Shown: positions 1 through 64,000 of the stretch, in pieces
Layout of the letters: each line of letters opens with the position of its first letter
How positions within the stretch are numbered: position 1 is the stretch's first letter
Source: Liolophura sinensis
Taxonomy: Eukaryota > Mollusca > Polyplacophora > Chitonida > Chitonidae
Assembly (NCBI RefSeq): GCF_032854445.1
Contig: NC_088296.1
Span: forward strand, 26,777,448-26,841,447
Direction: 5' to 3'
DNA length: 64,000 nt
Made by a program: the position numbers and the translations under genes
The notes under the pieces: model-generated
The model's input: only the letters and a program-made list of their open reading frames with translations
Told to the model about the DNA's origin: nothing
The model's database searches: none

Positions 1-650
<650 letters not shown>

Positions 651-759
651 ACGAAAATTTGTGCTTTCTACTTCTGGACTCCAGAAGAATGGTTTAGTGT
701 CAACAGAGAAAGTATAATGAAGAGCCTGGTTAATTGAGCACAGAAGTTTCAGGGGCTGA

Positions 760-955
760 TGTAGAATGGAGAAACTGAACTGAAATATATGTGGTTTGCT
801 GACTACAGAAGGTTCAGGAGCTGACCAAGACTTTAGAATGGAGAAACTGAACTGAAATATATGTGGTTTGCTGACTACAGAAGCTTCAGAAACTGACCTT
901 AGATTGGAGAAATTGAACTGAAATATGTGTTTTTCACTGATTACAGAAGCTTCAC
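760..955 (+). repeat. Three-copy imperfect tandem repeat, about 66 bp
   Basis: The block starting TAGAATGGAGAAACTGAACT recurs three times, each time followed by a TGACTACAGAAGSTTCAG-like end. The third copy is the most diverged (TTGGAGAAATTGAACTG). It lies in what would be the 3' UTR or downstream flank of the exon at 576-650. Confidence 0.7.
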
Positions 956-1365
956 AGTCATTGGTTTGTGAAGTCCTTGGATTTTGGAAAAACTTGACCG
1001 CTAAAAGCTTGATTGAAAATGGATTTGCAGTATTTCTTTGAGTATTCTGAAAGAAGTTTGCAGATTTGCCAAGAATTCTAGAATGTCAGTATCCATATCC
1101 ATCCACCTACTTGTTTGTATCCTGAAGTTAACTCCAGATGTTAACATGAGATTGAATACGAATGATTTCAAACCTCAGGAAGCGGAATGTAGTGTTGTTA
1201 TCTGGCCTGCTTGTCTGTCTTTTCCATTCATCCTACATTCCAAACTTAAGTCAATGCTCCCTGAGAATCCCTGTCGTTTCTATGAACAGAGATCAAGGGT
1301 TATATGTGTTGAAGTTTTAAGAACCCTGTTTTCTTGACCTTTTACCACACTGTCCTACATACTGT

Positions 1366-1935
1366 ACATCCTATAGTCTTCTGTCATCCTAGCGTCTTCT
1401 GTCATCCTATGTTCTTCTGTCATCCTAGCGTCTTCTGTCATCCTACAGTCTTCTGTCATCCTAGCGTCTTCTGTCATCCTACAGTCTTCTGTCATCCTAG
1501 CGTCTTCTGTCATCCTATGGTCTTCTGTCATCCTAGCGTCTTCTGTCATCCTAGCGTCTTCTGTCATCCTATGGTCTTCTGTCATCCTAGCGTCTTCTGT
1601 CATCCTAGCGTCTTCTGTCATCCTACAGTCTTCTGTCATCCTAGCGTCTTCTGTCATAATAACGTCTTCTCTCATCCTACAGTCTTCTCTCATCCTACAG
1701 TCTTCTGTTATCCTAGCGTCTTCTGTCATCCTATGGTCTTCTGTCATCCTACAGTCTTCTGTCATCCTAGCGTCTTCTGTCATCCTAACGTCTTCTCTCA
1801 TCCTACAGTCTTCTGTCATCCTAGCGTCTTCTGTCATCCTACCATCTTTTGTCGCCCTAGCCTCTTTCGTCGCCTTAGCGTCTTAAGTCATCCCCGGGTC
1901 TTCTGTCATCCTATGATCTTGTGTCATCCTGTGGT
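1366..1935 (+). repeat. 18-bp minisatellite, about 31 copies
   Basis: The unit is TCTTCTGTCATCCTAGCG, with variants ending CTACAG, CTATGG or CTAACG. The unit length is a multiple of three, so a hexapeptide frame stays open on each strand (PSVFCH on plus, MTEDAR on minus). I regard these frames as non-coding. Units at the right edge decay (CGCCCTAGCCTCTTTCG). Confidence 0.95.
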
Positions 1936-2857
1936 CTTTTCTCCTCCTCTCACTTTTATGGTTTCAAATAGGTTTAATCCTCTAATAACAAAGGGAGTTA
2001 ATTAATGATGTATGGCTTAAATATTTTGCTGCATTTGAGGGGGAAAAGGGTCATGCAAACCAAACATCATTAAACCAAAATTGTTGTCACCGATCACTTC
2101 CAATCCTGATCGGGAATTGGTAATTCGGAAATGTGAATAAGATTATATCGTAAAATGGAATCCATATTGGATTTCCCTAAAGTGGTTGTGACTGCGGAAT
2201 ATTGCACTGCGCTGTGTGTAGCACTCTGTTCAAACATACACTTTGCCCTTGCAGCTGTAGTCTAGCGAGTGACATCGAATTTAAATGAGCATTGTGCTAT
2301 TTTATTGAGTGATACGTTGAAACCAACTGGTTACGCTTGTCGCCAACTCGGACAGTACCACTTCGCTGGGTTTCTGTATTGTTCTGTTAGCTTCGTTTGT
2401 TTGATAACCTCTTTCCCTGGTATTAAGTTCTGTTTTCTCTACTTCGTACACCGTTTTGCTGGACGTATCTATTATGCCAAACGGAAATGTCTGGGTGTTG
2501 GAATCGTGTTTCAACGTGCTCCTGAACGGAAATACCTTGTGGAGCGTAATACCTGTTCGTGTTCATCTTCATGTTCATACAGTATACATCACACATCATA
2601 TATGGTTGCTCATGCTGTAAATATCACCGCACTTCTGACACCGTTGACGGATTGTTATTAATTGTGCAAAAATATAATTAAAATAAAAGCAAAATATATA
2701 AAATGTAAGTAAATATATAAATATACAGCCTCTTTATGTCATTAATATATTTTTTTGCGTTTTTTCTCACATTTATATACCTTTGTTATATGGATGTTTC
2801 AAAAAGATGAAAACTAATTCTATTATGCTCAGATTCGAACGAAGAACCAAAAATATT
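1936..2857. other. No gene recognised
   Basis: Short open stretches occur, but none has convincing splice sites or a recognisable protein. The sequence is ordinary AT-rich intergenic or intronic DNA that leads into the giant array. Confidence 0.5.
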
Positions 2858-5800
2858 TGGATGGATCGAGTGTGGTTACATGTATGGGCAGTGAACTTTG
2901 TGGATGAGTCGAATGTGGTTACATGTATGAATAGTGAACGTTGTGGATGAATCAAGTGTGGTTACATGTATATGTAGTGGACGTTCTGGATGAATCAAGT
3001 GTGGTTACATGTATGTGTAGTGGACGTTCTGGATGAATCAAGTGTGGTTACATGTATGGATGGTGAACGTTGTGGATGAATCGAGCGTGGTACCATGCAT
3101 GGATGGTGAACGTTGTGGAGGAATCGAGTGTGGTTACATGCATGGATGGTGAACGTTGTGGAGGAATCGAGTGTGGTACCATGCATGGATGGTGAACGTT
3201 GTGGATGAATCGAGGGTGGTAACATGCATGGATGGTAAACGTTGTGGATGAATCGAGTGTGGTAACATGCATGGATGGTGAACGTTGTGGATGAATCGAG
3301 TGTGCTTACATGCATGGATGGTGAACGTTGTGGATGAATTGAGTGTGGTAACATGCATGGATGGTAAACGTTGTGGATGAATCGAGTGTGGTAACATGCA
3401 TGGATGGTGAACGTTGTGGATGAATCGAGTGTGCTTACATGCATGGATGGTGAACGTTGTGGATGAATCGAGTGTGGTAACATGCATGGATGGTGAACGT
3501 TGTGGATGAATCGAGTGTGGTACCATGTATGGGCAGTGAACGTTGTGGATGAATCGAGTGTGGTTACAGACATAGATAATGTACGTTGTGGAGGAATCGA
3601 GTGTGCTTACATGCATGGATGGTGAACGTTGTGGATGAATCGAGTGTGGTACCATGCATGGATGGTAAACGTTGTGGATGAATCGAGTGTGGTAACATGC
3701 ATGGATGGTGAACATTGTGGATGAATCGAGTGTGGTAACATGCATGGATGGTGAACGTTGTGGAGGAATCGAGTGTGGTACCATGCATGGATGGTGAACG
3801 TTGTGGAGGAATCGAGTGTGGTAACATGCATGGATGGTGAACGTTGTGGATGAATCGAGTGTGGTTACAGACATAGATAATGTACGTTGTGGAGGAATCG
3901 AGTGTGCTTACATGCATGGATGGTGAACGTTGTGGATGAATCGAGTGTGGTAACATGCATGGATGGTAAACGTTGTAGATGAATCGAGTGTGGTAACAGG
4001 CATGGATGGTGAACGTTGTGGAGGAATCGAGTGTGGTACCATGCATGGATGGTGAACGTTGTGGAGGAATCGAGTGTGGTAACATGCATGGATGGTGAAC
4101 GTTGTGGATGAATCGAGTGTGGTACCATGCATGGATGGTGAACGTTGTGGATGAATCGAGTGTGGTACCATGCATGGATGGTGAACGTTGTGGATGAATC
4201 GAGTGTGGTACCATGTATGGGCAGTGAACGTTGTGGATGAATCGAGTGTGGTTACAGACATAGATAATGTACGTTGTGGAGGAATCGAGTGTGGTACCAT
4301 GCATGGATGGTGAACGTTGTGGATGAATCGAGTGTGGTAACATGCATGGATGATGAACGTTGTGGATGAATCGAGCGTGGTACCATGCATGGATGGTGAA
4401 CGTTGTGGAGGAATCGAGTGTGGTTACATGCATGGATGGTGAACGTTGTGGAGGAATCGAGTGTGGTACCATGCATGGATGGTGAACGTTGTGGATGAAT
4501 CGAGTGTGGTACCATGTATGGGCAGTGAACGTTGTGGATGAATCGAGTGTGGTTACAGACATAGATAATGTACGTTGTGGATGAATCGAGTGTGGTACCA
4601 TGCATGGATGGTGAACGTTGTGGAGGAATCGAGTGTGGTAACATGCATGGATGGTGAACGTTGTGGATGAATCGAGTGTGGTAACATGCATGGATGGTGA
4701 ACGTTGTGGATGAATCGAGTGTGGTAACATGCATGGATGGTGAACGTTGTGGATGAATCGAGTGTGGTAACATGCATGGATGGTGAACGTTGTGGATGAA
4801 TCGAGTGTGGTAACATGCATGGATGGTGAACGTTGTGGATGAATCGAGTGTGGTAACATGCATGGATGGTGAACGTTGTGGATGAATCGAGTGTGCTTAC
4901 ATGCATGGATGGTGAACGTTGTGGATGAATCGAGTGTGGTACCATGTATGGGCAGTGAACGTTGTGGATGAATCGAGTGTGGTTACAGACATAGATAATG
5001 TACGTTGTGGAGGAATCGAGTGTGCTTACATGCATGGATGGTGAACGTTGTGGATGAATCGAGTGTGGTAACATGCATGGATGGTAAACGTTGTAGATGA
5101 ATCGAGTGTGGTAACATGCATGGATGGTGAACGTTGTGGATGAATCGAGTGTGGTAAGAGGGATGGATGATGAACGTTGTGGAGGAATCGAGCGTGGTAC
5201 CATGCATGGATGGTGAACGTTGTGGAGGAATCGAGCGTGGTACCATGCATGGATGGTAAACGTTGTGGATGAATCGAGTGTGGTAACATGCATGGATGGT
5301 AAACGTTGTGGATGAATCGAGTGTGGTACCATGCATGGATGGTGAACGTTGTGGAGGAATCGAGTGTGGTACCATGCATGGATGGTGAACGTTGTGGAGG
5401 AATCGAGTGTGGTAACATGCATGGATGGTGAACGTTGTGGATGAATCGAGTGTGGTACCATGTATGGGCAGTGAACGTTGTGGATGAATCGAGTGTGGTT
5501 ACAGACATAGATAATGTACGTTGTGGAGGAATCGAGTGTGGTACCATGCATGGATGGTGAACGTTGTGGATGAATCGAGTGTGGTACCATGCATGGATGG
5601 TGAACGTTGTGGATGAATCGAGCGTGGTAACATGCATGGATGGTAAACGTTGTGGATGAATCGAGTCTGGTAACATGCATGGATGGTGAACGTTGTGGAT
5701 GAATCGAGTGTGGTACCATGTATGGGCAGTGAACGTTGTGGATGAATCGAGTGTGGTTACAGACATAGATAATGTACGTTGTGGAGGAATCGAGTGTGCT

Positions 5801-8800
5801 TACATGCATGGATGGTGAACGTTGTGGATGAATCGAGTGTGGTAACATGCATGGATGGTAAACGTTGTAGATGAATCGAGTGTGGTAACATGCATGGATG
5901 GTGAACGTTGTGGATGAATCGAGTGTGGTAACATGCATGGATGGTGAACGTTGTGGATGAATCGAGCGTGGTACCATGCATGGATGGTGAACGTTGTGGA
6001 TGAATCGAGTGTGCTTACATGTATGGATGGTGAACGTTGTGGATGAATCGAGTGTGGTACCATGCATGGATGGTGAACGTTGTGGAGGAATCGAGTGTGG
6101 TACCATGCATGGATGGTGAACGTTGTGGATGAATCAAGCGTGGTAACATGCATGGATGGTGAATGTTGTGGATGAATCGAGTGTGGTACCATGCATGGAT
6201 GGTGAACGTTGTGGAGGAATCGAGTGTGGTACCATGCATGGATGGTGAACGTTGTGGAGGAATCGAGTGTGGTACCATGCATGGATGGTGAACGTTGTGG
6301 ATGAATCGAGTGTGGTACCATGCATGGATGGTGAACGTTGTGGAGGAATCGAGTGTGGTAACATGCATGGATGGTGAACGTTGTGGATGAATCGAGTGTG
6401 GTAACATGCATGGATGGTGAACGTTGTGGATGAATCGAGAGTGGTAACATGCATGGATGGTAAACGTTGTGGATGAATCGAGTGTGGTACCATGCATGGA
6501 TGGTGAACGTTGTGGATGAATCGAGTGTGGTACCATTTATGGGCAGTGAACGTTGTGGATGAATCGAGTGTGGTTACAGACATAGATAATGTACGTTGTG
6601 GAGGAATCGAGTGTGCTTACATGCATGGATGGTGAACGTTGTGGATGAATCGAGTGTGGTAACATGAATGGATGGTAAACGTTGTAGATGAATCGAGTGT
6701 GGTAACATGCATGGATGGTGAACGTTGTGGATGAATCAAGCGTGGTAACATGCATGGATGGTGAATGTTGTGGATGAATCGAGTGTGGTAACATGCATGG
6801 ATGGTGAACGTTGTGGATGAATCGAGTGTGCTTACATGTATGGGCAGTGAACGTTGTGGATGAATCGAGTGTGGTTACAGACATAGATAATGTACGTTGT
6901 GTAGGAATCGAGTGTGCTTACATGCATGGATAGTGAACGTTGTGGATGAATCGAGTGTGGTAACATGCATGGATGGTAAACGTTGTGGATGAATCGAGTG
7001 TGGTAACATGCATGGATGGTGAACGTTGTGGATGAATCGAGTGTGGTAACATGCATGGATGGTGAACGGTGTGGAGGAATCGAGCGTGGTACCATGCATG
7101 GATGGTAAACGTTGTGGATGAATCGAGTGTGGTAACATGCATGGATGGTGAACGTTGTGGAGGAATCGAGCGTGGTACCATGCATGGATGGTGAACGTTG
7201 TGGATGAATCGAGTGTGGTAACATGCATGGATGGTAAACGTTGTGGATGAATCGAGTGTGGTACCATGCATGGATGGTGAACGTTGTGGAGGAATCGAGT
7301 GTGGTACCATGCATGGATGGTGAACGTTGTGGATGAATCGAGTGTGGTAACATGCATGGATGGTGAACGTTGTGGATGAATCGAGTGTGGTACCATGTAT
7401 GGGCAGTGAACGTTGTGGATGAATCGAGTGTGGTTACAGACATAGATAATGTACGTTGTGGAGGAATCGAGTGTGGTACCATGCATGGATGGTGAACGTT
7501 GTGGAGGAATCGAGTGTGGTACCATGCATGGATGGTGAACGTTGTGGAGGAATCGAGCGTGGTACCATGCATGGATGGTGAACGTTGTGGATGAATCGAG
7601 TGTGGTAACATGCATGGATGGTAAACGTTGTGGATGAATCGAGTGTGGTACCATGCATGGATGGTGAACGTTGTGGAGGAATCGAGTGTGGTACCATGCA
7701 TGGATGGTGAACGTTGTGGATGAATCGAGTGTGGTAACATGCATGGATGGTGAACGTTGTGGATGAATCGAGTGTGGTAACATGCATGGATGGTGAATGT
7801 TGTGCATGAATCGAGTGTGGTAACATGCATGGATGGTGAACGTTGTGGATGAATCGAGTGTGCTTACATGTATGGGCAGTGAACGTTGTGGATGAATCGA
7901 GTGTGGTAACATGCATGGATGGTGAACGTTGTGGAGGAATCGAGTGTGGTAACATGCATGGATGGTGAACGTTGTGGATGAATCGAGCGTGGTACCATGC
8001 ATGGATGGTGAACGTTGTGGATGAATCGAGTGTGCTTACATGTATGGGCAGTGAACGTTGTGGATGAATCGAGCGTGGTAACATGCATGGATGGTAAACA
8101 TTGTGGATGAATCGAGTCTGGTAACATGCATGGATGGTGAACGTTGTGGATGAATTGAGTGTGGTAACATGCATGGATGGTAAACGTTGTGGATGAATCG
8201 AGTGTGGTAACATGCATGGATGGTGAACGTTGTGGATGAATCGAGTGTGGTAACATGCATGGATGGTGAACGTTGTGGAGGAATCGAGTGTGGTACCATG
8301 CATGGATGGTGAACGTTGTGGAGGAATCGAGTGTGGTAACATGCATGGATGGTGAACGTTGTGGATGAATCGAGTGTGGTTACAGACATAGATAATGTAC
8401 GTTGTGGAGGAATCGAGTGTGCTTACATGCATGGATGGTGAACGTTGTGGATGAATCGAGTGTGGTAACATGCATGGATGGTAAACGTTGTAGATGAATC
8501 GAGTGTGGTAACAGGCATGGATGGTGAACGTTGTGGAGGAATCGAGTGTGGTACCATGCATGGATGGTGAACGTTGTGGAGGAATCGAGTGTGGTAACAT
8601 GCATGGATGATGAACGTTGTGGATGAATCGAGCGTGGTACCATGCATGGATGGTGAACGTTGTGGAGGAATCGAGTGTGGTTACATGCATGGATGGTGAA
8701 CGTTGTGGAGGAATCGAGTGTGGTACCATGCATGGATGGTGAACGTTGTGGATGAATCGAGTGTGGTACCATGTGTGGGCAGTGAACGTTGTGGATGAAT

Positions 8801-11800
8801 CGAGTGTGGTTACAGACATAGATAATGTACGTTGTGGAGGAATCGAGTGTGGTACCATGCATGGATGGTGAACGTTGTGGATGAATCGAGTGTGGTAACA
8901 TGCATGGATGGTGAACGTTGTGGAGGAATCGAGCGTGGTACCATGCATGGATGGTGAACGTTGTGGATGAATCGAGTGTGGTAACATGCATGGATGGTGA
9001 ACGTTGTGGATGAATCGAGTGTGCTTACATGTATGGGCAGTGAACGTTGTGGATGAATCGAGTGTGGTTACAGACATAGATAATGTACGTTGTGGATGAA
9101 TCGAGTGTGGTAACATGCATGGATGGTGAACGTTGTGGATGAATCGAGTGTGGTAACATGCATGGATGGTGAACGTTGTGGAGGAATCGAGTGTGGTAAC
9201 ATGCATGGATGGTGAACGTTGTGGATGAATCGAGTGTGGTAACATGCATGGATGGTGAACGTTGTGGATGAATCGAGTGTGGTAACATGCATGGATGGTG
9301 AACGTTGTGGATGAATCGAGTGTGGTAACATGCATGGATGGTGAACGTTGTGGATGAATCGAGTGTGGTAACATGCATGGATGGTGAACGTTGTGGAGGA
9401 ATCGAGTGTGGTAACATGCATGGATGGTGAACGTTGTGGATGAATCGAGTGTGGTAACATGCATGGATGGTGAACGTTGTGGATGAATCGAGCGTGGTAA
9501 CATGCATGGATGGTAAACGTTGTGGATGAATCGAGTCTGGTAACATGCATGGATGGTAAACGTTGTGGATGAATCGAGTGTGGTAACATGCATGGATGGT
9601 GAACGTTGTGGATGAATCGAGTGTGCTTACATGCATGGATGGTGAACGTTGTGGATGAATCGAGTGTGGTAACATGCATGGATGGTAAACGTTGTGGATG
9701 AATCGAGTGTGGTAACATGCATGGATGGTGAACGTTGTGGATGAATCGAGTGTGCTTACATGCATGGATGGTGAACGTTGTGGATGAATCGAGTGTGGTA
9801 ACATGCATGGATGGTGAACGTTGTGGATGAATCGAGTGTGGTACCATGTATGGGCAGTGAACGTTGTGGATGAATCGAGTGTGGTTACAGACATAGATAA
9901 TGTACGTTGTGGAGGAATCGAGTGTGCTTACATGCATGGATGGTGAACGTTGTGGATGAATCGAGTGTGGTAACATGCATGGATGGTGAACGTTGTGGAT
10001 GAATCGAGTGTGGTACCATGCATGGATGGTGAACGTTGTGGATGAATCGAGCATGGTAACATGCATGGATGGTAAACCTTTGTGGATGAATCGAGTGTGG
10101 TAACATGCATGGATGGTGAACGTTGTGGAGGAATCGAGTGTGGTAACATGCATGGATGGTGAACGTTGTGGATGAATCGAGTGTGGTAACATGCATGGAT
10201 GGTGAATGTTGTGGATGAATCGAGCGTGGTACCATGCATGGATGGTGAACGTTGTGGATGAATCGAGTGTGCTTACATGTATGGGCAGTGAACGTTGTGG
10301 ATGAATCGAGCGTGGTAACATGCATGGATGGTAAACGTTGTGGATGAATCGAGTCTGGTAACATGCATGGATGGTGAACGTTGTGGATGAATTGAGTGTG
10401 GTAACATGCATGGATGGTGAACGTTGTGGATGAATCGAGCATGGTAACATGCATGGATGGTAAACCTTTGTGGATGAATCGAGTGTGGTAACATGCATGG
10501 ATGGTGAACGTTGTGGAGGAATCGAGTGTGGTAACATGCATGGATGGTGAACGTTGTGGATGAATCGAGTGTGGTAACATGCATGGATAGTGAATGTTGT
10601 GGATGAATCGAGTGTGGTAACATGCATGGATGGTGAACGTTGTGGATGAATCGAGTGTGCTTACATGTATGGGCAGTGAACGTTGTGGAGGAATCGAGTG
10701 TGGTAACATGCATGGATGGTGAACGTTGTGGAGGAATCGAGCGTGGTACCATGCATGGATGGTGAACGTTGTGGATGAATCGAGTGTGGTAACATGCATG
10801 GATGGTGAACGTTGTGGAGGAATCGAGCGTGGAACCATGCATGGATGGTGAACGTTGTGGATGAATCGAGTGTGGTAACATGCATGGATGGTGAACGTTG
10901 TGGATGAATCGAGTGTGGTAACATGCATGGATGGTGAATGTTGTGGATGAATCGAGTGTGGTAACATGCATGGATGGTGAACGTTGTGGATGAATCGAGT
11001 GTGGTACCATGCATGGATGGTGAACGTTGTGGATGAATCGAGCATGGTAACATGCATGGATGGTAAACCTTTGTGGATGAATCGAGTGTGGTAACATGCA
11101 TGGATGGTGAACGTTGTGGAGGAATCGAGTGTGGTAACATGCATGGATGGTGAACGTTGTGGATGAATCGAGTGTGGTAACATGCATGGATGGTGAATGT
11201 TGTGGATGAATCGAGCGTGGTACCATGCATGGATGGTGAACGTTGTGGATGATTCGAGTGTGCTTACATGCATGGATGGTGAACGTTGTGGATGAATTGA
11301 GTGTGCTTACATGTATGGGCAGTGAACGTTGTGGATGAATCGAGCGTGGTAACATGCATGGATGGTAAACGTTGTGGATGAATCGAGTCTGGTAACATGC
11401 ATGGATGGTGAACGTTGTGGATGAATTGAGTGTGGTAACATGCATGGATGGTGAACGTTGTGGAGGAATCGAGTGTGGTAACATGCATGGATGGTGAACG
11501 TTGTGGATGAATCGAGTGTGGTAACATGCATGGATGGTGAATGTTGTGGATGAATCGAGCGTGGTACCATGCATGGATGGTGAACGTTGTGGATGAATCG
11601 AGTGTGCTTACATGTATGGGCAGTGAACGTTGTGGATGAATCGAGCGTGGTAACATGCATGGATGGTAAACGTTGTGGATGAATCGAGTCTGGTAACATG
11701 CATGGATGGTGAACGTTGTGGATGAATTGAGTGTGGTAACATGCATGGATGGTGAACGTTGTGGATGAATCGAGCATGGTAACATGCATGGATGGTAAAC

Positions 11801-14800
11801 CTTTGTGGATGAATCGAGTGTGGTAACATGCATGGATGGTGAACGTTGTGGAGGAATCGAGTGTGGTAACATGCATGGATGGTGAACGTTGTGGATGAAT
11901 CGAGTGTGGTAACATGCATGGATAGTGAATGTTGTGGATGAATCGAGTGTGGTAACATGCATGGATGGTGAACGTTGTGGATGAATCGAGTGTGCTTACA
12001 TGTATGGGCAGTGAACGTTGTGGAGGAATCGAGTGTGGTAACATGCATGGATGGTGAACGTTGTGGATGAATCGAGCGTGGTACCATGCATGGATGGTGA
12101 ACGTTGTGGATGAATCGAGTGTGCTTACATGTATGGGCAGTGAACGTTGTGGATGAATCGAGCGTGGTAACATGCATGGATGGTAAACGTTGTGGATGAA
12201 TCGAGTCTGGTAACATGCATGGATGGTGAACGTTGTGGATGAATCGAGTGTGCTTACATGCATGGATGGTGAACGTTGTGGATGAATCGAGTGTGCTTAC
12301 ATGCATGGATGGTAAACGTTGTGGATGAATCGAGTGTGGTAACATGCATGGATGGTGAACGTTGTGGAGGAATCGAGTGTGGTAACATGCATGGATGGTG
12401 AACGTTGTGGATGAATCGAGTGTGGTAACATGCATGGATGGTGAATGTTGTGGATGAATCGAGCGTGGTACCATGCATGGATGGTGAACGTTGTGGATGA
12501 ATCGAGTGTGCTTACATGTATGGGCAGTGAACGTTGTGGATGAATCGAGCGTGGTAACATGCATGGATGGTAAACGTTGTGGATGAATCGAGTCTGGTAA
12601 CATGCATGGATGGTGAACGTTGTGGATGAATTGAGTGTGGTAACATGCATGGATGGTAAACGTTGTGGATGAATCGAGTGTGGTAACATGCATGGATGGT
12701 GAACGTTGTGGATGATTCGAGTGTGCTTACATGCATGGATGGTGAACGTTGTGGATGAATTGAGTGTGCTTACATGTATGGGCAGTGAACGTTGTGGATG
12801 AATCGAGCGTGGTAACATGCATGGATGGTAAACGTTGTGGATGAATCGAGTCTGGTAACATGCATGGATGGTGAACGTTGTGGATGAATTGAGTGTGGTA
12901 ACATGCATGGATGGTGAACGTTGTGGATGAATCGAGTGTGGTACCATGTATGGGCAGTGAACGTTGTGGATGAATCGAGTGTGGTTACAGACATAGATAA
13001 TGTACGTTGTGGAGGAATCGACTGTGGTACCATGCATGGATGGTGAACGTTGTGGATGAATCGAGTGTGGTACCATGCATGGATGGTGAACGTTGTGGAT
13101 GAATCGAGCGTGGTAACATGCATGGATGGTAAACGTTGTGGATGAATCGAGTCTGGTAACATGCATGGATGGTGAACGTTGTGGATGAATTGAGTGTGGT
13201 AACATGCAAGGATGGTAAACGTTGTGGATGAATCGAGTGTGGTAACATGCATGGATGGTGAACGTTGTGGATGAATCGAGTGTGCTTACATGCATGGATG
13301 GTGAACGTTGTGGATGAATCGAGTGTGGTAACATGCATGGATGGTGAACGTTGTGGATGAATCGAGTGTGGTACCATGTATGGGCCGTGAACGTTGTGGA
13401 TGGATCGAGTGTGGTTACAGACATAGATAATGTACGTTGTGGAGGAATCGAGTGTGCTTACATGCATGGATGGTGAACGTTGTGGAGGAATCGAGCGTGG
13501 TACCATGCATGGATGGTGAACGTTGTGGAGGAATCGAGTGTGGTACCATGCATGGATGGTGAACGTTGTGGATGAATCGAGTGTGGTAACATGCATGGAT
13601 GGTGAACGTTGTGGAGGAATCGAGCGTGGTACCATGCATGGATGGTGAACGTTGTGGATGAATCGAGTGTGGTAACATGCATGGATGGTGAACGTTGTGG
13701 AGGAATCGAGCGTGGTACCATGCATGGATGGTGAACGTTGTGGAGGAATCGAGTGTGGTAACATGCATGGATGGTGAACGTTGTGGATGAATCGAGTGTG
13801 GTACCATGTATGGGCAGTGAACGTTGTGGATGAATCGAGTGTGGTTACAGACATAGATAATGTACGTTGTGGAGGAATCGACTGTGGTACCATGCATGGA
13901 TGGTGAACGTTGTGGATGAATCGAGTGTGGTACCATGCATGGATGGTGAACGTTGTGGATGAATCGAGCGTGGTAACATGCATGGATGGTAAACGTTGTG
14001 GATGAATCGAGTCTGGTAACATGCATGGATGGTGAACGTTGTGGATGAATTGAGTGTGGTAACATGCAAGGATGGTAAACGTTGTGGATGAATCGAGTGT
14101 GGTAACATGCATGGATGGTGAACGTTGTGGATGAATCGAGTGTGGTACCATGTATGGGCAGTGAACGTTGTGGATGAATCGAGTGTGGTTACAGACATAG
14201 ATAATGTACGTTGTGGAGGAATCGAGTGTGGTAACATGCATGGATGGTGAACGTTGTGGAGGAATCGAGTGTGGTACCATGCATGGATGGTGAACGTTGT
14301 GGAGGAATCGAGTGTGGTAACATGCATGGATGATGAACGTTGTGGATGAATCAAGCGTGGTAACATGCATGGATGGTGAATGTTGTGGATGAATCGAGTG
14401 TGGTAACATGCATGGATGGTGAACGTTGTGGATGAATCGAGTGTGCTGACATGTATGGGCAGTGAACCTTGTGGATGAATCGAGTGTGGTTACAGACATA
14501 GATAATGTACGTTGTGGATGAATCGAGTGTGGTAACATGCATGGATGGTGAACGTTGTGGATGAATCGAGTGTGGTACCATGCATGGATGGTGAACGTTG
14601 TGGAGGAATCGAGTGTGGTACCATGCATGGATGGTGAACGTTGTGGAGGAATCGAGTGTGGTAACATGCATGGATGGTGAACGTTGTGGAGGAATCGAGT
14701 GTGGTAACATGCATGGATGGTGAACGTTGTGGATGAATCGAGTGTGGTAACATGCATGGATGGTGAACGTTGTGGATGAATCGAGTGTGGTTACATGCAT

Positions 14801-17800
14801 GGATGATGAACGTTGTGGAGGAATCGAGTGTGGTACCATGCATGGATGGTGAACGTTGTGGATGAATCGAGCATGGTAACATGCATGGATGGTAAACCTT
14901 TGTGGATGAATCGAGTGTGGTAACATGCATGGATGGTGAACGTTGTGGAGGAATCGAGTGTGGTAACATGCATGGATGGTGAACGTTGTGGATGAATCGA
15001 GTGTGGTAACATGCATGGATAGTGAATGTTGTGGATGAATCGAGTGTGGTAACATGCATGGATGGTGAACGTTGTGGATGAATCGAGTGTGCTTACATGT
15101 ATGGGCAGTGAACGTTGTGGATGAATCGAGTGTGGTAACATGCATGGATGGTGAACGTTGTGGAGGAATCGAGTGTGGTAACATGCATGGATGGTGAACG
15201 TTGTGGATGAATCGAGCGTGGTACCATGCATGGATGGTGAACGTTGTGGATGAATCGAGTGTGCTTACATGTATGGGCAGTGAACGTTGTGGATGAATCG
15301 AGCGTGGTAACATGCATGGATGGTAAACGTTGTGGATGAATCGAGTCTGGTAACATGCATGGATGGTGAACGTTGTGGATGAATCGAGTGTGCTTACATG
15401 CATGGATGGTAAACGTTGTGGATGAATCGAGTGTGGTAACATGCATGGATGGTGAACGTTGTGGATGAATCGAGTGTGGTAACATGCATGGATGGTGAAC
15501 GGTGTGGAGGAATCGAGCGTGGTACCATGCATGGATGGTGAACGTTGTGGATGAATCGAGTGTGGTACCATGCATGGATGGTGAACGTTGTGGATGAATC
15601 GAGTCTGGTAACATGCATGGATGGTGAACGTTGTGGATGAATTGAGTGTGGTAACATGCATGGATGGTAAACGTTGTGGATGAATCGAGTGTGGTAACAT
15701 GCATGGATGGTGAACGTTGTGGATGAATCGAGTGTGCTTACATGCATGGATGGTGAACGTTGTGGATGAATCGAGTGTGGTAACATGCATGGATGGTGAA
15801 CGTTGTGGATGAATCGAGTGTGGTACCATGTATGGGCAGTGAACGTTGTGGATGAATCGAGTGTGGTTACAGACATAGATAATGTACGTTGTGGAGGAAT
15901 CGAGTGTGCTTACATGCATGGATGGTGAACGTTGTGGATGAATCGAGTGTGGTAACATGCATGGATGGTGAACGTTGTGGATGAATCGAGTGTGGTACCA
16001 TGCATGGATGGTGAACGTTGTGGATGAATCGAGCATGGTAACATGCATGGATGGTAAACCTTTGTGGATGAATCGAGTGTGGTAACATGCATGGATGGTG
16101 AACGTTGTGGAGGAATCGAGTGTGGTAACATGCATGGATGGTGAACGTTGTGGATGAATCGAGTGTGGTAACATGCATGGATGGTGAATGTTGTGGATGA
16201 ATCGAGCGTGGTACCATGCATGGATGGTGAACGTTGTGGATGAATCGAGTCTGGTAACATGCATGGATGGTGAACGTTGTGGATGAATTGAGTGTGGTAA
16301 CATGCATGGATGGTAAACGTTGTGGATGAATCGAGTCTGGTAACATGCATGGATGGTGAACGTTGTGGATGAATTGAGTGTGGTAACATGCATGGATGGT
16401 AAACGTTGTGGATGAATCGAGTGTGGTAACATGCATGGATGGTGAACGTTGTGGATGATTCGAGTGTGCTTACATGCATGGATGGTGAACGTTGTGGATG
16501 AATCGAGTGTGGTAACATGCATGGATGGTGAACGTTGTGGATGAATCGAGTGTGGTACCATGTATGGGCAGTGAACGTTGTGGATGAATCGAGTGTGGTT
16601 ACAGACATAGATAATGTACGTTGTGTAGGAATCGAGTGTGCTTACATGCATGGATAGTGAACGTTGTGGATGAATCGAGTGTGGTAACATGCATGGATGG
16701 TAAACGTTGTGGATGAATCGAGTGTGGTAACATGCATGGATGGTGAACGTTGTGGATGAGTCGAGTGTGGTAACATGCATGGATGGTGAACGTTGTGGAG
16801 GAATCGAGCGTGGTACCATGCATGGATGGTGAACGTTGTGGATGAATCGAGTGTGGTAACATGCATGGATGATGAACGTTGTGGAGGAATCGAGCGTGGT
16901 ACCATGCATGGATGGTGAACGTTGTGGAGGAATCGAGTGTGGTAACATGCATGGATGGTGAACGTTGTGGATGAATCGAGTGTGGTACCATGTATGGGCA
17001 GTGAACGTTGTGGATGAATCGAGTGTGGTTACATGCATGGATGATGAACGTTGTGGAGGAATCGAGTGTGGTACCATGCATGGATGGTGAACGTTGTGGA
17101 TGAATCGAGCATGGTAACATGCATGGATGGTAAACCTTTGTGATGAATCGAGTGTGGTAACATGCATGGATGGTGAACGTTGTGGAGGAATCGAGTGTGG
17201 TAACATGCATGGATGGTGAACGTTGTGGATGAATCGAGTGTGGTAACATGCATGGATGGTGAATGTTGTGGATGAATCGAGTGTGGTAACATGCATGGAT
17301 GGTGAACGTTGTGGATGAATCGAGTGTGCTTACATGTATGGGCAGTGAACGTTGTGGATGAATCGAGTGTGGTAACATGCATGGATGGTGAACGTTGTGG
17401 AGGAATCGAGTGTGGTAACATGCATGGATGGTGAACGTTGTGGATGAATCGAGCGTGGTACCATGCATGGATGGTGAACGTTGTGGATGAATCGAGTGTG
17501 CTTACATGTATGGGCAGTGAACGTTGTGGATGAATCGAGCGTGGTAACATGCATGGATGGTAAACGTTGTGGATGAATCGAGTCTGGTAACATGCATGGA
17601 TGGTGAACGTTGTGGATGAATTGAGTGTGGTAACATGCATGGATGTAAACGTTGTGGATGAATCGAGTGTGGTAATATGCATGGATGGTGAACGTTGTGG
17701 ATGAATCGAGTGTGCTTACATGCATGGATGGTGAACGTTGTGGATGAATCGAGTGTGGTAACATGCATGGATGGTGAACGTTGTGGATGAATCGAGTATG

Positions 17801-20800
17801 GTACCATGGATGGGCAGTGAACGTTGTGGATGAATCGAGTGTGGTTACAGACATAGATAATGTACGTTGTGTAGGAATCGAGGTGTGCTTACATGCATGG
17901 ATAGTGAACGTTGTGGATGAATCGAGTGTGGTAACATGCATGGATGGTAAACGTTGTGGATGAATCGAGTGTGGTAACATGCATGGATGGTGAACGTTGT
18001 GGATGAATCGAGTGTGGTAACATGCATGGATGGTGAACGTTGTGGATGAATCGAGTGTGGTACCATGTATGGGCAGTGAACGTTGTGGATGAATCGAGTG
18101 TGGTTTACAGACATAGATAATGTACGTTGTGGAGGAATCGAGTGTGGTACCATGCATGGATGGTGAACGTTGTGGATGAATCGGGTGTGGTACCATGCAT
18201 GGATGGTGAACGTTGTGGATGAATCGAGCGTGGGTAACATGCATGGATGGTAAACGTTGTGGATGAATCGAGTCTGGTAACATGGCATGCATGTGTGAAC
18301 GTTGTGGATGAATGAGTGTGTAACATGCATGGATGGTAAACGTTTGTGGATGAATCGAGTGTGGTAACATGCATGGATGGTGAACGTTGTGGATGAATCG
18401 AGTGTGCTTACATGCATGGATGGTGAACGTTGTGGATGAATCGAGTGTGGTAACATGCATGGATGGTGAACGTTGTGGGTGAATCGAGTGTGGTACCATG
18501 TATGGGCAGTGGAACGTTGTGGATGAATCGAGTGTGGTTACAGACATAGATAATGTACGTTGTGGAGGAATCGAGTGTGGTACCATGCATAGATGGTGAA
18601 CGTTGTGGATGAATCGAGTGTGGTAACATGCATGGATGGTGAACGTTGTGAGGAATCGGGTGTGCTTACATGCATGGATGGTGAACGTTGTGGATGAATC
18701 GAGTGTGGTAACATGCATGGATGGTGAACGTTGTGGATGAATCGAGCGTGGTACCATGCATGGATGGTGAACGTTGTGGAGGAATCGAGTGTGGTAACAT
18801 GCATGGATGGTGAACGTTGTGGAGGAATCGAGTGTGTGGTACCATGCATGGATGGTGAACGTTGTGGATGAATCGAGTGTGGTAACATGCATGGATGGTG
18901 AACGTTGTGGATGAATCGAGTGTGGTACCATGCATGGATGGTGAACGTTGTGGAGGAATCGAGTGTGGTAACATGCATGGATGGTGAACGTTGTGGATGA
19001 ATCGAGTGTGGTACCATGCATGGATGGTGAACGTTGTGGAGAATCGAGCGTGGTACCATGCATGGATGGTGAACGTTGTGGATGAATCGAGTGTGGTTAC
19101 ATGCATGGATGGTGAACGTTGTGGAGGAATCGAGTGTGGTACCATGCATGGATGGTGAACGTTGTGGATGAATCGAGCGTGGTAAACATGCATGGATGAT
19201 AAAACGTTGTGGATGAATCGAGTGTGGTAACATGCATGGATGGTGAACGTTGTGGATGAATCGAGTGTGCTTACATGTATGGCAGTGAACGTTGTGGATG
19301 AATCGAGTGTGGTTACAGACATAGATAATGTACGTTGTGGAGGAATCGAGTGTGGTAACATGCATGGATGGTGAACGTTGTGGAGGAATCGAGTGTGGTA
19401 CCATGCATGGATGGTGAACGTTGTGGATGAATCGAGTGTGGTACCATGCATGGATGGTAAACGTTGTGGATGAATCGAGTGTGGTTACAGACATAGATAA
19501 TGTACGTTGTGGAGGAATCGAGTGTGGTAACATGCATGGATGGTGAACGTTGTGGATGAATCGAGTGTGGTAACATGCATGGATGGTGAACGTTGTGGAT
19601 GAATCGAGCGTGGTACCATGCATGGATGGTGAACGTTGTGGAGGAATCGAGTGTGGTTCCATGCATGGATGGTGAACGTTGTGGAGGAATCGAGTGTGGT
19701 ACCATGCATGGATGGTGAACGTTGTGGATGAATCAAGCGTGGTAACATGCATGGATGGTGAATGTTGTGGATGAATCGAGTGTGGTAACATGCATGGATG
19801 GGTGAACGTTGTGGATGAATCGAGTGTGGTTACAGACATAGATAATGTACGTTGTGGAGGAATCGAGTGTGGTACCATGCATGGATGGTGAACGTTGTGG
19901 ATGAATCGAGCGTGGTAACATGCATGGATGGTAAACGTTGTGGATGAATCGAGTGTGGTAACATGCATGGATGGTGAACGTTGTGGATGAATCGAGTGTG
20001 CTTACATGTATGGGCAGTGAACGTTGTGGATGAATCGAGTGTGGTTACAGACATAGATAATGTACGTTGTGGAGGAATCGAGTGTGGTAACATGCATGGA
20101 TGGTGAACGTTGTGGATGAATCGAGTGTGGTACCATGCATGGATGGTGAACCGTTGTGGAGGAATCGAGTGTGGTACCATGCATGGATGGTGAACGTTGT
20201 GGAGGAATCGAGTGTGGTAACATGCATGGATGGTGAACGTTGTGGATGAATCGAGTGTGGTAACATGCATGGATGGTGAACGTTGTGGATGAATCGAGTG
20301 TGGTTACATGCATGGATGATGAACGTTGTGGAGGAATCGAGTGTGGTACCATGCATGGATGGTGAACGTTGTAGAGGAATCGAGCATGGTAACATGCATG
20401 GATGGTAAACGTTGTGGATGAATCGAGTGTGGTAACATGCATGGATGGTGAACGTTGTGGATTGAATCGAGTGTGCTTACATGCATGGATGGTGAACGTT
20501 GTGGATGAATTGAGTGTGGTAACATGCATGGATGGTAAACGTTGTGGATGAATCGAGTGTGGGTAACATGTATGGATTTGTGGAGGAATCGAGTGTGCTT
20601 ACATGCATGGATGGTGAACGTTGTGGATGAATCGAGTGTGGTAACATGCATGGATGGTGAACGTTGTGGATGAATCGAGTGTGGTACCATGTATGGGCAG
20701 TGAACGTTGTGGATGAATCGAGTGTGCTTACATGCATGGATAGTGAACGTTGTGGATGAATCGAGTGTGGTAACATGCATGGATGGTAAACGTTGTGGAT

Positions 20801-23800
20801 GAATCGAGTGTGCTTACATGCATGGATGGTGAACGTTGTGGATGAATCGAGTTTGGTAACATGCATGGATGGTGAATGTTGTGGAGGAATCGAGCGTGGT
20901 ACCATGCATGGATGGTGAACGTTGTGGATGAATCGAGTGTGGTAACATGCATGGATGGGTGAACGTTGTGGAGGAATCGAGTGTGGTACCATGCATGGAT
21001 GGTGAACGTTGTGGATGAATCGAAGTGTGGTAACATGCATGGATGGTGAACGTTGTGGATGAATCGAGTGTGCTTACATGCATGGATGGTGAACGTTGTG
21101 GATGAATCGAGTGTGGTAACATGCATGGATGGTGAACGTTGTGGATGAATCGAGTGTGGTACCATGTATGGGCAGTGAACGTTGTGGATGAATCGAGTGT
21201 GGTTACAGACATAGATAATGTACGTTGTGGAGGAATCGAGTGTGCTTACATGCATGGATAGTGAACGTTGTGGATGAATCGAGTGTGGTAACATGCATGG
21301 ATGGTAAACGTTGTGGATGAATCGAGTGTGGTTACAGACATAGATAATGTACGTTGTGGAGGAATCGAGTGTGGTACCATGCATGGATGGTGAACGTTGT
21401 GGATGAATCGAGTGTGGTAACATGCATGGATGATGAACGTTGTGGATGAATCGAGTGTGGTACCATGCATGGATGGTGAACGTTGTGGAGGAATCGAGTG
21501 TGGTACCATGCATGGATGGTGAACGTTGTGGATGAATCGAGTGTGGTAACATGCATGGATGGTGAACGTTGTGGATGAATCGAGTGTGGTAACATGCATG
21601 GATGGTGAACGTTGTGGAGGAATCGAGCGTGGTACCATGCATGGATGGTGAACGTTGTGGAGGAATCGAGTGTGGTTACATGCATGGATAGTGAACGTTG
21701 TGGAGGAATCGAGTGTGGTACCATGCATGGATGGTGAACGTTGTGGATGAATCAAGCGTGGTAACATGCATGGATGGTGAATGTTGTGGATGAATCGAGT
21801 GTGGTAACATGCATGGATGGTGAACGTTGTGGATGAATCGAGTGTGCTTACATGTATGGGCAGTGAACGTTGTGGATGAATCGAGCGTGGTTACAGACAT
21901 AGATAATGTACGTTGTGGATGAATCGAGTGTGGTAACATGCATGGATGGTGAACGTTGTGGATGAATCGAGTGTGGTAACATGCATGGATGGTGAACGTT
22001 GTGGAGGAATCGAGTGTGGTACCATGCATGGATGGTGAACGTTGTGGATGAATCGAGTGTGGTAACATGCATGGATGGTGAACGTTGTGGATGAATCGAG
22101 TGTGGTACCATGCATGGATGGTGAACGTTGTGGATGAATCGAGTGTGGTACCATGCATGGATGGTGAACGTTGTGGAGGAATCGAGCGTGGTACCATGCA
22201 TGGATGGTGAACGTTGTGGAGGAATCGAGTGTGGTTACATGCATGGATGGTGAACGTTGTGGAGGAATCGAGTGTGGTACCATGCATGGATGGTGAACGT
22301 TGTGGATGAATCGAGTGTGGTACCATGCATGGATGGTGAACGTTGTGGAGGAATCGAGTGTGGTACCATGCATGGATGGTGAACGTTGTGGAGGAAACGA
22401 GTGTGGTAACATGCATGGATGGTGAACGTTGTGGATGAATCGAGTGTGGTACCATGCATGGATGGTGAGCGTTGTGGATGAATTGAGTGTGGTACCATGC
22501 ATGGATGGTGAACGTTGTGGATGAATCGAGTGTGCTTACATGTATGGGCAGTGAACGTTGTGGATGAATCGAGTGTGGTTACAGACATAGATAATGTACG
22601 TTGTGGATGAATCGAGTGTGGTAACATGCATGGATGGTGAACGTTGTGGATGAATCGAGTGTGGTAACATGCATGGATGGTGAACGTTGTGGAGGAATCG
22701 AGTGTGGTACCATGCATGGATGGTGAACGTTGTGGATGAATCGAGTGTGGTAACATGCATGGATGGTGAACGTTGTGGATGAATCGAGTGTGGTACCATG
22801 CATGGATGGTGAACGTTGTGGAGGAATCGAGCGTGGTACCATGCATGGATGGTGAACGTTGTGGATGAATCGAGTGTGGTTACATGCATGGATGGTGAAC
22901 GTTGTGGAGGAATCGAGTGTGGTACCATGCATGGATGGTGAACGTTGTGGATGAATCGAGCGTGGTAACATGCATGGATGGTAAACGTTGTGGATGAATC
23001 GAGTGTGGTAACATGCATGGATGGTGAACGTTGTGGATGAATCGAGTGTGCTTACATGTATGGGCAGTGAACGTTGTGGATGAATCGAGTGTGGTTACAG
23101 ACATAAATAATGTACGTTGTGGAGGAATCGAGTGTGGTAACATGCATGGATGGTGAACGTTGTGGAGGAATCGAGTGTGGTAACATGCATGGATGGTGAA
23201 CGTTGTGGAGGAATCGAGTGTGGTAACATGCATGGATGGTGAACGTTGTGGATGAATCGAGTCTGGTAACATGCATGGATGGTGAACGTTGTGGATGAAT
23301 CGAGTGTGGTAACATGCATGGATGGTGAACGTTGTGGAGGAATCGAATGTGGTAACATGCATGGATGGTGAACGTTGTGGATGAATCGAGTGTGGTAACA
23401 TGCATGGATGGTGAACGTTGTGGATGAGTCGAGTGTGGTAACATGCATGGATGGTGAACGTTGTGGATGAATCGAGTGTGGTAACATGCATGGATGGTGA
23501 ACGTTGTGGATGAATCGAGTGCGGTAACATGCATGGATGGTGAACGTTGTGGAGGAATCGAGTGTGGTAACATGCATGGATGGTGAACGTTGTGGATGAA
23601 TCGAGTGTGGTAACATGCATGGATGGTGAATGTTGTGGATGAATCGAGTGTGGTAACATGCATGGATGGTGAACGTTGTGGATGAATCGAGTGTGCTTAC
23701 ATGTATGGGCAGTGAACGTTGTAGATGAATCGAGTGTGGTTTCAGGCATAGATAATGTACGTTGTGGATGAATCGAGTGTGGTAACATGCATGGATGGTG

Positions 23801-24560
23801 AACGTTGTGGATGAATCGAGTGTGGTAACATGCATGGATGGTGAACGTTGTGGATGAATCGAGTGTGGTAACATGCATGGATGGTGAACGTTGTGGAGGA
23901 ATCGAGTGTGGTAACATGCATGGATGGTGAACGTTGTGGATGAATCGAGTGTGGTAACATGCATGGATGGTGAACGTTGTGGATGAATCGAGTGTGGTAA
24001 CATGCATGGATGGTGAACGTTGTGGAGGAATCGAGTGTGGTAACATGCATGGATGGTGAACGTTGTGGAGGAATCGAGTGTGGTAACATGCATGGATGGT
24101 GAACGTTGTGGAGGAATCGAGTGTGGTAACATGCATGGATGGTGAACGTTGTGGATGAATCGAGTGTGGTAACATGCATGGATGGTGAACGTTGTGGAGG
24201 AATCGAGTGTGGTACCATGCATGGATGGTGAACGTTGTGGAGGAATCGAGTGTGGTAACATGCATGGATGGTGAACGTTGTGGAGGAATCGAGTGTGGTA
24301 ACATGCATGGATGGTGAACGTTGTGGATGAATCGAGTGTGGTAACATGCATGGATGGTGAACGTTGTGGAGGAATCGAGTGTGGTAACATGCATGGATGG
24401 TGAACGTTGTGGAGGAATCGAGTGTGGTAACATGCATGGATGGTGAACGTTGTTGAGGAATGGATAATGATCATTGTAGATGTATCATGAAGATTGAACG
24501 TTGGGGATAAATCGGAGTACATGTAGGAATAGTGAACGTTGTGGATGAATCGAGAACGAA
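2858..24560 (+). repeat. Giant tandem array, 43-bp unit, about 500 copies
   Basis: The unit begins GTGGATGAATCGAGTGTGGT and ends CATGCATGGATGGTGAACGTT. A small set of variants recurs: GAGGAATCG for GATGAATCG, TACCATGCATGG or CTTACATGCATGG for TAACATGCATGG, TGTATGGGCAGTGAACG, and ACAGACATAGATAATGTACG. Units at both edges are more diverged (2858-3060 and 24450-24560). The minus strand of the basic unit has no stop in any frame. Because 43 is not a multiple of three, every minus frame reads the same 43-residue cycle. Frames end mainly where the ACAGACATAGATAATG variant brings in a TAA. I treat all such frames as non-coding. This looks like a satellite or very large minisatellite. Confidence 0.97.
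17130..21030 (+). repeat. Sub-region of the 43-bp array rich in 1-2 base indels
   Basis: Elsewhere in the array the units are almost always exactly 43 bp. Here single-base insertions and deletions cluster. Examples are CGAGGTGTGC near 17881, GTGGTTTACAG near 18100, GTGGGTAACATG near 18231, GGCATGCATGTGTGAACG near 18284, CGTTTGTGG near 18343, CAGTGGAACG near 18508, GAGTGTGTGGT near 18831, GATAAAACG near 19198, TGGATTTGTGG near 20573 and CGAAGTGTGG near 21021. This may be a poorly polished assembly stretch or an older block. Confidence 0.75.
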
Positions 24561-24900
24561 TCCGTGGACAGTGAGCGCTGGAGGGCTGCATCTAACAGAA
24601 CTCCTTTAGTACAGCTGCACAAGACACATAAGATGTCAAGCTGTGGACAAACACGCGTTTCTTTGGGCTTGGTCGCCACGATATGGCGTACAGCTCTAAT
24701 GTTTTAGAAGGGTTGGGCTCGTGACCGTTTGCCCGGCACCACTTGTCTTCTGCCAATATTGTGTGGATATACCGTGTATCTGTGCGTCACCCGTCGGAAA
24801 GTTCGTGAGTAGATTGCCAAAGGTAAATGATTTACCTCGGCACTCCGGTTTCTTACACCCGCAAACACTAAAACATCGCCTTATAAGTGAAAAGGGAGGC
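24561..24900. other. No gene; contains a shared repeat module
   Basis: The block CCACTTGTCTTCTGCCAATA near 24738 resembles blocks near 35322 and 51612, which suggests a second dispersed element family. No exon is supported. Confidence 0.4.
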
Positions 24901-25232
24901 TCCGTGACCGATGTGGTTAGCCTACCGCGCGGTGCAATGAGCTAGGAGCCCTCACCAATGCGGTTGCTATGAGTTCAAGTCCAGCTCATGTTGGCTTCCT
25001 CTCCCGCTATACATTGGCAGGTCTGAGAGAAACCTGATGATTGTCATGGCTTTCTTCCTTGCTCTGGGAATTTGATTTGCGATTATTGACCAGGAACGTT
25101 CATCTGGTATAGGAATTTCTGTTTCAACGCATAGATTCTGCCCGGTTTCCTCCCACCACAATGCTGGCTGCGGTCGTATGAGTGAAATATTCTTGAGTAA
25201 GTTGTAACACAACAAATAAATTAATAAATAGA
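24901..25232 (+). mobile_element. tRNA-derived SINE, family 1, diverged
   Basis: The element has a tRNA-like head (GTGGTTAGCC as A-box region, GAGTTCAAGTCC as B box). It then has CAGCTCATG, the TGCCCGGTTTCCTCCCACCA block and GAAATATTCTTGAGTA, with an AATAAATTAATAAATA tail. Its centre differs from the other copies. Confidence 0.75.
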
Positions 25233-25560
25233 CGTGAAATAGTCCTTAATATGACTTTAAACAACAATCAGGTAAATAAATACAATTAAACACATCACTC
25301 TCCATGTAAGAAAGATGCGCGAAGAACACATTAATGACATCCCCCTTTGTTTTGAGAGCAAGTATAACTCTGTCTTGACCGCTCGTTTCTTTCTTTTATA
25401 GCTTGACTATCTGATAACGTTATTTCTGTCCGAATGGTATACTTCGACTGTTGTTATAAGAGCACCAAGATTGTCAGTTAAATCCTTACTCTGTCCGGTT
25501 TGAACAGCATCCATGCTAACACAGATATATTCCGTGAGGTCCAGTTTTATATACTGCGGG
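25233..25560. other. No gene recognised
   Basis: Ordinary unique sequence between a SINE and the 82-bp array. No exon or RNA gene is supported. Confidence 0.4.
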
Positions 25561-27010
25561 TGTCACCTAGCTTTGAGCTTTGTACGCACTGCATCAATGC
25601 TAACAGAACCCATGTTAGGCCCAGTCACACATGCATGTCCCTATCACACTAGTTTTGAGCTTTGCACGCATAGTATCCAGGCTAACAGAACCCATGTGAG
25701 GCCCAGTCATACATGTATGTCCCTATCACACTAGTTTTGAGCTTTGTACGTACAGTATCCATGCTAACAGAACCCAAGTTAGGGCCAGTCATACATGTAA
25801 TCCCTACATGTATCTCACTAGTTTTGTGCTTTGCACGCACAGTATCCATGCTACCAGAAGCCCTGTGAGGCCCATTCATACATGCATATCCCTATCACAC
25901 TAGTTTTGTGCTTTGCACGCACAGTATACGTGCTACCAGAAGCCCTGTGAGGCCCATTCATACATGCATATGCCTATCACACTAGTTTTGTGCTTTGCAC
26001 GCACAGTATCCATGCTACCAGAAGCCCTGTGAGGCCCATTCATACATGCATATGCCTATCACACTAGTTTTGAGCTTTGCACGCACAGCATCCATGTTAC
26101 CAGAAGCGTGCTTGGGGTTTGCTACCAGAAGCCCTGTGAGGCCCAGTCATACATGCATATGCCTATCACACTAGTTTTGAGCTTTGCACGCACAGCATCC
26201 ATGCTACCAGAAGCCCTGTGAGGCCCAGTCATACATGCATATCCCTATCACACTAGTTTTGTGCTTTGCACGCACAGCATCCATGCTACCAGAAGCCATG
26301 TGAGGCCCAGTCATACATGCATTTGCCTATCACACTAGTTTTGAGCTTTGCACGCACAGTATCCAGGCTAACAGAACCCATGTGAGGCCCAGTCATACAT
26401 GCATATCACTATCACACTAGTTTTGAGCTCCGCACGCACAGCATCCATGCCAACAGAACCCATGTAAGGCCCAGTCATACATGCATATCTCTATAACACT
26501 AGTTTTGAGCTTTGTACGCACTGCATCAATGCTAACAGAACCCATGTAAAGCCCAGTCACACATGCATGTCCCTATCACACTAGTTTTCAGCTTTGTATG
26601 CACAGTATCCAGGCTATCAGAACCCATATGAGGCCCAGTCATACATGCACTTGCCTATCACACTAGTTTTAAGCTTTGCACGCACAGTATCCATGCTAAC
26701 AGAACCCATGTGGGGCCCAGTCATACATGCATATCTCTATCACACTAGTTTTGAGCTTTGCACGCAGAGTATCTATGCTACCAGAACCCATGTAAGGCCC
26801 AGTCACACATGCATATCCCTATCACACTAGTTTTGAGCTTTGCACGCACAGTATCCATGCTACCAGAACCCATGTGAGGCCCATTCATATATGTATATTT
26901 CTATTACACTAGTTTTGAACTTTGCACGTACAGTATCCAGGCTAACAGAACCCATGTAAGGCCCCTCTATCACACTAGTTTTGAGCTTTGCACGTACATC
27001 ATCCATGCTA
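25561..27010 (+). repeat. 82-bp tandem repeat, about 17 copies
   Basis: The unit contains GCTAACAGAACCCATGTGAG, CAGTCATACATGCATATCCC and TATCACACTAGTTTTGAGCT, followed by TTGCACGCACAGTATCCAT. Start-to-start distance is 82 bp between copies at 25599 and 25681. Copies are moderately diverged. The right end decays near 27000. Confidence 0.93.
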
Positions 27011-27475
27011 AAAAAAAGCCCCCATTTTCCTGTGGTTTCAAGGATGTAAAGAATCGAATATTTAATTACAGACGAAAGAAAAAGTTTATTTCATAAGGTC
27101 ACCGGTAATAAATTCAACTGTAATCGAATGCTTTATTAATTACACCCTACCTCACCTAGCTACTTGCCCATAACAGAGAAGATAAAAATGATTAACCCTC
27201 CATAGTACAAAAGAATTACGAACTATACATAAAGAACATTGTGGCGCGTTTTTACCCGGTAGCCTCCTTCAGTAGTGTATTTGTGAGCAGGCCTACACAG
27301 GACAGTTTGAAGAACATGTACATTACTACGGGGAGCAACCATTAGAATTTATAACCTTGAACAACTCCGTTAATTAAAGATGATGAAACATTTCGCGCGT
27401 TTCTAATTAAGCAGCTAAATCAGAAATAAGATCAAGATATATGTACGTGTAATTGTGTGCTAATGTCTACACGGA
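27011..27475. other. No gene recognised
   Basis: AT-rich unique sequence between two tandem repeats. No exon is supported on either strand. Confidence 0.4.
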
Positions 27476-27815
27476 TTCACATACGATGATAGGCCTAAAT
27501 TGACGAGCTGAGGTGCGTGGTATTAACAAACTGCCCGCTCATGTCAACACAGATTCACATTCGATGATAGGCCTAAACCGACGAGCTGAAGTGCGTGGTA
27601 TTAATGTCAACACAGATTCACATACGATGATAGGCCTAAACTGACGAACTGAAAGGCATGGTAATAACAAACTGCCCGGCATCTCACATACGATGATAGG
27701 CCTAAACCGACGAGCTGAAGTGCGTGGTATTAATGTCAACACAGATTCACATACGATGATAGGCCTAAACTGACGAACTGAAAGGCATGGTAATAACAAA
27801 CTGCCCGGCATCTCT
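27476..27815 (+). repeat. Short complex tandem repeat
   Basis: The core CATACGATGATAGGCCTAAA occurs five times (one variant CATTCG). It is followed alternately by GACGAGCTGAAGTGCGTGG or GACGAACTGAAAGGCATGG, which gives a two-unit higher-order period of roughly 120 bp. Confidence 0.85.
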
Positions 27816-28474
27816 TATACAGCCTTCACACGTCACGTGTCGGTTATACACATATAGACCTACATTGCATTTTATACTCTTACATTAAATATACGGAATA
27901 CAGGTCCAGAGTTAAAGCTTCGAGGACACTGAATAAAGATCTCGATAATTTGTCCAATGTACTTCTGGTTAAAAACACAAACTTCGTTAATGTTCAATGC
28001 ATTCACGTTGTCTACATGTAAACATATCTCCTGGTGATCGGCGGTTTCACAATGTCCATGTGTGGTAGCGATCAAATAGCGTCATTGGCCCAATTAGAGA
28101 TTCGCGAGGCGTCCATCAGACATCATATATAGGTTGTAAGCGGTTTTCGTGACCAGCATTTACCGGAACAAACTTACAAGTATGAAAATTTTCTGCAATC
28201 CATTCTTCAACCTCAGCTTTCTTGATCTCACGTTACCTTATGCAGTTGTTCATAAAAGTTAAGGAATCGATTAGCAATGAACTGATTCTATCATTTGCTC
28301 TCCTGTATGAATTTTTTCGCATCACTCCGAACCGCCAAGGTGCCAAGGTTTCCCGATGTAAGGGAGGTAATTTGTCTCACCAGATGTCTGTCCAGTATTA
28401 TCCAGTACCCGGATGTTGACGATCGGGAAGTGACAACTACAGTGCAAGGTCCGCTAAGGGTAATATGACTTCAC
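27816..28474. other. No gene recognised
   Basis: Unique sequence between the repeat and the palindrome cluster. No exon or RNA gene is supported. Confidence 0.4.
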
Positions 28475-28620
28475 GACAATCACGAATTCGTGAATCACTG
28501 CGACGAATATGTTAATGACAATCACGAATTCGTGAATCACTGTGGCTTAATGTGGTAATGACAATCACGAATTCGTGAATCACTGTGGCGAATATGTTAA
28601 TAACAATCACGAATTCCTTC
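28475..28620 (+). repeat. Three copies of a perfect 14-bp palindrome
   Basis: TCACGAATTCGTGA is its own reverse complement and starts at 28480, 28522 and 28565. A fourth, broken copy (TCACGAATTCCTTC) follows near 28608. The copies sit in a tandem unit of about 42-43 bp. Confidence 0.85.
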
Positions 28621-29121
28621 ATTGTCTCTTACTAATCAACACACTGTACCAGTATGTACATGTAGCTATGACGGACATGTTGATTGCAATCAAGAGCTGC
28701 TGTTAGCACTCACTGGCATTCAAAGTACCGGTATGTCAAAAATAGATATATAGTTTAAAGAATTCGTTAAATCACAGCATCATATAACACAAAGACGATG
28801 AAGATAAGTTGAAAATCACCCACGGAACAGGACGATACTAGAAAGGATGAATGCGAACAACAACGAATCCGTGCGGAAACTATATCCTGATTCGTTATCA
28901 ACTCTTTCAGAAACGAGCACATAAAAAACTCCACCAATCACCGTGTGGTAATCACGAATCCACAAACGTCACGAAATAATTCCGAAAACACAAGATACCT
29001 GTTCTCAATACAAGATTCAGGGGGCTACACTAAACTTCACCGGATTCTCGATCGAGGCTGTAAGTTACAACGATTGTCAGTGCAACACCGTGGAGCTGTC
29101 TCCCCAGGTATCTTTGTATCG
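28621..29121 (-). other. Presumed 3' UTR / downstream flank of the Rab gene
   Basis: No AATAAA is visible on the minus strand in this stretch, so the end of the transcript cannot be placed. Other open frames here overlap the last exon on the wrong strand or lack support. Confidence 0.3.
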
Positions 29122-29202
29122 TCATATACACGGGCATTTGAAGGAGCTTTTTGTCTTCGGCGGTGCGGTAAGTGTGATATCTTTTTGTCTCGACAACGTG
29201 GA
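29122..29202 (-). CDS. Rab gene, last exon with prenylation tail
   Basis: A strong acceptor (TTACTTTCCTTTCAG) opens a 26-codon frame and TGA at 29124-29122, phase 0 as required by the previous donor. The sequence is a typical Rab hypervariable tail: STLSRQKDITLTAPPKTK, then SSFKCPCI. The final four residues CPCI are unusual: two cysteines as in CXC tails, but with an extra Ile. The distance from the previous exon is 5.16 kb, nearly all array. Confidence 0.8.
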   Translation of the reverse strand, partial: STLSRQKDITLTAPPKTKSSFKCPCI

Positions 29203-32200
29203 CTGAAAGGAAAGTAATGACATAATTAGATTTAATAACATACATTTCAATGAACACATGGCGTGAGTTTATCAAAAATATGGCGCCCTGTAAAGCGTTC
29301 TTTATCGCACTTAATTACCGGTAATTCTTAAACCGTCCTTTTTCATATGTTTGAAGGGTTCACACTGAAGTTAAATTTTTATAATTTGCCAACAGATTTT
29401 CATTGAGATTAAAAAGGACTGTGCAGTGTACGATATGTCTACTCATGCTCAAAAGAAACGAATGGCGTTTTATCCACCCGTAGCACTGTTACATTTCGCC
29501 CCGAATCGGGCTGTTAAGCGTACATTACAGACAGGCAGGTATAGAATGTAATTTTTAAAACAGCAATATGCAAAAACACCACAGCTATAGGAAAAAAAAC
29601 AGAAAACCTGTGTGTCAGATAGAGAGAGAAGGGACTGATGTAACGAAAGAAAGATAAAACTGAAGGGAACAACCTACTAAACAGCTTGGACCTCAGTAGC
29701 TTGTGTATGGGTACATGTACACTATTAAACAGTGTCATCAGACCTCATACGTATCTTCATTTCATGTGCATTGCTAAACAGAGTGTCATCAGTTCTCGTA
29801 CGTACTTTCATTTCATGTACATTATTAAACAGAGTGTCATCAGATCTCGTAGGTACTTTCATTTCATGTACATTATTAAACAGAGTGTCATCAGATCTCG
29901 TACGTACTTTCATTTTATGTACATTATTAAACAGCGTGTCATCAGATCTCGTAGGTACTTTCATTTCATGTACATTATTAAACAGAGTGTCATCAGATCT
30001 CGTACGTACTTTCATTTTATGTACATTATTAAACAGAGTGTCATCAGATCTCGTAGGTACTTTCATTTCATGTACATTATTAAACAGAGTGTCATCAGAT
30101 CTCGTAGATACCTTCAATTCATGTGCACTATTAAACAGAGTGTCATCAGATCTCGTACATACCTTCAATTCATGTGCACTATTAAACAGAGTGTCATCAG
30201 ATCTCGTACATATCTCTCAGTTCATGTGCACTATTAAACAGAGTGTCATCAGATCTCGTACATACCTTCAATTCATTGTGCACTATTAAACAGAGTGCCA
30301 TCAGATCTCGTAGATACCTTCAGTTCATGTACACTATTAAACAGAGTGTCATCAGATCTTGTACATATCTCTCAATTTATGTGCACTATTAAACAGAGTG
30401 TCATCAGATCTCGTACATACCTTCAATTCATTGTGCACTATTAAACAGAGTGCCATCAGATCTCGTACATATCTCTCAATTCATGTGCACTATTAAACAG
30501 TGTCATCAGATCTCGTACATACCTTCAATTCATTGTGCACTATTAAACAGAGTGCCATCAGATCTCGTAGATACCTTCAGTTCATGTACACTATTAAACA
30601 GAGTGCCATCAGATCTCGTACATACCTTCAATTCATGTGCACTATTAAACAGTGTCATCAGACCTCGTACATACCTTCAATTCATGTGCACTATTAAACA
30701 GAGTGCCATCAGATCTCGTACATACCTTCAATTCATGTGCACTATTAAACAGTGTCATCAGACCTCGTACATACCTTCAATTCATGTGCACTATTAAACA
30801 GAGTGCCATCAGACCTCGTACATACATTCAATTCATGTGCACTATTAAACAGAGTGCCATCAGACCTCGTACATACCTTCAATTCATGTGCACTATTAAA
30901 CAGAGTGCCATCAGACCTCGTACATACCTTCAATTCATGTGCACTATTAAACAGTGTCATCAGACCTCGTACATACCTTCAATTCATGTGCACTATTAAA
31001 CAGAGTGTCATCAGACCTCGTACATACCTTCAATTCATGTGCACTATTAAACAGAGTGCCATCAGACCTCGTACATACCTTCAATTCATGTGCACTATTA
31101 AACAGAGTGCCATCAGACCTCGTACATACCTTCAATTCATGTGCACTATTAAACAGTGTCATCAGACCTCGTACATACCTTCAATTCATGTGCACTATTA
31201 AACAGAGTGCCATCAGATCTCGTACATACCTTCAATTCATGTGCACTATTAAACAGAGTGCCATCAGACCTCGTACATACCTTCAATTCATGTGCACTAT
31301 TAAACAGTGTCATCAGACCTCGTACATACCTTCAATTCATGTGCACTATTAAACAGAGTGCCATCAGAAGTCGTACATACCTTTAATTCATGTGCACTAT
31401 TAAACAGTGTCATCAGACCTCGTACATACCTTCAATTCATTGTGCACTATTAAACAGAGTGCCATCAGACCTCGTACATACCTTCAATTCATGTGCACTA
31501 TTAAAAAGAGTGCCATCAGATCTCGTACATACCTTCAATTCATGTGCACTATTAAACAGTGTCATCAGACCTCGTACATACCTTCAATTCATGTGCACTA
31601 TTAAACAGAGTGCCATCAGACCTCGTACATACCTTCAATTCATGTGCACTATTAAAAAGAGTGCCATCAGACCTCGTACATACCTTCAATTCATGTGCAC
31701 TATTAAACAGTGTCATCAGATCTCGTACATACCTTCAATTCATGTGCACTATTAAACAGAGTGCCATCAGACCTCGTACATACATTCAATTCATGTGCAC
31801 TATTAAACAGAGTGCCATCAGACCTCGTACATACCTTCAATTCATGTGCACTATTAAACAGAGTGCCATCAGACCTCGTACATACCTTCAATTCATGTGC
31901 ACTATTAAACAGAGTGTCATCAGATCTTGTACATATCTCTCAATTTATGTGCACTATTAAACAGAGTGTCATCAGATCTCGTACATACCTTCAATTCATT
32001 GTGCACTATTAAACAGAGTGCCATCAGATCTCGTACATATCTCTCAATTCATGTGCACTATTAAACAGTGTCATCAGATCTCGTACATACCTTCAATTCA
32101 TTGTGCACTATTAAACAGAGTGCCATCAGATCTCGTAGATACCTTCAGTTCATGTACACTATTAAACAGAGTGCCATCAGATCTCGTACATACCTTCAAT

Positions 32201-35200
32201 TCATGTGCACTATTAAACTGTGTCATCAGACCTCGTACATACCTTCAATTCATGTGCACTATTAAACAGAGTGCCATCAGATCTCGTACATACCTTCAAT
32301 TCATGTGCACTATTAAACAGTGTCATCAGACCTCGTACATACCTTCAATTCATGTGCACTATTAAACAGAGTGCCATCAGACCTCGTACATACATTCAAT
32401 TCATGTGCACTATTAAACAGAGTGCCATCAGACCTCGTACATACCTTCAATTCATGTGCACTATTAAACAGAGTGCCATCAGACCTCGTACATACCTTCA
32501 ATTCATGTGCACTATTAAACAGTGTCATCAGACCTCGTACATACCTTCAATTCATGTGCACTATTAAACAGAGTGCCATCAGACCTCGTACATACCTTCA
32601 ATTCATGTGCACTATTAAACAGAGTGCCATCAGACCTCGTACATACCTTCAATTCATGTGCACTATTAAACAGAGTGCCATCAGACCTCGTACATACCTT
32701 CAATTCATGTGCACTATTAAACAGTGTCATCAGACCTCGTACATACCTTCAATTCATGTGCACTATTAAACAGAGTGCCATCAGATCTCGTACATACCTT
32801 CAATTCATGTGCACTATTAAACAGAGTGCCATCAGACCTCGTACATACCTTCAATTCATGTGCACTATTAAACAGTGTCATCAGACCTCGTACATACCTT
32901 CAATTCATGTGCACTATTAAACAGAGTGCCATCAGAAGTCGTACATACCTTTAATTCATGTGCACTATTAAACAGTGTCATCAGACCTCGTACATACCTT
33001 CAATTCATTGTGCACTATTAAACAGAGTGCCATCAGACCTCGTACATACCTTCAATTCATGTGCACTATTAAAAAGAGTGCCATCAGATCTCGTACATAC
33101 CTTCAATTCATGTGCACTATTAAACAGTGTCATCAGACCTCGTACATACCTTCAATTCATGTGCACTATTAAACAGAGTGCCATCAGACCTCGTACATAC
33201 CTTCAATTCATGTGCACTATTAAACAGAGTGCCATCAGACCTCGTACATACCTTAAATTCATGTGCACTATTAAACAGAGTGTCATCAGATCTCGTACAT
33301 ACCTTCAATTCATGTGCACTATTAAACAGAGTGCCATCAGACCTCGTACATACATTCAATTCATGTGCACTATTAAACAGAGTGCCATCAGACCTCGTAC
33401 ATACCTTCAATTCATGTGCACTATTAAACAGAGTGCCATCAGACCTCGTACATACCTTCAATTCATGTGCACTATTAAACAGTGTCATCAGACCTCGTAC
33501 ATACCTTCAATTCATGTGCACTATTAAACAGAGTGCCATCAGACCTCGTACATACCTTCAATTCATGTGCACTATTAAACAGAGTGCCATCAGACCTCGT
33601 ACATACCTTCAATTCATGTGCACTATTAAACAGAGTGCCATCAGACCTCGTACATACCTTCAATTCATGTGCACTATTAAACAGTGTCATCAGACCTCGT
33701 ACATACCTTCAATTCATGTGCACTATTAAACAGAGTGCCATCAGGCCTCGTACATACCTTCAATTCATGTGCACTATTAAACAGAGTGCCATCAGACCTC
33801 GTACATACCTTCAATTCATGTGCACTATTAAACAGTGTCATCAGACCTCGTACATACCTTCAATTCATGTGCACTATTAAACAGAGTGCCATCAGACCTC
33901 GTACATACCTTTAATTCATGTGCACTATTAAACAGTGTCATCAGACCTCGTACATACCTTCAATTCATTGTGCACTATTAAACAGAGTGCCATCAGACCT
34001 CGTACATACCTTCAATTCATGTGCACTATTAAAAAGAGTGCCATCAGATCTCGTACATACCTTCAATTCATGTGCACTATTAAACAGTGTCATCAGACCT
34101 CGTACATACCTTCAATTCATGTGCACTATTAAACAGAGTGCCATCAGACCTCGTACATACCTTCAATTCATGTGCACTATTAAACAGAGTGCCATCAGAC
34201 CTCGTACATACCTTCAATTCATGTGCACTATTAAACAGTGTCATCAGACCTCGTACATACCTTCAATTCATTGTGCACTATTAAACAGAGTGTCATCAGC
34301 TCTTGTACATATCTCTCAATTCATGTGCACTATTAAACAGACTGTCATCAGATCTCGTACATACCTTTAATTCAAATTTTTCCTTTATCCGTCTGGCTAG
34401 TATAGCTAAAGCCTCATCTACGTTCGTGTTTTCACGACAGCTGATCTCGTGGTATTCAATTTGGTGGAATTCTGCAAACTGACAAAAGAAAAAAAAAACG
34501 AAAATATGAAAAGGTTAGCTTAGTACAAATGTTTACCCAAAGCACTGACAGCGTTGTTTAAGACGTGTTCCCTGGTGTGAACGGACAAAAGGCCGTATGT
34601 CAGTGGTAGAACATACATGTACCATTTGCTAACTACATTTATTACACCTTCGCCAGTCCTCTGCTTTTACTCTCAGTGCTGTAGTATATTATATTCAGAT
34701 AGACACACGTACCACAGATAGCCACACCTACCACAGATAGCCACACCTACCACAGATAGCCACGCCTACCACAGTTGTTTTTCAAACTTTAGTGTTATAA
34801 ACTGGATGATTTCTAGATGATCGCCTTATATGTCTTCAAGCATATAACCAGGCACGAAGAAATGTTTTATCGGGCCGAATGGGCTTCCGTACTTACCTGC
34901 TTAGCTCTTTCTTTACTGACACATCTTTTTGTGCTCAGATCTATTTTATTGCCTACTATCAGTTTACATATGTCTTCTGTGCTGTTCTGAAAGTAAAAGC
35001 GAAAGTGAAAAATATGGAACTATATGCCTGTATGAAACACCCATGCTGTAACCAAAAGGTTCTCAGCCTACATAAGCTTTCTCTTTGAGTTAGAAAACAG
35101 GGCAGAAATTTATGCAAAACACACTGTAAGGGCGAGAGGGTCGTGGTCTATTTGGGGAGCGGACAGTGTCGGAGTGGCTAGAGGTGCTTGTTCATCTTTC

Positions 35201-38200
35201 AATCACTAGGAGACACATGGTGTGGGTTCAAAACCCACCATGGATAGGGACTTTGTATATTACCCCACTGTCACTGTTTGTGTTTGGGGGTGTGGGGGTG
35301 TGGAGGGTCTTCTTCCACTGGAAGACCACTTGTCTTCCGCCAGTATGTTGTGTATATCTGTCCCCACGTGACACATGGAATGATGACCATCCACTGGTCT
35401 GTGGTGTACTCTGCTTTTCCCTGCCTAAAGATCTAGAGCTGACTGCCATTATACAAATGAAAACTTATTCAGTACGGTACAGCTTAATTAAACAACAATG
35501 AAATCAATGAAATAAATATCGTAATAAGGACTGAACGTTAATATAAACTGCTGTTCACCTGTTCTCTCCTTCGCTAAATAGTGCCTAAATGTACCATGCA
35601 CCATCGCAAAGTGATAACCATGGCACAGTAATGGTGACAACAACACAGGCCTATTGTAGGGCAATTAACCATGGCACATTAATGGCGACAACAACACAAG
35701 CCTATATGTAGGGCAATTAACAACGGCACAGTAATGATGACAACAACACAGGCCTTTATGTAGGGCAATTAACCATGGCACAGTAAGGGCGACAACAACA
35801 CAGGCCTATATGTAGCGCAATTAACCATGGCACAGTAATGATGCCAACAACACAGGCCTATATGTAGGGCAATTAACCATGGCACAGTAATGGGGACAAC
35901 AACACAGGCCTTTATGTAGTGCAATTAACCATGGACATTAAGGGCGACAACAACACAGGCCTATATGTAGGGCAATTAACCATGGCACAGTAAGGGCGAC
36001 AACAACACAGGCATATTGTAGGGCAATTAACCATGGCACAGTAAGGGCGACAACAACACAGGGCTATTTGTAGGGCAATTAACCACGGCACAGTAATGGC
36101 GACAACAACACAGGCCTATATGTAGGGCAATTAACCATGGCACAGTAAGGGCGACAACAACACAGGCATATTGTAGGGCAATTAACCATGGCACAGTAAG
36201 GGCGACAACAACACAGGGCTATTTGTAGGGCAATTAACCACGGCACAGTAATGGTGACAAAAACACAGGCCTATATGTAGGGCAATTAACCATGGCACAG
36301 TAATGGTGACAACAACACAGGCCTATATGTAGGGCAATTAACCATGGCACAGTAAGGGCGACAACAACACAGGCCTATATGTAGGGCAATTAACCACGGC
36401 ACAGTAATGGCGACAACAACACAGGCCTATATGTAGGGCAATTAACCATGGCACAGTAAGGGCGACAACAACACAGGCCTATATGTAGCGCAATTAACCA
36501 TGGCATAGTAAGGGCGACTACAACACATTTAACACATAATTGCCTACATGTAACACAAATGTGCCATGTAGGGCAATCGTTCTTGGTATCCATTTCTTAT
36601 AGTAATTTCCAAAGTCTTGTCAGAATTAAACATTCAGTCTTTTAAATGAAATTTTGTTTTAGTTCAGACGTTTGACCCGACTGAAATGCTGTCAAGCCAC
36701 ATGATCTGTCAGAGCATGTAGGGCAGGTAGAAAGAGCCCAGGCACTGGACTATTTTTGGTTTTGTCTCACCTCATTTACATCTCGTAACCAGCGAGGCAA
36801 GCTGCTGAACGAATCCTCATTTGTGACGTCATACATGATAACGATTCCCTATAAATAAGAGCCGTATATATTCAGTGGAAGTCAAATGTATGACAACATA
36901 ATTTAGGCCTAATCTAACAGATTGGTGCAATGACTAGTTGCACAGATATACAGGAAAGAAGCCAAATTCCTATGCTAATACTTTCTTAATAGGCCTACAA
37001 TACATGCACAAAATTAATTATTGTATCCATGCAGAAGATTTTATTTCCTTGAGTGGTGACAATACGTAATTCACGGATTCTCTTAAGCTGTACATTTCGC
37101 GTGAGTCTAATAAACTTCTATAAACTTTACCTATTGTCAAGGCGATGTCCAAACAACTTAAATCAATCACGATCAGCTCACAATGGCGTTCTAAAGTCGA
37201 GGACTCACCGTCAGAATATTCATGGACACATGAATGGCTAATTCCCACCTCCATCTTCATCTTCCCACCTCCACCTTCATTTTCCCACCGCCATAAATCA
37301 GATGTTATTTACGAAACAAGTAATGACAAATCTTATCGACTGGAACTTGCCTGTGGTCATTTGCTGTTTTTATTAATTTATTTATTTATTTATACTGCGG
37401 AGTTATGCTACACATAAGTAAAAAATTGAGTGAAAAATAGCTGTGGAAAAAGCTGTCATCGCGCAGTCTGGTCGTACAGCGTATTCGTGTTGTGGGTTAT
37501 TAACCCTGATAGAGTACTGACCTCTGCTCCCCGGTAGAACCCGGATGTCAGGGTTCTGTATCTCTCCTGTCCCGCTGTGTCCCTGTGGAGAAATAACGGA
37601 ATAGTACATCACGAGGATTGCTTACGCCATACATGTAGGTCCCTGTGGGGAAATAACGGTACAGAACACCACAAGGATTGCTTACGCCATACATGTAAGT
37701 CCCTGTGGAGAAACAACGGTACAGTATATCACGAGGATTGCTTACGCCATACATGTAGGTCCCTGTGGAGAAACAACGGTACAGTATATATCACGAGGAT
37801 TGCTTACGCCATACATGTAGGTCCCTGTGGGGAAATAACGGTACAGAACACCACAAGGATTGCTTACGCCATACATGTAGGTCCCTGTGGAGAAACAACG
37901 GTACAGTATATCACGAGGATTGCTTACGCCATACATGTAGGTCCCTGTGGAGAAACAACGGTACAGTATATCACGAGGATTGCTTACGCCATACATGTAG
38001 GTCCCTGTGGAGAAATAACGGTACAATACTACACAAGGATTGATTACGCCATACATCTAGGTCCCTGTGGAGGAATAACGGTACAATACTACACAAGGAT
38101 TGATTATGCCATACATCTAGGTCCCTGTGGAGAAATAACGGTACAATACTACACAAGGATTGCTTACGCCATACATGTAGGTCCCTGTGGGGGAAAAACG

Positions 38201-41200
38201 GTGCAGTACACCACAAGGATTGCTTACGCCATACATGTAGATGTTTGCTTACTCCATACATNNNNNNNNNNNNNNNNNNNNNNNNNNNNNNNNNNNNNNN
38301 NNNNNNNNNNNNNNNNNNNNNNNNNNNNNNNNNNNNNNNNNNNNNNNNNNNNNNNNNNNNNNNNNNNNNNNNNNNNNNNNNNNNNNNNNNNNNNNNNNNN
38401 NNNNNNNNNNNNNNNNNNNNNNNNNNNNNNNNNNNNNNNNNNNNNNNNNNNNNNNNNNNNNCGATGTGGCGTATTTGGCTGAATCAGTGTCGATGTGGCG
38501 TATATGTCTGAATCAGTGTCGATGTGGCGTATTTGGCTGAATCAGTGTCGATGTGGCGTATATGTCTGAATTAGTGTCGATGTGTCGTATTTGGCTGAAT
38601 CAGTGCCGATGTGGCGTATATGTCTGAATCAGTGTCGATGTGGCGTATTTGGCTGAATCAGTGTCGATGTGGCGTATATGTCTGAATTAGTGTCGATGTG
38701 GCGTATATGTCTGAATCAGTTTCGATGTGGCGTATTTGGTTGAATCAGTGGCCGATGTGGCGTATTTGGCTGAATCAGTGTCGATGTGGCGTATATGTCT
38801 GAATCAGTGTCGATGTGGCGTATTTGGCTGAATCAGTGTCGATGTGGCGTATATGTCTGAATTAGTGTCGATGTGGCGTATTTGGCTGAATCAGTGTCGA
38901 TGTGGCGTATATGTCTGAATCAGTGTCGATGTGGCGTATTTGGCTGAATCAGTGTCGATGTGGCGTATATGTCTGAATCAGTGTCGATGTGGCGTATTTG
39001 GTTGAATCAGTGCCGATGTGGCGTATTTGGCTGAATCAGTGTCGATGTGGCGTATATGTCTAAATCAGTGTCGATGTGGCGTATTTGGCTGAATCAGTGT
39101 CGATGTGGCGTATTTGGCTGAATCAGTGCCGATGTGGCGTATTTGGCTGAATCAGTGCCGATGTGGCGTATTTGACTGAACCAGTGCCGATGTGGGGTAT
39201 ATGTCTGAATCAGTGTCGATGTGGCGTATTTGGCTGAATCGGTGCCGATGTGGGCGTATATGTCTAAATCAGTGTCGATGTGGCGTATTTGGCTGAATCA
39301 GTGCCGATGTGGCGTATATGTCTAAATCAGTGTCGATGTGGCGTATTTGGCTGAATCAGTGCCGATGTGGCGTATATGTCTGAATCAGTGTCGATGTGGC
39401 GTATTTGGCTGAATCAGTGTCGATGTGGAGTATTTGGCTGAATCAGTGTCGATGTGGCGTATATGTCGAAAATCAGTGTCGATGTGGCGTATATGTCAAA
39501 ATCAGTGTCGATGTGGCGTATATGTCAAAATCAGTGTCGATGTGGCGTATTTGGCTGAATCAGTGTCGATGTGGCGTATATGTCTAAATCAGTGTCGATG
39601 TGGCGTATTTGGCTGAATCAGTGTCGATGTGGCGTATTGGCAGAATCAGTGTCGATGTGGCGTATATGTCAAAATCAGTGTCGATGTGGCGTATATGTCA
39701 AACTCAGTGTCGATGTGGCGTATTTGGCAGAATCAGTGTCGATGTGGCGTATATGTCAAAATCAGTGTCGATGTGGCGTATACGTCAAACTCAGTGTCGA
39801 TGTGGCGTATTTGGCAGAATCAGTGTCGATGTGGCGTAAAGATACAATCACTCATACAAAAACTATGTAACGATTTACAGCCCGAATCATTTATGAAAAT
39901 GCATAATCCACACAAATACTATATCAGATTGCCATTTGCACGAAGACACATTTTAAGCCTACCAGTCTGCGATCTTCCCAATGCCATGCAGTTGTTTGTT
40001 GATGTAAGAGTTTTCAGTACACATGTCCTGTCTAAATTTTTCTGGTACATGAAGAATGGGGATGATATGCCCCGGGCACCCACTGCGGTTTACTCCACCC
40101 ACAGCCTTAACTCCTTTGTCAGGAGTCAGTTGACGATGATTGCGTACACTTATCAGTAATTTAAAAGCAAAAAAAGGCTGGTTCATGCGGTTTTCAGCCC
40201 TGAGCGTATACATCTATGCATATAACCCGTATGTCCTGTACATGAAGAAGGGCAGACATGTCCTTCCCACAAATCGGTTTCTTCTGCCGTACTCTTCACA
40301 ACATTATTTATTTATTTGATGGATGATTTACGCCGTACTCAACAATATTTCACTTATACGACAGCGGCCAGCATTATGGTGGGAGAAAACTGGATAGAGC
40401 CCTGGGAAACCTACGACCATCGACAGGTTTCTGGCAGACCTTCCCACGTACCACCGGAGGTGAAGCCAGCATGAGCTGGACTTGAAATCACAGCGATTAC
40501 ATTGGTGAGAGGCTCCTGGGTCATTACTCTGCGCTAGCGCGCTAACCAACTGAACCACGGAGGCCCCCCTTAACAACATTAGTTCCTATACGTGTACATG
40601 TAAAAGCAATGTTCCCGAGAACAGCGTTTAACACCAAAAAAGGAATATATACAAATGTATGTAAATGTTTGTATTAATACAGTAATTATAAACTGATTTT
40701 CCTTCTGAAGTCTTGATCACATTTTTCTAACGTACTGTACGACAAGATGTGGTTTGAAAGTGTAAACATCGTCTATTATATGTGACAGAAACCAGTGTGA
40801 TCAACTATGTTGTGGTAGACGTTTTTGGCATTTTGCTTAGTTGGCTGCAGATTTATATCCAGCAAAAATGTCAGCCCTTTACTGTTTAATAAAAATACAA
40901 GAACTGGTTAAACAGGGACAATGTTATAAATACGTTGGATGCAAAATTGCTTATCTGAGGTTACACGTTCATCGGTTAAAGGTTTAACAAATATTGCCTA
41001 AAATAGATTCGGCTATAACCAAGATTTTTATCTGGAAGAATGATTTTGCGTGGTTTAATGTTCTATCACGCGACCTTGTTTTTACTGTTAAGAGTGCTTG
41101 TCGGTTCGCCGCAACATGCGCAACCTTCCCGCTCATGTAACACGAAGGTAAATGTACCTAGGATATTACTATACAGGGACCACTGATACATACCTGTATT

Positions 41201-43400
41201 ACCCCCATCATTTGCTTGTGTAACATCACGGTGATTGTCCATGTGTGCTAACCTATTAAATACATGTATCATTTCCTACCGGCTCTACCCGATTTCCTCC
41301 CACCATAATGCTGGCCGCCGTCGCATCAGTGAAATATTTTGAGTACGGGGTAAAACACCAACCAAACTGTGAGTTTGCCCCGGCCACTGCTTGTTTTCCT
41401 CCACTATAGATGCTGGTCGCCGGTGCATAAACGAAACATATTTGACTACGGCGTAAAGCTTATATATTATTCAAAAAATATATAAATAAATAAACCCCCA
41501 ATCAATGACTGAAGAGACACTTCCTTCTACTAACTGATTTGTGTTAGGGTTAAGTTAGTTACGAATGCTGACCTAGTATAACCCCGTATATCCTTATATC
41601 ACAGAGGGTAATTACCATTTTATTGGCTAAAGCATGTGACTGGCCAGGTGGGGTTATAATTAGCCTATATCAGAACGGAGGCTAATCTAATTTAGTCATC
41701 ATGATTATGTCACCGTGAACAAAGCTAACGGGGACAGGGCCACCCATAGCTTAAATCGCCAGACAAAGATTTTCCCCTAATGTTTCCTCATCCATACATC
41801 GTATTACAAGTAATCTGTACGAAGATTCTTGTATTTATCAGACAAAGGAACCATATTGTCAAATTATCAAAGAATGATTTCAGATAAAATCTAATCGAGG
41901 TATGGCTAAGATATTGTTTTATCGATGTTTATGGGATTGTAGCAAATCTATCGGGAAGTGCCATTTATTTATTTGCTTGGTGTTTTACGCCGCACTCAAG
42001 AATATTGGAAAGTATCACTGATAATATTATGCAATCATTTCAATAAAACTGTCAGAGTTGATCTGGGACGAGTGTGACAACAGGTGCAATAACACAAACT
42101 GCATTGTCTTCCTCACAGGCCATCGTGATCATAAGACAAATCTGATGGTTGCTTTGTTTTCAGAAGTAACACTGCTCAACAATGACATAAAGAAGTGTTG
42201 AGAACGCAGTGCACAATAATCTATGTTACAATATACTATCTGATTTACGCTATCCGTACTTAAGAATTTCACTTACATGACAGGGGTCAGGATTATGGGT
42301 GGGGAAAACCTGAGTTCCCAGAGTTAATCACCGACCTTCGTCAGGTACCTGGTAAACCCACTGATTAAAAACCGCAGCCCAAACAGCTATATAGCTTATA
42401 CCGTTTGAAATGGTTGTTATAGGGCTAGGCGCAAATATTCGTATAGGTGATCTTATAACCTTGATGTTTGTGGTCTAACACAAAATATAGGCCTTTATGC
42501 GGGGAGGTCTGACAGCAACCTGCCGATGGTCGTGGGTTTCCCTCGGGCTCTGTCCGTTTTCTCCACCATAATGCTGGCCGCCGTCGTATAGGTGAAATAT
42601 TCTTGAGTACGGCGTAAAACACCAAATAAAATAAATACACAAATGAAAACATAGGCTTTCACATCCTCGCCATATAAACTTGTACCCAGTATTACCCTTT
42701 GTGAATGTTCACACCTGCCGACATTACGTTCAGCCAGTCATACAAATGCACGCCAACCTTAGGGTTTATTACTTTATTATTAGCGTTTTGTGGGTGGGAA
42801 AAAACTCGCCAATCACCTGGCAAAAAATGTTCTCTTAAAACCACTAAACATCGGGAGTTGGATTCGAACACGCGACGTCACAAACCACGACCGAGCTAAC
42901 GTGGCGGTCAACAACTATATCATCAGTTACTCTTGGACACCTACACAATCATAGTGGATGTCTAATTACAGACGTTGTTTTTCTTTATGGCATGTATGTA
43001 AGCAGTTTTGATATATACAGGTAACTTTCAAAAAACGTTTCTGCACAAGGACGATCCTTTCTCAGCTATATAAACATTAAATTCTTCTGGAGAACTGCAA
43101 TTCTATAATAACTACTGAAAAAGGAGCGTATACGGGACAAACTGCAGAGCAAATTATGTAATTCACATCTACCAAACATTTCAATGGTACAGGTGTTTAT
43201 ATAGGCCTAAAAATAAACAACAAAGAGAGGTGGGAATGCAGCATAGTGACAATAAGAGACAGGCTGACTTACCCACTGTATGTATAGGATTCTCCGCGTA
43301 CACCTTGTCACAGTACCTGAGCATTAGGGAGGTTTTTTCCCACCCCCATCTCCCCCACGACTATCACCTTAAACATTACAGCACTGTCTGACGAGCTCAT
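29122..43400 (-). CDS. Rab-family small GTPase gene (six exons found)
   Basis: I assembled this gene from exons at 43400-43273, 37582-37522, 36848-36771, 34986-34897, 34478-34365 and 29202-29122, all with AG/GT borders and matching phases from the second found exon onward. The product is a membrane-bound molecular switch for vesicle traffic. Visible motifs are the P-loop GEMGVGK, switch II DTAGQERYRTLTS, MYDVTNEDSF, the guanine-specificity GNKIDL, SCRENTN in the SAK-loop position, and a cysteine tail FKCPCI for prenylation. The segment around residue 25-43 (RYCDKVYAENP) and YDVTNE suggest the Rab3/26/27/37 group, but I cannot fix the subfamily. Two defects are visible. The switch I exon (about 23 residues, up to LQIW) was not found between 37583 and 43272, where a 200-N gap lies. 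The P-loop codons carry one extra A. With the missing exon the protein would be about 205 residues, normal for a Rab. Confidence 0.9.
29203..29711. other. Rab last intron, unique part
   Basis: Non-repetitive AT-rich intron sequence between the last exon and the 51-bp array. No other feature is supported. Confidence 0.6.
29712..34364 (-). repeat. 49-51 bp minisatellite built on a 5' splice site
   Basis: There are about 90 copies. On the gene strand each unit reads GAATTGAAG|GTATGTACGAG, then TCTGATGGCACTCTGTTTAA and TAGTGCACAT. The real exon end is GAATTAAAG|GTATGTACGAG, so every unit copies the exon edge and donor. Units near 31380, 32948 and 33908 carry the exact exonic bases. Distal units (29712-30110) are most diverged (GTACGTACGAG or GTACCTACGAG). 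Units come in 51-bp and 49-bp forms (AACAGAGTG versus AACAGTG). Confidence 0.95.
34365..34478 (-). CDS. Rab gene, SCRENTN exon
   Basis: The exon has 38 codons in phase 0, acceptor TTTTCTTTTGTCAG and donor AAG|GTATGT. It encodes FAEFHQIEYHEISCRENTN (the position of the ETSAK-type loop) and the C-terminal helix up to RRIKEKFELK. The 51-bp array begins exactly at this donor and repeats it. Confidence 0.92.
34479..34896 (-). other. Rab intron with short 20-bp repeat
   Basis: The 418-bp intron contains four copies of ACCACAGATAGCCACACCT-like sequence at about 34706-34773. Nothing else is recognised. Confidence 0.6.
34897..34986 (-). CDS. Rab gene, NKID exon
   Basis: The exon has 30 codons in phase 0, acceptor TTTTACTTTCAG and donor CAG|GTAAGT. 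It contains KLIVGNKIDL, the guanine-base recognition motif, followed by a helix with VSKERAKQ. Confidence 0.93.
35155..35515 (+). mobile_element. tRNA-derived SINE-like element, family 2
   Basis: The head looks like a tRNA with a long variable arm: GTCGGAGTGGCTAGAGGTGC, then GTGGGTTCAAAACCCACC as B box. A body follows with AGACCACTTGTCTTCCGCCA, shared with 24738 and 51612, and an AATGAAATAAATATCG-like end. It sits in the Rab intron between 34986 and 36771. Confidence 0.55.
35595..36535 (+). repeat. 52-bp minisatellite, about 18 copies
   Basis: The unit contains AATTAACCATGGCACAGTAA, GGCGACAACAACACAGGCCT and ATATGTAGGGC. Variants alternate TAATGG/TAAGGG and CCTATATG/CATATTG. It lies in the same Rab intron as the family 2 element, away from the exon edges. 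Confidence 0.93.
36771..36848 (-). CDS. Rab gene, exon with YDVTNEDSF
   Basis: The exon has 26 codons in phase 0, acceptor CTTATTTATAG and donor GAG|GTGAGA. It encodes GIVIMYDVTNEDSF and then LPRWLRDVNE, the central beta strand and helix 3 of a Rab fold. Confidence 0.93.
37522..37582 (-). CDS. Rab gene, switch II exon
   Basis: The acceptor TTTCTCCACAG is followed by G, which completes the Trp codon of the invariant WDTAGQ, then DTAGQERYRTLTSGFYRGAE. The donor is GAG|GTCAGT. The 61-bp exon ends in phase 0. A 60-bp tandem array begins immediately at its upstream edge and repeats this acceptor. Confidence 0.93.
37583..38261 (-). repeat. 60-bp minisatellite built on a 3' splice site
   Basis: There are about 11 copies. 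On the gene strand each unit contains TTTCTCCACAG|GGACCTAC, matching the real acceptor and first exon bases TTTCTCCACAG|GGACAC at 37582. The rest of the unit includes ATGTATGGCGTAAGCAATCC. The unit length keeps 20-codon frames open on both strands, which I consider non-coding. The array runs into the N gap. Confidence 0.95.
38262..38461. other. Assembly gap, exactly 200 N
   Basis: The run of N is exactly 200 long, a usual placeholder for unknown size. It separates the 60-bp array from a different 29-bp array, so unique sequence, possibly the missing Rab switch I exon, may be lost here. Confidence 0.98.
38462..39839 (+). repeat. 29-bp minisatellite with 58-bp dimers, about 47 copies
   Basis: The unit is CGATGTGGCGTATTTGGCTG plus AATCAGTGT. 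A second type has TATATGTCTG in place of TATTTGGCTG, and the two often alternate. The rightmost units change to TATGTCAAAATCAG and TTTGGCAGAATCAG. It lies within the first long Rab intron. Confidence 0.95.
39840..40303. other. Rab intron, unique sequence
   Basis: I searched both strands for the missing switch I exon (an IDFK/VDFK to LQIW coding block with splice sites) and did not find it. No other feature is recognised. Confidence 0.5.
40304..40568 (-). mobile_element. Full-length tRNA-derived SINE, family 1
   Basis: Read on the minus strand it starts GGGGGGCCTCCGTGGTTCAG, continues TTGGTTAGCGCGCTAGCGCA (A box) and has a weakened B box in place of GAGTTCAAGTCC. The body has CAGCTCATGCTGGCTTCACC and ATAATGCTGGCCGCTGTCGT, and it ends in an ATAAATAAATAAT tail. 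Confidence 0.9.
40569..41276. other. Rab intron, unique sequence
   Basis: No exon is supported on either strand; the missing Rab exon was looked for here without success. Confidence 0.45.
41277..41495 (+). mobile_element. Two truncated family 1 SINE copies in tandem
   Basis: The first copy (about 41277-41365) keeps TTTCCTCCCACCATAATGCT and GAGTACGGGGTAAAACACCA. The second (about 41375-41495) keeps TGCCCCGGCCACTGC, GATGCTGGTCGCCGG and an AAATAAATAAA tail. Both are 3' ends only. Confidence 0.7.
41496..42239. other. Rab intron; one SINE tail fragment
   Basis: The only recognised element is a reverse family 1 tail fragment at about 41963-42006 (TTATTTATTTGCTTGGTGTT). No exon is supported. Confidence 0.45.
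42240..42360 (-). mobile_element. Degraded SINE fragment, family 1
   Basis: In reverse it retains the TTACGC..GTACTTAAGAATTTCAC tail block, the GGTCAGGATTATGGGTGGGG block and an ACCGACCTTCGTCAGGTACC block. It is strongly diverged. Confidence 0.55.
42495..42640 (+). mobile_element. 3' half of a family 1 SINE
   Basis: The copy keeps GGTCTGACAGCAACCTGCCG, TCGTGGGTTTCCCTCGGGCT, ATAATGCTGGCCGCCGTCGT and TTGAGTACGGCGTAAAACAC with an AAATAAAATAAATA tail. The tRNA-like head is missing. Confidence 0.85.
42840..42908 (-). repeat. tRNA-like sequence, probably a SINE head
   Basis: On the minus strand it has a partial A box (TTAGCTCGGTCGTGG) and a good B box (GTGTTCGAATCC) at tRNA-like spacing, but no closing acceptor stem. 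It is therefore a tRNA-derived fragment, not a functional tRNA gene. Confidence 0.4.
43273..43400 (-). CDS. Rab gene, first coding exon (P-loop), frameshifted
   Basis: The ATG at 43400-43398 has A at -3. The frame reads MSSSDSAVMFKVIVVGEMG up to GVGK, then meets six A residues (forward T6 at 43333-43338) where five would continue KTSLMLRYCDKVYAENP. Downstream of the run the correct residues continue in the shifted frame to the donor GG|GTAAGT. The uncorrected frame stops soon after the run. All other exons are intact, so a homopolymer error in the assembly is the simplest reading. A true null allele is possible. Confidence 0.85.
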
Positions 43401-44216
43401 TGTCGCCACGGCGCAGGTGTGGTCACGTGACAGGCACGAGACCTAAGTATAATTAACTCCAATGTTCCGTTATAGTGTCCGTGGCTCAGGTAAAATAATA
43501 ATTCAACCGGTAAATTCTTGACGGTGTTTATTTCTGCTGCGCGTATTTTGACAGGTATTCACCTTGACACCTCCAGTATTTCCCACGTTACCCACACCTG
43601 AGGTCAATATCTGAGGAGCTTATCGGATGATCTGGTGCTGTCGTCTACATGTACAGGTATACCTGTAATCCCAGCTGTTTTGTGTTCGAGTGAGGTATTT
43701 AAAGGAGTCTTGCTGCAATGCTAGCTTCAAATGTCGATCCTTGCTTTAACTGTCGATCCTTCAAATGCCGATCCTTGCTTTAAATGCCGATAATTTAATT
43801 TCAATTTTCGATCTTTGGTTGATCATGTATGGTAATGTTCCCAAGGTTGTATAATCCTTTAGCACTGCCGAGACCAGTGTTACTGTGTCTCTTAGCTTAG
43901 TGTCACAAACTGCTAGCATGAAATATTCTGAAAATAAGAAGACATATGCAGCTTGCACTATTAAACATCCAGGAAGTTGCTAGTCAACAGCTGTAATAGC
44001 TAGTGCTCCCGAGTCGTCTTATCTAGAAGTGTCTGCACGATTCTCTACGCGGTGACCTGGGGTCAGGCTTCCTAGCAGCCACGTGGTATCTCGTGGATAA
44101 CGTGGACAAGAAATCTTGCCTAACCCTAAGGCGTGTGCAATGTATTGGTAGATTTTCCAAGAAAAACTTTGTTTAACAAACTCGCAACCATTCCATATAT
44201 TTACAAGATGACGTCG
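43401..44216 (-). promoter_or_regulatory. Region upstream of the Rab start codon
   Basis: This stretch should contain the Rab 5' UTR and perhaps its promoter or a 5' UTR intron. I see no TATA box at a telling distance and no certain upstream exon. The repeated CGATCCTTCAAATGCCGATC-like motif near 43735-43815 is a short local repeat. Confidence 0.25.
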
Positions 44217-44310
44217 TCAAGGTAAGGTGTTGTCTGCCGGTAAGGCTGCCTGAACCTTGCTCATCTCATTCCTCAGAGCTTCTGCCTCGGAATTTCCAGA
44301 TGGTGAGAAA
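44217..44310 (-). CDS. Possible terminal exon of an unidentified gene
   Basis: A polypyrimidine acceptor (TTGTTTATTTTAG) ends at 44311. The following frame reads FSPSGNSEAEALRNEMSKVQ, then AALPADNTLP and a TGA at 44219-44217. The composition looks like a helical protein end. Upstream exons were not identified, and the Rab start lies 0.8 kb downstream on the same strand. On the plus strand the same place holds CAAG|GTAAGG, so strand is not certain. Confidence 0.3.
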
Positions 44311-44619
44311 CTAAAATAAACAAGTAACAACACAGACATCTTGTTAACCGTGTTATCATGGTGACAGCCATACAATCATTACAAAGACGAAACCTACTGA
44401 CTGGCCATTGTCTCATTTGAGACAAACATAGATGTATTATGTAACGTTCGCTGTCTGTCTTCAGGCACTTTCAAGATAATCTCATGGATTTATCATAATG
44501 TAAAGCAATATACGAATGTACACTACGGAAACAGCACAAATCATTAGAGAAATGCAATATTCGTTTCGCACCGTTATATACTTAAATATAAAGATAGAGG
44601 AATAAAAGTAGATGGAAAT

Positions 44620-44868
44620 TAGAAAGAGTAAGACATAGAGACATAGAGACAAAGACATGGGGACAGTGAGACAGTGAGACATTGAGACACAGAGACATAC
44701 AGACATGGGGAAAGTGAGACATAGACAGTGAGACATAGAGATAATGAGACATAGAGGCAGTGAGACAGTGAGACACAGGGACATAGAGACGTAGAGACAG
44801 TGAGACATTGAGACAGTGAGACATAGAAACAGGGAGACATAGAAACAGGGAGACATAGAAAAACTGCT
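44620..44868 (+). repeat. Degenerate AGACATAG-type minisatellite
   Basis: The stretch is made of 6-8 bp blocks such as GAGACATAGAGACA, GTGAGACAGTGAGACA and GGGAGACATAGAAACA. It is almost free of pyrimidine runs on this strand. Open frames on the minus strand (SLCLTVSMS-like) result from composition. Confidence 0.9.
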
Positions 44869-44994
44869 GGCTGAAGTTATTTTCCTAATCCTTATCAGTA
44901 TGTTATGACAACAGCTGTGTTGGATTTGGTGAGAAACTTTGTCTTATTTTCCAGCTAAGTTCACTTTAACAGTTATATAATCCTCAGCTGATTT

Positions 44995-45052
44995 AATTCA
45001 GTCAGTGGCATTAATTCGGTCAGTGGCATTAATTCGGTCAGTGGCATTACGG
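44995..45052 (+). repeat. Three copies of an 18-bp repeat
   Basis: TCAGTGGCATTAATTCGG occurs three times in a row, with small differences at the ends. Confidence 0.85.
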
Positions 45053-45186
45053 CTGTTAACATAAGCAGGCAAGTATGAAATAAGCAGAAGTTCATCAAGA
45101 CCTGATCTCGAAGGTCTATAATTACCCAGGGATATACTTCGTCAAGTTGAGTAGGAATCTTTGCATAAATGTCTCGTGGCATGTCA

Positions 45187-46140
45187 GAAGTAACCTACCT
45201 CCCTTTGTCTGGAGTAACTTACCGCCCTTTCACTGGAGTAACCTACCTCCCTTTGTCTGGAGTAACTTGCCGCTCTTTGTCTGGAGTAACTTACTGCCCT
45301 TTGTCTGGAGTAACCTGACGCCCTTTCTCTGGAGTAACTTACCGCCCTTTCTCTGGAGCAACCTAACGCCCCTTGTCTGGAGTAACTTACCGCCCTTTGT
45401 CTGGAGTAACTTACCGCCCTTTCTCTGGAGTAACGTACCGCCCTTTCTCTGGAGTAACTTACCGCCCTTTTTCTCGAGTAACCTAACGCCCTTTGTCTGG
45501 AGTAACTTACCTCCTTTTCTCTGGAGTCACTTAACGCCCTTTCTCTGGAGTAACTTACCGCCCTTTCTCTGGAGTAACGTACCGCCCTTTCTCTGGAGTA
45601 ACTTACCGCCCTTTCTTTGGAGTAACCTAACGCCCTTTGTCTGGAGTAACTTACCGCCATTTGTCTGAAGTAACTTACCGCCCTTTCTCTGGAGTAAACT
45701 ACCGCCCTTTCCCTGGAGTAACTTACCGCCCTTTCTTTGGAGTAACCTAACGCCCTTTGTCTGGAGTAACTTACCGCCCTTTCTCTGGAGTAACCTAACG
45801 CCCTTTCTCTGGAGTAACTTACCGCCCTTTCTCTGGAGTAACTTACCGCCCTTTCTTTGGAGTAACCTAACGCCCTTTGTCTGGAGTAACCTGACGCCCT
45901 TTGTCTGGAGTAACTTACCGCCCTTTCTTTGGAGTAACCTAACGCCATTTGTCTGAAGTAACTTACCGCCCTTTCTCTGGAGTAACCTACCGCCCTTTGT
46001 CTGGAGTAACTTACCACCCTTTCTCTGGAGTAACCTAACGCCCTTTGTCTGGAGTAACTTACCGCCCTTTGTCTGGAGTAACCTAACGCCCTTTGTCTGA
46101 AGTAACCTACCGCCCTTTCTCTAGAGTAACCTACCGCCCT
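45187..46140 (-). repeat. 24-bp minisatellite with GTAAGTTAC core, about 40 copies
   Basis: The unit on plus is GGAGTAACTTACCGCCCTTT plus CTCT. On minus each unit reads GGGCG|GTAAGTTACTCC, a consensus-like 5' splice site. Some units read GTAGGTTAC or GTTAGGTTAC instead. The 24-bp length keeps frames open on both strands (WSNLPPFL on plus, RAVSYSRQ on minus), which I do not take as coding. Confidence 0.95.
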
Positions 46141-46275
46141 GTGCCCGGCTCTAAACAGCCACAGCTGTATTTGAGAAAGCGACTTCAATTGTCATCGAAA
46201 ACATTATATGATTCTAAGCATCAGCTGAATCTTAGTCAGCTGTTTATTTCCTTTAGATGCGAATGTATTTCAATT

Positions 46276-46930
46276 GATCGATTGATTTGGGATAAACGTC
46301 GCCTTCAGCAATATTACATGTGAGGTCATATGTATACTGAATCTATTAACTTGACCTATCCATTTTTTCTCTATGTAAGTATGAAATGATTGCCTTCAGC
46401 AGTATTACATGTGAGGTCATATGTATACTGAATCTGTTAACTTGACCTATCTATTTTTTCTCTATGTAAGTATGAAATGATTGCCTTCAGCAATATTACA
46501 TGTGAGGTCATATGTATACTGAATCTATTAACTTGACCTATCCATTTTTTCTCTATGTAAGTATGAAATGATTGCCTTCAGCAATATTACATGTAAGGTC
46601 ATATGTATACTGAATCTATTAACTTGACCTATCCATTTTTTCTCTATGTAAGTATGAAATGATTGCCTTCAGCAATATTACATGTGAGGTCATATGTATA
46701 CTGAATCTGTTAACTTGACCTATCCATTTATTCTCTATGTAAGTATGAAATGATTGCCTTCAGCAATATTACATGTGAGGTCATATGTATACTGAATCTG
46801 TTAACTTGACCTATCCATTTATTCTCTATGTAAGTATGAAATGATTGCCTTCAGCAATATTACATGTGAGGTCATATGTATACCGAATCTGTTAACTTGA
46901 CCTATCCATTTATTCTCTACGTAAGTATGA
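46276..46930 (+). repeat. 91-bp tandem repeat, about 7 copies
   Basis: Copies start at 46321, 46412 and 46503 and so on, measured at TGAGGTCATATG. The unit includes ACTGAATCTATTAACTTGAC, CTATGTAAGTATGAAATGAT and TGCCTTCAGCAATATTACAT. Copies are about 95 percent alike by eye. Confidence 0.94.
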
Positions 46931-46954
46931 GAATGAACATTTAGAGACTTGTTC

Positions 46955-47027
46955 AAGCGATTCTTGGGTTTGAAGCCCGGACTCCCTGCTTGTGAAATGG
47001 GCGGTATTACCCATCGGCTACAACATT
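46955..47027 (-). repeat. tRNA-like fragment
   Basis: On minus it has TAGCCGATGGGTAATACC and a B-box-like GGGCTTCAAACCC. Stems do not close properly, so it is probably a SINE head or tRNA relic. Confidence 0.35.
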
Positions 47028-47285
47028 AATGTAAAACGTGTTTAAAGACAGATAACATACTATATATAAGCGATACGTCAAGGCAGACGTAAACTGACAC
47101 CCTATCGGTCATTACACGTTGCTCCGCTATCTTGAATGAACACAAATACTTGAACTTTGTACAGAACTATGCAGTCCATTCGATCTCGTCTACGCGGAAG
47201 GAGACAGGCATATTTACGTGATAAATCTTGTGAAAAGGAGGGGCTTTATGTATAGCATACAGTATAAAATCTCCTGGTACAAGTC

Positions 47286-47411
47286 ACGTGATGGTGCGCT
47301 TCTCGCGTGACACGATGCCCTGTATATCTCCCCACGGACATACTAGTATCATGACATCACTCGCGTGACACGATGCCCTGTATATCTCCCCACGGACATA
47401 CTCGTATCATG
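47286..47411 (+). repeat. Two near-identical 62-bp copies
   Basis: CTCGCGTGACACGATGCCCT and TCTCCCCACGGACATACT occur twice, followed each time by GTATCATGACATCA. The copies differ at one or two positions. Confidence 0.85.
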
Positions 47412-47456
47412 ACATCATCGATGTTTCTGCGATGATTTGATTTTTGCTGTTCTACG

Positions 47457-48222
47457 AAATCGGCCCATATTTCCAAATGATCACAGCTTCACCCTGAACA
47501 TGAGGCTTATCGCGTGTTCAAATCGGCCCATATTTCCAAATGATCACAGCTTCACCCTGAACATGAGGCTTATCGTGTGTTCAAATCGGCCCATATTTCC
47601 AAATGATCACAGCTTCACCCTGAGCATGAGGCTTATCGCGTGTTCAAATCGGCCCATATTTCCAAATGATCACAGCTTCACCCTGAACATGAGGCTTATC
47701 GCGTGTTCAAATCGGCCCATATTTCCAAATGATCACAGCTTCACCCTGAACATGAGGCTTATCGCGTGTTCAAATCGGCCCATATTTCCAAATGATCACA
47801 GCTTCACCCTGAGCATGAGGCTTATCGCGTGTTCAAATCGGCCCATATTTCCAAATGATCACAGCTTCACCCTGAACATGAGGCTTATCGCGTGTTCAAA
47901 TCGGCCCTTATTTCCAAATGATCACAGCTTCACCCTGAACATGAGGCTTATCGCGTGTTCAAATCGGCCCATATTTCCAAATGATCACAGCTTCACCCTG
48001 AACATGAGGCTTATCGCGTGTTCAAATCGGCCCTTATTTCCAAATGATCACAGCTTCACCCTGAATACGAGGCTTATCGCGTGTTCAAATCGGCCCATAT
48101 TTCCAAATGATCACAGCTTCACCCTGAACATGAGGCTTATCGCGTGTTCAAATCGGCCCATATTTCCAAATGATCACAGCTTCACCCTGAACATGAGGCT
48201 TATCGCGTGTTCAAATCGGCCC
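47457..48222 (+). repeat. 63-bp minisatellite, 12 nearly identical copies
   Basis: The unit contains AATCGGCCCATATTTCCAAA, TGATCACAGCTTCACCCTGA and ACATGAGGCTTATCGCGTGT. The 63-bp length gives an open plus frame of 21-residue repeats (RPIFPNDHSFTLNMR). Only a few positions vary (CCATATT/CCTTATT, AACATG/AGCATG/ATACG). I see no splice sites or start context that make it a gene. Confidence 0.95.
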
Positions 48223-48404
48223 AGTACTGTGGCCATTACTGGCTGATATATTTTAATAAATAGAAAGCGGAATTTGTCCCTTTTTCCCCCCTCATATTAT
48301 CCTTTGTTCCTTAACGTCAAAGGCAACCTACTCTCGATTAAATGTATCTTGTCAACTTTGTCATTTTAAGTACTCAGACGACGATTAAGCATAAGCTTAT
48401 AAGG

Positions 48405-48730
48405 ATAAGCTCTGTTTTTTCTGATTGACCTGTAAGCGCTGTTTTCCTGTCTGACATGTAAGAGCTGTTTTTCCTGTCTGACGTTTAAGCACTGTTTTTT
48501 CCTGTCTGACATGTAAGCGTTGTTTTTTCCTGTCTGACGTGTAAGCGCTGTTTTTCCTGCCTGACGTGTAATCGTTGTTTTTTCTGTCTGACGTGTAAGC
48601 GCTGTTTTTTCTTGTCTGACATGTAAGCGCTGTTTTTCCTGCCTGACCTGTAAACGCTGTTTTTCCTGTCTGACGTGTAAGCGCTGTTTTTCCTGTCTGA
48701 CGTGTAAGCGCTGTTTTTCCTCTCTGATGT
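48405..48730 (+). repeat. About 27-bp minisatellite, 12 copies
   Basis: The unit resembles CTGTCTGACGTGTAAGCGCT plus GTTTTTC, with T-run length changes between copies. The T-run changes break the reading frame repeatedly. Confidence 0.9.
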
Positions 48731-49074
48731 AAAAATGACGTACGTGAAATCCGCGGCATGAACGCTACAGTTAACACTCAGTATAAGCCAGTGGTGGTAA
48801 AGTTCATCTATCAGATGCCTTCAGGGATATCTCTCAAAATATTCACGTTAATCAGATAACCCTAGGGTTATATTGTTTGGTGAGCAGATACGTCTCAGTA
48901 AAGACTGGCACTGTAAAAGACTGTACCCAGATAATGTAAACGACTCCAGCCTGACAGCATGGAAAGTAAAACCAACACAGCGACTTCAGTGTGATACGCG
49001 GAAAATGGTCACACATATCCGGTTAAATTCGGCCCTTGTCCATTTATCTCTGTCAAATGGTTTTACATAACGTG

Positions 49075-49075
49075 G

Positions 49076-49117
<42 letters not shown>

Positions 49118-49122
49118 TATAC
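49075..49122 (+). repeat. (TA)n microsatellite
   Basis: About 48 bases of alternating TA with a single TG interruption. Confidence 0.95.
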
Positions 49123-49299
49123 AAGAATCAACAAGAATATTGCGGCAGGCAATCTGAAGCAATGCATTCATCTATGCTTATCTGTAACAATTTCAACCAG
49201 ACTGTGTAAGGTCCTTTGCAAAAGTCACGTGCACGGTTAAGCCATGACTACAACCACACCCGCGGTTGTGTATACTTTTTTAACATATCTGTTTAACTT

Positions 49300-49733
49300 T
49301 AAGTGTTCTTTGCTAGTTATCTGTTACATTTCAGCTACTCAGTGGCAGTTATCTGTTACATTTCAGTTACTCAGTGACAGTTATCTGCTACATTCCAACT
49401 ACTCAGTGACAGTTATCTGTTACATTTCAGCTACTCAGTGACAGTTCTCTGTTACACTTGAACTACTCAGTGACAGTTATCTGTTACACTACAGCTACTC
49501 AGTGACAGTTATCTGTTACAGTTCAACTACTCAGTGACAGTTATCTGTTACACTTCAACTACTCAGTGACAGTTATCTGTTACATTTCAGCTACTCAGTG
49601 ACAGTTGTCTTTTACATTTCAGCTACTCAGTGACAGTTATCTGTTACAGTTCAACTACTCAGTGATAGTTATCTGTTACACTACAGCTACTCAGTGACAG
49701 TTATCTGTTACACTTCAACTACTCAGTGACAGG
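49300..49733 (+). repeat. 32-bp minisatellite, about 13 copies
   Basis: The unit is CTACTCAGTGACAGTTATCT plus GTTACATTTCAG. The TTACATTTCAG end is 3' splice-site-like on the plus strand. Variants replace CATTTCAG by CACTTCAA or CAGTTCAA. Confidence 0.93.
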
Positions 49734-50396
49734 TAAAAGGTTTACGAGCACAGTTGTGTAGAAGCAGTGACGTTTTACAGAAAATCACTAAACCTTTCAC
49801 CGACTGAACAGATTTTTTAAAGCGGGTTGTGTTACCTATCAGAACAGGTGTGATTATCACAGCACTGGACAGTTTACTGCTGGCTGTAACGCCTATGTAA
49901 AGCACATGTAGTCACTTACCTGTCTCTATAACACCTGAGTCATACACACAAGCTTTTCCTGAGCGCGATATATCGCTATGTTCAGTCACAAGTATAACTA
50001 CTCTAAAGGTAGAGTAGGACATATACAGCTGTGGCTTTGGCAGACGTCTGTACAGCCCCAGTCTGTGTAGAAAGTGGAGTATGCTGAATCACGTGGCATC
50101 AGGTCGATGTTCTTGATGTCAATTTCAGGTAGATTAGATTACCTTATCATTGTTAAAAGTTTGTTGTCTTTATCAGTTGTCTTTATACCGTATACAGAGG
50201 GAAAAGGGAACAAAAGCAAACCATCACTGTGCCTAATTGCTTGGATGATTGAGTGATTGGTTAACAGACTGAGGGATGCATGGACAAACTTGCGTTTCTG
50301 TTTGGCCCGAATAGACGGACGAGCTAACAGACAATATGACTGATCAGTTTATTTTAGTTTTTCTAACTACTCTAATTTGATTGATTTATTTTAATT
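49734..50396. other. No certain gene
   Basis: A minus-strand open stretch ending at a donor-like CAG|GTAAGT (49920) was noted, but no compatible partner exon was found. The sequence is otherwise unremarkable. Confidence 0.35.
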
Positions 50397-50475
50397 TTAA
50401 ATTTGTGTCTGGCGCAGTATACTTCACTTATATGACGGCGGCCAGCTTTATGGCGGGAGGAAACAGGTAAAACGT
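50397..50475 (-). mobile_element. SINE family 1 fragment
   Basis: In reverse it holds the tail block (GTATACTTCACTTATATGAC) and the GCGGCCAGCTTTATGGCGGG block. It lies head to head with the next copy. Confidence 0.6.
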
Positions 50476-50504
50476 AATTTGAAAAAAGGCTTCATATTGA
50501 TATT

Positions 50505-50712
50505 CCTCTCACCAATGCGGTCGCTGTGAGTTCAAGACCAGCTCATGCTGCCTTCCTCTCCGGCCCTACGTGGGAAGGTCTGCCAGCAACCTGCGGATGG
50601 TCGTGGGTTTCCCCCGGGCGCTGCCCGGTTTCCACCCACCATAATGCTGGCCGCCGTTGTATAAGTGAAATATTCTTGAGTACGGCGTAAAACACCAATT
50701 AAAAAAAAAATC
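50505..50712 (+). mobile_element. tRNA-derived SINE, family 1, nearly complete
   Basis: It begins inside the head at CCTCTCACCAATGCGGTCGC, has the B-box-type GAGTTCAAGACCAGC, GGTCTGCCAGCAACCTGCGG and ATAATGCTGGCCGCCGTTGT, and ends in a run of A. Confidence 0.9.
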
Positions 50713-51017
50713 ATATTGATATTGACTGGCCTGATAGTTTACAGATTAACGGATACTTGATTGACAAATAAAGTTAAATCATCTTAATTATGATGGATCA
50801 TCAGATGGAGACCGGCTGCAATGCGTACACAATTTATTAATTAAATATTCATCTATTTACCTTGGATTTAACGCAGTTCTTTAAAATATATGATTTCAAC
50901 AAACAGGTTTGTAGGAAATATGTCGACTCCCGAGCATGGTAGGTTAAAGTCCATTTATTAGTGATTCCTGGCAAACCTCGTGTATTGACGCAGCAAGCGA
51001 ACTAGCCAGAGCTGTCT

Positions 51018-51095
51018 TACAGTCTGCAGCCGTCATATAAGTGAAACATTCTTGAGTATGGCGTAAAACACCGATAAATAAAATAAATAAATAAG
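51018..51095 (+). mobile_element. SINE family 1 tail fragment
   Basis: Only the last 75 bases remain: CAGCCGTCATATAAGTGAAA, TTCTTGAGTATGGCGTAAAA and AAATAAAATAAATAAATAA. Confidence 0.85.
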
Positions 51096-51394
51096 TCTTA
51101 CAGTCTGTGACATCATGGGATGGTCTAGCCGAATGATCTACATTATATGACCTGTACAATAAGGCCTTAATATATGCAAAGATATGATAAAAAAGTGATA
51201 AGTTCTCTCCTTCCCTGAGTGAATTACATGAAGATGAAGATTAAATATGTCTCTGTGTTGTATTTCATGTTTTAGTAGTGCGTACTTTCAGATAATCCAG
51301 TCCTCGTACAATCAGAAATCATTCTTCAACAATATTGTGACGACAGGTTTATTTCAAGTTCATACAGGACACTTAACATATGTGCTCTGTTTAT

Positions 51395-51468
51395 GAGTGG
51401 TGTACGTGCTTTGTGGTATGAGTCACCAAACGGATAAGGTGTCACGAGTTCGATTCCTACTCCAATTT
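51395..51468 (+). repeat. tRNA-like fragment
   Basis: A B-box-like GAGTTCGATTCCTACTCC follows an A-box-like TACGTGCTTTGTGGTATG at tRNA spacing. Stems are poor, so it is likely a SINE head. Confidence 0.35.
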
Positions 51469-51544
51469 ATTGGCCGATTGGTGAAATGAGCTTGCCTTTT
51501 GGTAACTAAAAAACACGATGTGCGGGATCAAAACGGCTGTGGAC

Positions 51545-51765
51545 GAGGAATTCGTAGATTCTCCAGTTGTCATTGGTAGTGTGGCTGTGTGCGAAGTCTT
51601 ACATTCCGCGAAGACCACTTGTCTTCCACCAATACGTGGGACCCGGCCAAGGATTAACCCTGGATCTACCGCTCGCGAAGCGGACGCTCTACCAACTATG
51701 CTATCGTGGTGGGTATCAGAAATCCCCTGTTGTGCAATCGTGTGACCTAAGTCTGCGGTGCGTAC
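51545..51765 (-). mobile_element. tRNA-derived element, family 2-like
   Basis: On minus it has AGCATAGTTGGTAGAGCGTC (A box) and AGATCCAGGGTTAATCC (weak B box), then CCACGTATTGGTGGAAGACA, the block shared with 35322 and 24738. The tRNA-like part is Ala-like in its A box, but the T loop is not canonical, so a functional tRNA is unlikely. Confidence 0.55.
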
Positions 51766-52224
51766 ATTAAGACAGACACTTTTCCTCTGACATGTCACTG
51801 GTCGATTTGCCCACCAAAAATGCCACTCAACCGTGAGGGGTGAATGGGAAAATTAGTGTTCTTTCCGAATGTAAATTTTGTATCATTAACTTAAGGGTCA
51901 AAACGAACTCATCAGGACATATCAACGATTACATGCATACATACATCAGTGATTTTTTAAAGGCTTTATAGTTTTAGCTACTTTGCATTTAATTTATTCG
52001 TCTTAATGAAAGGTCCTTGCGGGTAACCTTTTTTAAAAGCATAGGCAAAGTTCGATAAACCCTTGATTGTTTTGTATGTTAATGAACAAATGTTTTCAGA
52101 GAACAGCAGCATCAGTTGTTTAAAGCGTGATTTTTGTGAGGGAATATGTACTTTCTAGAGAAAGAATATAAGTAGACACCGTGAAAAGCAACTTTAAAAT
52201 ATTTCGAAAACAGGTGTTACTCAC

Positions 52225-52285
52225 TTTGAAGACATCAGGTGTGCGTCCAATCATCAACAATCCAAGCATACTAGGGTTAATTCCA
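52225..52285 (-). CDS. Possible internal exon, unrecognised protein
   Basis: On minus, acceptor AAATCCTTCAG is followed by one base and 20 codons (GINPSMLGLLMIGRTPDVFK), then donor AAA|GTGAGT. The frame and both splice sites agree, and the peptide looks natural. Its leading phase fits the exon ending at 54316. No family is recognised, and neighbouring exons further down were not found. Confidence 0.35.
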
Positions 52286-52919
52286 CTGAAGGATTTTGAA
52301 CTCAAAAGTTCAGTTGGTTGTGTGTTTTACAGCCGGGAATGTTTAAAATTTACACACTTTCGTTTTGTTTTTTTAGTATCCAAAAATAAGCGTTCAGACT
52401 AAATTTACTTGTTGACGTCAGTACCTGACATTGTGTAGTCCGCTTCGGATCTGTAAGAACTAGTATGATAGTTTTACAATAACCCAAAAGTCTATAATAA
52501 ACACATATATACATTCTCCGCGTTTTCGCAGTGGGCATTATTGCTGGTGTCGAACACTGGGTGATAAAACAGAGGTGAAAAACCTGCTGTGAGTTGAAGG
52601 GATTCAAGGCATTGGTCATGTTCATATTATCTGTATACAGTTGCTTCCAAGTTTGTCCACAATTCTTATTTTTCCTTATTTTTACATTTGTTGAAAGTGA
52701 AAAATTAACTGATAATGTGACATCATGATAGCTGAACATCTGATTGCATTTAGATTATTTTAAGCTACACTTCGTGCAATTGGATCCAAGATTTACCCCC
52801 AAAGTGAAGAGGGATTGGATGATACTGTCACACGGACGTTACATGTTATTATCATTGTAAGCGCCATGTGGTTGTTTTATAATGTACCCGCGCGATGTTA
52901 GTGGATGTAGATTTGGTTG

Positions 52920-52939
52920 GGTGGGGGGGGGGGGGGGGG
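52920..52939 (+). repeat. Poly-G tract
   Basis: A run of about 19 G residues with one T near the start. Such tracts are hard to sequence and may be of wrong length. Confidence 0.9.
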
Positions 52940-53268
52940 TAAGTTGACAAACGGCATAAACAGGAAGGAAACTCAATCCGCACGTATAACCTTTAGAACG
53001 TGACGTAGGGGGAGATAACCAGACACCGAACAATGCACTGCATGTACAAGTTCTTCTTGGCAAGGATTGTGCCCCTTGTTTTTCATTCACCCGAACATAA
53101 GAACCCTTTGTTGAGCGGCCTGCTGTTTTCCTCTGCGAACAAAATTGACTAGTGGATGTGTGTACAGGCCAAATCAAGTAAAAAATGTGCAAGATAAGCT
53201 TGGCAGCAAAATCTAAAACTCTGCAGGCGAAGCGATCGTAAGCTCACGAAAACTCTACAGTTATAACT

Positions 53269-53418
53269 TCAGACAGTTTCCTTGCAACAGCGGCAGCCCC
53301 ACTTTGTGTTAAGCACCATGTAATTCAGCTTGCTTGCACCATAGAAGAACAAGACCAGAATTCTACAAGCAGTTGAGGGCTTACTGTGTCCTTGGGGAGA
53401 TTTTAATGTCATTTCTAT

Positions 53419-53452
<34 letters not shown>

Positions 53453-54584
53453 GCAATTTTATTTACAGAATAACTTGAAATATAGAGAAGTTTCGTTGAC
53501 GCCCACATGGTTGTGATTTTATTTCAGTCCCAAGAGGGGAGACTGGACCCACACCAACATCACAAACAACAACATACCAACGGTGATCCAAAAACTGTAG
53601 TTAATTTTGAACTTAAATACTCCCATGTTGCAGCACGCCCACTATGGCCATGAAGTAAAGTACAGGATCATATATACAAACAAAGCAAATAATATATGGT
53701 CTGCAGAGAAGAGCACACCTGCTTTATTCGCTTATAACGGTAATGGGATATTCTTGAGTGCGGCGTAAAACATCAGTCAAATAAATAAAGAAATATAATG
53801 ACAATGGCTGCCTACACAATCAGACTTCTGAAACTACCAATGTCAATCAGTCAATCGTTTACGGTTGATCGTTTACGTCAGATTTCGCTACAAGAAGGCA
53901 AATATTTGATAACGTTTACTCAAGGTGATGCGAGTATTGGTTATCTGCACCATTTTACTTTGTTTGCAACGTTGGGGGAGATAAAATACAGTTAGGAAAA
54001 TATTAACCTACTCCGATAAGGTTATAAATCGATATGACTCAGGCATGAGGTTATAATAAAACTGTCAGACTAGTTCTCACGCATAGGGAGCGGATTACAC
54101 AATGTCAGGTTTGAGATGTCAGCAAATCAAATTTAATCTAAACGCTTATTTTTGAACGCCAACAAACAATACTTAGAGAACGTGTACATGTTATACTTTT
54201 GATTAATGCTTGTGAACATCCAACTTTTCGGTTGCGTTTAGCTTTCCCTATTCGGTAATAGTGAAGATCATTGTGTCTAAAGATGGTATCTCATAAAAAA
54301 GGTGTTGTTACTTACTCCACTGTCTGCCCAATTTTCAGATCACAGCCTTGTAATTGAAATATTGCTGAGGTCGCCACAAAATACTACCCTATTAAATTGT
54401 TAAAAATACGAACACACGGACTATCACCACTGTTAGCATGAATCAAAATGCCCACCTGCTCAAAGATCTCATCAAAGATTCACTGAACACTGTAAGTGTC
54501 CAGACTTACAGCAGCATAACGGACGAGGGACCCAGTGTCAGCATACATGGACGACGGTTGCGTGTTACCTATGGCATATTTGGC
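53269..54584 (-). CDS. Fragment of an unrecognised gene, three linked exons
   Basis: Exons at 54584-54510, 54383-54316 and 53362-53269 join in phase. The first has acceptor CCAATTTTTCAG and donor GCT|GTAAGT (25 codons, with SSMYADTGSLVRYAA). The second ends GTGGA|GTAAGT (YFVATSAIF, LKIGQTV). The third gives ILVLFFYGASKLNYMVL and ends WGCRCCKETV before TGA. Two hydrophobic stretches and the CRCC tail suggest a membrane or lipid-modified protein, but I recognise no family. A 5' part must lie upstream of 54584, before or within the flank of the TM2 gene. The first and second exons have excellent splice sites; the acceptor at 54384 is weaker. Confidence 0.45.
53422..53452 (+). repeat. Poly-T tract, about 31 bases
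   Basis: An uninterrupted T run, an A run on the minus strand, inside the intron between the second and third exons of the unrecognised minus-strand gene. It could be the tail of a retroposed element. Confidence 0.95.
53519..53641 (-). CDS. Possible alternative terminal exon with a membrane helix
   Basis: After an acceptor-like CATGGCCATAG, a 40-codon frame runs to TAA at 53521-53519. It contains FKINYSFWITVGMLLFVMLV and ends VQSPLLGLK, a clear hydrophobic helix. Its phase-0 start fits the donor at 54510, so it could be an alternative last exon of the same gene. The acceptor is weak and the call is tentative. Confidence 0.25.
   Translation of the reverse strand, partial: WACCNMGVFKFKINYSFWITVGMLLFVMLVWVQSPLLGLK
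53735..53797 (+). mobile_element. SINE family 1 tail fragment
   Basis: GGGATATTCTTGAGTGCGGC and GTAAAACATCAGTCAAATAA with an A-rich end are the last part of a family 1 copy. Confidence 0.8.
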
Positions 54585-54644
54585 CTGAAAAATTGGCTAA
54601 TTAGCAGTAGGCTATAGGCCTTCAACATATATTACTGCTTTTGT

Positions 54645-54700
54645 AAACAAAACAAAAAAAAAAACAAACAAACAAAAAAAAAAACAAAAAAAAACCCACT
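54645..54700 (+). repeat. A-rich low-complexity tract
   Basis: Runs of AAAAAAAC and AAACAAAC units, probably a decayed poly-A. Confidence 0.9.
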
Positions 54701-55899
54701 CCGTTAATTTTAACAGAGAGTATGTTGTCTGAGTGATGCTAAAATGTGTTCAGTTATACTAACATAATACTATGGTATATTCAACATGTTTTCCTGCTAA
54801 TCTGATACAATCTGTATGCTGGCTTTGCAGTACATATGTGGTACAGTTAAACAGAATTATATGCTAAAACATGCTAGCATCACTCAGACACCAGACTTCG
54901 TTGTAAATTTAACAGATTATTTTTGAGCTGGAAATTAACCCAATGAGTTACAACTTATAACAGAGAATATGACCAAATCAAACAAGAAGTTAGCACACGC
55001 GGCGTACTCCGTTCCTCTCTTCTGTTATACGTTATTGTTATTTTTTGTTTGTTTGTTTTTGTCTTTGTATGTCTGTAATTGTGTTCATAATGTTAACATG
55101 TCTTTAAACGTATTAGCGAAACTAATATATATGCTGCTCTAACCTGTAAGATTCTACCATCGCTGTTGTTGTGAGATAGATTAATGAATTAATGTATATA
55201 TTTGTTTGATTGGGATTTTACGCCTTACTCATGATAGATTCATGGTAGGCCTAGATGGGTACCTCTGATCAACATTAATTACTGCAGGGTAATTAAGTAC
55301 CAGACCTATACACAGTAAATTAAACGACCCGATGTTTCCCTGTCACAGGACAAGAAATTGTTTGTTCTTCTGTGGGATTTACTGTGAGACTGCTTTGTTT
55401 GCGGAAGTATAATGAGGCTCCCTACGGTCAAACATGACTGAATCCCAACAGGGTAATTAAGGAAGTGTGAATTATAATGTAGGATGGAACAACATATCGC
55501 AACCATTTCATTGCTGTACTAAGTACATGTGAATGATATTCGGAGAATCATGATTCCTTTGCATTTATCCGTTTTGAATTACCATTAAGACCCTCCTAGC
55601 GGATTCCCCTGCAGGTCAAGTCTTTCATGGAACTAGTCAGAGTCACGAGAGCACTGAGTGACCTGATTGCAAAAAGAGGCCACGCCTATTTAGGTATCCC
55701 TGACTCGTACCTTGCCATTTAAAGACAAAACTTTTTTTTTCTCTTTCGTTCTCAAAATATTGGCTTTTCGTTTGCTGAGAGGAGATCACGCGCGATGGAC
55801 AATTTCTCGTGATACCACGTAATACATAAACAGCAGTTTCTGATACCTGCAGTCATAAGGCCGGTGGATTGAGAGCCCAGACAAGGATGAGCACCCGTT
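54701..55899. other. Intergenic region between opposed genes
   Basis: This lies between the 5' end of the minus-strand fragment and the TM2 gene. It contains a reverse SINE tail scrap at about 55198-55235 and nothing else recognised. It may hold promoters for both genes; no motif stands out. Confidence 0.35.
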
Positions 55900-55942
55900 A
55901 AGAATTACAACTTACAAACACTCTGCAAACTAAGTCACAAAG
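55900..55942 (+). other. Possible 5' UTR exon of the TM2 gene (start unknown)
   Basis: A strong donor, AAAG|GTAAGAAA, lies at 55942/55943. A matching acceptor-like TATCTTGATCAG ends at 56753, 25 bases before the TM2 start codon. A non-coding first exon ending at 55942 would explain both. The start of the exon cannot be seen. Confidence 0.3.
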
Positions 55943-56268
55943 GTAAGAAACAAAATCCGAAATCTTGGACACTTTTTCTAAAATTCTGTTGTTAATTGTA
56001 CCTCTTAGTCCAACGTTTGAAATATAAAATTTCAAACATGACTACAATTAAAATATTTCGCTCTAGAAAGTTTAAAATTTGTACACTGATGTTTTTTACT
56101 GGAGAATAATGTTCCCATCATAATTCAAGTCCTTTCCTGCTCTGAGTTTAACCTTTTAAGCATTTTCAACCTTTGACTTATGTCTTACGTTGGGTGCTAG
56201 AACGGGACGTTGGTTTTCCCCGGGCCTTCCACATTGGCCCATTCATAAAACTGACCGCCAGAGAAAAA

Positions 56269-56500
56269 TTTATTTATTTATTTGATTGGTGTTTCACGCC
56301 GTACTCAAGAATATTTCAGAGTCCGGGGGAAACCCACGACCATCCGCATGTTACTGACAGACCTTCCCACTTACGGCCGGGGGGGGGGGGGGGGGGAAGC
56401 CAGCATGAGCTGGACTTGAACTCACAGCGACCGCATTGGTGAGAGGCTCCTGGGTCATTATGCTGCGCTAGCGCGTTAACCGACTGAGCCACGGAGGCCC
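56269..56500 (-). mobile_element. Full-length SINE family 1 with perfect target duplication
   Basis: The element is flanked by CGCCAGAGAAAAA at 56256-56268 and again at 56501-56513, a 13-bp target-site duplication. On minus it reads GGGGCCTCCGTGGCTCAGTC, GGTTAACGCGCTAGCGCAGC and GTGAGTTCAAGTCCAGC (B box), then the body and an AAATAAATAAAT tail. A run of 16 G on plus near 56380 is inside it. It would lie in the intron before the TM2 start. Confidence 0.93.
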
Positions 56501-56778
56501 CGCCAGAGAAAAACAATAAAAATATATATATATAACCAAACCAAACATATATTTTAGTCGAGATGTTCTTTGTACGCAAACGAATTTAAGAACTAATAAA
56601 GGGTTACCTTCTTGAAACATTAATTAAATTAATAATGGATTTGCGAAGGGCTCATTGGCGTAACAATGGCGACTTTCTATTCTGCTCTTAGAAATCACTT
56701 ACCTGAGAATTAGCACGAGTGTTCTTACTGGTATTTTATCGTATCTTGATCAGGCCTGGACTTGTTGTCAAGAACGCA

Positions 56779-57163
56779 ATGGCGTCTGTGGAGAAACCAC
56801 CGATGCCTGACACGTCAGACGTCAGTCCGGAAGTCCCCGGCGTTCAGTGTCGACCGGAACACCGAATCACGCATGCGCACTTTGTGTACAAGGAGAAGTC
56901 TCTTTTGGACTCCTATATCCTCAGCGTTGTGCCAGTCTTTGGCATGGTCGGGCTTCACCACTTCTACCTGGGGAGGGTGTGGATGGGAGTTGCCTACTGC
57001 CTCACCCTCGGGCTGTTTGGCGTAGGATACGTCGTAGACATATTCCGTACGCCTTGTCTAGTGCACGAGTACAACAGGAAGGTGAGAGAAAGGGAATCCC
57101 CCGTGACGTCACAGCGTTCCGTCACCGATACATACATCCTGTGGTTTCCATGCGGACTTTTCG
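56779..57163 (+). CDS. TM2 gene exon 1 (coding)
   Basis: It encodes the N-terminal 128 residues: an acidic, proline-containing start, all of TM2 unit 1 and the beginning of unit 2. The donor is TTTTCG|GTAAGT, which splits the Gly codon just before MHHFYL of unit 2. Confidence 0.92.
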
Positions 57164-60100
57164 GTAAGTTAAGTCTCAGCCCTGATGCAGCAATATGCAC
57201 CTGCTATCGCCGAAGGATATGCTTGAATGGATTCTTGTAGTTTAATTAATAAATGTTTTTGATATACAGGTAGATGTTGTCCTTTTAACGAGTTACAGGA
57301 ACGCCATTGTGTCTTTCGTCAACTGGATTCGTAACTTACCTCTCTTTCCTGCGTATTGATGTATACCTCATGAACTTATGTAAATGCCAAACCTTGTTTC
57401 AGCCAGGGGCCTCCGTGGCTCAGTCGGTCTCCCAGGAGTCTCTCACCAATGCGGTCGCTGTGAGTTCAAGTCCAGCCGGCTGTACGCGGGAAGGTCTCAC
57501 AGCAACCTGCGGATGGTCGTGGGTTTTCCCCGGGCTCTGCCCGGTTTCCTCCCACCATAATGCTGGCCGTCGTTGTATAAGTGAAATATTCTTGAGTACG
57601 GCGTAAAACACCAATCAGATAAATAAATAAATAAATTGTTTTAGCCACGCAAGCAATCTTAAAACTGATTTTTCTTTGGAACATATCGTTAATGTCTTTA
57701 TTTTCTTTATTTTCATTCTTTGACTTTGTGTTTTACGGACCATATAACTGTCAAATTATTATAAACCAATGAACATGGTAAGAAAGACGCCATCTGGAGT
57801 TCATTTTTACCTGGGTTTGTTAAATATTATGTAACTACTTTGATTACGATTCCAGCCATTTTCAAGAAACTTAAGAAATCCATCAACTTTCAGATAGCTG
57901 TCTAGAAACGAAGACATTATGTCTTAAAAGAATTTCGGAATGGTGGGAAGTATTCAGTGGTGTATGGATACATTAAAATTTTATAACTTTTTCTTTCATG
58001 TGAACAATTATTTTTGTGGCAATTTCTCAAAAGTGACTTTTATTGCAAATGTTAAGCTTTTGTCACAGCTAGCCCCAAGCTTCTGTCTTTTCTCTGGTTA
58101 TTATTGGGCTAGTCTGCCAGCAACCTGCGGGAGGTCCTTGGTTTCCCCCGGGCTCTGTCCGGTTCCTCCCACCATAATGCTGGCCAAGGTCGTGTAAGTG
58201 AGAGATTCTTGCATATGGCGTAAAACTTGATTCAATTCTTTATTTATTTAATGAATATTTCTCACGACCAAACGGCTACTAACGGAGATATCATCAAAGT
58301 CTTAATCTACAACATGGTAGTTAAGAAAGTATGTACATATAAACATATAAATACGTATGCATCAGAATATAAATGCTTACTAGCTACTAGTTATAAAGAC
58401 CAACCAAGACTGATTGAAATGAGTAAGTTATTCACGACCTTAGCATTATCATTACCATTCGAAAGGTCGGAGAACCTTTCTGTATCTGTGATAAATTTAT
58501 GTATGCACTGAAAAAGGAGTTTTTTTGTCTTCGTAATTTAGACCTTTAGAGCCAAAAAAAGTATTTTAGATATATATCGTGAACATTCTGGAAAAAAAAC
58601 AGAATAATTTACACGGGGTGAAATAATTTGGGTGAGGGTATGTAGCACGTGCTTCCTATGGGTGGCAAGCTGAGGGCAAATAAAACAAATAATGAAAAGA
58701 ATCCTTACATGTATTAGTACAATAATGACAAGAAGAATCTTCAATAATGTTATACCGGTATTTAAAAATCTCTACCCAAAGATCGCTGAGTGCCAGTCTC
58801 ATTCTGCAGTGCAGGACAGATGAAACGTTGCTATGGTGATTATTATATAGCGATAATGAACCACTTGACGTAATTGGTGGAACTAGGAATATTTTAAGTT
58901 TTATAATTGAGAAATGGCGAATATTATGACGTAAATTTTTCCTGTCCTTAATAGTTTTCGAAAAAAATATGGTATATACTGAGGCGGCGTCTCAACACTA
59001 AATAAATAAATAAATAAATAAAAAATACATTAATATGCTTCATCAACTTCTGTCATATCTACAGGAAGAAAATGATAGAAAGTGTCCACAAAAAATCCGA
59101 ACAAAAACATTTTCAAAGGTATGCAGCTTTCCATGTTTAGTTTTATTTTTTTAACAGTTTACAGAGTCAGGAATTCTGTAGTCATACCTCGTGCCACATC
59201 TTCAATGTGCTCTTTTCTCCCGCAGGAATGCACCACTTTTACCTACGCAACTACAAGTTGGCAATCGTTTACCTACTCACAGTAGGTATCTTTGGCATAG
59301 GCTGGCTCGTCGACCTGTTCAGAATTCCCAGTCTTGTTCGAGAATCGAACCGGAAACAGGCGAGAGAGCCGGAAACAATCACCGAAAAGGGCAAATGTGT
59401 TTCTTATGCTCTAGGCCTTCCTCCCCTTGGTCTCTTGGGGGCGCACCACTTTTACCTGGATCGACCGATGTGGGGTGTCCTTTACGCCAACACGGTGGGC
59501 CTTTTCGGACTGGGTTTGGTATTTGATTGGTTTCGAATGTCCATTTTGGTGAAGCGTGCAAACAAAACTCGCCTAGAAGACCAAGGGCCTCCGAACCAGT
59601 ACGGTTGTTGTCTGCAGAATTCAAAGAAGTACATAGATGATCTTTTCATCTTATGGGTTACTCCCATTGGCTTGTTCGGCGCTCACCACTTTTACCTGAA
59701 CAGACCAGGATGGGGATTTGCATATCTGTTCACGTGCGGTGGCTTAGGAGTCGGCTGGGTTATAGATGCCTTCAGGTTACAATGCCTACTACGAGACTAC
59801 GAGAAAAACGCCGAGGAAAACAAACGGATTTTCGATCCTACTTACCAGACGCGAAACTACGTCGGATCTTCACAGCAAAATAGCGTAGACAGCGTGGTGC
59901 TTTCCTTGCCAAGGCCACTAGGGGGCGCTGTCGCATCTTCATTCAATGAAGAACGTCCTCCTCAGTACCAAGTGGGTTTAAACCCAGGTAGGTAATGAGT
60001 CTCTTGATAACCTGACATTAAACCAGTTATCCTCCACGCTGAACTAACCCAGTTAGTGGCATAAACACTGACAATATATCGTTAAGCCCGAATCATTCAT

Positions 60101-62697
60101 GAGTTCTGCATTCTGCCTGATACAGCGTCAAACCAGTGCGTTGACTACTGCATACATAACAGTACACAATACATAACAGTACACAGTACATAACAGTACA
60201 CAATACATAACAGTACACAATACATAACAGTACACAGTACATAACAGTACACAATACATAACAGTACACAGACATAAAAGTACACAATACATAACAGTAC
60301 ACAATACATAACAGTACACAATACATAACAGTAAACAACACAGTACCCAATACATAACAGTAAACAACACATAACAGTACACAATACATAGCAGTACACA
60401 ATACATAACAGTACACAATACACAGCAGTACACAATACATAACAGTACACAATACATAGCAGTACACAATACATAACAGTACACAATACATAACAGTACA
60501 CAGACATAAAAGTACACAATACATAACAGTACACAATACATAACAGTACACAATACATAACAGTAAACAACACAGTACACAATACATAACAGTAAACAAC
60601 ACATAACAGTACACAATACATAGCAGTACACAATACATAACAGTACACAATACATAGCAGTACACAATACACAGCAGTACACAATACATAGCAGTACACA
60701 ATACATAACAGTACACAATACATAACAGTACACAGTACATAACAGTACACAATACATAACAGTACAATACATAACAGTACACAGTACATAACAGTACACA
60801 GACATAAAAGTACACAATACATAACAGTACACAATACATAACAGTACACAGTAGCTTAGCTTTCTCATGTCAGTATACAGTTTAGTTACTATTTTATACG
60901 ACTTATGGTCATTTTGGAGTTTGCGTTACTCTCAAAATTTAAGGTTTGCACAAAATGAAGTCGAGTCCCCTTGAATCATATTTGGGCAACTGTGCAGCCC
61001 TACACGTTTTTATGTCGAGAAGGGCCATGCCTAAGTCTTTGTAAATGGCACTTATCAGGATTGGTTACACGGGTATTAACATAACATGACTCGTTTGGGA
61101 TGCCATGCCTTGTGTCTTCAGCATGATACTTCATGGCGGCAGCACTTTGCCGGCATGGACTGGCCCAGGCACAAGCAAACACAGCATAGATGTACAAGCA
61201 CACCTAATGACTTCTTGCTCACTTTATAGATTTAGCATTCCAGTGACTCCCTGGTGCGATATAGTACATTGACACCGGACTGACCTGAGGTCACTTCCAC
61301 AAAAGCTGTGGAAACAAATGTTCTCCTTTTCGTAACTGTTTCGGCACTGTTTTTTTCCCCTTTTAGAAGGGACGTGATTTACGGAGGTCTCAAAGCAATT
61401 TGCAAAGCTTTAACTCAGTTATAGTCGGTCTTGTGCTTTGATATTCTGATAAATAAGGAGAGCCCAGCCTAGAAGTAGGAATTGGGTTACTTAAAGTGTT
61501 GTGTGGACCCATACAGCGATAATGTGAACCTTCTCCATCGTAGGGTGAAGATCCAGACTGAGTCGTTGTGACGGTGCACGGTTACAAAAAGGAATTTAAA
61601 TAAATGAGTTTAGGCGTCATCAAACAGTGCATATAAACAGCTTTCTGCCAAGCACTCCTTGTAAATTACAATGCCGTTTTCTGAAATTGCTTTGAATTTG
61701 ACAGATCAAGCTTTCTTATAATACTCAATTTTCATAAGTGATGCCATGGTTATTCTGTTAGCACGCTAAAGATCTCCTGCAGGTTAAAGTAACACTCTGC
61801 CTGTAAAGAACCTGGTACTGTTAGGTTGAGAATCGTCCCAGAGAGGTACGATGAAAGTGCAAATTTCAGAATCCCAGAACAATTCGGTAAACTTTCAACT
61901 TAGAACAATAAAACTTTATCGAAGCATCCATAAAAGTTATGTGGTCATAATGGAAACGGTTGCTTAGTAACAACCCGCCAAAGATATACTCCCGGTCAAA
62001 AACGCCAATTTTTCGTTGAAAGGAGGCACTTTTAATTTACAATCTGAAGATCAACATTAATCAGAAAAAACATTCTTTCTTGCGGAACGGAAGTATAAGG
62101 CTGAAAGTTACATTTGTTATATGTTTATTTAATTGATTGCTTAACTGCGTGCTAAAGAATTTTTACCGAAAGTTGTATTGGTCACTGTTTCTTGTGCATT
62201 GATTTTCCCCACGCTGCAGTGTATAATGCAAAAAAAAGAAGATATTTCAGTGTGTTTGGAGTAGCTCATTTTACGACTTATATATCGCCTCAGTGCATGC
62301 ACTTTATAAGTCGCACGCTGGCCAAAAAACAGGAAAAGAAGAAATAAAACAGACCTGAAAAAAAGTAGCCTTGCGGGTGTGTCACTCACAACTATAGTCC
62401 GTTTCGCTTCTTCAGGTGCACAGTTTTTTGCAGTGGGGCCGATTTCCCGCCTTACCATACCAGGTCCTTTAGTTTATGTTGAAATGGGTCCCCTCCACTC
62501 TGTTATATAAGTTGCACTCCATTGAGGACAACAGTACATACAAATTAGTCAGTTAGTTTATCTTTTTCATTCTTCTCACAGTGATCCATGGTTTACCAGA
62601 CCCCCACAGAACCTCATTCCCGACCGCACCTCCGCCTTACACGGACATCGCTGCGGGTGACAACAAGATCTACCCCAACATTCCACCGAAGTGGTGA
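56779..62697 (+). CDS. Four-TM2-domain membrane protein (three exons)
   Basis: Exons 56779-57163, 59226-59987 and 62582-62697 join in phase 1 at both junctions into 420 residues. I chose ATG 56779 (G at -3, G at +4). Each of four TM2 units has a first helix, an HHFYL turn (at 60, 131, 202 and 282), a glycine-rich second helix and a D-x-F-R end (87-90, 158-161, 229-232, 309-312). Spacings are 71, 71 and 80 residues. Charged linkers separate the units. The tail is proline-rich with PPQY (373-376) and PPPY (399-402), motifs of the type bound by WW domains, for example of NEDD4-type ubiquitin ligases. There is no obvious signal peptide. TM2 proteins usually carry one TM2 domain; tandem copies suggest eight membrane helices. 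The biochemical role is unknown. Introns are 2062 and 2594 bp. Confidence 0.93.
57406..57635 (+). mobile_element. SINE family 1 in intron 1 of the TM2 gene
   Basis: It is flanked by TTGTTTCAGCCA (57394-57405) and TTGTTTTAGCCA (57636-57647), a 12-bp target duplication with one change. The head GGGGCCTCCGTGGCTCAGTC is followed by a deletion that removes part of the A-box side. The B box GAGTTCAAGTCC and the tail are present. Confidence 0.93.
57648..59225 (+). other. Rest of TM2 intron 1
   Basis: It contains a second, truncated SINE copy at about 58108-58225 (GTCTGCCAGCAACCTGCGGG, ATAATGCTGGCC) and otherwise unique AT-rich sequence. It ends in the acceptor GCTCTTTTCTCCCGCAG. Confidence 0.7.
59226..59987 (+). 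CDS. TM2 gene exon 2
   Basis: It encodes residues 129-382: most of TM2 unit 2, complete units 3 and 4, and the start of the polar tail with PPQY. Units 3 and 4 begin GLLGAHHFYL and GLFGAHHFYL and are the most alike. The donor is AACCCAG|GTAGGT. Confidence 0.93.
60143..60852 (+). repeat. 17-bp minisatellite in TM2 intron 2
   Basis: The unit resembles ACACAATACATAACAGT, with CACAGTACATAACAG, AACAACACAG and CAGACATAAAAG variants. The variants recur about every 230-300 bp, showing block duplication. Long cysteine/tyrosine/valine frames on minus are by-products. Confidence 0.93.
60853..62581 (+). other. Rest of TM2 intron 2
   Basis: Unique sequence without recognised elements. It ends in the acceptor TCATTCTTCTCACAG at 62581. 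Confidence 0.6.
62582..62697 (+). CDS. TM2 gene last exon
   Basis: It completes a Val codon and encodes IHGLPDPHRTSFPTAPPPYT, ending KIYPNIPPKW before TGA at 62695-62697. The PPPY motif lies here, 18 residues from the end. Confidence 0.9.
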
Positions 62698-62973
62698 CCA
62701 CACTGATGCTGCGGCGAGGACAGTCTGGCTAATATGCTGATTAACGCACCTGGCTACATACCTGACTGTAACTATGCTCTTTGAATGTGTGACCGGATGA
62801 CGTCATGACAGCTACCTTGCAGATGCATACATTTTTACTTATTGTGTGTTATTATGTGAATCTAACCATTGTACCTGTATGTGGCTTTATGTCTAGCGAG
62901 CGCTAGTGTTTGATCCTGTTCCTTCGGACACTATTGTATCGAGTGGAGGTAATATTTCCCGTGTTGCCTAGGT

Positions 62974-63215
62974 GAGCTTGATGATGAATACGTCTATGGG
63001 CTTGATGATGAATACGTCTATGGGTTTGATGATGAATACGTCTATGGGCTTGATGATGAATGCGTCTATGGGCTTAATGATGAATACGTCTATGGGCTTG
63101 ATGATGAATACGTCTATGGGTTTGATGATGAATACATCTATGGGCTTGATGATGAATACGTCTATGGGCTTGATGATGAATACGTCTCTGGGCTTGATGA
63201 TGAATACGTGTATTC
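62974..63215 (+). repeat. 24-bp minisatellite in the TM2 3' UTR, 10 copies
   Basis: The unit is CTTGATGATGAATACGTCTA plus TGGG. It lies 0.28 kb after the stop codon and before the polyadenylation signal, so it should be transcribed. The open MGLMMNTS frame has no sign of being used. Confidence 0.93.
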
Positions 63216-63273
63216 AGTTGCCATTCTGATGATGGGGAAAATTCTTCTGTGAAAGTATTGTCTGTATGTTTAA

Positions 63274-63279
63274 AATAAA
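63274..63279 (+). promoter_or_regulatory. Polyadenylation signal AATAAA of the TM2 gene
   Basis: AATAAA lies 577 bases after the stop, in an AT-rich stretch followed by T-rich sequence. It is the first canonical signal after the stop. Confidence 0.6.
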
Positions 63280-63306
63280 TGTTATAACTTTGATCCTAGT
63301 ACGAGT

Positions 63307-63462
63307 ATTTATTAATTGATTGGATTGGAGTTTTACGCCGTACTCACGAACATTTTCACTTATACGATGGCGGCCAGCAGTATGATGGGAGGAAATGGAG
63401 CAGAATCTGGGTAAAACTCACAACCATCCGCAGGTTTCTGACAGACCTGGGCACGCACAGCC
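63307..63462 (-). mobile_element. SINE family 1 fragment
   Basis: In reverse it keeps TTGATTGGATTGGAGTTTTA, CGCCGTACTCACGAACATTT, GCGGCCAGCAGTATGATGGG and ACCATCCGCAGGTTTCTGAC. The tRNA-like head is missing. Confidence 0.85.
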
Positions 63463-64000
63463 GGATAGGTAGCTTCTAATAAGAGTAGTTAAGCAGCTAA
63501 TTTCATTGGTGATTTGAGTTTCATGCAAGACGACATGGCAACATAAGCACACCGCTGACCATTAAGTTTGGAAGTAACCCACCTATAACAGCCTGACCTT
63601 AAACCAAATAGGTACACGCAGATCTCACGCATTGCGTGACAGTGTAGAAAGGAGTGTAGCATGGAACCAATCTGGTTATGCGGGAACTCTCTGTTTCACG
63701 CAGTCACGCTTATCGTCGCCAAAACATCACGAACAATAAGGAAAATTAATGGCGAATATTCCTGGTCTGGTGTTATGTCTTCTACAGACTCTATAGAAGA
63801 CTCTGCAGACTCACGGTGCAAAAGAGAATCTCCGTACATGTTACAGTTGAAAAAAAATCAAAATATGCTCGCCTTACTTTCGTTGTTCATGATTGTGAAT
63901 GTAATGCCACTGTTCTTAAAACACATGGCTTGGTAAGCTTTCAACCTGCGTAAAATTTGCAGTCAGACGTCGCCTTTCCCGCGGTCTAGTCCTCGGACAC
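63463..64000. other. No supported gene
   Basis: A 91-codon plus frame from 63661 has a hydrophobic end but no recognised family, no splice support and poor context. I see nothing else in this stretch. Confidence 0.4.

What the first reader, a model, noticed from the sequence alone, without database searches (positions are those of the whole stretch)
37522..38261. A second array in the same gene copies a 3' splice site
The 60-bp array touches the switch II exon on its upstream side. Each unit has TTTCTCCACAG|GGAC, the same as the true acceptor and first exon bases. Two independent arrays in one gene, one seeded on a donor and one on an acceptor, are hard to explain by chance. They point to a process that forms minisatellites at exon edges.
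Basis: partly seen in the sequence, partly recalled or inferred. Interest (0 to 1): 0.85.

Follow-up and report, generated by a model that had tools for sequence, protein, structure and literature searches.

The report
Tandem repeats that copy splice sites
In this chiton, short tandem repeats sometimes include the edge of an exon, so a gene carries rows of copied splice sites; the pattern is real and resembles the "mirage" repeats of amphioxus, but it looks mostly like a by-product of a repeat-rich genome rather than a special process aimed at exon edges.

Summary
On the minus strand a Rab-type GTPase exon (37522-37582) is preceded by an array of 11 units of about 60 bp (37579-38240). Its exon-side unit holds the true acceptor and the first 4 exon bases. 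A 51-bp array (29714-34374) likewise includes the last 10 exon bases and the donor of the last exon found.

10 of 321 borders kept lie inside an array (6 donors, 4 acceptors), so it is a recurring class. Borders lie in an array's innermost unit about 3 times as often as positions shifted 110-400 bp into the intron (bootstrap 1.1-6.9), but only about twice as often as positions 110-200 bp away. A genome-wide donor-motif test shows no excess.

Best reading: arrays arise anywhere. Those that overlap an exon edge survive because the exon-proximal site keeps the protein unchanged. The kind is known as "mirages" in amphioxus; my searches found no description in a mollusc. The claim that two arrays in one gene defy chance fails given the base rate.

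The parts
37522..37582 (-). switch II exon of a Rab-type GTPase gene (DTAGQERYRTLTSGFYRGAE)
   Evidence: tblastn with Ras-family exon matches of the same genome, best E 1.9e-7; four joined exons match PF00071 at 2.6e-34; splice sites read from the sequence
37583..37584 (-). true 3' splice site (AG) of that exon, part of the exon-proximal array unit
   Evidence: sequence
37579..38240 (-). 60-bp minisatellite, 11 units, each carrying CCACAG|GGAC; includes 4 exon bases and the acceptor
   Evidence: TRF, unit list
34365..34478 (-). last coding exon found (FAEFHQIEYHEISCRENTNVDEALAILARRIKEKFELK), with a donor GTATGT at 34364-34359
   Evidence: sequence, tblastn E 0.02, Pfam match of the joined exons
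29714..34374 (-). 51-bp minisatellite, about 92 units, includes the last 10 exon bases and the donor; 84 of 91 decoy copies keep GT
   Evidence: TRF, decoy count
36771..36848 (-). exon GIVIMYDVTNEDSFSSLPRWLRDVNE of the same gene; TRF lists no array at either border
   Evidence: tblastn E 3.7e-7, TRF
34897..34986 (-). exon NSTEDICKLIVGNKIDLSTKRCVSKERAKQ of the same gene; TRF lists no array at either border
   Evidence: tblastn E 4e-6, TRF
43273..43400 (-). first coding exon found (P-loop), with one extra A in a homopolymer that breaks the frame in this assembly
   Evidence: tblastn E 6e-4, frames
38262..38461 (.). run of 200 N between the 60-bp and the 29-bp arrays; the switch I exon, not found elsewhere, may lie here
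   Evidence: between 37585 and 43267 only three hits with E 0.77-0.96

Best explanation
These are border-spanning minisatellites, of the kind called mirages in amphioxus. A stretch of some 34-95 bp that happened to overlap an exon edge was tandemly duplicated and then expanded, as minisatellites do widely in this genome. Because the exon-proximal splice site still defines the exon, the added copies fall inside the intron and the protein is unchanged, so such arrays are tolerated. Duplications wholly inside exons are mostly lost. Placement is random, or at most mildly biased, with respect to the border. Shown: that the arrays are in the assembly, that the class recurs and how often in the sample, the scatter of unit ends, and that most decoy copies keep their GT or AG. 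Inferred: that the exon-proximal site is the one used, that the arrays are near-neutral, and the loss of exon-internal duplications.
For: The same structure is found at 10 of 321 sampled borders (6 of 154 donors, 4 of 167 acceptors) at ten separate loci. The exon part of the units repeats recognisable coding sequence (for example L143, L119), so the exon is the source of the array and not the reverse. The exonic share of the unit ranges from 7% to 83% in 12 arrays, compatible with random placement. Array cover in the first sample is 8-9.5% at 200-400 bp in the intron, 3.8% at the border and 0.8% at 60 bp inside the exon. Donor motifs are no more often in tandem than the reversed motif (301/9,807 vs 158/4,854 rows; 7 of 132 vs 7 of 137 listed sites in clusters of three or more). 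Decoys are not clearly weakened: 145 of 159 copies keep GT or AG and 107 of 159 score at least as high as the true site (13 arrays); without the 51-bp array, which supplies 91 copies, 61 of 68 and 37 of 68.
Against: The border sample shows a 2- to 3-fold excess over shifted intron positions, with a bootstrap lower bound of 1.1-1.2 against the 110-400 bp controls, which pure chance placement does not predict. All 10 cases come from the Ras (5 of 183) and kinase (5 of 81) borders; the ABC and P450 borders gave 0 of 57. Near-neutrality is assumed: with up to 91 decoy donors in one intron, some mis-splicing would be expected. In the 60-bp array the true acceptor scores above all 10 decoys, though only slightly (4.8 against a mean of 4.1), and in L041 above 5 of 6 and L142 above 2 of 2.
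Confidence: 0.68

Rival explanations
1. Exon borders are hot spots: a process tied to transcription or splicing (for example R-loop ends, pausing, repair template switching) starts tandem duplications at exon edges two to three times more often than elsewhere.
For: Border 3.1% against control 0.91-0.95% in innermost units for array score 100 or more, ratio 3.3-3.4, bootstrap intervals 1.15-6.22 to 1.21-6.85.
Against: The ratio falls to 1.9-2.2 against positions 110-200 bp away. No excess in the motif tests. Unit ends are scattered up to 79 bp into the exon rather than at the border. Controls far out are probably under-detected because the fetched flanks end at 550-650 bp (inference).
Confidence: 0.22
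2. The copied splice sites are kept by selection and used: the array provides alternative acceptors or donors, or tunes splicing of the gene.
For: Decoys keep GT or AG in 145 of 159 copies. In C. elegans one intronic minisatellite family is over-represented near alternative splicing regions (PMC4039745, passages), so a link between minisatellites and splicing is not excluded in principle.
Against: High likeness of units is expected of any young array. Offsets from the true site are multiples of three in 20 of the 63 listed copies, as chance would give. In the 60-bp array the decoys 60, 120 and 180 bp upstream would read in frame into a stop about 10 codons before the exon.
Confidence: 0.05
3. 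The arrays are assembly artefacts of collapsed or expanded long-read repeats next to a gap.
For: A 200-N run starts 21 bp after the 60-bp array, and HiFi coverage was 14X (PMC11068029, passage).
Against: The units are not all alike (three of the 11 are identical and a fourth differs from them by a 2-base insertion; the rest differ more or by single bases), and the same structure recurs at ten other borders in loci without N. Copy number may still be wrong.
Confidence: 0.04

Closest known systems
[quoted passage not shown]
   Same: Minisatellite-like arrays whose unit spans a 5' or 3' splice site and repeats exon bases; many copies keep splice signals (PMC3087553 and PMC3902484, passages read).
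   Different: Found here in a mollusc, with up to about 92 copies, and in a sample that gives a frequency (10 of 321 borders). Splicing and polymorphism, reported for amphioxus, could not be tested here.
[quoted passage not shown]
   Same: Starts from a duplication that crosses an intron-exon boundary (PMC4974935, abstract and outline only).
   Different: There one duplication made a new intron. Here many copies sit inside an intron, and I noticed no sign of a new exon or intron (not tested).
Ordinary intronic minisatellites of this genome
   Same: Similar unit lengths; 25 arrays cover 57% of the window.
   Different: These happen to take in a splice site.

Membership tests
Mirage (border-spanning minisatellite) | Tandem array of minisatellite-sized units | tested here: met
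   60 bp x 11 and 51 bp x 92
Mirage (border-spanning minisatellite) | Unit spans an intron-exon boundary, with exon bases included | tested here: met
   4 exon bases in the 60-bp array, 10 in the 51-bp array; 5-79 in the ten others
Mirage (border-spanning minisatellite) | Many copies keep AG/GT splice signals | tested here: met
   145 of 159 copies in 13 arrays; 61 of 68 without the 51-bp array
Mirage (border-spanning minisatellite) | Occurs at both 5' and 3' boundaries | tested here: met
   6 donors and 4 acceptors in the sample, one of each in the window gene
Mirage (border-spanning minisatellite) | Regular splicing is not disturbed | not testable with these tools
   no transcript reads held
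Mirage (border-spanning minisatellite) | Copy number varies between haplotypes or cells | not testable with these tools
   one assembly, no reads
Intron gain by tandem duplication | A duplicated segment has become a new intron or exon | not tested
   intron positions were not compared with other species

The most novel reading that the evidence does not exclude
In this chiton about 3% of exon borders (1.5-5.7%) carry border-spanning minisatellites, which, if the sample is representative, would mean thousands of rows of decoy splice sites genome-wide. Array birth is two to three times likelier at exon edges than elsewhere in introns, so a process tied to transcription or splicing seeds minisatellites there, convergently with amphioxus.
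Probability: 0.22. Interest if true: 0.65.

Novelty: new member of a known kind. Interest (0 to 1): 0.4.

Why it matters
It shows that mirage-type repeats, which the papers I read describe in amphioxus, also recur in a mollusc, and gives a first rate. Each such array is a natural test of how a spliceosome picks one site among many near-identical ones, and a reservoir from which new introns or alternative exon ends could arise. If the mild border excess proved real, it would link minisatellite birth to exon edges; the present data do not establish that.

Tried and rejected
Rejected: chance match to a splice motif (the true acceptor is itself a unit of the array). Rejected, with a caveat: dispersed repeat inserted at the exon (the genome-wide DNA search found no other copy of the unit, but it skips simple repeats and very common words). 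Not supported: decoys weakened by selection. Rejected: exon derived from the array (the copied exon parts are recognisable coding sequence).

Led nowhere: PF00083 gave only 11 matches and was not used. The search for chiton with minisatellite returned eight papers that by title are all on Theileria. The Conus intron paper speaks of microsatellites in introns, not of border-spanning arrays, in the two passages shown. A count of substitutions by codon position in decoy copies (14, 16, 27 at positions 1, 2, 3; five of six arrays usable) was too uneven to interpret.

Limits of the sample. From I used 51 of 138 kinase matches; the others were 350 nt or longer except 8 short ones near the end of the list, left out by hand. 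Of 221 acceptor and 221 donor ends, 167 and 154 passed my home-made splice scores (consensus recalled, cut-offs chosen by me, not trained); the other 121 were dropped. One dropped border (L135, weak acceptor) also lies at an array that takes in about 2 exon bases, so it is not in the count of 10. I moved the acceptor of L041 by hand from 549 to 565 because the automatic choice was inside the repeat; one search used the unmoved one. Exons that were not typed may lie in some flanks. In one search the script lost the register of degenerate arrays early (for example L142, 2 copies followed of about 8). The motif tests list only the first 100 places, all on C1 for the single motifs; the totals are whole-genome, and several rows can come from one array. 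Donor 9-mers (CAGGTAAGT) are twice as common as the reversed ones, so about half are probably not real donors, which dilutes that test.
Full report
What is there. The window is G000:C2:26777448-26841447 of a 609,464,459-base genome in 632 contigs. Contig lengths (C1 96,433,062; C9 37,343,639; C2 28,395,274) match the longest scaffold, N50 and scaffold_10 of the chiton assembly published as Liolophura japonica (PMC11068029, passages) and later corrected to L. sinensis (PMC12441733, whole text). On the minus strand lies a Rab-type GTPase gene. Coding exons found are 43273-43400 (P-loop), 37522-37582 (DTAGQERYRTLTSGFYRGAE), 36771-36848, 34897-34986 and 34365-34478. The last four joined match PF00071 with E 2.6e-34, and the best-scoring solved chains are Rab-8A, then yeast YPT1. 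The switch I exon was not found; a 200-N run (38262-38461) lies in the intron where it should be. The first exon carries an extra A in a homopolymer in the P-loop codons, so the gene is broken in this assembly; sequencing error or pseudogene cannot be told apart here.

The observation. The 60-bp array runs from 37579 to 38240 with 11 units. The exon's first base is 37582, so the exon-proximal unit contains the true acceptor and 4 exon bases. All 11 units keep CCACAG|GGAC and 7 of 11 the full TTTCTCCACAG|GGAC. The 51-bp array (29714-34374) ends inside the last exon found and contains its last 10 bases and the donor.

How unusual it is. I sampled exon borders from this genome: Ras- and kinase-family exon matches (158 loci) and ABC and P450 exon matches (40 loci). 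Borders were placed with a simple splice-site score and only those passing it were kept: 167 acceptors and 154 donors of 221 each. Ten of 321 borders lie within an array that takes in at least 3 exon bases: donors L015, L045, L063, L092, L099, L143 and acceptors L041, L117, L119, L142 (sequences). By family the counts are Ras 5 of 183, kinase 5 of 81, ABC 0 of 26 and P450 0 of 31. So this is a recurring class, at about 3% of the borders sampled (95% interval 1.5-5.7%). At that rate two or more arrays among the 9 borders defined in the window gene has probability 0.03, which is unremarkable for a gene picked because it has two. The local density in the window says the same: the summed unit lengths of its 25 arrays are 3.2% of the unique sequence.

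Are borders preferred? In the matched test, a border lies in the innermost unit of an array in 10 of 321 cases (3.1%). The same measure at positions shifted 110-400 bp into the intron is 0.9-1.1%, a ratio of 2.9-3.4 with bootstrap 95% intervals from 1.10-5.35 to 1.21-6.85 over four array cut-offs; against 110-200 bp alone it is 1.4-1.7%, a ratio of 1.9-2.2. Flanks of 550-650 bp probably under-detect arrays far out, which would inflate the first ratio. In the first sample, inner array edges per kb (score 50 or more) were 0.57, 0.63, 0.38, 0.45 and 0.68 in the bins from 10 to 200 bp in the intron, 0.38, 0.76 and 0.54 in the bins from 60 to 3 bp inside the exon, none between -3 and 10, and 0.08-0.23 from 200 to 400 bp. 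So at that cut-off the border does not stand out from its own neighbourhood; at score 150 or more the intron bins from 10 to 200 bp fall to 0.13-0.45 while the exon-side bins stay the same, which favours a mild excess. A genome-wide motif test that needs no gene models shows no preference: CAGGTAAGT occurs 9,807 times and gives 301 close triples, its reverse 4,854 times and 158 triples, that is 3.1% and 3.3%. Among the listed places, 7 of 132 donor sites and 7 of 137 control sites are in clusters of three or more. On C1 there are 10 donor arrays and 6 control arrays, counted by eye, compatible with the ratio of single motifs (p = 0.79) and not quite excluding a two-fold excess (p = 0.08). The exonic share of the unit is 7-83% in 12 arrays (KS against uniform p = 0.12), so the unit ends do not sit at the border.

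How it most likely works. Tandem duplication of a stretch that overlaps an exon edge leaves one intact splice site next to the exon, and the copies become intron. Consistent with tolerance rather than function, cover by arrays falls from 8-9.5% at 200-400 bp in the intron to 3.8% at the border and 0.8% at 60 bp inside the exon. Copied sites are not clearly degraded: 145 of 159 keep GT or AG and 107 of 159 score at least as high as the true one. The 51-bp array supplies 91 of these; without it the counts are 61 of 68 and 37 of 68. In the 60-bp array none of 10 decoys reaches the true site's score, by a small margin. Use of the decoys at 60, 120 or 180 bp there would read into an in-frame stop about 10 codons before the exon, so if the gene works, the exon-proximal acceptor is probably the one used; that step is inferred. 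In L092 the consensus of the decoy copies of the exon part carries stop codons, as expected for intronic sequence.

What is known. Amphioxus genes carry the same structures, called mirages: Adh3, globins BflGb6 and BflGb9, troponin C and PGBD5, at both 5' and 3' boundaries, with splicing reported or suggested to be undisturbed and copy number variable in some (PMC3087553 and PMC3902484, passages). A potato gene shows an intron gained from a duplication across a boundary (PMC4974935, abstract). In C. elegans an intronic minisatellite is over-represented near alternative splicing regions (PMC4039745, passages); that one is a repeat family, not a copied border. My searches for minisatellite with chiton, with mollusc plus intron plus tandem repeat, and for Liolophura with tandem repeat found no description of such arrays in a mollusc, judging from the listings and from passages of one Conus paper; the library lacks most subscription papers. 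I therefore file it as a new member of a known kind, with a frequency estimate in another phylum.

Verdict. Observation confirmed; the targeting interpretation is only weakly supported and not needed; interest moderate.

Noticed in passing
43340-43360 (minus strand): The P-loop exon of the Rab gene has one extra A in a run of six, breaking the frame in this assembly; a homopolymer sequencing error or a pseudogene.
   Followed up: partly
45189-46140 (minus strand): A 24-bp array of about 40 units has the consensus CCAGAGAAAGGGCG|GTAAGTTACT, a near-perfect donor, upstream of the first coding exon; it could be a third border array at a non-coding exon, but no transcript is held.
   Followed up: no
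2858-24461: A single 43-bp minisatellite of about 502 copies spans 21.6 kb.
   Followed up: no
whole window: 25 non-overlapping arrays with period 10 or more cover 57% of the window, against 6.8% in the first 158 sampled loci: an array-rich neighbourhood.
   Followed up: partly
G000:C9:14546132-14547237 and G000:C8:54576308-54576709: Two control-motif arrays themselves hold donor-like (CTGCAGGTAAGAATG) or splice-like strings in their units, so they may be further border arrays.
   Followed up: no
L045 (G000:C4:21259721-21260976): A Ras-family exon whose last 79 bases are repeated in a 95-bp array of about 6.5 copies within the fetched stretch; a large part of the exon is copied into the intron.
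   Followed up: partly
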